Positions 1 through 64,000 of a stretch of DNA of 64,000 nt are shown one piece after another; the first letter of the stretch is position 1, and each line of letters begins with the position of its first letter. The DNA is from Cavenderia fasciculata (Eukaryota > Evosea > Eumycetozoa > Acytosteliales > Cavenderiaceae): positions 992,001 to 1,056,000 of the forward strand of contig NW_004457639.1 of the NCBI RefSeq assembly GCF_000203815.1, in the 5' to 3' direction. Under the pieces are notes generated by a model. The model searched no databases. It was not told the origin of the DNA and worked only from the letters and a program-made list of their open reading frames with translations. The position numbers and the translations under genes are program-made.

Positions 1-1
1 C

Positions 2-502
2 TTTGATTTAATCAACAAAGATCATAGCCATCAAAATATGGCAAATGTCATTTTGGATCTAGTTCCATCCCAAGACAGATCAGATATTCTTTACTATGCA
101 ACAGATTTGACAGATGAACAATTGATGGCACTTTGGAGTGGTCCTTTATATTTGGGTACAAACTTGAAAAATTGGTTGTACGAACCATCTAAACATTTGA
201 AACATTTAAAGTACGATCAAAAGTTCTTTAATCATTTAGAAAGATTATATCGATTCTATCAAAACCATTCAAACATTTACAAAGTAGTTGAAGGATCTCC
301 TCCTGCTCAACTCGATGCAAATGATCCACCTCCATTGACCATCGAATATATTGGAATATGGAATCAATGTTTGGATAGTTATTATTACAACAATAGTGAT
401 GATACCATCACATTTGTACGTCGTTATACTCAACAAGAATATGATGATTTTATTAAATTGGCTACCTCTGTTGCTTTTGTTCCAAACAAACTTGTAAAAT
501 AA
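2..502 (+). CDS. 3' end of a tandem-family helical-repeat protein (copy 0, partial)
   Basis: The open frame enters from the left edge in phase (reading FDLINKD... before the first Met at 38) and ends at TAA 500-502, so only the last ~167 codons are present. The tail is nearly identical to the C-termini of the copies ending at 3107, 5714 and 8195, closing with VAFVPNKLVK. Compared with copy 1 it lacks about 16 residues just before HSHQN, a small in-frame deletion. The 3' flank up to the next start codon is almost identical to the flank at 3108-3214, so coding region and spacer were duplicated together. Function is not known to me; see the full-length copy at 610-3107. Confidence 0.8.
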   Translation, partial: FDLINKDHSHQNMANVILDLVPSQDRSDILYYATDLTDEQLMALWSGPLYLGTNLKNWLYEPSKHLKHLKYDQKFFNHLERLYRFYQNHSNIYKVVEGSPPAQLDANDPPPLTIEYIGIWNQCLDSYYYNNSDDTITFVRRYTQQEYDDFIKLATSVAFVPNKLVK

Positions 503-609
503 AATAAATAAATAATATTTTTTTTACCAAATTTCATCCTTCAAAAGGTCATCTCAAACCTGTTTATAAAAAAAGATAATAATAATAATATAAATACATA
601 TAGATTATA

Positions 610-3107
610 ATGGAAGATGCTAATCATCAAGAATCGTATACGGTTGCATCATCGTCATCATCATCAATATTCAAAGTTATATTGAATCAATTTTATCTTA
701 GAAGGCTGATATTCAATCATGTTAGTTCTATTCACAAACAGTTGGGTATTGAAGCTGTTAGATTATCATCTCTTCATACAATACTAGAATATATTCAATA
801 TGGTTTGAATGATCTATTCTTTAAACAAATAGATATACTTTGGAGTTTGATGTTTGCATCATCTGATGGTATTTATAGAGCAAATAATGATGTAAGTTAA
901 TAACAACTTTTGGAGTTCTCTAGTGTAGTTACTAATTTAGATTTATTCTTTCAAAGATTCTAATTAAAATGATAGCAACAACAATTGACTATCATAATCA
1001 TCAAGTATTGGAATACCTATTAAATAGAATCAAGAATGAAATGGGACCATTTCAAACAACGGTTATGATCGTGTACACTGGTTCTGAATACCAATTTGAA
1101 GTAGATTATCTATCTTTAAAAGTATATAATCTGTTGGTTGATGATAATGTATTCATAGATTCAAACCATTTATTACATAGAATGGCAAAGACTGCTGTAT
1201 CGTTGATTGGTGATGTCGATGGGATAAGAAACTTGTTCAAGAGATACAATCTTTCAAACCTCGATTATCTATTTAGCAATGATGAAAAGTTCAAGAAAAA
1301 GACAGATATCGAATTGATTGAACTGTTCAATGTTGTGGAAACTGTTAACAAATTTGGAGAGGATGATATTGTTTTGCCAGCCATTCTCCAAGACCGTCTC
1401 AAAGTCATCGAGCACTTGTCAATGAAACCAAAACCTCTTTTAGTAGGGGGAAACCCCTTTGAATGTCCTCCACAACTCTTTTCACCATACTCTTCCAAAT
1501 CGATTCGAGACAATGAGAGAAAGAAAGAAATCCACAAGATTATATTATTGTATTCGAATGGGTATGACGACTTTATTCAAGGAATTGACGACCAACGATT
1601 AATGGACAAGATTAAAGATGGAACAGATATTGAGTATCTACGATACATATCATCGCCCGAGACAACCACAGACTCTACAGATCATTTCAAGCAATTGGCT
1701 AAACGAAATTATTTATCATCTCGGTCACTGGAATCTGAATGTGCAGAAGAGGTTGTCTCATTGTTCTTGGATCATGCACGTATGGATAGTACTTTTGAAA
1801 TGAATATCGGTCATATCCAGGGGATTCCTCCAGTCCTTTGCTCGCGTCATTATATCGATCTCTTGTCTCTGCACGTTGGTTATGTTAGCTATGGTACCTG
1901 TAATATCGTCCGATCGGCACTCCAACATGCGACCACCACAGGAAACAATCTCTATGACCACCTCGACTATGTCCTCAACTCCAAGTTTTGTGAGAAACTC
2001 TACCTCGACGTAGCAGAAGGGGTTGCAGCGGTCATCGAGATGGGTGGTACCGATACCGATCGTTTGATCGAGCGACTGGCCACATTAACCAAAAGATCTT
2101 CAGGAAGGTGTCATTTCCCAATGAAATCGGTTCACAAGTACACACAACAAGATTACAAAGGACGTGATCAATTCATATCAGCAGTTAAAAGAATACTCGA
2201 CAAGATAGATTTCGATGAGCATTATGGTCAACCCATTTTCCGGTTTGGAAGTGAGAGTCAATTGATGATACTCGATCCAGCACTACTGGAAAAGATTATA
2301 ACACTTCAAAGGTTGGATGATGAATACAACTCTTGGTATCTCTATAATGCAGCCATGTCGGCAGACATTAAGCTCTACAAAAAGGTGCTTTCCCTATGCT
2401 CACCCAACACCTACCAACTAGTCTATCTCCTTTTATCAGTGGTCAATGCAGGTCACTATGAATTTGCAAAGAAATTAATCAACAGTTCATCGATTAACTT
2501 GAATAATGTGACACCTCAATCCTTAAAAGAGACAATGGATATTCTATTTAAATTATATTTTGATTTAATCAACAAAGATTCACAACAATCAAAGGCTATG
2601 GGTAGTGACATCAAGTCAATCGATGATCATAGCCATCAAAACATGGCAAATGTCATTTTGGATCTAGTTCCATCTCCTCATAGATCCCATATTCTTTACT
2701 ATGCAACAGATTTGACAGATGAACAATTGATGGTACTTTGGAGTCGTCCTTTATATTTGGGTACCAACCTTAAAAATTGGTTGTACGAACCATCAAAACA
2801 TCTCGAACTTTTAAAGTACGATCAAAAGTTCTTTAATCATTTAGAAAGATTATATCGATTCTATCAAAACCATTCAAACATTTACAAAGTAGCTGAAGGA
2901 TCTCCTCCTCTTCAACTCGATGCAAATGATCCACCTCCATTGACCATCGAATATATTGGAATTTGGAATCAATGTTTGGATAGTTATTACTACAACAATA
3001 GGGATGATACCAACACATTTGTACGTCGTTATACTCAACAGGAATATTATGATTTTATTAAATTGGCTACCTCTGTTGCTTTTGTTCCAAGCAAACTTGT
3101 AAAATAA
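610..3107 (+). CDS. Two-exon helical-repeat (ankyrin-like) family protein, copy 1, intact
   Basis: Exon 1 is 610-891 (94 codons), the intron is 892-956 (65 bp, GTAAGT...AAAG), and exon 2 is 957-3107. Both junctions are phase 0, giving ~810 aa. The protein opens with an acidic, Ser-rich stretch, then the family signature LRRLIFNHVSSIHKQLG, then many short amphipathic helices with repeated blocks such as HQVLEYLL and TDIEYLRYIS. These resemble the degenerate ankyrin-type repeats of large dictyostelid-specific families. I see no catalytic motif, signal peptide or membrane segment. It is the best preserved member of its sub-branch (copies 0-3). A role as an interaction scaffold is only an inference from the repeat architecture. 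The next copy starts 107 bp after this stop, leaving room for only a short promoter. Confidence 0.85.
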
Positions 3108-3214
3108 AATAAATAAATAATATTTTTTTTACCAAATTTCATCCTTCAAAAGGTCATCTCAAACCTGTTTATAAAAAAAGATAATAATAATAATATAAAT
3201 ACATATAGATTATA

Positions 3215-5714
3215 ATGGAAGATGCTAATCATCAAGAATCGTATACGGTTGCATCATCGTCATCATCATTATTCAAAGTTATATTGAATCAATCTTATCT
3301 TAGAAGACTGATATTCAATCATGTTAGTTCTATTCACAAACAGTTGGGTATTGAAGCTGTTAGATTATCATCTCTTCATACAATACTAGAATATATTCAA
3401 TATGGTTTGAATGATCTATTCTTTAAACAAATAGATATACTTTGGAGTTTGATGTTTGCATCATCTGATGGTATTTATTGAGCAAATAATGATGTAAGTT
3501 AATAACAACTTTTGGAGTTCTCTAGTGTAGTTACTAATTTAGATTTATTCTTTCAAATATTCTAATTAAAATGATAGCAACAACAATTGACTATCATAAT
3601 CATCAAGTATTGGAATACCTATTAAATAGAATCAAGAATGAGATCGGACCATTCAAACTATGGTTACTATCGTATACACTCGTCTTCAACAATACCGAAT
3701 CGAGTATCTATCTTTAAAAGTATATAATCTGTTGGTTGATGACAATGTGTTCATAGATTCAAACCATTTATTACATAGAATGGCAAAGACTGCTGTATCG
3801 TTGATTGGTGATGTCGATGGGATAAGAAACTTGTTCAGGAGATATGATCTTTCAAATCTTCATTCTTTATTTAAAAAGAATGATCATTTACCAGCGATTA
3901 AATACTTGTACAAGAAAAAGACAGATATCGAATTGATTGAACTGTCCGATGTTGTGGAAACTGTTAACAAATTTGGAGAGGATGATATTGTTTTGCCAAC
4001 CATTCTCCAAGACCGTCTCAAAGTCATTGAGCACTTTGTTATGAAACCAAAACCTCTTATCGTAGGGAGAACCCCCTTTGAATGTTCTCCACAACTCTTT
4101 TCACCATACTCTTCCAAATCGATTCGAGACAATGAGAGAAAGAAAGAAATACACAAGATTATATTATCGTATTCGAATGGGTATGATAACTTGGTTCAAG
4201 GACTTGACGACCAAGGATTGATGGACAAGATTAGAGATGGAGCAGATATTGAGTATCTAAGATACATATCATCACTCGAGACAACTGATGCCACAGATTT
4301 CAAGCTATTGGCTGGAGGTTGGGATATAGATCCGTCACTGGACTCTGATTGTGCAGAGGAGATTATCTCGTTGTTCTTGGACTATGCAAGTTTGGAGAGT
4401 ACTTTTAAAATTGGTATCAGACAAATCAAGAGGTTTCCTCCAGTACTTTGCTCGCGTCATTATATCGATCTCTTGTCTCTTCACGTTGGTTATCGTAACT
4501 ATAGCATCCGTGATATCGTCCGAGCAACACTCCAACATGCTACCAACACAGGAAAAGGTCTCTATGACCACCTAGATTATGTCCTCAACTCCAAGTTTTG
4601 TAGAAATATTTCCCTCGATTTAGGAGAGTCGGTTGCAGCTGTCGTCGAGATGGGTGGCATAGATACTGATCGTTTGATCGAGCGACTGGTCACATATGCC
4701 AAACACTTTTCTGGAAGGAGTCAATTTCCAATGGAGTCGGTTCACAAGTACACACTAAAAGATTACAAACTACGCGATCAATTCATATCGGCTGTTAAAA
4801 GAATACTCGACAAGATAGATTTCGATGAACATTATGGTCAACCTATTTTCCGGTTTGGAAGTGAGAGTCAATTGATGATTCTAGATCCAGCACTACTGGA
4901 AAAGATAATAACACTTCAAAGTTTTGGATCGGAATACTCCTACTGGTACCTCTATAATGCAGCCATGTCTGAAGACATTAAGCTCTACAAAAAGGTGCTT
5001 TCCCTATGCTCACCCAACACCTACCAACTAGTCAATCTCCTTTTATCAGTGGTCAATGCAGGTCACTATGAATTTGCAAAGAAGATTATCAACAATTCAT
5101 CGATAAACTTGAATATTGTGACACCTAAATTATTGAAACAGTTAATGAATATACTATTTCCATTATATTTTGATTTAATCAACAAAGATTCACAACAAGC
5201 AAAGGCTATGGGTAGTGACATCAAGTCAATCGATGATCATAGCCATCTAAACATGGCAAATTTCATTTTGGATCTAGTTCCATCTCCTCATAGATCCCAT
5301 ATTCTTTACTATGCAACAGATTTGACAGATGAACAATTTATGGCACTTTGGAGTGGTTCCTTATATTTGGGTACAAACCTTAAAAATTGGTTGTACGAAC
5401 CATCAAAACATCTCAAGAATTTTAAATACGATCAAAAGTTCTTTAATCATTTAGAAAGATTATATCGATTCTATCAAAACCATTCAAACATTTACAAGGA
5501 AGTTGAAGGACCTCCTCTTCAACTCGATGCAAATGATCCACCTCCATTGACCATCGAATATATTGGAATTTGGAATCAATGTTTGGATAGTTATTATTAC
5601 AACAATAATGATGATACCAACACATTTGTACGTCGTTATACTCAACAAGAATATGATGATTTTATTAAATTGGCTACCTCTGTTGCTTTTGTTCCAAACA
5701 AACTTGTAAAATAA
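3215..5714 (+). pseudogene. Tandem-family copy 2, disabled by three changes
   Basis: This copy aligns along its whole length with copy 1 but cannot be read as the same gene. In exon 1 an Arg codon has become TGA (3479-3481), four codons before the donor. The acceptor AAAG of copy 1 is AAAT here (about 3558), removing the AG. A T is missing in the run near 3651, shifting the frame shortly after the exon 2 start. From 3660 to 5714 a 684-codon frame remains open and close to copy 1, including the terminal VAFVPNKLVK. Inactivation must therefore be recent, or the long frame is used alone from an internal start. Promoter and 5' flank are almost identical to those of copy 1. Confidence 0.75.
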
Positions 5715-5809
5715 AATAAATAAATAAATTTATTTTTTTTATTCCATTCCCTTCACACCACCTTTAGCGATTAATGGTTTGAAAAAAAGAGGTAATTCTA
5801 GGATAGATA

Positions 5810-8195
5810 ATGGAAGATGTTAATGATAGAGAAAAGAAAAAGACTAAAGTTGGTCTCTCTAATGATCATGAAGAATCATATGCAGTTGCATCATCATCGT
5901 CGTCGTCATTCAAAGCTATATTGAATCAATCTTATCTTAGAAGACTGATATTCAATCATGTTAGTGATCTATTCTTTAAAAACAAATAGATAAACTTTGG
6001 GGAATGATGTTTTCATCGTCTGATGGCATATATAGAGCAAACAATGATGTAAGTAACGATATTGTTAAAGTTATTTTTGCAATTTAATATTTATTTATTC
6101 TTTCTAAAAGATTCTTCCCAAAATGATAGCAACAACAATTGACTATAATAATCATCAAGTATTGGAATACCTATTAAATAGAATCAAGAATGAGATCGGA
6201 CCATTTCAAACTATGGTTACGATCGTGTACACTGGTTCTGAATACCGAATCGAGTATCTATCTTTAAAAGTATATAATCTGTTGGTTGATGATAATGTAT
6301 TCATAGATTCAAACCATTTATTACATAGAATGGCAAAGACTGCTGTATCGTTGATTGGTGATGTCGATGGGATAAGAAACTTGTTCAAGAGATACAATCT
6401 TTCAAACCTCGATTATCTATTTCGCAATGATGAAAAGGTACCAGCAATCAAAGATTTATTCAAGAAAAAGACAGATTGAACTGTGAAATGTTGTGGCTAC
6501 TGTCAACAAGAGGATGGTGGTTAACAAAAATGGATGGAATCAATACGATATTGTTTTATCAGCGTTTCTCCAAGACCGTCTCAAAATCATCGAGCATTTG
6601 AAAACAAAACCTCTTACCGTCCCGAAAACATCACCGAATATTCTCCACAACTCTTTTCAACGAATCATGCGACCACAACTAAACAGATAAAAGACAATGA
6701 AAGAAAGAAAGAAGTACACAGGATCATATTATTGTATTCGGATGGGTATGACGACTTTATTCAAGGACTTGACGACCAACGATTGATGGAAAAGATCAGT
6801 GATGGAACAGATATTGAGTAAAGATATACTATCTCGGTCACTGGGATCTGAGTGTGCAGAAGAGGCTGTCTCATTGTTCTTTGTTCTTGGACTATGCACG
6901 ACGTCTGGACAGTACTATTAAAATCAATATCAGACAAACCAAAAAGTTTCCTCCAGTCCTTTGCTCACGTCATTATATCGAACTCTTGTCTCTGCACATT
7001 AATTATGTTAGCTATGGTACCACTGATATCGTCAGAACTACACTCCCACCTAGATTATGTCCTCAACTCCAAGTTTTGTAATGATCTCTACCTCGATTTA
7101 GGAGAGTCGGTTGCAGCGGTTGTCGAGATGGGTGGCATCGATACTGATCGTTTGATCGAGAGACTGGTCACCTATGCCAAACAATTTACAGGAAAGTGTC
7201 ATTTCCGATTGGAGTCGGTTCACAAGTACACACAACACGATTACCAAGGACGTGATCAATTCATATCTGCAGTAAAAAGAATACTCGACAAGATAGATTT
7301 GAATTATTATGGTCAACCCATTTTCCGTTTTGAAAGAAAAAACATATGGATACTCGATCCAGCACTATTAGAAAAGATTTCGACCGTGGGGTTTCGTTAC
7401 TACTACTACTTCCTCTTTAGTGCTGCCATGTCTACCGATATTAAACTCTACAAAAAGGTGCTTGATATGTGCACTCCTCGCACCTACGATCTGATCAAAA
7501 TCCTTTGTTTGGTGGTCCGTGCCGGCCACTATCAATTTGCAAGGCAATTCATCAACACTTCATCGATAAACACCAATCTCATGACACCGAAATACTTGAA
7601 AAAGTCAATGAATATTCTATTTAAATTATACTTTGATTTAATCAACAAAGATCTCCAACAGTCACAAGTAGAGGTTATCGAGGGTAGTGACAACGATACT
7701 ATCAAGTCAGGCGATGATCATAGCCATCAAAGCATAGCAAATGTAATTTTGGATCTATTACCATCGCAATACCAATCCCATATTCTTTACTATGCAACAG
7801 ATTTGACAGATAATCAATTGATGGCACTTTGGAGTGGTCCTTTATATTTGGGTACCAACCTTAAAAATTGGTTGTACGAACCATCTAAACATCTCAAGCT
7901 TTTAAAGTACGATCAAAAGTTCTTTAATCATTTAGAAAGATTATATCGATTCTATCAAAACCATTCAAACATTTACAAAGTAGTTGAAGGACCTCCTCCT
8001 CTTCAACTCGATGCAAATGATCCACCTCCATTGACCATAGAATATATTGAAATATGGAGTCAATGTTTGGATAGTTATTACTACAACAATAATGATACCA
8101 ACGCATTTGTAAGTCGTTATACTCAACAAGAATATAACAAATTTATTAAATTGGCTACTTCTGTTGCTTTTGTTCCAAACAAACTTGTAAAATAA
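5810..8195 (+). pseudogene. Tandem-family copy 3, heavily decayed
   Basis: Exon 1 starts at ATG 5810 with a different N-terminal leader (MEDVNDREKKK) but has lost an internal block after IFNHVS and reaches a stop near 5988. Exon 2 (ATG 6123) stops at 6479 where the KTDIELIEL segment of the intact copies is deleted. Further shifts follow between 6490 and 6850. From about 6852 to 8195 the frame is again open for 447 codons and matches the C-terminal half of copies 1 and 2. The decay is concentrated in the 5' half while the 3' half stays well conserved. That suggests either recent conversion from a neighbour or staged loss. Confidence 0.75.
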
Positions 8196-8313
8196 AATAA
8201 ATAAAAAATAATTTTTTTTTGAACGACCAAGTGGAGGTGTGAACTTGCATTATTTATTCTCACATATTGTAGATAGATAGAAATAGATATACATATAATA
8301 TATTAGATAGATA

Positions 8314-10884
8314 ATGGAAGATGTAAACAATGATAGAGAAGATAAAAAGAGTCAACGACTAGGAATGTCAAATCAATTATTCTCAAGAATACTGAATCAA
8401 ACGTATCTTAGAAGTTTAATATTCAATCATGTTAGTTCTATTCACAAACAGTTGGGTATTAAAACTACGAGAATAACATCTACATTTATACCTCTACAGT
8501 ATATTCAATATGGTTTGAATGATCTATTCTTTAAACATATCGATTTACTTTGGAGTTTGATGTTTGCATCATCTAATGGTGTATATAGAAATGATCATGC
8601 TGATGTATGTATTAGATCAACTAATAGTTAATTCAAAATATCTATTAATACGTATATATTAACAATTCACATCTCTTATTTCATCTTAAAGAAACTATAT
8701 AATTTAATGACATCGGCAATTCATTATAATAATCATCAAGTATTGGAATACCTATTAAATAGAATCAAGAACGAGATTGGACCATTTCAATCAACAACCA
8801 TTACAATTAAATTTGATCGTGTATCAGAATCTAAAAAGATACGTTGTCTTAGTTTAAGGATATTCAAGTTATTGTCAGATGATAATATATTGATTGAATC
8901 GGATATATTAATACATCGGATGGCAAAGACTGCAATCATTGTGATTGGTGATGTAGATGTAATTAGAAATTGGTTCAATAGATATAATCTTTCAAACCTC
9001 AAGAATCTATTTACAATGTATCCTTCAAAAGTGAATGGTATACCAAAACTAAAAGATTTATTCAACAAAAAGACAGATACCGAATTGATCGAACTATACA
9101 ATGTTGTTTCGACTGTCAACAAGAAGATGAATAAAAGAAGTAGAATGGAGATGATAATGCAAGCATTGGTTCAAGACCGTATCAAAGTAATCGAACATAT
9201 CATTAATGATGGAAAAGATAAGAAATGGAAAAGAGCTCTTGCTCCACTCTTCTTCTCAAACTCACCATCCTCAAGTAAAAAGTACGAGAGAATGAAAGCT
9301 ATTATATTCTACGACCACAAATTCAATTTTAAATACGATTATGATGATGACCAAGAAAGATTGTTGGAAAAGATAGCAGATGGAACAGATATCGAATATC
9401 TACGATACATATCATCACCACAAGTATCGACACCTGCCGATTTCAAAGTATGTGTATCACGTTGGAATTTTTCAGGGTCACTGAAATCTGGATGCGAACA
9501 AGTAGTATCATTTTTATTGGAGAGTGTTCCAAAGGAGGGTATCTCTCAACTCGACTTCCATACCGTCTATTTGGTACACCGAGTATTTTGTACGCGTCAT
9601 TATATCGATCTCTTGTCAGCACACGTCCGTGGTAACTTTATTATCACATCCAATATCATCCAATCAACACTCTTACAAGCACCAAAAGGAAAAGAGTATG
9701 CAGAACTAGACTATGTACTCAATTCAAAGTTTGGTGAAAAATGTCACATCAATATTGCAGAATCTGTTGGATTCATCATTGACAAGTATCGAGGTGACAA
9801 TGATATGTTGGAGAGGTTAATAGAACATGCTCGAAAATTCCCTTGGCACTGTCGATTCCCATTCGGGTCGATTGACAAGTACACAATAGAAGATTACCCA
9901 CAACGTAATCAATTCATATCAATCATTGAAAAGGTACTTGCACAAGTTCCATTTACACAATCTCAATTCAAAGAGACTACCAGACAAGAAGAACCCATTT
10001 TATATGTACGTAAAAAGAATATCAAGCGTATCCTCATTCCATCACTTCTCAAAAAAATATCAAACGGTTCAAACTTTTGTCTAGAAGTACTTGACAATAC
10101 AAACATGTATATCTATAGACAAATGTTCAGGATCATCTATGGTGCCAAGATTAAAGTCGATAGTGTCAATACATATGATCGTGTCACTATTCTTTGTTTA
10201 TTGGTCGGTGGAGGGTACCATCGACAGGCACAAGAATTTATAGTTGAATACTTGGACTTGGTGACTATCGATGATGACAATAATGATCAAGTGCAACAAA
10301 TATATGGTATTTTATATCAAATATCTCTTCACTTGATCAAGAAGAAACAGTCACAACAACAAGTAAAGGAAACAATAATGGAGGAGGATGATATAAGTTA
10401 CGCAATGGAAATTGAACATATTGACCAACAAGTGGACTATCAAGAATTAGCCGATCAAATTTTAGATCTCATGCCACTTGAATACCAACCAGATATTCTC
10501 TTTTATGCAAAGGATTTGACAGACGAGCAATTTATACCACTTTGGGAACGATTCTATTTGGATTCAAACCTTGAAGATTGGTTGGACCATTCCTCACACC
10601 CTATGTTTTTCCAATACGATCAAACATTCTTTAATCATCTTGAAAGATTGTATCGACTCTATCAACAAGAATATGGAATCGATGAAAAAATGGATGCACC
10701 TCCTTTGGTTTTTAAATATTTTAAAATATGGAATCAATGTTTAGATAATTATTATTACAACTTTGATGATGATGATAATAACACCAACACAATTGTAAAT
10801 CGGTATACTAAAAAAGAATATGATGATTTTATGGATTGGGTAACTCCATTGGGTTTCATACCTTCAAAACTTATTTCAAAATAA
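8314..10884 (+). CDS. Two-exon helical-repeat family protein, copy 4, intact
   Basis: Exon 1 is 8314-8604 (97 codons), the intron is 8605-8691 (87 bp, GTATGT...AAAG), and exon 2 is 8692-10884. Both junctions are phase 0, giving ~827 aa. With copy 5 it forms a second sub-branch: charged leader MEDVNNDRED, then LRSLIFNHVSSIHKQLG and IQYGLNDLFFKHIDLLWSLM. The repeats follow (HQVLEYLL, TDIEYLRYIS) and the protein ends IPSKLISK. It is clearly diverged from copies 1-3 over most of exon 2, but short blocks of exon 1 and the first 40-odd bases of exon 2 are identical at nucleotide level. No enzyme signature is visible. Function unknown; scaffold-like by architecture only. Confidence 0.85.
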
Positions 10885-11014
10885 ATGCAAACCAAAAAAG
10901 GAAATTTCATTTTTGAAAATTAGAGAAGTTTTCATTGCACACAAGCAGTTCACTATCATTCATATTAATACAAAGATATAAACAGATAGGATAGAGATAT
11001 ATTAGATAGATATA

Positions 11015-13555
11015 ATGGAAGATGTAAACAACTATGATAGAGATAATAAAAAGATTAAAAGACGACTACTATCAAATCAATCTTTATTCTCAAGAATATT
11101 GAATCAAACGTATCTTAGAAAACTGATATTCAATCATGTTAGTTCTATTCACAAACAGTTGAATATTAAAGTTGTTAGATTATCATCTCTCTTTTTACCT
11201 ATACAATACATTCAATATGGTTTGAATGATCTATTCTTTAAACATATAGATTTACTTTGGAGTTTGATGTTTGCATCATCTAATGGTGTATATAGAAATG
11301 ATCATGCTGATGTATGTATTAGATAATAATAGTATTCATTTTAAAATATTAGATATTAGTATTATTAACAATAAGTTAACTTATTTTATTTCTAAAAGAA
11401 ACTAACTAGAATAATGTCAACAGCAATTCATTATAATAATCATCAAGTATTGGAATACCTATTAAATAGAATCAAGAATGAAATGGATGAATTTAAATCG
11501 ACACCCATTACAATCTACTTTGATTACGCTAAAGAATCAACTAATGAAAAGATACATTGTCTTGGTTTAAAGATATTCAAGTTATTGTCAGATGATAATA
11601 TATTGATTGAATCGGATATATTAATACATCGGATGGCAAAGACTGCAATCATTGTGATTGGTGATGTTGATGTAATTAGAAATTGGTTCAAGAGATACAA
11701 TCTTTCAGACCTCAAGAATCTATTTACAATGTACCCAACAACAAAAGCCAAAGGTATACCAACACTCTTTGATTTAATCAACAAAAAGACAGATATCGAA
11801 TTGATCGAACTATACAATGTTGTGAAAATTGTCAACAAGAAGATGGATAAAAGGAGTAGAATGGAGATTATCTTGCAAGCATTGGTGCAAGACCGTATCA
11901 AAGTAATCATGCATATCATTAATGATGGAAAAGCCAAGAAATGGAAAAGACCTCTTGATGCACTTCTCTTTTCACCATACTCTTCCAAAAAGACACAAGA
12001 TTATGAGAGAATGAGAGCTCTCAAATTCTACGGCATCAAATTCTGTTGGAAATACGACTATGTCGACCAAGAAGGATTGACGCACAAGATTAACAATGGA
12101 ACAGATATTGACTATCTACGATACATTACATCGCCACAAGTATCGACACCTGCCGATTTCAAAGTACATGTCTCACGTTGGAATTTTGCAAAGTCACTGG
12201 AATCTGGATGCCAAGAAGCAGTCTCGTTTATACTAGATTGTGTGCAAAAGGATAGTACAATTCGAATCGACTGCATTGCCACCGTGTTTTTTAATCCAAT
12301 ATTTTGCTCACGTCATTATATCGATCTCTTGTCAGCACACGTCATCAATTCTGGTTCATATCACCCATCAAATCTCGTACAATCAACACTCTTACAAGCA
12401 CCAAAAGGAAAAGAGTATGCAGAACTAGACTACCTTCTCAAATCAAAGTTTGCTCAAAAATGTCACATTGATTTTGCAGGCTCTGTTGGATTCATCATTG
12501 ACAAGTATGGTGGTGACAATGATTTGTTGGAGAGACTGGTGGCACATGCTGAAGGATTTCCAAAAAAGTGTGGATTCCCATTCGAATCGGTTGAAAGGTA
12601 CACAGAGCAAGATTACCCTGGACGTGATCAATTCATATCAATCGTTGAAAAGGCACTTGCACAATCACCTTTTTTAAAATCGGAATTCAAACAGAGGGAC
12701 AGAATAGATGAACCCATTTTATATGTACCCAAACATAATATCGAGCGCGTCCTCATTCCATCACTTCTCAAAAAGATTATCAACCAATATTGTCGATTTA
12801 GTCTCCAAGCCATTGACAATTCAAGCATGAGACTATGTAGACATATGTTTCAGTTCATCTATGGCGCCCCGATCAAATTCGATAGTATCAATCCATATGA
12901 TCGTGTCACGATCCTTTGTTTAATGGTCGGTGCCGGTTACTATCGATTTGCAAAAGAATTTATCTTACACTTGAACATGGCGATTATTGCAATGGGTAAC
13001 AAAATGGAACAATCAATCGATATTTTAATTCAATTATCCCTCCACTTGATCAAGAAACCGTCACAACAACAAGCACTGGAGGATAGTGATATTAACATGC
13101 CAATTGACCAACAAGTCGACTATCAAGAATTGGCAGATCAAATTTTAAATCTCATACCAGTTGAATACCAACCAGATATTCTCTACCATGCAAAAGATTT
13201 GACAGACCTACAATTAATACCACTTTGGGAACGATTCTATTTGGATTCAAACCTTGAAGGTTGGTTGGACCACCATTCCTCACACCCTATGTTTTTAAAG
13301 TACGATCAAACATTCTTTAATCATCTTGAAAGATTGTATCGACTCTATCAAGAATATGGAAAGGATCAAAAAATGGATCCACCACCTTTGGTTATAACAT
13401 ATTTTAAAATATGGAATCAATGTTTGGATAAATATTATTACACCTTAAATGACGAAAGCAACACAATTGTCCGTCGTTATACTCAACAAGAATATGATGA
13501 TTTTATCGATTTGGCAACATCAACTGGTTTCATTCCTTTAAAACTTATAAAATAA
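11015..13555 (+). CDS. Two-exon helical-repeat family protein, copy 5, intact
   Basis: Exon 1 is 11015-11311 (99 codons), the intron is 11312-11398 (87 bp, GTATGT...AAAG), and exon 2 is 11399-13555. Both junctions are phase 0, giving ~817 aa. It is the closest partner of copy 4: same intron length, same leader type (MEDVNNYDRDNKK) and same end (FIPLKLIK). It is the last member of the array, and its stop lies only ~50 bp from the stop of the convergent minus-strand gene at 13608. The shared 3' space is little more than an A/T-rich strip. No signal peptide, membrane helix or catalytic motif was seen. Confidence 0.85.
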
Positions 13556-13607
13556 TAAAAAAAAAAGACAAAATATCTTATTATTTTCTGATTTATAATT
13601 GTTATAA

Positions 13608-15331
<1,724 letters not shown>

Positions 15332-15630
15332 TCTTTTTAAAATATTATATAGAATGATCTATCGATCTCTCTCGACTGACTCGTCTTTTAATTAAAAAGT
15401 ATGTAGTAACATTTTTGTGAGTGAATTTTTTGATCAATTAAATTAAATATTATTTATTTATTTATTTATTGATGTTAAGTATAGAGAATAAACTATATCA
15501 TATGATTGATTATCAATTAAGTTATTTATTATTTATTTATTTATTGATGGTATAGAGAATAAACTATCTATATCATGATATGATTGATTAGGTGGGGGGA
15601 AAGAAGATAAAGGAATATTCAGTCCTAAAT
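15332..15630. repeat. Intergenic spacer with a diverged direct repeat
   Basis: The spacer is A/T-rich. A block of roughly 60 bp (ATTTATTTATTGATG, then TATAGAGAATAAACTA, then a TGATTGATTA-type tail) occurs at about 15450-15510 and again at about 15530-15590 with small changes. I see no open frame or RNA gene. It separates the midA start from the 3' end of the CBM49-like gene. Confidence 0.5.
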
Positions 15631-16160
15631 TTATACTAATTGAACATTCTTTACGTAGATATAAGCGGCTTGAGTTCCCTTGTTAATGTAACCAAACTTG
15701 TGAGATTGACCAACAGCCAATTGAGAGACATATGATGGGAGTGACAAATCAGAACCGATTCTATCAACTGACCAGATGGCGTTACCGTCTTTGAGATTCA
15801 TTCCAGAGGTTCCCATTAACACATCCTTTACAACTCTGGGACCGTGGTTGGTGACAGTGACTTCAAGTTGGACGTATGGAATTTGACCATTGTTATCAGC
15901 CCATGAACTTACAACCTTTTGGGTAACTGTTACATAATCACATTTGTCTAGAAAAAAGATTAAAAAAAAAAGATTAATTTAAATATTATTATTAATTTTT
16001 AATTGTTAAAGTTTTACATACAAACACATTGGTATTGATTGGTAACACAATCAAACTCACAAGTTTGACCTGGTCCACACATCTTTGGTCCACATTTGAA
16101 TGGAGTGGCAGTGCTGACAGTAACAGCTAACAAAGCAAAGAGTAAAATTAAAAGTCTCAT
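15631..16160 (-). CDS. Small secreted carbohydrate-binding (CBM49-like) protein
   Basis: Exon 1 is 16160-16022 and exon 2 is 15947-15631, with a GTATGT donor in phase 1, giving ~151 aa. Residues 1-20 (MRLLILLFALLAVTVSTA) are a clean signal peptide. A short Cys-rich segment follows (CGPKMCGPGQTCEFDC). The C-terminal ~95 residues form a beta-rich module reading VTQKVVSSWADNNGQ, VTNHGPRVVKDV, LPSYVSQLAVGQSHKFGYI. This is the pattern of the CBM49-like domain found in many dictyostelid spore-coat, stalk and cellulase-associated proteins. Its role would be binding cellulose in the extracellular matrix of the fruiting body or spore coat, which is inferred from family. No catalytic domain is present. 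Confidence 0.75.
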
Positions 16161-16408
16161 TATTTTAGATAATTAGTTTTTGTTTTGGTTTGGTTGTTTA
16201 GGTTGGATGATTTGATTTGATGAATAATAAATGAATTTAATCTTCTTATTTATAGTTTTGTGAATCATGAAATCCAATCCATTTGGACTCCAAAAACATT
16301 CCAAAATAATATTAATATTAATATTATTATTTTTTCCATCAGATTAGATCATCTTGCTCGTTTCTCTCTATGAATAATCTCTCGCTCTTTCTCGTCAATG
16401 TTCATTGA

Positions 16409-16464
<56 letters not shown>

Positions 16465-16710
16465 TTCCAACCCAACCAATTTCATAATTGTTGCAATGTA
16501 CATCAAACAAATTTAATTTGATTTAATAGATTGTTTTTTTTTTTTTTTTTTTTTTTTTTAATCGTTCTAATTAACTCTATCACATTACAACTATAACAAT
16601 GGAAGTTGTTTGTTTGTTTTATATGTTTTTAGAAATATACTATATATTTCTTTGTAAAAAATATTACATATTATTATTACATATTATTATTATTTAACTT
16701 TTTTAAACTA
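16161..16710. other. Intergenic region with simple repeats
   Basis: This holds the likely promoter of the CBM49-like gene and the 3' flank of the next gene. It contains a pure ATT trinucleotide tract of ~50 bp around 16410-16460 and a T homopolymer of ~25 bp around 16533-16558. No coding potential is visible. Confidence 0.6.
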
Positions 16711-19023
16711 TTATGGAGCAAGTTCATCTAAAAGTACAAAATCCATTTCTTGTTTGATTAATTCACCAAAACGATATGTTGATCTCTTGGGATATGGGGT
16801 TGGTGTGTTAGGAGTTGGTTTAAAGAATATGGTGTAATTGGATTTGCTATTTTCTTCTTCAAGGTATTGACTGGTTTGAATGGGAACGGGGTAGGAGGCA
16901 TGCTCCATATCCTTGGCAACACGACAAATGTCGCGTGGTGTGTCAAACGAGTTTGGATAAGTGCTACGAATATGATTGACCAATTTTATGTTTCCAGAGA
17001 GCAATGCTTGTGCAATGGTTATATGTACTCTTCCAGGTCCGTTAAACATTGGACAATTATAGACCAGGTCAAACATTTCAATGTCTCCACATAGGCCAAT
17101 ATCACAGAATAGACCTATAATATCGGCAAAGTAACTGTCTAATCCAAGAGTAAATGACCCTTTAGCAAACTTGTCCAAGTAAAGTGGCATGATCTGTGCA
17201 ATGATTGCTCGGTTACCTCGTAGTAGTGACGATAATGTCAATACAAACAACTCTTCGGTATGCCATAAATGTTTAAACTGCGCGCATAGTCGCGCGACAT
17301 TGTCGGGTGACACTACAGAGATGGCAGCCTGTACAAACATAAAGAGGAAGTTCTTTTTACAGCTGTCGTCCAATACACTGAGCATCGACGAAAAGATGGG
17401 TTCGACAGCCACCTTGACAACGACCGGGTAAAGCAACCATTTAAAGTTTTTGGCTGCTGTATTGACCGCCATCTCATGTGGTGCCAACTCGAATAGATAC
17501 CGTAGTGTAGCAATTGGGTATTCCATATAGGTCGGTCTCTTGCAATGAACAAGGAACGTGTCTCGATCGGGAATGAATAGTTGGAGTATACTGATATTTC
17601 CCGACTTGAGAATGGTGTGGTATCCAGGTCCCAAATGTTCCTTTTTAACCAATGAACAGTCTACAAAATAATTTAAAATGTCTATCTGTCCATCGGTAAT
17701 ACAATCTCTAATAGTCTGTTCTGATGGCATGTACTTGTTATTATTATTATTATTATTATTATTGTTGTTGTTGTTTGTGAATCGCTCGACCAATACATGT
17801 GCAACCTCTAGTGATGCAATAAAGTCGATTGTATCAAGATCCTTTTTCTCGTCGGACCCAGTGTTGTCCAAGAACCACTCGACCTGCTCTCTCGACCCAT
17901 GGGCACAGAATAGTCGGAACCAACGTTTACCATCGGTTGTCTCTTTTGCCAATCGAAACATTATCGCGTGTGGTATATCACGATGTTTGGCACATGCACG
18001 TATCATCTCTCCAGGCTCGACATGCATTGTGGTGTGCACTCCCATAGCAACCAAAGTTTTGGCAAACAATATATAGTTGTATAATGGATGACTGTGTACC
18101 AACCCAGCAACATGTAAATACTGCATCGACTTGTCAACACTATCCATTGTCACTTTGACATCACACATGTTTGTCATTCGACACACCAACATGACCTTCT
18201 CCACCATTAATCTAGTTATGGTTGTCTTGTCCTCTAATTTGGACAATTGGAGTATATACATCTTGGCAGCGATACTACCCCATCCAATAAGTTTGTACAC
18301 CTTTTCGATTGTAGCCAGACCCAACTTGTCAACCAACACGACCACATCGACTTTAGATAGATTGAATAATTTCGAATCCAGATATCTATCGGCAACAAAG
18401 CTATCATCTAGGTCTGCGACAGTAGCCAAATCATCAAGAGGTAGTTGTAGTTGTTTGATACCACTGAATTGTCGTTTGAGATAATTTGCAGCTTCAACAG
18501 ACCTTGGACAAAACATTAAATCTTTTGGTGGGACAACACTATCATCCATTTGATAGTGTTCTTGTAGACACTCCAAACCAACCAAGTTATCTGCAGATAA
18601 TGCACGAATTACCAAATCCCAAAAAGTGTCTGTTCTTGTACTCTTGCCAGCTATCGATACTTGGTCGTCGTTGTCATATGCACGTAACATCAACATGATA
18701 GTATCACGATCTTTGCACGCAGCAATCAGATCAAGTGTACCAGTTCTTGTAAACACTAGTTTCTCTCCACGTTGAATCTTTTCTCTTAACAATCCATAGT
18801 GTCTGTTCTTGAGCATGTCACAGACAACCGTCATGTCACCGTACCTCTTTATCTTTGACACATTTCTAAAATCACTATCGGTCTGATAGATTATCTTGTT
18901 TATCCAATGTACATGATCAAATATCTGTCTCCACAACAATCTATTCCTAACAACTTGATATATTATTATATTATTTCTATTACTAATAATCTCTGTCATC
19001 TCTCTCTCTTTAATTCTTCCCAA
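16711..19023 (-). CDS. Single-exon helical-repeat protein, distant relative of the tandem family
   Basis: An uninterrupted 770-codon frame. The N-terminal block LLWRQIFDHVHWINK has the same design as the LIFNHVSSIHK signature of the tandem array at 2-13555. It is followed by ankyrin-like segments such as LDLIAACKDRDTIMLMLRAY and SILQLFIP. A run of 13 Asn codons lies near residues 423-435, as is common in dictyostelid proteins. I took the first Met; the Met nine codons later is also plausible. There is no signal peptide or enzyme motif. It has no intron, unlike the array members. The product is probably an interaction protein, but the function is unknown. Confidence 0.8.
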   Translation of the reverse strand: MGRIKEREMTEIISNRNNIIIYQVVRNRLLWRQIFDHVHWINKIIYQTDSDFRNVSKIKRYGDMTVVCDMLKNRHYGLLREKIQRGEKLVFTRTGTLDLIAACKDRDTIMLMLRAYDNDDQVSIAGKSTRTDTFWDLVIRALSADNLVGLECLQEHYQMDDSVVPPKDLMFCPRSVEAANYLKRQFSGIKQLQLPLDDLATVADLDDSFVADRYLDSKLFNLSKVDVVVLVDKLGLATIEKVYKLIGWGSIAAKMYILQLSKLEDKTTITRLMVEKVMLVCRMTNMCDVKVTMDSVDKSMQYLHVAGLVHSHPLYNYILFAKTLVAMGVHTTMHVEPGEMIRACAKHRDIPHAIMFRLAKETTDGKRWFRLFCAHGSREQVEWFLDNTGSDEKKDLDTIDFIASLEVAHVLVERFTNNNNNNNNNNNNNKYMPSEQTIRDCITDGQIDILNYFVDCSLVKKEHLGPGYHTILKSGNISILQLFIPDRDTFLVHCKRPTYMEYPIATLRYLFELAPHEMAVNTAAKNFKWLLYPVVVKVAVEPIFSSMLSVLDDSCKKNFLFMFVQAAISVVSPDNVARLCAQFKHLWHTEELFVLTLSSLLRGNRAIIAQIMPLYLDKFAKGSFTLGLDSYFADIIGLFCDIGLCGDIEMFDLVYNCPMFNGPGRVHITIAQALLSGNIKLVNHIRSTYPNSFDTPRDICRVAKDMEHASYPVPIQTSQYLEEENSKSNYTIFFKPTPNTPTPYPKRSTYRFGELIKQEMDFVLLDELAP

Positions 19024-19527
19024 AAAGAAAAATAAAAAAAAATAATTAAAAAAAAAGATGATGAAGTCACAATAATTGATAAAAGAGAACAGCTTCTTCT
19101 TTTCTTTATTATTTCTTTTTTTTTACAAGTTAATATATATATATATGATATATGTTTGTATTTATCTGTATTCAACATGGTTAAAGTAAAGTTCAACAAC
19201 AAACAGATAGTTCAGCAACAAGCTCGAGATTGATGATTCATTCGATGTCGATCATGATGATGGCTTGAAAAGTAGCAAAGAAAAAGAAATCGGGCGTACA
19301 CACACCTGACTTGCCTAATCGGGACATGTAAAGGATTGCGCATGTCGAATTTTGCAAAGGCGGCACCTTCGCAATAACCTGAATCTGATGCTTATGTTAA
19401 TTTTGGATATTACATTATCATAACAAGAATATAAGAACATGTTCTTCTCTCTTCAGCTCTTTCATTTACTTTTGTATTTATATATATCTATCTATAAATA
19501 ATATTAATAATAATATTAATAATAATA
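19024..19527. other. Divergent promoter region with a GC-richer structured patch
   Basis: This lies between two divergent genes. Most of it is A/T-rich, but about 19285-19385 is markedly GC-richer and contains nested inverted repeats. GACATG...CATGTC is at 19323-19346. A near-perfect hairpin is at 19352-19374, where TTGC-AAGG pairs with CCTT-GCAA around a CGGCA loop. It may be a regulatory element or a small RNA; no class is assigned. Confidence 0.35.
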
Positions 19528-20394
19528 ATGACATCAACTTTACAACAACAACAACAACAATCATCACAAGATGAATTCAATCTACCACAAACAAGTGATA
19601 TGATTGAAGACCGTGATTTGAAATTTATATCAGATTATTTAAAGGAGAGTGATAAGGATGCATTAAGACAACACGTGTTTAAAGTATGGAGTGACTGCAT
19701 TACCACTGCTCATGCCTATAGGTGTATCAAAAGTTTGTCATTCCTCTATCCAAAGATTCATCGTCACTATATCTATGAGAAAGAGATTGCTCAGTCGTCT
19801 GCCAAATCATCACTCCAATTCTTGGACCTTGGATGTTGCTTTGCCACTGATACACGTCAACTTGTCAGAGATGGTGTGCCACCCTCCAACATTGTAGCTA
19901 TCGACGTTGTTCCAGACTACTGGCAATTTGGTACCAAGCTCTACAAAGATGCCGATACTCTAGGTGTAGAGTCACGTTTTGGTAATACTATCAGTGACCA
20001 ATCGTTTGCATCGGATCTCAACAACACAAGAGACTATGTGTGGACCGGTCTTGTACTACATGTACTCACCAAACAAGATGTAGAGGGATTACTCCGACGT
20101 GTATACGGATTCCTCAAGTCTGGAGGCACCTATTTCGGTACATGTGTCGGTTCAGAGGTTGAACAAGTTTGGATTCCAAACACGAGCTCATCTCCAAGAT
20201 ACCTTCACTCGGATGTATCTCTCACTGCACTCCTCACCACACTCGGTTTCAAAGATGTCAAAGTCCAATCATACGACTCTAAAGAACTTCAAATGTCCCT
20301 CCGTCAACAAAATGCTGCCCAAACTCAAATATTGGAATGGAAGGCTGATGGAAACATTCAAAAAAGAATCCTTGTATTCTCTGCCAAAAAATAA
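19528..20394 (+). CDS. Class I SAM-dependent methyltransferase
   Basis: A single exon of 288 aa. A Gln/Ser-rich start is followed by a Rossmann methyltransferase fold. Motif I is LQFLDLGCCFATDTRQL (about residues 96-112); the acidic end of strand 2 is IVAIDVVPDYW; motif IV-like DYVWTGLVLHVLTKQD is followed by LLRRVYGFLKSGGTYFGT. The GCC in place of the usual GxG in motif I is a mild departure but is seen in related fungal and amoebal proteins. The substrate cannot be told from sequence; small-molecule or secondary-metabolite methylation is possible. No signal peptide or membrane segment, so it is probably cytosolic. Confidence 0.85.
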   Translation: MTSTLQQQQQQSSQDEFNLPQTSDMIEDRDLKFISDYLKESDKDALRQHVFKVWSDCITTAHAYRCIKSLSFLYPKIHRHYIYEKEIAQSSAKSSLQFLDLGCCFATDTRQLVRDGVPPSNIVAIDVVPDYWQFGTKLYKDADTLGVESRFGNTISDQSFASDLNNTRDYVWTGLVLHVLTKQDVEGLLRRVYGFLKSGGTYFGTCVGSEVEQVWIPNTSSSPRYLHSDVSLTALLTTLGFKDVKVQSYDSKELQMSLRQQNAAQTQILEWKADGNIQKRILVFSAKK

Positions 20395-20691
20395 ACAATA
20401 AATATATATTTATTCTTCTCATTGTGCACAAGAATAATAAAGTTTACATAGATATTCTAGATAAATATAACGGGTACCCGAAATCTTCAAAGTCCGAATT
20501 AAACAACATTAAAAATGTTGTGCAAGGTTGATGTATTTTCAATTTTTTCTCACAATGCAAATATCCAAAGAGATAATACTAGATTGTAAAGTATCTTGAT
20601 CACATGATCAGTACTTAATAAGTATGATAGATAGCAAGGAAGGAGATTATTCTTCACTTTAATAATGTATACTACTTATACAAGTTAGAGG
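20395..20691. other. Intergenic spacer with short palindromes
   Basis: An A/T-rich spacer between the methyltransferase stop and the acyltransferase start. A perfect 10-bp palindrome CGGGTACCCG lies at 20471-20480, a small AACAACATT/AATGTTGT stem near 20500-20520, and two TGATCA sites near 20600. No open frame was supported. Confidence 0.4.
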
Positions 20692-23001
20692 ATGGGTATA
20701 AATAATCATATAAATAGAAATAGTAATAGTAATACTACATCAGTCATTGCTTTAGTTTTAGCATGCTTTCTGTCTTTTGCAATAACAACAACCCAAGCTC
20801 GTATTCAACAACATGTATCAATACGATATGATATTCAACAATCTTTGTTTAACATTAGTAGTAGTAGTCACCACTCATCAAAAAAGATACACATCTTGGA
20901 TTTATTAGCTGATCCATTATTATCAACAACATCATCTGATTCATCAACATCATCAGATTCAATTTCAATACAATGTTCAAATGATTTATATAATCTAACA
21001 AAATTAAAGTATCCTAGTTCATTTGAAAGTATGTTTCAATTCAATAGATATTAAAGAGAATGAATGAATGATATGTATTAATTAATTTATTTATTTGTTT
21101 GAACTATAGTATTGGAAGCAAGTGGAAAAGGATTTTGGGATTTAGGAAATTATGATAATTGTTTGAGTTTACCAAGCAATGTATCACAGTATTGTGCAAT
21201 ATCAACACCTAGAGTAGTGACGTTGGCTGGGTTGTGTCTGCCTTGTTCATGCTCTGAGAGTGATGTTGGCACGGCACTAGAGATGGTGATGAACAAGACT
21301 GGTATGACTACCTATTTGGTCGAAGCTGGTATTGGATCTGTATTCACGGTCCATTGTTATTCGGGTGACCATCTGACCGATAGACCACCCATGACTGCCG
21401 GACCGATCATTATGATTATTCTATGTTTGGTGATTGCATTGTTTGTAGTGGCTGGCACATTGATTGAATACCTATTATTCACACGTATATCAATTGCCAA
21501 AAGATATGAAGATGAATACAATACAAATGAAGAATGGAATCTTTTGGTAAATGATAAGAGTAAAGACTACAAAAGTACGCCAATTAATTACCAAGAAGAG
21601 ATGAATCAAGCTACTACGATACAAAAAGTATTATTGTCATTTTCATTGATCCAAAATTACAATAGTTTTGTTGGGTCGTCTTCAGACAAGAAACACTTTG
21701 ATGTGTTGGACGGTGTACGCTTTTTCAGTACTTGTTGGGTGGTACTAGGACACAACCTGTTGTTTAACATGGAGTTTGGATACGACAATATGCAGACGAT
21801 TACGACCAAGGTCATGTCAAGCCTTCCATTTGTTCTTGTAACATCTGCAGAGTTTGCGGTCGACGTATTCTTTATGTTGTCTGGGTTCCTTGTCTTTTAC
21901 ACTTTGCTACAGCAACTTGACAAACCAACGTACACCACTACCACGACTCTTGGTAAATACAAGTTTTGGATAAAGTATGTGGTGCATCGGTACATCCGAT
22001 TATCGCCACTCTACTTTTTCCTCTTGTTTGTTCTTTGGAAACTGTCTCCACAGTTTGGAACGGGACCTTTTTGGTTTGGGTTCAAGCAAAGTGTTGTGGC
22101 GGGATGTGATGACTATTGGTGGACGAATCTACTGTACATCAACTCGCTGCATTCCAATACACTGACCAACGAGTGTTTTGCGTGGGGGTGGTTTTTAGGA
22201 GATGACATGCTCTACTACATCTTTGTGGCGCCACTTGCCATACTGCTGTACAAGCGGTCCACCAAGCTCGGCGTACTGTTTGTTCTGCTGTTACTCGCCA
22301 TCACGTTCACCACCAATCTTTGGATCACTCTAAAATACAACCTTGTCACATTTTTCGAGTTTACCAAGCAGTCGGGCGCACCCTTTAACTTTACCACCGA
22401 TATTTACCAAAAACCTTGGACACGCGTCGGTCCCTATGCCGTCGGTATTGCCATGGCCATGATCTTTGACCAAACACGTCAATCAACCAACCCAATCATC
22501 CACGCCATCAAGACATGGCCAGTTGTTCGATACACATTCTACGTCGTTGCACTTGGTACCACCACATTCTTTACGTTTATCCCTTACAATGCATTTGTAG
22601 GTGATGGATGGAGTACACTACAAAATGCACTCTTTAATGCGTGTGGCCATACTGGGTTTGTACTAGGTGCCGGTCTCTTTCTCCTCACTGCCTTTGCCGG
22701 TCGTGGAGGACTGGTTGCTTGGTTACTTGAACGTCCCATCTTTAAAAACCTCTCCAAACTCACCTACTCTACCTACCTCATCCACCCAATTGTCATTTCA
22801 TCCATTGCATTTAGTCGTGTCACACTCTTCCACTACAAAACTGTAAACGATGCCGCCTCTATCATTTCCAACATTGTATTTGCCTTTACCTGTGCATTTA
22901 TTGTACATCTTACAATTGAAAAACCATGTATCAATCTTGAAAAATTATTATTCCATCCAAAACCATCATCTTCATCAACAAAATATGTTCTATTAAATTA
23001 A
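20692..23001 (+). CDS. NRF-type membrane acyltransferase 3 family protein (first of a pair)
   Basis: Exon 1 is 20692-21028 and exon 2 is 21110-23001 (phase 1, GTATGT donor), giving ~742 aa. Order of parts: signal or anchor helix (VIALVLACFLSFAI, about residues 18-35); a Cys-containing NRF ectodomain (GKGFWDLGNYDNC, LCLPCSCSESDV); a membrane helix near residue 210; then the Acyltransferase_3 domain from about residue 305. That domain reads LDGVRFFSTCWVVLGHN, EFAVDVFFMLSGF and YIRLSPLYFF and has about ten hydrophobic helices. The His of VLGHN matches the conserved catalytic-region His. This architecture is that of Caenorhabditis NRF-6/NDG-4, linked to lipid or xenobiotic handling. The substrate is unknown. 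It is a tandem paralogue of the gene at 25574. Confidence 0.85.
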
Positions 23002-25573
23002 ATTAACATCAATCAATCCATCCATCCAAAAGATAATATTATAATTATCTATTTTATAATAAATCATTTTAAAATAAATAAATAAATAAATAATTAGTTA
23101 ATCCATGTTTCAAAATTATTTGTTAACTGAAAGTTAAAGTTGGATGGATATATATTCATATGATATTTTTAGCTCTCTTCACAATTAATTCAGTTACAAC
23201 TGAAATGTCAGTGGTCAGAGGTCAGTGGTCAAAGACATTATTATCAGAACCAACTGAAACTTGGATGATCATTATTTAATTGTCACAAATGATTTGTTAT
23301 ACTAGAATTAATTGTGGATGTTAAAAATAGGATCATAATTTAAGTATTTGATTCGCGTATCAAGAAGTGGTTGGCAATTGGTGCGAATGATTGGTTATCG
23401 AATTTCGAAAGTGGTGGTGATGGTTATGGTGTTGGTGGTGGCGAAATAGAAAAGTGCACACGTTTTACTTGTTGGTGAATATATCAATCAATCAAAAATT
23501 CATTGCGCGCAATTAATAAATGATACAATGGCGAGTACTGAATGGTTTAGTAACCACTAGTGGGAAGTAAGTAGTTGTAGTGGTAGCGATAAAATAAATT
23601 GAATTGATTGATTGATTGATTGATACAACAATTGATCAGATTGAACACACATCCATCAAGCCAGCAGAAGATATACAACTTTAAAATCTACCATCCACCC
23701 TCTCATCTCCGACGACCCCCAACCCTACCACTATACCAAAACTATATCAACTACACTTTTTTTTTTTTTCAAACCTGTGGTTGAGTGTTGGGTGTGATTT
23801 ATTATTATTATTGGTATCATACTCTGGTGTGTGTGTGTTTTTATATCATTATGAAGTTGCAGTTGGTTGGTTGGTTGGTTTATTGTATAACTCACTATCT
23901 ATCTCTCTCTCACTCTCTGAGTGATCTGCAGCTTATTTGGATTCAGAGAGAGAGAGAGACAAACATCCCGCCCGATGATGATGCTTATGGTTAGATGATA
24001 TGGTTGGTTGCATGGATTGCATGGATTGGATGGATGGGTGTGGGTGTTGACAATACCAATGAATAGACGATCGTGGTGGTTGTGGTGGTTACACAAACCT
24101 TGTTATTAATTGGATAGCTCGCCGATTTTCATCGATTCATGTCTGTCTGTCTGTCTGTCTGTCTGGCTGTCTAAATTTCTCTCAATGTTGAAAGAAAGAA
24201 GATGATGTATATGAGGAAATGGGGATGGTCGACGCCCAAAAGAATCGACAATATACATTAAACCACTACTTCTTCTTCTTCTTCTTCTTCTACTTCAACC
24301 TCTATTACAATCAACCACATGATGCGCATCTCTCCTATATTCAGCTTCATGACACCAAATTAAACAACATAACCTCATGAGATCTACTCTTTTCTCCACC
24401 CCTCTCCTTCCCTTTCCCTCCCCTTCTCCCATTCCAGAGATGGATGGTTTTAAAATCACATTTTCCTCGTTGAACCATCTCTTTCTTTAATTGGCAATCA
24501 CCCAAACCAAACCAAACAAACAACATCAACAGTTGGTAATACCAATATACACACATGTATTTCGGAAAAGAAAAGATCAACATTGATTAATACACACACA
24601 TATGTACTCAAGATGCTCTCCTGCTCTACTGTTGTTGCACATGTGAACTTGTTCCTCTTTTTCTTCATCTTCTTCTTTTACCCCCAAGCAAGTTTGCTGC
24701 AGCTGCAACAACTTTTACCCGAGAGTGATGCAATCAATCAATCAATCCTCCCCTACGCGACAGGTACCAGTCTCTGGGTTAACCAACAACAACAATATTG
24801 AAAACTCAACAACAACCACACGACAATAGTGATTTTTGGAAACATCCATCAATGGATCAACAGTAGCGCAGCATCAGCTGGCTGTTATTCATGACATGTT
24901 CGTCCATCCCAAGTGTTGTTGTTGTCTTTAAAAACTAAACAAACTACTACTCTCCTGCTACTGCAGCTTAATAATAATAATAATAATACGAACAACAACA
25001 ACACTATTAATAATATTAATAATAATAATAATATGTTGATCAACATCTCATCACTTAACCCAACTCACATCACTCACTCACTCACTCACATCATCCTTTA
25101 TTTTAAATCTATCTATATATTTTCCATTAATATTTGTTTATTATATACATACACATATATTATTTATTATATATTTTTTATACACCTCCACCTCCACCTC
25201 CACCACCACCCGAACACTTTGTGTTTGTATCCACATTAACTCGTCCTCCTCTCTCTCTTGTTTTATTGGGGATTCGAGCACGGCGACAACAACGACGACG
25301 TTGATTAGAATTACAAAAACAAAATATAAAAACCCCAATCAATTTAATCCATCATCATCTTTATCTCCAACATTTTTATTGAATGTTCATTAACCGCAAA
25401 TATTAATAAGATATATATGTTGATCATCTATTAATCAAATTTAATCACAAGCACAATCACAAACCATTCCATTACTTTCATTCATCCATCCCATTCATTT
25501 ATAAATCGCCAATTTTTTATATATTTTTCCTCTCTGTCAATCCAACTTTTTTTAAAAAATATCTACAACAACA
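23002..25573. other. Long intergenic region (~2.6 kb), low complexity
   Basis: Unusually long for this gene-dense window. It contains GTCT, GATT, TTC, CT and CTCA microsatellites, C-rich patches (about 24390-24430) and GGTT runs, probably the upstream control region of the second acyltransferase. The short frames here are repeat translations rich in single residues, and I accept none as genes. No tRNA-like fold was noticed. Confidence 0.5.
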
Positions 25574-27782
25574 ATGGAATTATTTAATAATAATAATAAT
25601 TTTAGATTTCTTTTTTTAATCCAAACAATAATAATAATTATTTTATTATTTTGTATTGGAGAATCATCATCATCTTCTTCATCATCACTCTATATATCCA
25701 ATCATTGTGAATTAAATTTAAAATCCATTTTAAATACCAATTTAAATCCAAAACATTTTGATAGTATGTATAAATCATAAAATAAATTATCTAAAAAATA
25801 AATATAAAAAATATTAATATTTTTCCATTTAATTTTCTATAGCATTAACATATAGTGGAAAATCAATAAATGATCTTGGAAATATTGATTATTGTTTAAA
25901 ACAAGAAACAACAGTCTATTGTGTTGTCCATGGATCATTAACTGGAGATTTCCAAAGATTGGGAGGATTATGTCTCGAACCAACTTGCACCAAACCATCT
26001 TCGTTTAATGTAGGTTTGTGTTTGCCAGACGAGTGCCAAGAACCTGATGTATTGGGTGCAATGGCTATTTTGTCTGGTCATTTTCCAACCTTGGCATTCA
26101 ACTATTCGGACGACCCATCCATTCGTTGCTACACTGAAACCAACCGAACAAGTCGACCCGAGTTGACTTTAGGATCAATCATTATGATTTTAATAACTCT
26201 AATGATCTTTACATTGGTACTATTTGGTACCATTCTTCAATATTTAAATATCCAACAACCATCATCCACCTCTGAATCAACGTCATCTTGTATTGGTCGT
26301 AAAAAGAGAACTGATAGTATTGATGTTGAATCTCAACAACATTTACTTGCAAAGTTAAATACTAGTACTGGTAATCTCTCGACAGAGAATACCCCATCAT
26401 CCAAGATTATCCAAGTATTCCTTGCATTTTCCATCATCAATACATATACATCCTTTACAACTCCATTCAATCCAAATCCAAATACCAATTCCGGGTTGAA
26501 TGTTAGTAGTTCCAATCTACTTCAGAGTCAATTTAAAAAGTATTATGGTGTGTTGGATGGAATTAGATTTTTCTGTACTGGATGGATTATTATTGCCCAT
26601 GTGTTGCTCTATACTTTGTCGGTTGGTATGTCCAACCCTACGTATATGCTCGGTGTCGCCAACAAGGGTCTCGGATTCCAACTCATCACAGGTGCAGAGT
26701 TTGCAGTGGACGTCTTTTTTATGTTATCAGGTTTCCTAGTGGCACAAGCACTCCTCCAACAAATGGAAAAGACATCGTATTTGGAAGGATCAAAGATTGG
26801 GTTCTGGGCCAAATACATTGTACATCGTTTGTTGCGTTTATCGCCACTCTACTACTTTGTAGTGTTTTTCTTTTGGAAGGTGTCACCTCTACTTGGATCT
26901 GGTCCACTCTGGTTCGAGTACGAGGTTATCACCAAATCATGTGACCGTTTTTGGTGGACTAATTTGTTGTACGTCAACTCGATCTATCCACTTACCATGA
27001 GTAACGAATGTGCAGCATGGACGTGGTACTTATCAGACGATTTCTTGTTCTATGTCTTTGTAGCACCCCTCTTTGTCGCTGCATACAAACATTCCAAGAC
27101 TCTAGGATTCTCCCTAGCCATATTTGGTGTAGTGGCCAGCACACTATTAACATACCATCTCGATGTTGTCTATGAGGTTCTCTTGCCAATCGACTACACT
27201 ACACCACGCAACATTGCCGCCTCCTTTGCCAGTGATATTTACCAAAAACCTTGGTGTCGAGTTGGTGCATACCTCGTCGGCGTCCTACTCGCCTATTGTC
27301 ACGACAACAAGCTGTTTGTGGCGGTGGTCAATACTGACCGCCATCTTCGCCACGCCTTTTACGCCTTCTCGGCCTTCACGTCTGTGTTTCTCACCTTTAT
27401 CACAGCCTCTTACTTTAACCAGGGATGGAGTATCCACAGCACGGCCTTTTACAATGCCGCATCGCATCCATTGTATGCTGTCGCCGCTGCTGTCTACCTC
27501 TTTACCTGTATGGCCGGTCACGGTGGCTGTCTCGCCTGGTTCCTCGAGCGTCCCCTCTTTAAGCCACTCGCCACGCTCTCCTATGCCGCCTATCTCGTGC
27601 ACGCTATAGTCGTCTGGGTCATCACCTTTAGTGCCTCGACGCTCTTTGCCTACTCGACCACCGCATTCATCTCGCTTGCCACCTCGGTCCTCGCCATCAC
27701 CTTTTTCTTTGCTCTCATCCTCCACCTCACCATCGAAAAACCTCTCATCAATTTAGAAAAATTATTCTTTAAAATAAATTAA
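25574..27782 (+). CDS. NRF-type membrane acyltransferase 3 family protein (second of a pair)
   Basis: Exon 1 is 25574-25763 and exon 2 is 25843-27782 (phase 1, same position and donor as the paralogue upstream), giving ~709 aa. The N-terminal hydrophobic helix (FLFLIQTIIIIILLFCIG) is followed by the NRF ectodomain (GKSINDLGNIDYC, GLCLPDECQEPDV), a helix near residue 210, and Acyltransferase_3 from about residue 295. Motifs there are LDGIRFFCTGWIIIAHV, EFAVDVFFMLSGFL and LLRLSPLYYF. Catalytic-region motifs are kept. The last ~500 bp of the exon are much GC-richer than the start, with C-ending codons, which raises spurious antisense frames. The substrate is unknown; a plasma-membrane or ER location is likely. 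Confidence 0.85.
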
Positions 27783-28200
27783 ACTAAACTAAATTAAACT
27801 AAACTAAACTAAATCCTAAATATATATATATCTATATTATCTCTATGATTGAACAAAGATTTTAGATGAAAGTCGGGTGCAGTTTCAAAAACTGGTCTTC
27901 TCCTCCGAAAAAAAACAAAAAAATTCTTTTTCGAATCTTTGCTGGTTTGGTTCCCAAAGTCTCAAACTCACAAAGATATCTCTGTGAGTGTCTTTTTAGT
28001 TTTAACTCTCTCTGCTCTAATAAAATAAAGATTTCTATATTCTTATTTACTTACTATAGATATATATATATATACACACACACATAACATACATATTGTT
28101 TAGCATAAAAGGGAGAGAAATATAGAAATATAGAACTATAGTTTATATATTGTATAATAGTGGAAGTGATAGATGCTAGTAGTTGTAGTAGTAGAAGAAT
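27783..28200. other. Intergenic region upstream of the PI3-kinase
   Basis: Begins with an imperfect AAACTAAACTAAATT repeat directly after the acyltransferase stop, then A/T-rich sequence with TATATA and CACACA tracts near 28060-28085. It holds the presumed PI3-kinase promoter. No gene supported. Confidence 0.5.
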
Positions 28201-31200
28201 ATGGATACAAATCAATACAGATACTCTAAATCATTTTTTAATGACGGGTTTCAAATACATGTAAGTTACTGTGAAGTGAAGAGAAAGAGTGAGTGACGGA
28301 CAGACAAACTGATGAGTTCATTGGAATTTACAACTTAACAATCAATCATTCACAGACTCGACTCTCTCTCTCTCTCTCTCTCTCCCTGTTTGTTGTGTGA
28401 GTAGTGTGTTTTATTTGTGTTTGTGTCCCTTTACAATTTAACAGCTTTGACTCAACTCAGTCGGTCGTCCTCCACCACTTTACAACAATGATCAATCTCT
28501 CTCTCTCACACACACACACAACGACACAATAACTAACCCAACTCCCTTCTCCTTATCTTATTTTTACTTTATAGATAAAGATAGGTGATTCTATTAAAAG
28601 ATTCACATTTCAAAGTTCAACAACTGTTGATCATGTAAAGGTATGAATAGATCGACAGATAGATAGAATGTAGATAGATAGATAGATACTAACAACAACA
28701 ACAACAACCAATCAATCAATCAATCAATTACAATGTATAGTATGAAATATTTAAACAAACCAAAGAGATTACACAAGAAAACCGTCAAAACTACTTTTTG
28801 GCGTTGAATAGAACCGTCATCCTTCAAATCGAATTTGTAAAGTTTATATTTGCACATGAGGATATTCAAAAGGCTCTATTGACAAAACAATCAGTCGAAG
28901 TATTCCTTGTTCCAAAATCAAAAGAGTATGAGACATTGATTTTAAGATATTATTATTATTGTTATTAATTTATTTATTATTTTCTATTTTTTAGGATAAG
29001 AGCAAGAAAACATAAAGCTGATATAATTAAAAAGAGATTGGGAAACTTTAAACAAATACCACATAATAATATATTATTGCAACAACAACAACAACAACAA
29101 CACAAAAGATTATCAACAGATAGTGTTGCATCTGGTAGTGCTGCCACCAACACTAGTGGTAGTGGTGGTACCTATACCGATGACAACTTTTCAGATGTTT
29201 CTTCACAATTGTCACCCGATATTACACCATTATCACCATTACAATTACCATCTTCTGTCACTTCAACTGGCATCTCAATCGATGAGTTATCATTACAAGA
29301 AGAAGAGGATTTATTGATTTTAAAGAAAAAGAATGCTTTGATAAATCAAAACAACAATAACAACAAGAATGAACAATCATCGTCAGCATCAGAATCATTT
29401 AGAAAAAGAGATACATTTGGACTTTTTGCAACATTAAAACAACAACAAAATGATCAACAACATTTATTACCAGATTTAAAGAATCTTTCAACGACGACTA
29501 TGGAATCGGTCGATGATGAAGACAAGGATAACTTGTCACCACGAAGAAGATCACAACAGAGAAAACAATTGTTGATTCAGTCGACCGATGCATTTGTAGT
29601 GTTGGACGAATTTGGTGATGAGGAAGAGATTCTTAGACAAAAATTACAACAACAATTGGTGCAGTTGGAAGACGAGGAATTGAAATTCCAAGCACAGGCT
29701 GCAGATGATTCCGATCTATTGATTGGTGGAGACAGCGATTTTTCAGGCAGTGAGAATGAAAAGGAAAAAGAATCACCAACTCTTTTATCTACCTCGGGTG
29801 ATACTCTATCTCCTACCTTGCCTGCTATATCTTCACCTCAATTGACTCAACAACAAATATACAGAAAATCAATATCAAAGGTTGAATTGTTAAATCAAGA
29901 GAAACGTCTTAGTCAAGATTTCAATCAACAATTACAACAACAACAACCAACCGAACCAGAAGAAGAGAAAAAACAACAAGAGGAAGAAGAAGAATTACAT
30001 TGGTCAAATAATATTCAAATGAAACAAAAATTAATGGAAAAGGATCATTTCCCATTGTTAGTGTCGACACTGTCAATGGAGACTTCACTGATTGTACAAT
30101 GCCCCAAGATTTCATCGACGATGGAGTTTAAGAACCAGTTGATTGAATCACTCCAATCAATTGTGCATTTGCTAAAGGTTGGCACGTTTGCTATTGACCA
30201 GCAACAGGATATCCTGCCAATCAGCAGTAATAGTATCATCCACAACTTTGTCGAATCATCGTTAAACAACTGTAATATACCCAAACTAATTGTATTAAAA
30301 CCAGGTATGATTGATCTAGTCAATCAGCAATTGTCACCATTGTCGGGGTCTCCTCTACTCGGTCAATCTGTTCAACTGTCCATCTCACCTCCTCCACCCT
30401 TTCCCATATCTTCATCCAATCCTCTCACTATGAGTGGAAACTATCCAAATCAACAACCACAACAACCAGATTCGTCAACTACCTCCTCCTCCTCGTCTGC
30501 ATCCAAACCAATTCCAATTGCAAGAGGTGGTAGTGTATTTTTCAGCTCCAAACCATCTTCCATGTCATCATCACCAATGTCTGGCAGTCCACTCATTCGA
30601 AACTTGGGTAATACCAACCAAATCAACAAACTCAATCAACAAAATCAAGATTTAAAGAATAACAGTAATAATAATAATAGTAAACAAGGTAAAGGTAACA
30701 AAAACAAAAAGCAAGATGCTATTTCTGCTGCTGCTGCGGCTGCTGCAGTTTCACAACCAACCTCTCCAACACAACAAAAACGAAATCGTAATATTACAGT
30801 ATCATTCTCACTGGGTGAACAACGTGACTCTAATGTCAAGCAGATTATGCAGAGAAAGAAACTGGCACAAATCCAGATTGGATCGTTACTTGGTAAACCA
30901 TTGTGTTGGAGTAATGGAGAGACTGAAATTAAATATTTTAGAACATTGATGGATAATTTATTCAATTTTGGTCAGTTGGATGCAAGAGATCGTGTCAAAG
31001 TCACTTTGGCACAGGTCACTACAGCACCCAATGATCCATTATTGCCAGCGGCATTCCGCATCCGATTTTATTTGCCACCCGACAACCATTCGACGGCGAT
31101 CAATGTAAACATGACCGACTTGATGAGCAAGATTATCGAGCGTGTCATCTCCAAGCACAATAATACCACCAAACTGCTGACCGACCAAAAGGCACAAGAC

Positions 31201-33710
31201 TTTATTGTGCGTATTACGGGTACTAGCGATCACGTACTACGTGACTGCGAGATTGGACAATTGGACATGGTGCGTCAGAGACTACAACGTCGCAAAGACA
31301 TCAACTTTAGTTTGATCCATCGATCGGCACTCCCCGACATTTACATTGACGGTCATACAGCCACCAACAATAGCAATATGATCTTTTTAAATCCAAATCT
31401 CAACAATAACCTCTTTATCAATCAGTTTAATCAACAACATATCCAACAACAACAACAACAACCGCAACCAATGCAAATGCAGTCTAACCAAAATCACATT
31501 AAACGATCGATTCTGTTGTATGAGATTAACCGTCCGTTTGAGATTAGAATCATTTGTCTAGAGAACCTAAACAATCAACTGGCCAGCCACTTTTTGCAAG
31601 ATGGTAGTGTGAATGATGTCAAGTTGTCTGTGGTGGCCGAGTTGGTGCATGGAGAGGAGCCATTGGCACCCCCAATGGAAACGTTTACAAAGGCACATAA
31701 TAACCCGTTATGGTGTCAGTGGTTGCGTTCGTCGTTGCTCATGTGCGATTTACCACGTGCCACCAAACTCTGCTTTACAGTGTATGCGATGGTTGGTAGT
31801 AATCAACGTGTCGCGATTGGATGGGTTGATCTGCAACTGATTGATTATAAGAGTCAGCTCCAAAGCGGTGTGATATCGCTTATTTTGTGGCCTGGAGACC
31901 GCACGATGCAGACATCAGAGTATGCCGACATTTGTCCCAACCTTGTTGTCGAACTACTACAATTCCCCTTCCCAGTACTGTTCCCACGCTCCGAGTTGAT
32001 GGAACGTACCGAGATTAAAGATTATGTGGAAGCACGTAAAGAGGATGAAGTGCGTCTCGACCAGCTTATTAACAAAGACCCCATGTATAAGCTGTCAGAG
32101 GATGAACGCAAGTTTATATGGACGTACCGTATGCATTTGCGAAAGTTCCCTCATTCCCTATCCAAGGTGTTACAGTCGTTGCCATGGAACCAACCACAGC
32201 AGGTCAAGGAAGCACACCGTCTGCTGTCCATTTGGGAGCCGTTGTCTCCACACGAAGCACTCGAGCTGCTCGACGTTAAGTTTGCCGATGAACTGGTACG
32301 TGAGTACGCCGTCAACTGCCTGCGGTCGCTGAGCGATGGCGAGCTTGCACTCTTTTTGCTGCAGCTGGTTCAATCGGTTAAACACGAACCACATCACGAC
32401 AGCGCTTTGGCACGTTTCCTCATCCACCGCGCTCTGGCCAACCGCTCTGTGATTGGACACCCCTTCTTTTGGCACTTGGAGGCTGAAATGCACAATGTGC
32501 GTATTTCAGACCGTTACTCGTTGATTCTCGAAACATATCTACGCGGTTGCGGTGACCAACGACACGAGTTTGTTAAGCAAATGGAGGTAGTAACCAAACT
32601 AACTACCATTGCAAAGATGGTCAAAGAAGCAGCTGTATCGAAACGAAAGAATCTACTTTTAGACGAACTCTCCAAGTTATCTCTTCCCAATACTTTCCAC
32701 CTACCCACTTCAGCATCAACCGAGTCGTGTGGATTAATTGTCAGCGAGTGCAAGTGGCTCGACTCATTTACCGTACCACTTTGGTTGGTATTCCAAAATG
32801 TTGATCCACTCGGCGAACCAATTGTCGTCATCTTTAAGAATGGTGACGATCTCAGACAGGATATCCTAACACTTCAAATGATCACATTGATGGATAATTT
32901 GTGGAAACGTGATGGACTCGACACTCACATGTCTCTCTACAATGTAACATCGACTGGAGAAGGATGTGGTTTCATCGAAGTGGTCAGCGACAGTGAGACC
33001 GTCGCCGATATCCAAAAGGCAGCTGGTGGTGTCACTGCCGCCTTTACAAAGACACCACTTGCCAACTGGCTCAAGGAACGTAACCCAACCGACGCAGAGT
33101 ATGAATACACTGTAAATAACTTTATTCATTCACTCACTGGTTACTGTGTGGCCACTTATATTCTTGGAATCAGCGATCGTCACAACGACAATATTATGGT
33201 CTCCAAATCAGGACATCTCTTTCACATTGACTTTGCCCATTTCCTTGGCAATATTATGAAATTCCATGGTTATAAACGTGAAAAGGCTCCATTTGTACTC
33301 ACTCCCGAATTTGCTCACGTCATTGGTGGAGAAAAAAGTAAATCATTTGCTTGGTTTACTGAACTTTGTTGTACTTCTTTTAATATTATTAGAAAACAAA
33401 GAAATCTTTTTATTATCTTATTTAATCTTGTAAGTACAAAAAAGAAAAAAAAGAAAAAGAAATATAAAATTTTGGAATAATATTAATTTTCCTTTTTATT
33501 TTTTTTAAGATGTTATCAACTGGTATACCAGAATTATCAACAAGAAATGATATAGATTATTTAAGAGAAGCATTTTTAATGGATGAAGATGATGAAGAAG
33601 CCAAACAATCATTTGCAAGATTAATTACAAAGAGTTTGAAAACAAAAACAACTCAAGTATTATTTGCTATGCATATTCTTGCTCATTCTGATAATAAAAT
33701 AAATCAATAA
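28201..33710 (+). CDS. Class I phosphatidylinositol 3-kinase catalytic subunit (pikA/B/C type)
   Basis: Five exons: 28201-28260, 28575-28640, 28741-28925, 28995-33429 and 33510-33710. All phases join, giving ~1648 aa. The first three small exons encode a ubiquitin-like adaptor-binding-type region. A long Gln/Ser/Asn-rich acidic linker follows. Next come the Ras-binding domain (about 785-900, FRIRFYLPPDNHS), a C2 domain (from about 940, SILLYEINRPFEIRII), a helical PIK domain (about 1110-1270) and the kinase domain. Kinase motifs include IFKNGDDLRQD (about 1384-1394), GISDRHNDNIM (Asp about 1498) and HIDFAHFLG (DFA about 1516-1518). The enzyme makes PIP3 at the plasma membrane downstream of Ras in chemotaxis and macropinocytosis (family knowledge). 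Which Dictyostelium paralogue it matches is not settled. Confidence 0.92.
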
Positions 33711-33835
33711 TAATAATAATAATACTATGATGTAAAATATATAATCTAGATTACTTAAAAAATAATGCAATGTTTTTTGTTAAAATTTTATTTATTTATT
33801 TGTAGTTTCCTCGTTTAGTTTCTAACATATCTTTT

Positions 33836-33914
33836 GTGATTTGAAACATCATTTATTTATTTGTTTCAATTTATTGATAAGCAAAGATAATAAATAAATG
33901 ATGTTTCAAATCAC
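33836..33914. repeat. Perfect 24-bp inverted repeat 3' of the PI3-kinase
   Basis: The arms 33836-33859 (GTGATTTGAAACATCATT...) and 33891-33914 are exact reverse complements separated by 31 bp. The element lies 125 bp past the PI3-kinase stop, in the 506-bp space before the convergent PPOX gene. That space (33711-34216) otherwise shows no coding potential. Candidates are a fold-back element remnant, a 3'-end structure or a small-RNA hairpin. Confidence 0.7.
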
Positions 33915-34216
33915 TAGGATAAAGGCTTTTGGGGTTGTATCTTGAGACTCTTGATTAACTGGTGTACCTATAAATGAAAGAAAGACAAGTCTTACAAGTG
34001 GACACCATAATATCCACCCAATAATTTGAATGGTGACAATAGAACTTTATAACCACCTTGAGGTTTTGAGAAAAAAAATATGTTACTCCAGTGCCAAAAC
34101 ATGTTACCTCCAAGAAAAATGTGGAACTAATTATTGTTGGTTGCAAATTATAAAATGAATTGAAAAAAAGGATCTCGTTTTGACATTTTTTTTTGGTTTT
34201 TTGTTTTTGATTTATT

Positions 34217-36045
34217 TTATTTATTAAATTGTTTTTGAATTAAATTATTTGATAATAATTTTGAATTATAAATGGCATCGTTGACACCAACTCCAATTAA
34301 AGAATTACCGCCAATGAATAGAGAATGGTTGTAGGTTTTTTCTACATGTTGATTGATTCGGTCGATCAATGAGGAATGACCGACTGAATAGTGTGGAATG
34401 GCTTGACGACAAACATTTGATTGTGTGTAGATTGCCGATTGTCTGTAATCGATACCAAGGAATTGTTGTAAATGATTGGCTGCTATTTCGATTAATTGTT
34501 GATCATTTGATTTGGAAACATCGATCCATGATGCGTTACGTTTGGCAACTCTACTATTACCACCAATCATAACTGTTAAAATGGTTGATTCTTGTTGTTG
34601 TTGTTGATCACCTTTGATAAATTGTGGAAATGTGTTACTATCGATTGCTACACCGAGTACAGGTTGATTCTCCTTTGATGGAATGAGATAACCAAATCCA
34701 AAATGTTTAACCTTTTCTCTGACCGATAGGTCATTAAATACAAAGTTGATGACTGCAATGTTTGAATACTCTTGTTCCAACAATAACTGTGAAAGGATTG
34801 GATCTTGTTGTGTAAATGCATTACCAAGTGCATAAAATGGAGTTGTTGATACTAGTATATCAGTATCTACTTGTTTGTTTGGTTGACCGTTAAAGGTCAA
34901 TGAAAAATGACCGTTTTTGTAGGTAACCTTTTCCAATGCACTATTCTTTGCCAACCGATTACCTGCAATCGATTGCTCCAACGACATTGTCAGAGTAGAT
35001 AGACCATCTTGAAATGAGAATACTCCACTTGCTTGAACATCCTTACTCATGATACTCTTGACTCTACGAACTGCGTCGTGAGACAGTTTACATTGTTCTT
35101 GGTCTGCCTCTTGTTGCTTTGTCTTGTCGCTACTCAGTGACTGTAGTAAATTACCCTTTATCAACGACCCATACTTTGACTCTATCTTTTCCATTGATGG
35201 AAAACACGATTTGATCGACAATGTTGAATAGTCACCACCAAAGATACCAAGTGTCAGAGGTTCAATAAAAGATTGTGCAACAGTCTTTCCAAACCGACGT
35301 TCAAAGAATGATTGTACCGATTCATCCGATAAACTAGCATCTCTCTTGCCTTTAATTGGTTCACCAAAGAATGCACCAAATAGACCATGTTGATAACTAA
35401 ATGACATGGCCTCTGAGAATGACTGTGGCATCTTTTGAATCTTTCCATCCAATAATAGGTATCTAGTCTTTGACGACCCACTTGCAAATATAACCTTGTT
35501 ATCTAATCTCAACTCAGACACTAGATCCAATGTATGTTTACCATTACCTGCTGCACGTAAACTTCTTGGTCCCTTTTCCAATACATATGTATTATTATTA
35601 TTGTTGTTTTGGGGTACTGCAAATGATTGTATCCATCCACCGGTTCTATCCTTTGCTTCGTATAGATGAATATCAGCATGTATATTACCCTTGTTATTGT
35701 TTAACCTATTCAAAGATTTTGTTAAATAATGGTAACATGATAACCCTGATATTCCTCCTCCTACAATACCAATCTTTTTACTACTACTTATAATCTAAAT
35801 AGATAGATAACAAGATAGATAACAGTTAAACACACATAAATCACATCATCTCTTTTTTTCAATGTACATTTGACATTCTTAATAATCTCTTTCTTTTCTA
35901 TTTCAAAAACTATGTAAAAAGATAAGAAAATATGTATATTAATTTGGTCATCAGACTGATGAGAAGTAATAAAATTTCTCACTTGGAGGGGGGCATTTTT
36001 TTTTTGGTTCGTTAATATGAATTTCGTTTTGTTTTTATAAAACAT
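34217..36045 (-). CDS. ppox: Protoporphyrinogen oxidase (haem biosynthesis)
   Basis: The main exon is 35794-34217 (525 codons). It opens with KKIGIVGGGISGLSCYHYL, the FAD dinucleotide-binding motif, then EAKDRTGGW. It continues with LEKGPRSLRAAG, FGGDYSTLSIKSCFPSM and the C-terminal FAD-contact segment FIGGNSLIGVGVNDAIYNS. These are PPOX hallmarks. No Met precedes the FAD motif in this exon, so an upstream exon is required. I propose 36045-35983 (MFYKNKTKF..., donor GTGAGA, phase 0, 188-bp intron), giving ~546 aa, close to the family length. PPOX oxidises protoporphyrinogen IX to protoporphyrin IX at the mitochondrial inner membrane. The first exon is the least certain part. Confidence 0.85.
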
Positions 36046-36143
36046 TTTTTTGATGATTTCAAACTCGCCGACTCTGACCTACAAGAGAATCATCTTTACA
36101 TACGGTATCACCCTTTTCCATCCTTGCTGCAAGATACACAGAA
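36046..36143. promoter_or_regulatory. Compact bidirectional promoter between PPOX and RPS6
   Basis: Only ~98 bp separate the proposed PPOX start from the eS6 start. The strip contains T-runs and a GC-richer core (AACTCGCCGACTCTGACC, about 36061-36078). If the PPOX first exon is right, one short region drives a haem enzyme and a ribosomal protein divergently. Confidence 0.4.
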
Positions 36144-37137
36144 ATGAAGGTAAAGATCATACTACCTTATGTACAGATACAGTTATTAACACTTTATATC
36201 TTCTTTACATCTTATAGCTCAACATTTCCAACCCATCCACTGGTGCCCAAAAATGCATCAACATTGAAGACAAGCTCAGATAGTATGTTGATTTATAGTT
36301 ATATGTATACAGATGGAGACACAAAGACATGACAACACGTCGAACGTCGCCCGTCACCAGTCATCGAACAAACCATTGGACAAGTTTTGTACTAATTCCC
36401 AACCTACATACGTTGTCCCCCTTTCTTTCCCTTTTTTTTTCTACTTCTACTTTAGCCGTTGTTTCATCGATAAGCGTATGGGACAAGAAGTCTCTGCCGA
36501 CAGTTTGGGTGACGAATACAAGGGATACATCTTCAAGATCTCTGGTGGTAACGACGCCGATGGTTTCCCCATGATGCAAGGTGTTGCTGTTCCACACAGA
36601 GTCCGTCTCTTGTTGAACGGTACCACTGGTTCCTTCATCCCAAAGCGTGATGGTGAACGTCGTAGAAAGTCTGTCCGTGGCTGCATCGTCGCTGAAGATA
36701 TCTCTGCCCTCCAACTTGTCATTGTCAAGAAGGGTGATGCTGAACTCCCAGGTTTGACCGATGTCTCCATCCCATTGCGTAAGGGTCCAAAGAGAGCCGG
36801 TAACATCCGTAAGTTGTTCAACCTCTCCAAGGAAGACGATGTCCGCAAGTACGTCATCCGTCGTGAGCTCCCAGCCACTGACAAGAGAAAGGCCAAGTCT
36901 AAGGCTCCAAAGATCCAACGTTTGATCACCCCAGTCGTCATCAAGCGTAGAAAGGCTCTCCGTGCCAAGAAGTTGGCCCGTATGGTCAAGGCCTCATCTG
37001 AAGCCGCCGAATACAAGAAGTTGATCGACTCACGTTCTGAAGCTGCCAAGTCAAAGAGATCTACCCGTAAGTCATCCGTCAAGGTTGTCCCAGCTGCCAA
37101 GACTGCTGCCCCAGCCAAGGCTGCCCAAAAGAAGTAA
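36144..37137 (+). CDS. rps6: 40S ribosomal protein S6 (eS6)
   Basis: Three exons: 36144-36149 (only ATG AAG), 36218-36282 and 36456-37137, giving ~250 aa. The spliced start MKLNISNPSTGAQKCINIED matches the eS6 N-terminus. Further hallmarks are EVSADSLGDEYKGYIF, ISGGNDADGFPMMQG, KSVRGCIV and LRKGPKRAGNIRKLFNLS. The C-terminus is Arg/Lys/Ser-rich (SKRSTRKSSVK), comparable to the S6-kinase-phosphorylated tail elsewhere. A two-codon first exon interrupted directly after the start is typical of ribosomal protein genes. Codon use is strongly biased to C-ending codons (AAG, GTC, ATC), as expected for high expression. The product is part of the small subunit. Confidence 0.95.
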
Positions 37138-37296
37138 ATTACTTCCTATGAAAAATAAAATATAAACTTTTATACCAAAAATCAAAAAATCAAAATCAAA
37201 AACAATAATTATTATATATATGTATAATATATTGGTTGTGGTGTATTTATATTATTATTATTTGTACAATTTTATTTCCATGTTTAAAAAAATTAA

Positions 37297-37936
37297 TTAA
37301 TCGGCAGTTGTACCTTTCAATAATCTATTCAATTTATCATCAAATAGATCACATCTAATTGACATTTCCAATTCATAAAATGGATTCTTTAAAACATAGT
37401 CTGTATATAATTCATAAATGTTGTGTAATATTTCATCCAAGTTTGGATGATTTGGATCTGATATAGTATAAAATTTCATTCCTAAATAAATAATAAATAA
37501 TAATAAATAATAAATATTAGATTCCATCCATCCATTATAATGGATAAAGAGTCTGAGTGAATGATTGCCATATCCATCCCAATTATGTATAGTTTTATCT
37601 TTCCATACCTGTATGAGTTTGAAAACATTGTAATTTAAATGCTTCAGTTTCTATTGTTTCGATACCAGATGATGACCCTGTAGGTGAAAGATTACTAGCA
37701 ATAGCATGTAAACCATGAAACATTGATCCTAAACTAATATATGCATTATGACTTAATTTCTCAACTGAACCTACATAATCCTAAATAAATAAACATACTA
37801 GCTAGTTAATCAAATCAGATCATTCATTTCAATCTTAGATTATCTCATTTCATTTCTATCAATTCTATTCATTGCATACATTCTGAAAGATTAAAGTACC
37901 TGCTTTATTGAGAATATATAAGGAATAGATAGCCAT
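37297..37936 (-). CDS. trappc4: TRAPP complex subunit 4 (synbindin/Trs23)
   Basis: Three exons: 37936-37880, 37780-37609 and 37481-37297, with phases 0 and 1 joining cleanly, giving 137 aa. The N-terminus MAIYSLYILNKAGTLIFQ and the C-terminal part GMKFYTISDPNH, YELYTDYVLKNPFYELEMSI and RCDLFDDKL are diagnostic of TRAPPC4, a longin-fold subunit of the TRAPP tethering complexes acting on Rab1/Ypt1 at the ER-Golgi. The middle exon contains VEKLSHNAYISLGSMFHGLH and IETEAFKLQCFQTHTG. The length equals the minimal TRAPPC4 core. It is convergent with rps6; the two stops are ~160 bp apart. Confidence 0.92.
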
Positions 37937-38324
37937 AACCTATGTTTGTGTTGTTTATAGTGTGGTAAGAGTGTACTTACATTACATTGTGTTGTGAGAG
38001 AGAAAGTACTTCATTCTTGATGTCCACTCAAAAAAGTTTAATCTTTTTCTTTTTTTTTTTTTTTTTTTCCTAAGTCGAGTAAGACGGATTGTGTGAGCAG
38101 CGCAGAGAGAGACTGTCAAGATTATCACCAAGTGCACTTTAATAGTTTAATTGATTTAGTTGTTGTGTTATATCCAATTACAATTCACACCTTCACATTC
38201 ACTGCAAAGGCAAGATTCTCATCCCTATCATCAACATTTATGTTTCGACAAGAGGTTATAATCATTTATAATAACAAGTTTAGATAGTAGTAGTTAGTAG
38301 TAGTATATAGTAGTATAGTTAAAA
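37937..38324. other. Divergent promoter and 5' leader of eIF5B
   Basis: This lies between the TRAPPC4 start and the eIF5B start codon. It carries a T-rich run of ~22 bp at about 38047-38068 and a leader containing short TAG/TAGT repeats just before the first intron. No gene supported. Confidence 0.5.
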
Positions 38325-41300
38325 AGTAAGAAGAAGATAGACATAACAATACCTATACTTGTATTGTACATAGATAGATATACTTGTATGGATGACTAAC
38401 ATATGTTTGTTCGATTGATTATATAGTGGGTCCAAAACAAAGAAAACAAAGAGATAATTATTGGGACAGCGATCAAGCTGATAAAGATAGAGAAGAACTT
38501 GAAAAGAGAACTGTAGGTGGCAAAGATTCTGAAGAAGAGGAATCATCATCATCAGAGGAAGAGGTCAAGAAACCAACACCAGCTTCATCTAAAAAGAAAC
38601 CAGCTGCAAAGAATAATGGAAAAAAGGCTGCTGCTGTAGTTGCATCTAGTTCAGAGTCGGAGTCGGAATCTGAATCAGAGTCTGATGATGAACCAGTACC
38701 CGCTGCAAAGAAGGGTGGTAAACAACCAGCCAAACCAGCTGCAAAGGCTGCTGCAAAGAAACAAGCTGCCAACAATAAGAAACAAGCAGTCGTTGCATCA
38801 GAGTCGGAATCAGAATCAGAATCGGAATCGGAATCAGAATCAGAATCAGATGATGAACCAGTACCTGCAAAGAAACCAGTTGCCAAGGCATCAGCCAAGG
38901 CACCACCCAAACCAGCACCAGCAGCAGCTAAAAAGGGTGGCAAGAAACAACGTGAAAACTATTGGGATAGCGATCAAATGGACAAGGATGCAGAGGAAGC
39001 TCAAAAGAGACAAGGTTCAGATGAATCGGAATCTGAATCTGAATCTGAAGAAGAGGTCAAGAAACCAGCAACTACAAAGGGTGGTAAACAACCAGCCAAA
39101 CCAGCTGCCAAGGCACCAGCTAAAAAGGAAGCAGCACCAGCCAAACCAGCTGCCAAGGCATCTGCTAAAAAGCAAGCAGCTGCTGCCAAAAAGGGAGAGC
39201 CACAAGAGGAAAAGATTTCTGCATTCTTGATGAAGCAAAGACAAGAAGAAGAGAAAAAGGTTAGAGAGGCCGAGGAAAAGGCAAAGAGAGAAGAGGAAGA
39301 GAGAATTGCAGACGAAAAGCGCGAGGCTGAAGAAGAAGAGGCAAGACGTATCCGTAATGCTGCCAAGAACAAGGTGCTCAAGGAGAAAAAGGAAAAGGAA
39401 GCTGCAGAGCGTGAAGAGCGTCTCAGACAAGACCGTCTCGACAAGCTAAAGGCACTTGGCATGAGTGTCGGAGGCAATGCACCACCACCCAAAAAGCAAC
39501 AACCAAAGAAAAAGGAAGATGATGTCGTAGAAAAGATATCTGCTCTCAAGGTCGAAGAAGAAGAAAAGCAAGAAGAAAAAAAGGTAGAAGAAGATGATGA
39601 TGTTGGATGGGATGATGACGATTTCGAAACACAAGAAGAAAAGGTGGCAAGAGAAGCAGAGGAAGCAAGAAAGGCAAAGGAAGAGGAAGAAGCAAAGAAA
39701 AAGGCTGAAAAGGAAGCTGCCAAGGCTGAAAAGGAAAACAACAAAAACAAAAAGAACAAAAACAAAAACAAGGATTCTACTTCTACCACTAGTACATCGT
39801 CATCGTCTACAGAGGAACCAGAATTGAGATCACCCATTTTATGTATTCTTGGTCATGTCGATACTGGTAAAACATCGTTACTCGACAAGATTCGTTCAAC
39901 CAATGTCCAAGGTGGCGAAGCACGTGGTATTACTCAACAAATTGGTGCATCGTTTATTCCAGTTGAAAACATTAGAGATCAAGCCAAGGATCTTGCTGAA
40001 CGTCTAAAGTTTGAATTCAAGTTGCCAGGTTTGTTGCTCATTGATACACCAGGTCACGAATCTTTCAACAATCTTCGTTCACGTGGCTCTGGTTTGTGTG
40101 ATCTTGCTATTCTCGTCATTGACATTATGCACGGTCTCGAAGCACAGACTATCGAATCGATCAACTTGTTGCGTATGAGAAAGACACCATTTATCGTTGC
40201 ACTCAACAAGGTCGATCGTATCTATGAATGGCGTCCATGCCGTAACGTCGATATTAGAGAGTCGCTCAAGGTACAGTCTCGTCACGCCGCTCAAGAGTTT
40301 GACTCGCGTGTCAAGGACACCGTTGCCCAACTCGCCGTCCAAGAACTCAATGCTTCGCTCTATTGGAAGAATCCAGACCATCGCAAGTACGTCTCGCTCG
40401 TCCCCACCTCTGCCGTCACTGGTGAGGGTATCCCCGATCTCATGGTACTCGCCACCCAATTGATGCAAAAGATCATGGCTGAAAAGGTCACCTACCGTGA
40501 CGAACTCCAATGTACCATTCTCGAAGTCAAGACGATCGAAGGTCTCGGTGCCACTGTCGACGCTGTCCTCGTCAACGGTGTGCTCAGCGAGGGTGACAAG
40601 ATTGTCGTCTCTGGTTTCGGCGCTCCCATCGTCTCGACCATTCGTTCGTTGCTCACCCCACCCCCTCTCAGAGAGACTCGTGTAAAGACTCAACTCATCC
40701 CCAACAAGTCGGTCAAGGCATCGATGGGTGTCAAGATTGTCGCTCCTGGTCTCGAAAAGGCTGTCCCCGGTACATCTTTGCTCGTCTGTACCGAAGACGA
40801 CGATCTCGAAGACCTCAAGGCACAAGCACAATCTGAAATCGACTCTGTACTCAATGACGTCGAAACTTCAGGTGTTGGTGTGTCTGTACAAGCATCGACA
40901 CTCGGCTCTCTTGAAGCCTTTATCAGCTTCTTGAAAAAGATCAAGGTCCCCGTCGCCAATGTCGCCATTGGTCCCATCCACAAAAAGAACGTCATGGCCT
41001 GTTCCATTATGCGTGAAAAGGACCCCAAGTATGCCATCATGCTTGCCTTTGACGTCAAGATTGAAGAGTCGGCTCAACAAGCCGCCAACGACATGAAGAT
41101 CACCATCATGAGCGAAGACACTATCTATCTCTTTGAGAAGCGTCTCGAAGACCACTTTAACGCCATCAAGGAGAAGCTAAGAGACGAGACTGCCAACACT
41201 TGTGTCTGGCCAGTACTCTTGGACGTTATCCGTGTCTTTAGAAAGAAGGATCCCATCTTGGTCGGTGTCCGTGTCAAGGAAGGTACCCTCCGTATTGGAA

Positions 41301-41587
41301 CACCCCTCATTCAGGCTGAAGGTATGGCCGATATCGGTACCGTCCAAAACATCAAGCTCAACGAAAAGGACGTCCAGGTTGCCAACAAGGGTGACGAAGT
41401 CTCCATCTCGATCAATGACTCTAGCGCTAGCACTACCTTTGGCCGTCACTTTGACGATAAAAAGGTTTGGTTCTCTAAAATTTCACGTGACTCTATCGAT
41501 GCCCTCAAACAAGGTTGGGGTGATGAATTGTCCAAACAAGACGTCGCTCTCATTAAATATATGAAACAAGTTTTCAAAATTCAATAA
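38325..41587 (+). CDS. eif5b: Translation initiation factor eIF5B (GTPase)
   Basis: The start codon appears to be split. Exon 1 ends with A at 38325 before GTAAGA, and exon 2 begins TG at 38427 after TATAG, so ATG forms only after removal of a ~101-bp intron. The protein is ~1053 aa. The N-terminal ~470 residues are a low-complexity Ser-Glu/Lys/Ala tail. It includes two near-copies of a QR-NYWDSDQ-DKD motif and a Glu/Lys coiled coil. The GTPase follows: G1 GHVDTGKTSLLDK (about 476), G2 GITQQIG, G3 DTPGHESF (about 540) and G4 NKVD (about 594), then the beta-barrel and C-terminal domains. eIF5B joins 60S to 40S subunits and is orthologous to bacterial IF2. Codon bias is strong in the conserved half. 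Confidence 0.93.
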
Positions 41588-41841
41588 ATCAAAAATCAAA
41601 ATCAAAAAAATTAATAATACATTTAAATAAATTCATTTTATAAAAAAATAGAATCACGAGTACTCTTGACTATAATTGAATTCAATGACCATCTTGCAAC
41701 GAATATGATTAGTCAAAGCACGAGTGTATAGAGACATCTCTATATGTTGTAATGATGAAAGAGGTTCAGAGACAATGAATATTCAAAAAAATCGCAGAGT
41801 GACCCCCGTAAGATTGTAAAATTTAAAAATTGAAGCACAAT

Positions 41842-41913
41842 TGCTCTATCATATAAGGGTTAGTATCCTGGACTTTGAATCCAGTCATCTGAGTTCGAAT
41901 CTCAGTAGAGCAA
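41842..41913 (+). tRNA. tRNA-Gln (TTG anticodon)
   Basis: A 72-nt cloverleaf without intron. The acceptor stem TGCTCTA pairs with TAGAGCA plus discriminator A. The anticodon arm CTGGA-loop-TCCAG has TTG at 41875-41877. The T arm is CTGAG-TTCGAAT-CTCAG (box B), and the D-loop region GGGTTAGTA serves as box A. T runs soon after the end suit Pol III termination. Confidence 0.93.
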
Positions 41914-42038
41914 ATTTGTTTTATTTATTTATTTATTTTTTCAAAAAATTTTTCCACCCCCAACAGTTTCCTGTTTGAATCTCCTTTTCGCCTTTATTCT
42001 GTACAGTTCTCTCAACCAATTCCACAAAAGAAAGTAAA

Positions 42039-45000
42039 ATGACTCATCTTCTACTCGATTTTACACCAATCAATCTTCATCTACCTCTACTACCACTACC
42101 AGCACTACTACTGACAGTACCTAAACAGAAGAGAAAATCAAAGCAGAGGATATTGATTGGTTTCACCTGTTTGGATATATATATGCAAAGTATGTGTTTC
42201 TATTTGCATATACAACATTGCCACACTCGGTTGGATTCCAGTTTATTGAGACTCTTTAGATTCCTTTATCTATACAGCCAACACAATGTTGAAACCGACT
42301 TGGTCGAGATTCATTCATTCTTGCGAGATGACGACATGGTCAACTGTTTCAATGACAATACCAAGCTGTTGGTGCGATTCTTTATTGAAAAACAAATTGC
42401 CAATCCAAGGGTCGTATCAAAGTTTACAAGTCTGGTGTATATCGTAGAATGTTGTTTAAATTTGCCGAGACTACCAATAGTGTCATTCTCATGACATACC
42501 ATATTAGAACGCAAGCAGGACCTCACTATTTGACCATACCATATCAAATTATCAATCGCTATTATGATTCATTGGATTCCATTTTCGAGACTAGAGATGT
42601 CCACATTAATAGTAAAAGAGGTAATTACTTGTTGTGCTTTAGGGAGAATCCAAATGATCCTATTCCTATTCAAGGTAAAAAACAAAAAAAAAAAAAGTAT
42701 TTTTTTCAAATAGTTTTCTAATATCTCTCTTTTTTCTATTTTCTATTAGATGAATTAAATAATAATAATAAGATAAATGTAGATAGATGGTTTGGAATAG
42801 TAAGAAAACGTGATACAATATTTAATTGTTCAATCAACTCGTTGCCAAACATCACTGAACTGAATGAAAATGCCAAAGCAGAAATGGATCGAATCAAAGT
42901 CAAACAAATTGCTGATCGACAAGAAAAACGTGCTCAAGATGAAGAAAATATAAAAGCAAAGAAGAAATCCCAACAACAAGATCAGACATCTGATGACAAA
43001 CGTCTTCTTCTTGGACCAGAAGAAATTCGAGAATTATGGAAGGATAGTGACTTTGATCCAATTACGCACGTATGGTTGTTTGCAAGACAAAGTGTTGGAG
43101 ATGAAAAGAGGAAACCCCAATCATTTGAACACCAAGTCTGCAAGTTATTATGTCTGCTCATGGTTATGACCAACAACAACAACAACAACAAGAATGGTAG
43201 TCACAACATTCCAACAGTTGGCAAGTTTAACACTCAAGACTATTCCCTTCGCATCATTGAAGAGGTTGCCAGTTCCTTCTGGTTCCCATTGCATATGAGA
43301 ATGCAACCAAAGCATCTCTTGGCTGGTCTCGATTTCAGACATACCGTCATTTGGGTAACTATAGAACGTTGGTCCCGACACCCCCGTCGAGATTAGAGAA
43401 ACCTTTGCCTACTTTGAACAACTGTGGACCATACTCGTTGTAGGTGATGTACACACTCCAAATATAGTCAAGGCACCATACTTTATCGATTTCGGACACA
43501 AAGTGGTATATAGAATGCATTTCTTGAACGACAGTGGAATGGTAAAGTTTTCAGTCATAGACTATAAATTGTTTATCAATGATATATTTCAACACTGTGA
43601 AACACACTATCATTCATCTGGCCAACATGGACTCTATGAAGACCGATTTCACCAATCGGATCACTGGCTCAAGAAAGTTTTCATCGAATCACAAGTAAAG
43701 AATGCCTATTGTTGGATCTTTAATGGTATAAAAAATGTTTTATCCTTTTCTAGAACATCCAAATCTAACAACTCTGATGGCGACAGCCCCAATCATCAGA
43801 TATTAATACAACGTCAACTATTCAGAGAGTCAAAACACAGTTGTGTATGTGTTGGTCATGAAGTTCATCCTATGGAAATGACTCAAGCCATGATTGATCA
43901 ATATTTCAAATCAACAAGTAAAGAAAAAGAAAAAGGAGAGGATGATGTTGATGAAGAAGAAGAAGAAGAAGAAAAAGAAGATGATGATAAAGAAGAAGAA
44001 GAAGAAGAAGAAGATATGAATCAAGAAAATGGTAAATATAAATAATAATAATATTTATTTAAATTAATTATTTACAAATTTAATTTAATTTAGCCATATT
44101 AGTATTAGAAGCAATTTCAAAATTTTCTATTAAATTTGAAAAAGTGGTAATGGGTGAAATGGGTTTTATGTTTGACTGGGGTTTTATTTTGAACTACAAT
44201 AGATCGTATAGCAAGAGACGAGGTAGTACTTGCAAAGGTCATAGAACTTGGTAAACAATTTGGCTTTAAAGTTGTTGTCTTGTTTCCTCCTTCAGAGTTG
44301 GTACTCGGAATAAAAGATCCAAAGAAACATATGATCGACACTGTCAATACGATCCGTCAACACTGTGGAGTGGCAAATCTTAATCAAGAGCTTCTAGAAA
44401 AAGATCCCTTTATTTCCAACTATGCCAACTACTTGACTCTGACAGAGTTGCCCACTCGTAGAAGCATCTCTCAACAAGTCATGACGGGTGGTAAATGTCA
44501 CGTCCAATTCAACCCTGTGATGTATCCCCCAACAGTCTTGGGAGATCACAATATTGACATTATGTGTAATGCCGTCAAGCTTGACCGATTGTTCCGATCA
44601 TCTGTCAAGTATGTATTTTCTGGATTAAAATTATCTGTCATCTTAAAGTTTACTGGGTCTTTTCTAAAGAATCAAACTAAAAGAACAAGAGATGATCAAG
44701 ATGATGGTCCAGAAAGAAATGATTTAAGATTGAATCCTTTTCAAGATCATTCTCAGCCACCACCACAACCCCAAGATTTATTGGATAAAATAGAATTTAT
44801 TAGAGATGAACAAGAATATCAGAAAGTTCACGATTATGCATATGGTAAACATGTATTGTTAATGGAAATTGAAAAGAACTGGGGAGCCAATAAAGATGTA
44901 GCCCAAACCAAAGAGTTTTATGAAATCCTAATGTTGACTCAAGATCCAAATACAAGAAAATTCATTCAAGACAAACTAGATTCTCTCAATAGATACGTAG

Positions 45001-46288
45001 AGTTGAAAGGTCAAATGGCTAGATTGGCAGCTCTAATGTACCGGTTTAGAAATAACCCTATCCCTATAAATGTTAAACCAAAGCCCCCAATCGATCATAT
45101 TCATCGACGAATCGAAAGCACTCCCAATCGACAAGGAATTCAATGTACAACGTGTCAAGAGTCATTCCTCCCCCAAGACATTAAATCTCATCTTGTAAAA
45201 TGTCATGATAAAGATGGAATGGTCAAGTGTCCAGTTTGTCAAAGAATGAAGCATTTGGAATTTATTCAAGAACATATAGCAGAGTGTGACTTGGTCAAGG
45301 AAATCGACAACAATCTCCCAAGCTATCTTAAAGAAAATCGTATCAATCAAGAGCCAGCAGGTGCAATGGTGAGAAGAGCAGTCAATTTGGTTGGTTTCAA
45401 AGATATTCTCAGACCAGATGGTGAATTCTTGATTGCAAATGCCATTCGTTTTCTCGAAATGGAATACAATCATCTATTTATCAGCTCACTCTCTCGATAT
45501 ACAATCGAACCTAGTAATAGATTACTTATACAAGAGTATGTAAAAAAAAAAAGAAAAAAAAGAAAGAAAAAAAAGAAAGAAAGAAAAAATTTTTCTAACC
45601 TCTTTTTTCGATTAGATTAAAATCAATTTATCGATTAGAAAAATTCAATGTAAAAGGAATTTACAAGTATATAGGTGACCTCGCAGGCTCAGAATTGACT
45701 CATATACCAGGTATCCGAGTGCCGAGCAAAAGACCCAACAGAAGACCTGCTTCCATGCGTACTGGACATCCATGTCTATACATCCATTGCAAGAAAAAAG
45801 TCCGCAATGTTTGCCCAGATTGGCCAAAATATCGTGATGCACCATATTGCCGTACGAAATGTGCTAGGGCAAATAGGGTTCCTTATTCCAACCTGCTTGT
45901 ATTCCACAAGAACCTTTGCAATTATTCTTGGAATGGAAGTCCTCCATGTGGTGGTAGCATTCTAGCCTATGCAAGATGCAAGACCATGTGTTATCGCCAT
46001 CATCGAGAGGAACAAACTATCCGGTATCACAGAGACAAAGGACTGAAAACTAGAAACAATGTTCGATCGAAAAGAGTTGTGGCCCCATTACAAGATGAAG
46101 AATTGGTTGATGATGAATTCGAATCAACTGAACAAGATGAATCCATGGATGAATTAATCAATGTAAATTTAATCGATGAATTCGAATCTATTCAACATGA
46201 TGGATCTACAGACGCAGAGTCAATCGATGAATTAATTAACCAAGAAGAATCAATCGATGAAGATTTAGATGTTGATGTAATGAATTGA
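42039..46288 (+). CDS. Large unrecognised multi-exon zinc-finger protein, frame interrupted
   Basis: I do not recognise this gene. Coding-quality frames can be linked through introns at 42675-42749, 44032-44093, 44154-44202 and 45536-45615 (all GT-AG), for ~1300 aa. Visible parts: a Lys/Glu coiled coil near 42850-42990; a long Glu-rich run near 43920-44020; two C2HC/C2H2-like fingers at about 45145-45295 (CTTCQESF...HLVKCH and CPVCQRMK...HIAEC); a Cys-rich C-terminus (CLYIHCKKKV, CPDWPKYRDAPYCRTKC); and an acidic tail. Continuity fails near 42400 and at ~43354-43363 (a 10-nt GTAACTATAG between two good frames). The 5' end before ~42125 is also unclear. Either the gene is decaying or the sequence has errors. 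It lies between two tRNA genes, a usual dictyostelid insertion zone. Confidence 0.5.
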
Positions 46289-46611
46289 TTGTTGTCATCG
46301 GAATAGAAATAAATGTATTTAGCTACGGTCCTTAAAAATATTAGAGTATTTATAATAAAGAACAAGATCTAAAGATAGAAGAAGTAGATTGGTGACCCAT
46401 GATTGTGAGATGGGTAATGGATGAAATTAGAATGTCAAGTTTAAAGGCTGTACCAAGATTTGAAAATCAGCAGCATCAAGTTGATGTGGTAAAAAGAAAG
46501 AGGTGAGGTTTCTCTACGAAAAAAAATTGGAGGCATGTACAAAAGGTAACTATTTTTTTCATGACGCCTATAAATAGTCGAAAATTGTTTATATCATCAT
46601 CCAAAAATAGT
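46289..46611. other. Spacer upstream of tRNA-Asn
   Basis: A/T-rich sequence following the zinc-finger gene. No frame or RNA fold supported. Confidence 0.5.
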
Positions 46612-46684
46612 GCTTCTATGGCTCAGTAGGCAGAGCATGCGGCTGTTAACCGCAGGGTCGTTGGTTCGATCCCAACTAGGAGCG
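46612..46684 (+). tRNA. tRNA-Asn (GTT anticodon)
   Basis: A 73-nt cloverleaf. The acceptor GCTTCTA pairs with TAGGAGC (one G-T pair), discriminator G. The D arm is GGCTCAGTAGGCAGAGC, and the anticodon arm TGCGG-CTGTTAA-CCGCA has GTT at 46645-46647. The T arm is GTTGG-TTCGATC-CCAAC. There is no intron. A short T-rich stretch follows. Confidence 0.95.
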
Positions 46685-47068
46685 ACTTTATTGCATGTTT
46701 TTCTGCCGCCTGGCCACAAGCCAATTTTTTCATTATATTCTTGTTCTACACACAATTCCCTACTTTTTCATCCATATATCATTAAAATTGATCAAATCCT
46801 GAACATAAAAACCCACTCCAGATGAAAAATGATAAAAAAAATGGAAATCATAAAAACATTCTTTCAAACTTGGATAAAGCTATTGTTCTTTTGCTCAATA
46901 AAGTGAATTTTTTCTTTCTATAAACAATTCTCTACAATTTTACGATGTTTGATTAAAATTGGTAAAGTCTGTATGACCAAAAACTAATTCCTGATTAAAA
47001 ACTATTCATTGAAGAAAAAAAAACTTTTCAGTCCAATTTATTTTAAAAAAAAGATAAATGGATCCAAT
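46685..47068. other. Spacer with an imperfect direct repeat
   Basis: Two diverged blocks, about 46750-46805 and 46925-46980, share the pattern CAATTC-C-TAC, then ATTAAAATTG, then a pyrimidine-poor tail. They may be remnants of a duplicated element downstream of the tRNA. No coding potential seen. Confidence 0.3.
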
Positions 47069-48005
47069 TTACAAAGTAGCTTCTCCATTAAAATCTAGAA
47101 ATCTAGGATTAGGAAATAAAGAAAGAGATGTAGAAAGTTGAAGATGAGATTCCATAGAGTGACGCTCGCAAAAGAACAAGTCAAAGGCATACACCATGTC
47201 CTTGACCAACCCCAATTTGTCTAGTACCAAAGACCTTGATCCTCCAATTAGATAGGAATGAGGTGATCCCAAATCAACTACCAGTTGTTTGTTGATAAAT
47301 AACCATAAATCATCATCACCTCTAACATTTATAAATTGATTTGCAATTCCCTAATAATTAAAATAAATTAATAATTATTTCTTTTTTTTTTTTTTTTTCT
47401 ATTCGATTCTTACAGAAAAGGTAAAAAAAGCATGAGTTTCCATACAAAAATGAAAGTTGTGAAGGTATTTTCTTTTTCTAATCATTGGGTCTGCACCAGG
47501 TGCCTCCCAACCCTTTCCTTCAATTGGGAAAAAGGCGTCATTGTTGAATGTATAGGTGTCCATTAATGGATCAGTACTATTTTTCGTCAAAGTCAATGTA
47601 AAGGGAATCGGAATATTGACGCCTGGTACATTATTAAACCAAGAGTTAAAGGTTGATTGATTGTGTACAACGTAGCCATTCAGTCTACTAGGGTACGAAT
47701 CATTGCCACAACAATAGACTGGTTTACTATCTTTTCCCAATTCCTTTTTTACAATTCCAGTAATAACACGATTTGGATTATCAATTTCAAAATCTGGATT
47801 TCTTTCAGGTGTTTGATCTCTTATTAAACTTGGTAATCTTCTCAAATCTAAAAATAAATAAATAAATAAAAAGAAATTTTAGATTGATTGATTGATTATT
47901 ATTATTATATTTCTATTTATATCATCATCGCATACCTTGAGCAAAAACCAAAATAGAACAACAAAAATAAACAATGATTACTAAAATAATTGTAATGGTT
48001 TTCAT
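47069..48005 (-). CDS. Small secreted fibro-slime/PA14-type domain protein
   Basis: Three exons: 48005-47936, 47847-47414 and 47350-47069, phases 1 and 0, giving ~261 aa. A signal peptide (residues 1-23, ITIILVIIVYFCCSILVFA) is followed by one complete fibro-slime domain. Its motifs are FNSWFNNVPGVNIPIPFTLT, YTFNNDAFFPIEGKGW, HNFHFCMETHAFFTF, GDDDLWLFINKQLVVDLG and DLFFCERHSMESHL. In dictyostelids this module usually heads much longer prestalk or PSI-type proteins with Cys-rich repeats. Here it stands alone, so a minimal or truncated secreted form is likely. A role in the extracellular matrix or as a secreted developmental factor is inference. Confidence 0.85.
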
Positions 48006-48359
48006 GTTTATATTAATATTAATATATATATGTGTGTTGAATGTAGAACAAGAAGGGTCAATCAATTTATAGTAATCCTAGCAATCCTTTTGTCAATTGA
48101 CAGTTAATATTAAAAGAAGATTTAAATATTCAAGTCCATGGTTATACATACATTGATTGCCATTTATAGATTGTGGTTTAGAGGGTGTGTGTGGTTTGGT
48201 TAAAATTAACCAATCACACAATTATAATTCTTCTTTCATCGATATAAAACGGCATTGGGTAGTAATGATTGATTGGTGCAAATTATTTAAATTATTATGA
48301 TCATTATTGTGTGTGTTTGATAATAGAGAATGAATTTAGTTTTTTCATTCATTCTCTAT

Positions 48360-48418
<59 letters not shown>

Positions 48419-48721
48419 ACAGATATCTATTTATATATATATATCTAATTATAAATATAGATGAATCTAACAATTATAATCGAAGATTTAAAATAGATTG
48501 ATTATGTTAATGCGAATGATGCCATCGATAGTAAAATTATCTTTTGAAAATCAAGATATTTTGAAGTAAGTAACCCATTTTTTTTAGCCGCCTTTGTACA
48601 AACCAGTACTTTGAGAATCTAGTCTGAAAGTCCTTCCCCTCTCCACAAATCGTGATCATTATTTTAAAATCACAACACATATCAATCACCACATAAATTT
48701 ATTTATATCGCTCATCGCAAC
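48006..48721. other. Divergent intergenic region with a long TC tract
   Basis: This is shared upstream space of two genes for secreted or surface proteins. It contains a pure TC dinucleotide tract of ~50 bp at 48365-48414 followed by TATATATATA. No gene supported. The TC/TATA combination may be promoter structure. Confidence 0.5.
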
Positions 48722-51700
48722 ATGAATAAAATTTATTCACTGTATCATTATCTATTTGTATTATTATTTATTTTTTTCATTCAATCGACAGTAGTAGTCA
48801 TAGCACAACAATGGTTGGAAATTAATCAATACCAAGGTTATGAAAATCTTGGGTGTACTGGTGTCCCTAGAAAAGTTACTAGTTATGTTACTGGTCAATG
48901 TTATATGTATGTAATTAGAAATATCTATAATATTAATATTTATTTATTTATTAATTTATTAATTTATATTTCTTTTCTTGAAAAAGAAAACCATCAGGAT
49001 CATTTAAAATTGAAGTTTCTGGAGGATCAATTGTTAGATCACTTTATGCAAATGATTATTGTTCAGGTGCACCTGAAATAACTAAATCTGTTGCCAAAGA
49101 TGTTTGTGATGATGGTAATTTGGAAGCACCAACCTATATCCGTTACGTCTCTGCACCAGTCTATCCAACTCCAGGTTTCAACTATTACGAACATTATATT
49201 TCCAATTGTAATGCCGATGAACCAAACTCTGCTAGAGTATTGGTAGCTGATAACTTGTTCTTAAATTGTGTTTCAAATGATGAATTAACGTAAGTAAACA
49301 AATATTAATAATAATAAGAATAATTAATATTTATTTATTTATTTATTTTAATTTTCTAGAGCTGGATTATATGTTTCAGCAGCAACAGATAGCCAATTAG
49401 AAATGAATATTTATAGTCCTGCAGGATGTAGTATGGGAGGAACGATGGTTTATACAAAGGCATGTCAATTGAATGCTGGTGGAGTGACTAGAGCTCAAAG
49501 AGTCACGGCCATCTTTTCATTGACCCCCAGTTATTATGTCAGCGGATCACAAATTATTGTTACCTCTGTCACTTCCAATTATCCAAACTCTCCATCAAGA
49601 TACAACTTTTTCTATTATAATGGTGGTTGGCAGTTGGTTTGTCAAGCAGCTCTTACCTGTACTATCTCTGGTATCCCTCAATCAACCGGTCTAAGAGTTG
49701 AATTGTTTGGTCAACCTGTGATTGGAGGTATCCCATCTTGGGAGACTGCAACCAACCAAATCAACTTACCAGCTACGATGAATTCATTGTCACTTATTAG
49801 TTATACCACCAAACAGGCAACCATTTCCTATTCTGGAACCTATGTTTCAAATTATGTATTTTCTCTCAATGGAGGAGCTCATTCTGGGTGCCCATCACAG
49901 ACAACCTGTGTTATTTCCGGTTCGCCAGGTCAGAGATTGGATATTGGTGTTGCTGCTCAAAATGCTGCCGGTGTATCTGCCTATCAGTACACATCTGTCA
50001 CTCTGTATCAGTCAGTCTCTATTCCAACCATCACCTCTATCTCATCTACTACAAACTCTGTATCACTGTCTTGGAGTGCTTCTCTGTATGGTGTGCCTGG
50101 TTTGACAACCTATACCGTTAAATTTAATGGTATCACATTTACACCATGTCAATCGATAACGTCGTTGTCTTGTACTGTTACGGGACTGGCTATTGGTACA
50201 TCCTATACCATGACTGTCACTGCTACCAATGATGGGACAAGTGTAAACGGTCCCGGCACACCCATCTCTACATTTGCTGCGCTGTCTGATCCATCCATCA
50301 CTGCATCTACCACAAAGACCAAGTCTATTACTGTAACATATGCTCCAAATGGTGGTGACTCTTCAAAAGGGTATACATGGGTAGTATTGAGAAATGGTCA
50401 ACAAGTATACTCTGGTAGTAATACTCAGACTGTTGTTACTGGTCTGTCTCCCAACACTGCCTATACTATCCGTGTCCAATGTACCAATGACGGAACAACC
50501 AAGTTTGTTGAAACCTCTCTCACAACAGTCCTATCCATCCACACTCCATCCATTACACTGTCCAATGTTTTAACCAAAACAATGCTTGCTACATTTGGAG
50601 TTGGAGGTGGAGGTGTTGTAGGTGATACTCGTTATACTGTCACTCTTAATGGTAGTCCAACAACTTGTACTAGCCAAACTACCACAACATGTAGTTTGAC
50701 AGGACTAACACCCAACACTCTCTACACTGTATCTGTATCCATTTCAAATGATGGTGATAGTTTATCCAAGGATGCTCAAGCAACTACTGTAAAGGCTGTA
50801 AACACACCAACTCTTGCTCTATCGTCGATCACTACCAAATCAATGATAGCCACGTATGGATCAAGTGATGGTGTTGTTGGATCAACAAGATACACTGTCT
50901 CTATAAACGGAACCAATCAAGTTGGATGTATAAATGTTGCAACAACTACATGTACACTCATCAACTTGGTACATAATACCTATTATTTGGTTAGAGTGAC
51001 AGTTACCAATAATGGAGATACAATCCTATCTGAAAAGGTTCAACCTACTTGGAAAGATGTTTCCCAACCATTGGTACAAATTACTCAAGTTAAATCTGGT
51101 GTATTGATTGAATACAGTTCAACCGATGGTATTCCAAATCAAACAGTCTATCAGGTTTATGTCAACAATGCATTACAAGAAAGTTGTCCTACCACCACCG
51201 CTGCCTCTTGTTTATATTCAACCTTTTCTCCAGGTGATAGTTTGAATATCAGAGTTGTAGCAACCAATGATGATGACACTCAAACAACCACATCAACCTT
51301 TTATACCTATACCTACCCAAGTCAAGTTCAAATTGCCAACAATACATTGGTCAATGATATATCGATCAACTGGACTTCTAGTACTGGTGGATTCCCAAAG
51401 GCTAGTTCTTACTCTGCATTTATTTCATTTGACGGTGTCCATTTTATTTTGGATACTCCAAATTGTCAAAACATTACTGTTGATCCTATGGAATGTCATT
51501 TTAGTGGATTGGTATCTGATACCAACTACTTTATCAGAGTATCTGTTATTAATACAGACTTTGAATGGGTCAATACAACCATTGAAACTCGTACTCTTAG
51601 AGACACACCAAAAAGTTTTATTTGTCAATCGGCTAGTGACTGTAGTAACAATGGTGAATGTTTGCAAGGGTCATGTGAATGCAATGCTGGATGGAATGGA

Positions 51701-52705
51701 TTGATTTGTAATGCTCCAAAACCAACTGACCAACAAGATGTCATTGTTAAACCAGTTCAAGATAAACCACTATTAGAGGTTACCATTAATGGTGTATCTT
51801 ATGAATTCTCACTTGTCACTATCACTGAAAAGACAATGGACGATGAATCTGCATTTATCATGTCATTGGCCAATGAAACTTGGGCACTGGATTCATCACA
51901 AACCAACATAACCGTAAATCATCCAATTGATCAATCACAACTCATCAAGAATCAGTGGACCTATTCACTTTTAAATACATCAGATGATTATTCCATTTCA
52001 ATTGTATTTATACTTTATGAAAAGAAACATGACAATGTTGATGGATCAATGACCAATAGTACATTGGATACATATCCATATGAATTTGCAGGTGATACAT
52101 TCAATGTTAAATATGGGTCATTAAAGTATAGTCTAAAGATAAAGAAATGGAATTTTAAATCAGTTTTAAATACATTGGAGATTTCAACTACTCTATCTAC
52201 TCCAAAAGATAATTGTGGTAATACTAAATCTGCTGCTGGTGGACAACTTCCAACTATCACCAATACCAATGAAAAGACAACACTCATTACACTTGGTAAT
52301 GAAAAAGAAGAACATCATGTATTTGGTAAACTGATTAATCGTGCTCTTTTAGATTCTATCCCTAAAAAGATATATTATAAAACTGTAGAGCCGACTGATC
52401 CTTCCTCGTCATCATCTGACCATTACTCTCTATTGACATTGGTACCATACTTTTCTAAAGATGCAGATTTAGATCCAGACTTTTCACTGTTGCTACAAAC
52501 CAATATGGACGGTACTGTCAACCTCAACGATTGTAGTGGCAGTAATGCAAAGAACCTTGGGCTTATAGTTGGGCTGTCGGTCGGTCTAATCAGTGCGGCT
52601 GGTATTGGAATTGGATCAACCATCTATTTCAAAAAATTAAAATTACAACGTCAACTAATAGCTAAATTAAATGCTAAATTATCAAGAACAACTACACCTG
52701 CCTAA
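48722..52705 (+). CDS. Cell-surface protein with fibronectin-III repeats, EGF domain and ComC-like domain
   Basis: Three exons: 48722-48906, 48987-49289 and 49360-52705, giving ~1277 aa. A signal peptide (about 1-28) leads into a Cys-containing lectin-like head. Roughly six fibronectin-III-like repeats follow, ~90 aa each, several with TCSLTGLTPNTLYTV-type strands. An EGF module is at about 918-945 (CQSASDCSNNGECLQGSC). Then comes the stalk-like beta domain that follows EGF repeats in ComC-family proteins (VTINGVSYEFSL, YGSLKYSLKIKKWNF). One membrane helix is at about 1228-1253 (LGLIVGLSVGLISAAGIGIG), with a short basic cytoplasmic tail. A role in cell adhesion or signalling at the plasma membrane is likely by family. 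Confidence 0.85.
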
Positions 52706-52995
52706 AAAAGCAACTATAAATACAAAAATAATTAAATAAATAATAAAGTATACTCATTATGTCGAAATAGTTTGTAACCCCATCCAACTACACTTGTTGC
52801 AAAAGAAATTTCAAATTTCCTAGAAATGGATGGATGGTCGTCTCGCTCCAAGTCAACTCACCAAAAGGTTTAAAAACGGATCATTTTTTTTCAAAAATCA
52901 AACCATCCAAATTTCACAACCCCTCAAAGTTCAACATCGCGCATCATTCGATTTATTTTTATCACAATACTATTTATTCAATCAATCAATTAATA

Positions 52996-53460
52996 ATGGA
53001 ATCATCAAGACCAAAAGAATTAGCAACACGTAAACCAGAATTATTCAAGGAAGGAGTACAAACATATCACGGTAGTTGTCATTGTGGAGCAGTTAAATTT
53101 GAAGTAGATTTAGACCTTCAATACGCAAAGACCAATAGATGCAATTGTTCGTTCTGTGCAAAGGCTAGACAATGGGGTATCGTTGTTAAACCAGAACAAT
53201 TCAGATTGGTTGCAGGTGCTGATAATCTATCGGTCTATCGGTTTGGTTCAAAGTCTGGTGACCATTGCTCATGTAAAACTTGTGCCATCAAGACTCACGG
53301 CACCGGATATGTAGAGCAATTGGGAGGAGCCTTTGTAGGAGCCATCATTGCATGTATTGACGATCTTTCTGAAGAACAAAAGGATTCTTTAATCTATTCT
53401 CATTCAAATGGAAAGGATGATCTTTGGTGGGAAGAACCAAAATTCAAAAATCATTTATAA
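52996..53460 (+). CDS. GFA/CENP-V-fold zinc-binding protein
   Basis: I chose the ATG at 52996 (AATAATGG context), giving 154 aa. An upstream in-frame ATG at 52834 would add a basic leader with no family match. Zinc ligands are GSCHCGAVKFEV and NRCNCSFCAKA, and the third pair is in SGDHCSCKTCAIKTHGTGY. This is the Mss4-like fold of the glutathione-dependent formaldehyde-activating (GFA)/CENP-V family. Members bind zinc and, in some cases, carry out glutathione-linked chemistry; the substrate is not predictable. Single exon, probably cytosolic. Confidence 0.88.
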   Translation: MESSRPKELATRKPELFKEGVQTYHGSCHCGAVKFEVDLDLQYAKTNRCNCSFCAKARQWGIVVKPEQFRLVAGADNLSVYRFGSKSGDHCSCKTCAIKTHGTGYVEQLGGAFVGAIIACIDDLSEEQKDSLIYSHSNGKDDLWWEEPKFKNHL

Positions 53461-53513
53461 TAAACATATATATTTATATAGATTGACTTAAATTTTATTT
53501 TATTTTATTTGTT

Positions 53514-53538
<25 letters not shown>

Positions 53539-53544
<6 letters not shown>

Positions 53545-54703
53545 CACTGCTTTTATTTGATTTATAGAGTCGTTGATTTGAGATAGAAATTCTCTCGATT
53601 CACTTAACTGTTTTAAAAATGACTGTTTATAGGCCAAATAATCATAGGTAATTCCGATTCCCATGAAAAGTAGGGCAATCACTGTCAAGTCCTTTAATAG
53701 ATATATAATATCCCTTGTTGTTGGCTAAAAAAGAAGAAGGATTTAGGTTAGAGTCATTTCAAAATTACATGTATCTTTGTGTCTTTAATATCTATCTATC
53801 TACTTACATTCATGATTGATTTAAACTTTAAAATAGTTTTACTTTCTGGTTGAGCCAATCCATAGAAACATTTAGTGTCTCGAGTTGCTGATACTGACAA
53901 TCCATGGAGACATTTAGTGGCTCGTGTTGCTGATACTGCCTCGTCAAATGTCACCGATATTCCTATTCGGGACCATAGATATTCACTAAACCTACCTTTG
54001 GTTCTCATTTGATAGATTGAGCCATAGGGAGAGAGTAATGAATGCAATTGGCTTAATGGTATTTCAATGCCATCAAAAGTGACAATAAAAGTGGTCAGGA
54101 ATCCAGTACTACCCGAATATTCTTGACCATGAGCCTCTAAACAATGTAAATACAAGTTGTACTTTGCAGCATTCTCTCTAATCTTGTCCATAATCTCTTG
54201 CATAGAGGTGGTCTTTGGGTCAAACTTGGCAGAAACATAACAACCATTCTTGGTTTGTCCATTACTTATTGTTTCGAGTTTAACACCTTTTGGAGCAATC
54301 CCTTCAATATGTTCGATAAGTCTTTTCTTTGGTGACCCAAAAAGGGATAGCTTGGCATCAAATCGATTATTGCGAATTGAATCAATCCATATCTTTCCTT
54401 CTTGTTCCTATTTTAAATAGGAAAATATAAATTAAATAAACAATTAATTGTATAGTCTTTATAACCTTGTTGGATAAACTAACCTATACATACATTCACA
54501 ATAGTAGTAGATTGTGTTTCAACTTTGGGGAAACCAACATTCAGAGTTGATAAGTATCTTTGACCAACGATAAATGATGATGGTGATGAAGATAGTCTTT
54601 GAAAGATAGAGGAGATTGATTGATATAATCTTTGACCTTGTTGTTGTTGTATCTTTGATACTGGAGTTGAAGTGTTTGATGTAATGATTTTCTTTGTATA
54701 CAT
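53539..54703 (-). CDS. RRM-like family protein A with presequence-like N-terminus and membrane anchor
   Basis: Three exons: 54703-54494, 54407-53808 and 53724-53539, all phase 0, giving ~331 aa. Exon 1 encodes a Ser/Gln/Arg-rich leader (LYQSISSIFQRL, RYLSTLN) resembling a mitochondrial presequence. Exon 2 encodes two alpha/beta halves. The second reads like a divergent RRM: FIVTFDGIEIPLSQLHSLLS, YGSIYQMRTKG, ISVTFDEAVSATRATKCLHG. A short internal duplication (SATRxTKCxxGL) is special to this copy. Exon 3 encodes a membrane helix (LTVIALLFMGIGITYDYLAY) and a charged tail. Function unknown to me; a membrane-anchored mitochondrial RNA-binding protein is a hypothesis. Confidence 0.75.
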
Positions 54704-54850
54704 TTTTATAATTGTTGACTTATCTATCTATCTTGTCTATGTTTGTATAACAATGATAGTAATCATGATAATAAAGAGATGATGATGATGATTATGATCA
54801 TCATCATCATCATGATTACATCTACTTTGTGTAGCCAAAGCAACCTCTTT

Positions 54851-54871
54851 AAAAACCGGACTGCAACCTCA
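54851..54871 (-). promoter_or_regulatory. Upstream element shared by family members A and D
   Basis: A 21-bp block with core CCGGACTGCAACCTCA lies ~150 bp upstream of the start of protein A and recurs exactly at 60538-60558 upstream of D. In both places a CATCAT microsatellite and TACATCTAC lie between it and the gene. In this A/T-rich setting such a GC-rich match stands out as a conserved control element or duplicated promoter. Confidence 0.45.
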
Positions 54872-55173
54872 CCCATACCAGAGTTTATGAGTTGTCTTGT
54901 TGATGGATGAAGGTTCTTATCATTACTTGAATAGATGTTGACAAGAACAAAGTATTAACTAGTTGATGACGACATGAGAGAAATATAGATTAAATAAAAA
55001 AAAAGAAAAGAATTAAATTAAGTTAACCCACAAAATTAACAACACTTTTCTATTCCAAACAAAGATCTTAATTACAAACAAATATACAATTATGCTAAAT
55101 ACAGAAACAGATAAAATTATCCCTCCTCCTCCTACTCCTACTTGTATCAAAGAGGGGGGAGGATGACAAGCAT

Positions 55174-55734
55174 ATGAATGGGTCAAGTCAGAGAAATAAC
55201 AACAACAAGAATAATTGGAAGGATACCTCAAAAATAGTAGCTGGGTCTGTGTCTCTGCTGGTTTATACAATTATGTCGACTGCTATTCTTTTGTCGGGTA
55301 GTAAACCTAAAGAAAGAGAAATTGAAGAAGAAAGAAGAAAGAGTGAAAGAGCAATCGACAAACAGAGACGGACAGAAAGAGGAATACTTAATCAACACCA
55401 GAGATATAGTGAGTGTATGACAGACATTGATGAATTCCGTATGGAACACAGTGACAACTATGTTGCGGACTTTTTCGAGGGGATGGCAAAAGAAAAGAGA
55501 GATGAAGAAATCAATCGCATCAACCAATGTAGACAAATGACCAAAGATTATTGGAGACATGTTTTATTGTGGAGTGAGCATTGTCCTGTCGAATACCTAC
55601 AAAAAAAACCTTTCAAAGTAGAAAGATACCAACGCGAGCACAAGATATTTCTCTCTATTGTCAAACCATTAGACAGAAATGAAAGCCAATTTGATATATA
55701 TGATCCATTTTCCGATCTATTCAATAGTTCATAG
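55174..55734 (+). CDS. Hypothetical membrane/coiled-coil protein
   Basis: A single-exon frame of 186 aa starting MNGSSQRNNNN. One hydrophobic helix (IVAGSVSLLVYTIMSTAILL, about residues 21-40) is followed by a strongly charged coiled-coil stretch (KEREIEEERRKSERAIDKQR). The C-terminal half contains Cys and Trp (CRQMTKDYWRHVLLWSEHC). I recognise no family. It sits on the plus strand between members A and B of the RRM-like family, which run on the minus strand. A single helix with a soluble coiled coil suggests a membrane-anchored structural or adaptor protein. Confidence 0.6.
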   Translation: MNGSSQRNNNNKNNWKDTSKIVAGSVSLLVYTIMSTAILLSGSKPKEREIEEERRKSERAIDKQRRTERGILNQHQRYSECMTDIDEFRMEHSDNYVADFFEGMAKEKRDEEINRINQCRQMTKDYWRHVLLWSEHCPVEYLQKKPFKVERYQREHKIFLSIVKPLDRNESQFDIYDPFSDLFNSS

Positions 55735-55817
55735 TTTGAACTGATGGGATCCCGAAATCAAAGGTTATTATATATATAAACCATTTGGGTTGGATTTACA
55801 AATTATTTATTTTTCTT

Positions 55818-56802
55818 TTAGATTCTCACAAGATATCTAATAATTGCATCATTTATGATTCCGAATACCAACAAAATGCCTCCCAACTTTACCAACTCTT
55901 GTATTAAAAATTTTAGCTATAAAGAAAGAAAGATTTCTGGGTTAGAGATTGACTAAACATGTAATATTTGTGTCTTGAATATCTATCTATCTATCTATCT
56001 ATCTTACAGTCAAAGTAGATTTAATCTTTAAAGTAGTTCCACTTTCTGGTATGGTCAATCCATGGAGACATTTTCTGGCTCTTGTTGCTGATTCTGCCTT
56101 TGCAAATGTTACCGATACTCCATTGCTTCCCTTAGTTTTCATTTGATTGATTGTTCCATAGGTTGAAAGGAGTGAATGTAATTTACTCAATGACATTTCC
56201 TTGCCATCAAAAGTGATAACAAGAGAACGAATAGTGGTAGCGGCAATATTGTCTATTTGACCACGAGCCTCCAAACAATTTAATGCCAAGTTGTACTTTA
56301 CTGCATTCTCTTTGATCTTGTCCATAATCTCTTGAGTATTCGTAGTAGAAGATTTGACAGAAACATAACAACCATTCTTGGTTTGTCCATTACTTATTGC
56401 TTCGAGTTTAACACCTTTTGGAGCAATCTCTTCAATATTTCCAATTAGACTTTTCTTTGGTGACCCGAAAAGGAATACTCTGATACTAAATTGAATATTC
56501 CTAATTGAATCAATCCATATCTTTCCTTGTTCCTTGGATTGTGTTTCAACTTTGGGGGCAACATTTTGAGTTGATAGATATCTGTGACCGACAATAGATG
56601 ATGATTGTGATGAAGATACTCTTTGAAAGATAGAGGAATTTGATTGATATAATCTTTGGCCTTGTAGTTGTTGTGATACTGTTACTGAAGTAGATCTAAT
56701 ACTTCTACTCGAATTGATCAATAATGATGATGATGATCTTTTAAAGATGAGTGTATTTGTAACACGAGATGATAAAGATGTTATCATCTTATTTGTATAC
56801 AT
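55818..56802 (-). CDS. RRM-like family protein B, leader and core exons fused
   Basis: Two exons: 56802-56008 and 55916-55818, giving ~297 aa. The leader (IFKRSSSSLLINSSRSIRS, RYLSTQN) runs straight into the core (KIWIDSIRNIQFSI...) with no intron, whereas A, C and D have one there. This is intron loss or retroposed conversion. The core keeps LVITFDGKEMSLSKLHSLLS, YGTINQMKTKG, VSVTFAKAESATRARKC. The last exon is a short membrane helix (LGGILLVFGIINDAIIRYL) ending at once, with no tail. Function unknown; probably membrane-tethered like its relatives. Confidence 0.75.
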
Positions 56803-56940
56803 TTTATAATTGTTGACTTATCTATCCATTCATATCTTGATGTATTTATATAAATATATATTAATCTTAATAAACAATGATGATCAGACAATTACGTCTA
56901 TCTAAAAAGATTCCTTTTTAAAAAAAATCTGAATAGATAA

Positions 56941-57095
56941 GTTTTAGGATATTAATAGATTTATTTGTTTATATGTTTATTTATTTATTTATTTATTTAT
57001 TTGTTTATTTGTTTATTTGTTTGTTTATTTGTTTATTTATTTGTTTATTTGTTTATTTGTTTATTTATTTATTTATGTATTAATTAATTTATTTG
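56941..57095. repeat. TTTATTTG-type low-complexity tract
   Basis: An imperfect tandem of TTTATTTG/TTTG/TTTA units of ~130 bp between the promoter of B and the 3' end of C. It has no coding meaning and is a likely replication-slippage tract. Confidence 0.7.
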
Positions 57096-57096
57096 T

Positions 57097-57496
57097 TTAG
57101 TGGAGGCATAGTACTAAATTGATTTGAGGTTGGTTTGAATAATTTAGTGATTTAATTTGAGGTGCTGGGGTGGAAGCTTGGGTATTGGAGATTTTGAGTT
57201 GTAATTGAGTATTCTTGAGATCACCACCCTCGATTGTTGCAACCAGTCTTTGTCCAGATGGATAGACTGCTTCGATTACTGTTTTCCCATCCTCTCCCAA
57301 ATATGGAAATTGAAAGTTCTCGCCAGGTGATTCGAGTCTTTTTCTCTCACGTAAATACTTCTGAATTGAGAAACCTGAATCGACGATAAGATTGGTTAAA
57401 CAAACAAAGAATATTATTTTCATCAAGATTATTATAAGTTCTACTATATCAGATGTGGTTAACTAAAAAAAAGATTAAAAAAGATTATTTATGAGT

Positions 57497-57531
<35 letters not shown>

Positions 57532-58506
57532 ATTAATTAAATAAATATAAAACATTTTAGCGTCTTTAATAAATTCTATCTATCTATCTATCTTACACTA
57601 ATGATTGATCTAAGTTTTAAAGTAGTTTCACTTTCTGGTATGACCAATCCAGAGAGACACTTTCTAGCTCTCATTGTTGATAGTGCCTTGTCAAATGTTA
57701 CCAATACTCCATTTCTAGTTTTATAATAAAAGCTGTATGTGAATTTCATTTGATTGATTGGGCCGTACGACGAGAGTAATGAATGCAAATCACCCATTGA
57801 CATTTCCTTGCCGCCATCAAAATTGACAATAAAAGAGCGAAAGAATATATCATTATCCAAGTATTCTTTACCACGAGCCTCCAAACAATGTAAAGCCAAG
57901 TTGTACTTTACTGCATTACTTTTAATGTTGTCCATAATCTCTTGCATAGAGGTAGAGTTTGGGTCAAACTCTAGATTGACATAACAACCATTCTTGGTTT
58001 GTCCATCACTTATTGTTTCGAGTTTAACACCTTTTGGAGCAATTTGTTCAATATGCTCAATAAGACTTTTCTTTGGTGACCCAAAAAGGGATACCTTGAT
58101 ATCAAATCGAATATTATCAATTGAATCGATCCATATCTTTCGTTTAACCTATTTTAAATAAATATTTTAAATTAAAATCATTAATTAATCAGTCTGATTT
58201 CAATTCTAATGGTGAACCTATACATACATTCACAATAGTAGTCGTAGAAGTGGATTGTGTTTCAACTTTTACATCAACAGTGGGATTTGCTGTTACACTG
58301 TGGACAAGAGTTGATAGGTATCTGTGACCAACAATAAATGATGATGGCGATGAAGATAGTCTTTGAAAGATAGAGGAGTTTGATTGATATAATCTTTGAC
58401 CTTGTTGTTGTTGTATCTTTGATACCGAAGTTGAAGTGGTTGATGAAAGATGACTAATACTACTACTCGAATTGATCAATGACGATCTTTTCATGATGAA
58501 GTACAT
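57097..58506 (-). CDS. RRM-like family protein C with C-terminal beta domain
   Basis: Three exons: 58506-58228, 58148-57597 and 57462-57097, all phase 0, giving ~398 aa. The leader is Ser-rich (LINSSSSISHLSS) with the family block GQRLYQSNSSIFQRLSS. The core is KIWIDSIDNIRFDIKVSLFG, then the RRM-like half FIVNFDGGKEMSMGDLHSLL, YGPINQMK, LVTFDKALSTMRARKCL. Exon 3 starts with a membrane helix (LIIILMKIIFFVCLTNLIV) but then adds a ~60-aa beta-rich module, KTVIEAVYPSGQRLVATIEG and GGDLKNTQLQLKI. That module is shared with D and absent from A and B. The function of this tail is not recognised. Confidence 0.75.
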
Positions 58507-58580
58507 GTTCTTTAATTTTTTTCATCCTTTTATTTGTTGTTATTATTATTTATTCAACAAAAACAATAATAGATAGAAAG

Positions 58581-58879
58581 ATGGAAGGAAAAGAGAAACC
58601 ACTTCAAATACAAGCACAAGATATAATTATGAGTACCGACTTTGATGTAGATCAGGAAAAGAACAAGGAGTTGAAAGCAATAGCTTTAGATTTTTTAGAT
58701 AGAGTACCAAAACCTAAAAAGAAAAGTATCCGAGCTTGAGAGGAAAAAGACCGGAGAGGAGGATCTCTCTGGCCAGAGCTTTCTACCAACCAGATTCTCC
58801 ACCCTCCAATTGCAGTGAAGAAAACTCAATCTCAGATACAGAAGATGACTTGGAACTTTGGAAATACCATTTATTTTAA
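58581..58879 (+). pseudogene. Small gene of ~100 codons with one frame break
   Basis: ATG 58581 opens 52 codons (MEGKEKPLQIQAQDIIMSTD..., ending KPKKKSIRA). In the +2 frame, directly overlapping the stop, a second stretch reads YPSLRGKRPERRISLARAFY then QPDSPPSNCSEENSISDTED and ends DLELWKYHLF at TAA 58877-58879. Both halves have balanced composition and together look like one small acidic/basic protein interrupted by a single small frame change near 58725. It lies on the opposite strand in the shared upstream space of C. The family is not recognised. Sequencing error is an alternative. Confidence 0.45.
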
Positions 58880-58954
58880 GAGATAAAATAAGACTATCTT
58901 ATCTTGTAGTTGCCAGTAATAGTTTGGTGGATTGTTTGTTGATGAAAATTTGTT

Positions 58955-60429
58955 TTAAGCATTCCAACTAAACCAACCTTTTGATTTTGGATAATTGGTT
59001 GTTTTGATTTGAGGTCTATCGGTTGATGATTGGGTATTGGTCAGTTGGAATTGTAATTGAGTATTCTTTAGATCACCACCTTCAACTGCTACAATCAATT
59101 TTTGTCCGGACGGATAGACTGCTTCGATTACTGTTTTACCATTTTCTCCCAAATATCCAAATACCATAGCCTCGCTACCACCAATTGATTCAAGTCCCTT
59201 TTGCAATAACTCTTGAACCCGTTCAATCTTTGAAATGTGGTATACAATAGCTGATACAAATAATGCAGCCATTAAAACAGTTGTTGCCTAAAGAAAGAAT
59301 AGAATAGAATAGAATAGAATAGAATAGAATAGAATAGAATAGAATAGAATAGAATAGAATAGAATAGAATAGAATAGAATAGAATAGAATAATAAATAAA
59401 AAGAAAAAGGGAATATAATATTATTGTGAGTTAATATATTTAAATATAAATATAAATATAAATATTATATATATAACTTACACTTATAGTTGATTTAAAC
59501 TTTAAAGTAGTTTTACTTTGTGGTAATGTTAAATCATAGAGACATTTTTTAGCTCTCAAGGATGATAATTTGTTGTCAAATGTTACCACTACACCTTTTT
59601 TGCTACCTCCCAAGTAGAGACCACTTTTAGTTTTCATTTGATTGATTGTGCCATACGTTGAAAGGAGTGAATGTAATTCGCTCAATGGTATTTCCTTGCC
59701 ATCAAAAGTAACGACAAGAGAACGACCAGTTGTAGTATCGTCATTGTCTATTTGGCCACGAGCCTCCAAACAATTTAAAACCAAGTTGTACTTTACTGCA
59801 TTACTTTTGATCTTGTCCATGATCTCTTGTATCGAGGTAGAGTTTGAGTCAAACTCAAAGTTGACATAACAACCATTCTCAGCTCTTCTGTCATCGATTG
59901 CTACCAGTTTGATACCTTTTGGAGCAACATGTTGAATATTTTCAATAAGTGTCTTTAATGGTGACCCCAAGATGAATATTCTCATATCAAATTGAATATT
60001 ATCAATTGAATCAATCCATATGGTTCCTTCTTGTTTGTTATCCTATTATTATAAACAAATCATTAGATATCTTTTCAAATATATATTGATTTAAAAGTAA
60101 ATATAACCTATACATACAACAACAATAGGCTCTGCTTCAAGCTTGGGGACATTCAAAACGTCACTGTTGTAGGCAACATATTCATTATTTTGAGTTGATA
60201 GATATCTGTGACCGACTACGAATGATGATGGTACTCTTTGAAAGATAGAGTTTGATTGATATAATGATTGACCTTGTTGATGTTGTTGTGATACTATCTT
60301 TGATACAGAGGTTGAAGTGCTTAATGAAAGATGACTAATACTACTACTCGAATTGATCAATGATGATGATGATGATGATCTTTTGATGAGTGTGTTTGTA
60401 AAGGAAGATAATATTTTCTTTGTGTACAT
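58955..60429 (-). CDS. RRM-like family protein D with C-terminal beta domain
   Basis: Three exons: 60429-60118, 60042-59482 and 59287-58955, all phase 0, giving ~401 aa. The leader is Ser/Lys-rich (LIKRSSSSSSLINSSSS, HRYLSTQN). The core is TIWIDSIDNIQFDMRIFILG, LVVTFDGKEIPLSELHSLLS, YGTINQMKTKSG, VVVTFDNKLSSLRAKKC. Exon 3 is a membrane helix (VLMAALFVSAIVYHISKI) followed by the beta module MVFGYLGENGKTVIEAVY...PSGQKLIVAVEGGDLK, as in C. Intron 2 carries a 19-copy AGAAT repeat. The upstream 21-bp element matches A. Function unknown. Confidence 0.75.
59296..59390. repeat. (AGAAT)19 pentanucleotide microsatellite
   Basis: A perfect pentanucleotide tandem of about 19 units lying wholly in the last intron of family member D. 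Length variation between strains is to be expected. Confidence 0.95.
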
Positions 60430-60537
60430 TTTATAAGAGAATCGATTATCTATATCTATCTATCTATCTATCTATATTTATAACAATGATGATGATGATC
60501 ATCATCATCATTACATCTACATATTTATAGTTTAAAT

Positions 60538-60558
60538 AAAAACCGGACTGCAACCTCA
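60538..60558 (-). promoter_or_regulatory. Second copy of the CCGGACTGCAACCTCA element
   Basis: Identical over 21 bp to 54851-54871 and placed ~110 bp upstream of the start of D. The shared spacer parts (CATCAT repeat, TACATCTAC) show that whole promoters descend from one ancestor, but this block is the part kept without change. Confidence 0.45.
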
Positions 60559-60693
60559 TCTAGTGGCACTAAAGTCGAGTCAAGTCGACGAGATGCCTTG
60601 GGTTTTCGCTACTGCCAGCCATTTTGACTTACAAAACAATAATTAATTTATTTATTTATTGAATATGACGATGACGACAATCTTCTTTAATGA

Positions 60694-61918
60694 TTATCTA
60701 TTTGTTCGAATTAGATCGAAGCTGGAAGTAGTAGTAGTACCAAAAGTTAATCTTCTGGATTGATGAAGTGTTAATCTTAATCTTACCATCATCAACTTTG
60801 GGGGTTTTGAAGAAATGTTCAACAAAATTATGTCACCAACATCTCGTGTAGTACTATGATTTAAACATTTTCTTGCTCTCGTTGCATCCATTTCCAAATT
60901 AAATTTAACATGAACATTTCTTTCCGAGATATTATCTACAATTTAAATAAATAAATATTAATAAATTTTAATATAAATATATATGGATGATGGAAAGTTT
61001 CATGGTTAACAAAAAATTGATACTTGCCTGGATCATAGTCAATCCATATTCCCTCAACAATGAGGTCAAGTTGTTGGGTCTAAATGTACCACCAGAAGCA
61101 TTGACATACACACTTTTGCCATACAAGATTTGAGTCTTTTCTATTCTACCCTTGACAATGGAGCAATGACAAGACAGATTGAATTGTTTACCATTGGTCT
61201 TGACAGTTTCAATAATGTCTTCAAGTAAAAGATGTTTTGGGAACCTGAAAACAACATAGCTACCACTTTCCCAATGACAAGGAGTGATTGATAGTACTTC
61301 TACACCACTTGGAACCATCTTTTCAATATTGTTAATGAGGTATCCAAGAGGTGTTTTGAATCTATGAGATTAGCTAATTTAAATTCAATATTTTCAACAT
61401 TATCAATCCAAATTGATTTCTCCAAAAACTATAATGCAAAAGAATGAAAGAAAGAAAGAAAGAGAAGGGGTAACAATAAATATATGTATACTTTTTAACT
61501 AATTGATTTATTATTTAATTATAATACATACATTTTCATCGTATTCGTCTTCTTCTTCATCTTCATCTTCATCTTCTACATCTTCTTTACCTTCATTTTG
61601 TTCTTTTACTCTAGAAGAGATGAATCTATGTGAAAATGGTGATGGTGATGATGATGATGATGATGATTTCACAAGTTGATTGACACTTTGAAAGATAGAG
61701 TTTGATTTAAATAATGATGATAATGGTTGGGCATCATGTTGGACTGGTTGTTGTGATGAAAATGATGATTTGAATAAATGAGATGATTGAGAAGGGAGAG
61801 ATACATAAGAAGGATTGATAGCACCTATTCTACTTGCTGATGTTGATAATAATCGTAGTTGTTGTTGTTTGACAATCGTTGAAATGGAAGATAAAGTAAA
61901 CATATATTTGGTTGTCAT
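60694..61918 (-). CDS. RRM-like family protein E, divergent, with acidic linker and one frame break
   Basis: Exon 1 is 61918-61532: presequence-like start MTTKYMFTLSSISTIVK, Ser-rich body, acidic end EDVEDEDEDEEEDEYDEN. Exon 2 is 61428-61024: KSIWIDNVENIEFKL, then IEKMVPSGVEVLSITPCH, SYVVFRFPKHLLLEDII, LTSLLREYGLTMIQA. Exon 3 is 60935-60694: VHVKFNLEMDATRARKCLNH. The extra intron 60936-61023 falls inside the RRM-like half, a position not split in A-D. Between about 61340 and 61375 the frame of exon 2 must shift by one base to join the conserved blocks, so this copy may be disabled or the read may have an error. No membrane exon was found. Confidence 0.6.
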
Positions 61919-62025
61919 TATTTGTTGTTGTTGTTGGAATAGGTAACAATGAATGACTTCCAAAGTAGGTGCACTAGGTCATTTTATATTGATCGGTCTG
62001 GAGTTGACACCATAATCATCACGCA

Positions 62026-62725
62026 TCACCATCGAGTTTGCAAAAGTGACTCCAATGGCAAAGTATGAGAAGGTGAACCCTTTTCGAGGGTTATGAATGT
62101 TTCCAGAGAACTATTGATATCTTTTGCCAAATCACCATTGGCGCACTGACAATCGTACTTTTTGCAAGCACATTTGCCACATTTTTCATCTTTTTTAAAG
62201 TAGCATTCCCAATGTACACCATTATCTGAAATAGGGGGTCGCAACAAGGGTCTTTTCAAGAGATTCCGGTAACTGTTTGTTTTCAATCTTTTGATGTTTA
62301 ATTTTGTCTTTAAACATTTCGTTGTTGGTAAGATGAATCTTAGCGGCACATGCATTATGAATCTTGGAAAAAAATATTATTAATGAATGGTTTCATTTGT
62401 GAGTGATGGTCGAGAATAAACACATACTTTGGAGGTATTAAATTCATTTACCGTAAGAGCCTTGTATCCCATATTCTTCCAAAGACGGTAAAAAGACTTT
62501 GGACCAAGACCAGTTGGTCCACCACCCCGAGAGGAACGGTAAAAATCAGAACCACCACCTCTACAGAGGATTAGAAAAAAAAAGATTAATAAAATAAATA
62601 AATATAAATATGATAAATGACATACAAATAACAGTTTTGTTTTTGGGTATTGTTGTGGGTGGCACAAATCGCTTTGCATAAGCATAGCGGGCACGCTGAT
62701 TGTCAATGTGTTTATTCTTGTCCAT
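62026..62725 (-). pseudogene. Remnant resembling a TnpB/Fanzor-type RuvC nuclease C-terminus
   Basis: From Met 62725 a short frame reads MDKNKHIDNQRARYAYAKRF then IPKNKTVIC. After a probable intron it reads GGGSDFYRSSRGGGPTGLGP and YRLWKNMGYKALTVNEFNTS, the layout of the RuvC-II to zinc-ribbon stretch of TnpB-like proteins (G-G--F--S--G---G--, then V-E--TSK). After a GTATGT donor at 62427 the next block has NACAAKIHLTNNEMFKDKIK but then stops. A Cys-rich piece (CGKCACKKYDCQCANGDLAK) lies in another frame up to 62026. The expected CxxC pairs are not in one frame, so the piece looks broken. Family assignment rests on motif spacing only. Confidence 0.35.
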
Positions 62726-62785
62726 GGTCTATAATCAAACTGTAAAGTTGCATGGACAAGAATAAACACATTGACAATCAGCGTG
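62692..62785. repeat. Perfect 35-bp inverted repeat with a 24-bp loop
   Basis: The arm 62692-62726 (CACGCTGATTGTCAATGTGT...) and arm 62751-62785 are exact reverse complements over 35 bp. Between them are 24 bp of unique sequence. The left arm holds the apparent start of the TnpB-like remnant. The right arm holds the stop of the gene upstream, so the same coding sequence appears on both strands. Confidence 0.9.
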
Positions 62786-63306
62786 GTAAAGAACTACTAC
62801 TTCGTTCTTCCACTTGGGTTACTTTACATAACACGGCGTCAATTAATGCTTTTCCAATTGTCAGTGGTCCACTCAAACATTTATCTATGTCTTTCATCAT
62901 TTCATCTTTTTCTATCTTGTTCAATCCAGTGGTATCATAGTACTTGGTGAGTGCATTTTTGAAGTCCTGCTTGTCTCCACTAAATACTAAAAATGGTAAA
63001 TATAGAAAAAGAGAGAAAAAAATAAATTTATTAATATCCCTTTCAACCGTTGGGGTGATGTTGATACACATGCATACCATTGGAGTTGCAAATGATTGCA
63101 GCGTGTGATAGTTGTGCCGTGATGCGACAGGTGGAGTAATACTGGCGGGTGTATTGGCCTAGATGTTTCATAAATGTACTCTGGGTTTTATTCCATCTTT
63201 TTCCCATGACCGAATCGAGTGGGTTTTGTGTCGTCCGCGTTAGTGTATACGTTGGATATGGAAGAGGACCCTTTTCGAATGGATTGTCTTCCACTTTGGT
63301 GGCCAT
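62778..63306 (-). CDS. Hypothetical 145-aa protein, two exons, next to the TnpB-like remnant
   Basis: Exon 1 is 63306-63078 and exon 2 is 62986-62778 (phase 1, GTATGC donor). Sequence features are a basic N-terminal half (KRWNKTQSTFMKHLGQYTRQ) and a helical C-terminal half (SGDKQDFKNALTKYYDTTGL). It contains four Cys and has no signal peptide. The stop codon lies inside the inverted repeat at 62751-62785. It may be the N-terminal part of the same element as the remnant downstream, split by the inversion, or an independent gene. I do not recognise the family. Confidence 0.45.
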
Positions 63307-63694
63307 GGTGGCAACGATCTTGAGAGGGGACCCCAGTGGTGGCGCTACAAGAGACTGCTCTGAAGATAACTTGAGTAAATAGTAAAATGAGATACTGTAA
63401 TGTAATTAAACTTTGATAAAATAGAAAGGGATGGAGATAAATATTGAGAGAAGTTAAAAAATAATAATGAAATGAAGAGCCCAAATTTGTGTGATTTAAA
63501 TAGAGATCGCATTGAAGATCAAAAAAAAAAATTAATTTAAAAAATATCTTTCTTGGAAACAATAAACCTTCATCGTAATTACGATCGATGCGTATAATTA
63601 TTTATAGATTTATTTATATATTGATATTTATGAATGACAATATATTTTTATCAATATTATAGATATATTTTTATCTTTATTTTAAGCATATTAA
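63307..63694. other. Divergent spacer upstream of two frames
   Basis: A/T-rich region with a GAC/GATCGTAATTACGATCGATG palindrome-like patch near 63574-63592. It contains presumed promoters for the minus-strand gene and for the plus-strand frame at the right edge. No further gene seen. Confidence 0.4.
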
Positions 63695-64000
63695 TCATCT
63701 CCAGCAGCAGTAGCAACAACAACAACAATCACAACACCACCAACAGGAGCAAACTTTCAACCATTCATTGGCAATCGCGTTAAACCAACATATCCATTAA
63801 GACAAGTTCAACGCATTAGAAAACAAATATCATCTACGTTAAATAGACATACAGGTGGCGACCAAGAACTACAATCAGAGGTTCAAAGAAGTTTCAGCAT
63901 ATCTAAACATGGAAGATTAATCTTACTAGTTCATTTTAAAAGAATATTATCATCGGTATCACCTTTTCATACTGCTTCACAACTAAGAGATTTTGGTTTC
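63695..64000 (+). CDS. Partial open frame running off the right edge
   Basis: An uninterrupted 102-codon frame with no Met at its start, so an upstream exon is expected. Possible acceptors are TTTTAAG (~63686) and CTCCAG (~63704). After a Thr-rich low-complexity run it reads NFQPFIGNRVKPTYPLRQVQ then RIRKQISSTLNRHTGG, HGRLILLVHFKRIL and SPFHTASQLRDFGF. Composition is that of real coding sequence. The product is not recognised; most of the gene lies outside the window. Confidence 0.45.

Follow-up and report, generated by a model that had tools for sequence, protein, structure and literature searches.

A tandem array of putative ATPase-less relatives of Yme2/RNA12 in Cavenderia fasciculata

What do the related minus-strand genes at positions 53539-61918 of a 64,000-nucleotide stretch of the Cavenderia fasciculata genome (the window) encode, and where might their products act? 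A first-pass annotation described five paralogues that join a presequence-like leader to an RRM-like core and a swappable membrane-anchor exon, took them for membrane-tethered mitochondrial RNA-binding proteins diversified by exon exchange, and knew no family for them. We find five paralogous genes, A to E: A–D hold as genes, with GT-AG introns, all of phase 0, and open proteins, and E is real but broken, its core exon being split over two reading frames with no membrane exon downstream of the core (Table 1). In gene B, leader and core run on without an intron. Open frames on the plus strand, putatively genes, occur in the A–B and C–D gaps and interrupt the array, which is thus not a strictly continuous row. 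The A–D cores are pairwise 58–68% identical, with A and C as sisters in the core tree. A search of the same genome adds two members outside the window: F, with an architecture like that of A–D and a leader out of frame with the core, and a full-length Yme2/RNA12 orthologue (G000:C1:1513768-1516749; YME2 below) that comprises leader, RRM, membrane helix and ATPase and is matched by Pfam RNA12 (E = 2.5e-55) and by RRM_1 above its cut-off (22.8 versus 20.7 bits).

Table 1. Positions of the genes and of selected features in the window.
Feature	Position	Strand	Details
Gene A	53539..54703	-	331 aa; exons 54494-54703, 53808-54407, 53539-53724
Gene B	55818..56802	-	297 aa; exons 56008-56802, 55818-55916; leader and core share one exon
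Gene C	57097..58506	-	398 aa; exons 58228-58506, 57597-58148, 57097-57462
Gene D	58955..60429	-	401 aa; exons 60118-60429, 59482-60042, 58955-59287
Gene E	60694..61918	-	broken or mis-assembled; exons 61532-61918, 61024-61428 (core, split over two frames), 60694-60935
Leader of A, presequence-like, to RYL↓ST	54551-54703	-	charge; putative R-3 site
Leader of B, presequence-like, to RYL↓ST	56575-56802	-	charge; putative R-3 site
Leader of C, presequence-like, to RYL↓ST	58315-58506	-	charge; putative R-3 site
Leader of D, presequence-like, to RYL↓ST	60199..60429	-	77 aa; putative R-3 type cleavage site
Core domain 1 of D, RRM-like (predicted fold only)	59749..60033	-	RNP2-like IWIDSI, RNP1-like ENGCYVNF
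Core domain 2 of D, RRM without RNP1 aromatics	59482..59733	-	profile and predicted fold
Last exon of C, homologous to that of D	57097-57462	-	sequence comparison
Last exon of D, membrane helix and beta-rich tail with VIEAVYPSGQ	58955..59287	-	low-confidence model
14-residue duplication in domain 2 of A, VSATRATKCLHGLS / VSATRDTKCFYGLA	53853..53936	-	36/42 nt identical
20-nt element GAGGTTGCAGTCCGGTTTTT upstream of A	54851..54870	-	identical copy upstream of D, 60538-60557

A search of the genome with the core of D retrieves all six others, A–C at 1.7e-69 to 2.1e-54 and, more remotely, F (7.9e-17), E (3.7e-11) and YME2 (4.9e-8). In the opposite direction, the YME2 core returns only itself and A–D at E ≤ 1 (A–D at 7.8e-14 to 5.5e-7), with E and F not found at that threshold; F matches A–E (6.9e-21 to 1.2e-8) and E matches A–D and F, neither of them recovering YME2. 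Compared pairwise with the six others, the YME2 core scores 32–72 bits, over the best of 3,000 shuffles (23.5 bits) in 6/6, a comparison that excludes a chance likeness of the cores; taken by itself, the first of the two core domains described below is over all shuffles in 6/6 as well, and the second, in E and F, does no better than shuffles. The exon structure points the same way: the core is immediately preceded by a phase-0 intron in YME2, E, A, C and D, the helix likewise in YME2, F and A–D, and the domain-2 loop is interrupted by an intron of phase 1 in YME2, F and E. From shuffle-beating similarity and shared intron positions, we conclude that A–F are almost certainly kin to the N-terminal half of Yme2, and the proteins that the first-pass annotation could not place are thereby related to a named family. 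Since A–D and F lack the RNA12 ATPase (PF10443 finds no match in them at E ≤ 1, and the one locus in the genome where this ATPase was found is that of YME2), they are relatives of Yme2 and not full members. A sequence search for a solved Yme2 structure found none (best E = 0.48).

The core was expected to be a single, divergent RNA-recognition fold, and structure prediction instead gives two beta-alpha-beta-beta-alpha-beta units, in the one good model of five (pLDDT 79.3 versus 60.5, 59.1, 47.2 and 38.8). We set the single-RRM core aside on the strength of that model, in which domain 1 is without sequence support. The best Foldseek matches of the model are tandem-RRM chains (E = 9.1e-7), and RRMs make up the great majority of what Foldseek and VIA pair with it. 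A profile of domain 2 matches Sex-lethal among PDB sequences at E = 7.5e-8, the D core alone giving weak matches only (best Sex-lethal, E = 0.12). The RRM-like character proposed for the core is thus borne out: domain 2 is an RRM by both profile and predicted fold, and domain 1 is RRM-like in its predicted topology and Foldseek span, VIA having barely covered it. Domain 1 has no RRM match by sequence profile and does not align with domain 2. Whole proteins score under the Pfam RRM_1 (PF00076) cut-off of 20.7 bits in B (18.2), D (17.1) and F (16.8), with no match in A, C or the piece of E; domain 2 of D alone reaches 19.9 bits.

The motifs first read as common to all five cores, KIWIDSI, FDG.E..L..LHSLL.YG and VTF....S..RA.KCL, recur in A–D, with TIWIDSI in D and an extra G (FDGGKE) in C, but FDG and LHSLL are absent from E, which retains IWIDNV and RARKCL. 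Domain 2 of A–D has no aromatics at RNP1 positions 3 and 5 or at RNP2 position 2 in the register of our alignment; were that register moved back by one residue, F would stand at RNP2 in A and C. YME2, whose core start LWINNL resembles IWIDSI and whose introns agree with theirs in both border and phase, keeps the domain-2 RNP1 aromatic that A–D have lost, and from its place before the helix we infer that this residue corresponds to Y242 in the yeast protein (PMC9284673). In domain 1, the RNP1-like place is Y in 7/7 rows, and the RNP2-like place is W in all six rows that are aligned there. A DUF7713 match in D, which begins where domain 1 ends and reaches into domain 2, falls short of its cut-off (23.7 versus 24.1 bits), recurs in 2/7 domain-2 rows at E ≤ 10 and is probably due to chance. 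Among known tandem RRM proteins, Sex-lethal, HuD, CUGBP1 and HuR (RRM1-2) resemble A–D in their two successive RRM-like units, predicted here, and in the domain 2 profile match, and differ in that domain 1 of A–D has no sequence match and domain 2 no RNP1 aromatics; none of the four is known to be a membrane protein.

As first described, the last exon of A–D starts with a hydrophobic segment (4/4), its best Kyte-Doolittle 19-mer scoring 1.93–2.76 against 0.64–1.16 for the best non-overlapping window elsewhere; exactly one hydrophobic window >1.9 occurs in each of A–D and F, and this does not hold for E. The tails also differ as described, extending 36 (A), 11 (B), 94 (C) and 95 (D) residues past the helix window. 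Found in two places only in the genome, C and D, the longer tail was modelled from a two-row alignment at pLDDT 57.2, with a best Foldseek match of E = 0.29. Coa1 and Tim21 consist of an inner-membrane helix and a small beta-rich domain in the intermembrane space, and the C/D tail, as predicted, shares this general plan of a helix followed by beta strands. Unlike them, it has no domain match in a Pfam scan of C, D and the tails, PF08695 and PF08294 included, and no confident fold match, and such an origin is a conjecture; genome searches with the Coa1/Tim21 families gave no matches, but controls gave none either. Derivation from the intermembrane-space part of Yme2 was rejected (only 18.1 bits, E = 0.14).

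The Arg-rich leaders ending in an RYLST-type sequence are confirmed: as far as RYL↓ST, those of A–D contain 6–9 Arg/Lys and lack Asp/Glu altogether. As import signals they fit in charge and in their R-3 type motif, but amphipathicity is clearly above that of shuffles in A only (11/2000; 171/2000 in C, more in the other five). Such leaders would direct mitochondrial import, with cleavage near RYL↓ST. In yeast, the RRM of Yme2 lies in the matrix and its AAA+ domain in the intermembrane space, and the protein is associated with MIOREX and has genetic links to MDM38, MBA1 and OXA1 (PMC9284673). By analogy, A–D are probably located in the mitochondrial inner membrane, where the core would face the matrix. 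Their plan resembles that of Yme2/RNA12 from Saccharomyces cerevisiae and of YME2 in its import-like leader, its core (here predicted as two RRM-like domains) and the single helix that comes next, and differs in what follows the helix in place of the RNA12 ATPase: A and F have a short tail, B next to nothing, and C and D a small module that is beta-rich in its model.

Taken as a whole, the data are in our judgement best explained, with somewhat better than even odds, by A–D and F being ATPase-less Yme2/RNA12 paralogues that serve as inner-membrane tethers. Membrane-tethered mitochondrial proteins, as first proposed, fit the leaders, helix and Yme2 kinship; the missing RNP1 aromatics in domain 2 of A–D speak against the RNA-binding part of that proposal. 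The function that we put forward, at slightly less than even odds, is that of a passive tether holding mitochondrial RNA or mitoribosomes at the inner membrane; it might act beside or within Yme2 complexes, making contact mainly via domain 1. Less likely in our estimate is that the RRM folds serve protein contacts and not RNA, the paralogues being membrane scaffolds that either join the Yme2 oligomer or compete with it. The lost domain-2 aromatics suit this, as do the first three VIA ranks, RRM2 of PTB and hnRNP L with peptides (Raver1, SETD2), at Z close to many others, and yeast Yme2 is oligomeric, its partner, whether RNA, DNA or protein, being left open by the authors (PMC9284673). Against it stand the aromatic pair of domain 1 and, from the same paper, the impaired oligomer of yeast Walker B and double Walker mutants, Walker A alone having no such effect; oligomer formation may therefore require the ATPase part.

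The array could also consist of decaying partial duplicates, an ATPase-less copy of the Yme2 N-terminal half drifting towards pseudogenes. The frame-shifted E without its membrane exon and the broken leader frame of F indicate ongoing decay in the family, or assembly errors, and the helix duplication in A would suit drift, as would the A–C core pair, whose dN/dS of 0.84 is not below 1 (P = 0.21). Yet A–D are open with intact splice sites, retain their motifs and leaders, and have core dN/dS of 0.49–0.84 with bootstrap intervals <1 in 5/6 pairs, which supports purifying selection on those five; the interval for the C–D tail also lies below 1, and we regard drift as rather improbable. Less probable still is the exchange first suggested, in which the last exon was swapped among paralogues or acquired from outside to give modular proteins. 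Cores alike with tails different, and a beta tail common to C and D when A and C are sisters, would suit it, but the exon boundary before the helix already exists in YME2 and F, the C–D tails have diverged at least as far as the cores (dS 0.75 versus 0.53), and the tail was found nowhere else in the genome. Exchange is therefore unneeded: a last exon that opens with the helix is inherited from Yme2, and simple descent, with probable loss in A and B, accounts for the C/D tail. That A–F are unrelated RRM proteins, as like Yme2 as any two RRMs, is largely refuted and barely credible; E and F are missed by the YME2 search and their domain 2 fails against shuffles, but domain 1, unrecognisable as an RRM by sequence, matches YME2 throughout, introns and architecture are common to both, and the YME2 core finds nothing beyond itself and A–D.

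If A–D are tethers derived from Yme2, they keep the RRM-bearing half and the anchor without the motor and would represent a natural separation of Yme2's two functions; the ligand of the Yme2 RRM and the role of the Yme2 ATPase are both open questions (PMC9284673). Speculatively, the matrix half of Yme2 may be a tandem RRM with an overlooked domain 1 that, in place of the annotated domain 2, bears the conserved RNA-contact signature, and dictyostelids may have freed and multiplied the ATPase-less half as inner-membrane tethers whose intermembrane-space tails differ and which might each serve a particular mitochondrial RNA or life stage. The retained W and Y of domain 1 offer a direct mutational target, at matching positions in yeast Yme2 too. 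Titles and abstract openings among the matches listed for Yme2, RNA12 and dictyostelid RRM literature mention no ATPase-less Yme2 paralogues. The 20-nt element upstream of A and D is reported in exact copy at these two places only in the genome.

Exon-by-exon gene models bear out the five minus-strand paralogues (A to E) that the first-pass annotation had proposed in the window (G000:C18:992001-1056000). When spliced, A, B, C and D give uninterrupted reading frames encoding 331, 297, 398 and 401 residues, from three exons in A, C and D and from two in B, where leader and core are fused in one exon; all introns in A-D are GT-AG and in phase 0. Gene E is a pseudogene or an assembly error, because its core exon lies in two frames, with the first part, which carries IWIDNV, in one and the remainder in another, and because no suitable membrane frame follows: 3' of the last exon, a single frame reaches more than 1.4 over a hydrophobic 19-mer, and it consists of low-complexity sequence near 60529 that lies upstream of D; other such frames are upstream, intronic or out of frame. 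In domain 2 of A, a 14-residue helix segment is duplicated (53853-53936; 36 of 42 nt identical), and the helix should be longer or disturbed as a result. The intron preceding the last exon of D carries a long ATTCT tandem repeat (59290-59400).

A search of the genome (31.0 Mb, 21 contigs) with the core of D, two predicted RRM-like units, matches A, B, C and E and two genes outside the window, F (C5:1159636) and a gene at C1:1514210. The latter encodes 865 residues, with Pfam RNA12 at 381-776 (E=2.5e-55) and RRM_1 at 250-301 (22.8 bits versus a cut-off of 20.7), and has the architecture of Yme2/RNA12 (hereafter YME2). RNA12 is found in the genome at this locus only, with no Pfam match to it in A-D or F. 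Genome searches with the E piece, the YME2 core and F return family members only at the thresholds used, with scoring confined to the best candidates, and recover the family incompletely: the YME2 core does not recover E and F, nor do E and F recover YME2. In F, a leader and the family core are followed by a membrane helix and, after it, 34 more residues. Its leader and core are in different frames, either through an assembly error or a true break; the leader exon (L008 2115-2512) runs into a stop and resumes in another frame.

The YME2 core scores 72 (D), 65 (B), 56 (A), 53 (C), 40 (E) and 32 (F) bits against the other cores, compared to a best of 23.5 bits in 3,000 shuffles. Domain 1 alone scores above every shuffle against YME2 in all six, and domain 2 alone in four, F and E being the exceptions. 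A phase-0 border lies immediately 5' of the core in YME2, E, A, C and D; this intron is also present in F, with the upstream frame broken, and absent from B. YME2, F and E further have a phase-1 intron, missing from A-D, in the domain 2 loop between strands 2 and 3, a loop of variable length in which identity of the exact residue is not provable. Scores and matching introns show that the A-F cores are related to that of YME2. The proposal that the last exon always starts with the membrane helix holds in A-D, as an inherited feature, since a phase-0 intron immediately precedes the helix in YME2, F and A-D alike; in Yme2 the helix-first exon continues into the ATPase.

An IQ-TREE tree of both domains, rooted by choice on YME2 (support as SH-aLRT/bootstrap), places D outside ((A,C),B) (A-D, 97.4/95; A, B and C, 85.5/78; A and C, 94.2/88), and joins E and F on long branches (84.1/80). 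C and D share the beta tail yet are not sisters in this core tree, and the simplest reading is that the tail would have been present in the A-D ancestor and then lost in A and B. Diversification by exon exchange had been suggested; the C-D tail is more diverged (dN 0.44, dS 0.75) than the C-D cores (dN 0.26, dS 0.53), and therefore a recent swap is not indicated. Both A and D have the same 20-nt element upstream, found in the genome exactly twice; it is a trace of copying.

Up to RYL|ST, the leaders contain 6 (A), 9 (B), 6 (C) and 7 (D) basic and no acidic residues; those of E, F and YME2 contain 8-10 basic and one acidic residue, with RFISS, RFYCS and RDIST at the comparable place. RYL|ST matches the R-3 processing motif, described as xRx(Y/x)|(S/A/x)x (PMC3578813), the leader-end search pattern having been written after inspection of these same sequences. 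Relative to 2000 shuffles, the helical moment is in clear excess in A only (11/2000), with C at 171/2000 and the remaining five at 338 to 1282 of 2000. The leaders are compatible with presequences, short of proof.

The RRM of yeast Yme2, located before a predicted helix at 287-305, is reported to have been mutated at F204 and Y242; Y242A abolishes the protein and F204A has no effect, and the main text makes no mention of a second RRM, two RRM, tandem or ferredoxin (PMC9284673). Because of its location before the predicted helix, the RRM mutated in yeast should be the counterpart of domain 2. RNP consensus and register, which we take from our own reading, were applied to alignment A5. The RNP2-like motif of domain 1 is IWIDSI in A-D, LWIDDV in F and LWINNL in YME2, with IWIDNV in the other frame of E; at the RNP1-like place, G and Y are kept in all seven. 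In domain 2, in the A5 register, an aromatic occupies RNP2 position 2 in E and F only and RNP1 position 3 in F and YME2 only, and A-D have none at RNP2 position 2 or RNP1 positions 3 or 5; shifting the register one residue earlier puts a phenylalanine at RNP2 in A and C, making the RNP2 reading less sure than that of RNP1.

Yeast Yme2 is described as having one inner-membrane span, its N-terminus in the matrix and its AAA+ part in the intermembrane space, and its authors hypothesize tethering of the translation machinery or, alternatively, recruitment of mtDNA (PMC9284673); RNA12 is placed among STAND NTPases by Kaur et al. (PMC8195603). A-D would be inner-membrane proteins by inheritance from Yme2, with both RRM-like domains in the matrix; lacking the motor, they could passively tether RNA or ribosomes, or alternatively act as partners or competitors of Yme2. 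A tether for RNA or ribosomes is the function we tentatively favor, and a protein scaffold is a somewhat less likely role. That A-D are decaying is the least probable of these three readings, though not by a wide margin. Core dN/dS is 0.59 (A-B), 0.84 (A-C), 0.51 (A-D), 0.62 (B-C), 0.51 (B-D) and 0.49 (C-D), with bootstrap intervals below 1 in five of six pairs and, for the C-D tail, of 0.32-0.97, also below 1. Selection acts on A-D, if loosely.

Exons of gene E and open frames near the array
Feature	Positions	Strand	Basis or remark
Gene E, leader exon	61532-61918	minus	
Gene E, core exon	61024-61428	minus	
Gene E, last exon	60694-60935	minus	
Large open frame, fn3 repeats, EGF-like domain and ComC_SSD domain	49352-52702	plus	Pfam; presumably of the ComC/Tgr-like kind
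GFA-family protein (glutathione-dependent formaldehyde-activating enzyme)	52999-53457	plus	Pfam, E=6.6e-10
Open frame between A and B, 190 aa	55162-55731	plus	opposite strand to A, B
Charged small open frame between C and D, 53 aa	58578-58739	plus	opposite strand

Neither frame within the array has a Pfam match at E<=0.01; the one between A and B has, by eye, one hydrophobic stretch near its N-terminus and is otherwise charged. Upstream of E lies an inverted repeat (62692-62785) whose 35-nt arms pair perfectly around a 24-nt loop, without an Rfam match at gathering scores. One arm is also intact at C18:727593-727631 and C4:226133-226171, a 34-nt piece at C5:3052904 (97%) takes in part of an arm and most of the loop, and an additional 20-nt copy of the arm, 90% complementary, is found at 62406-62425.
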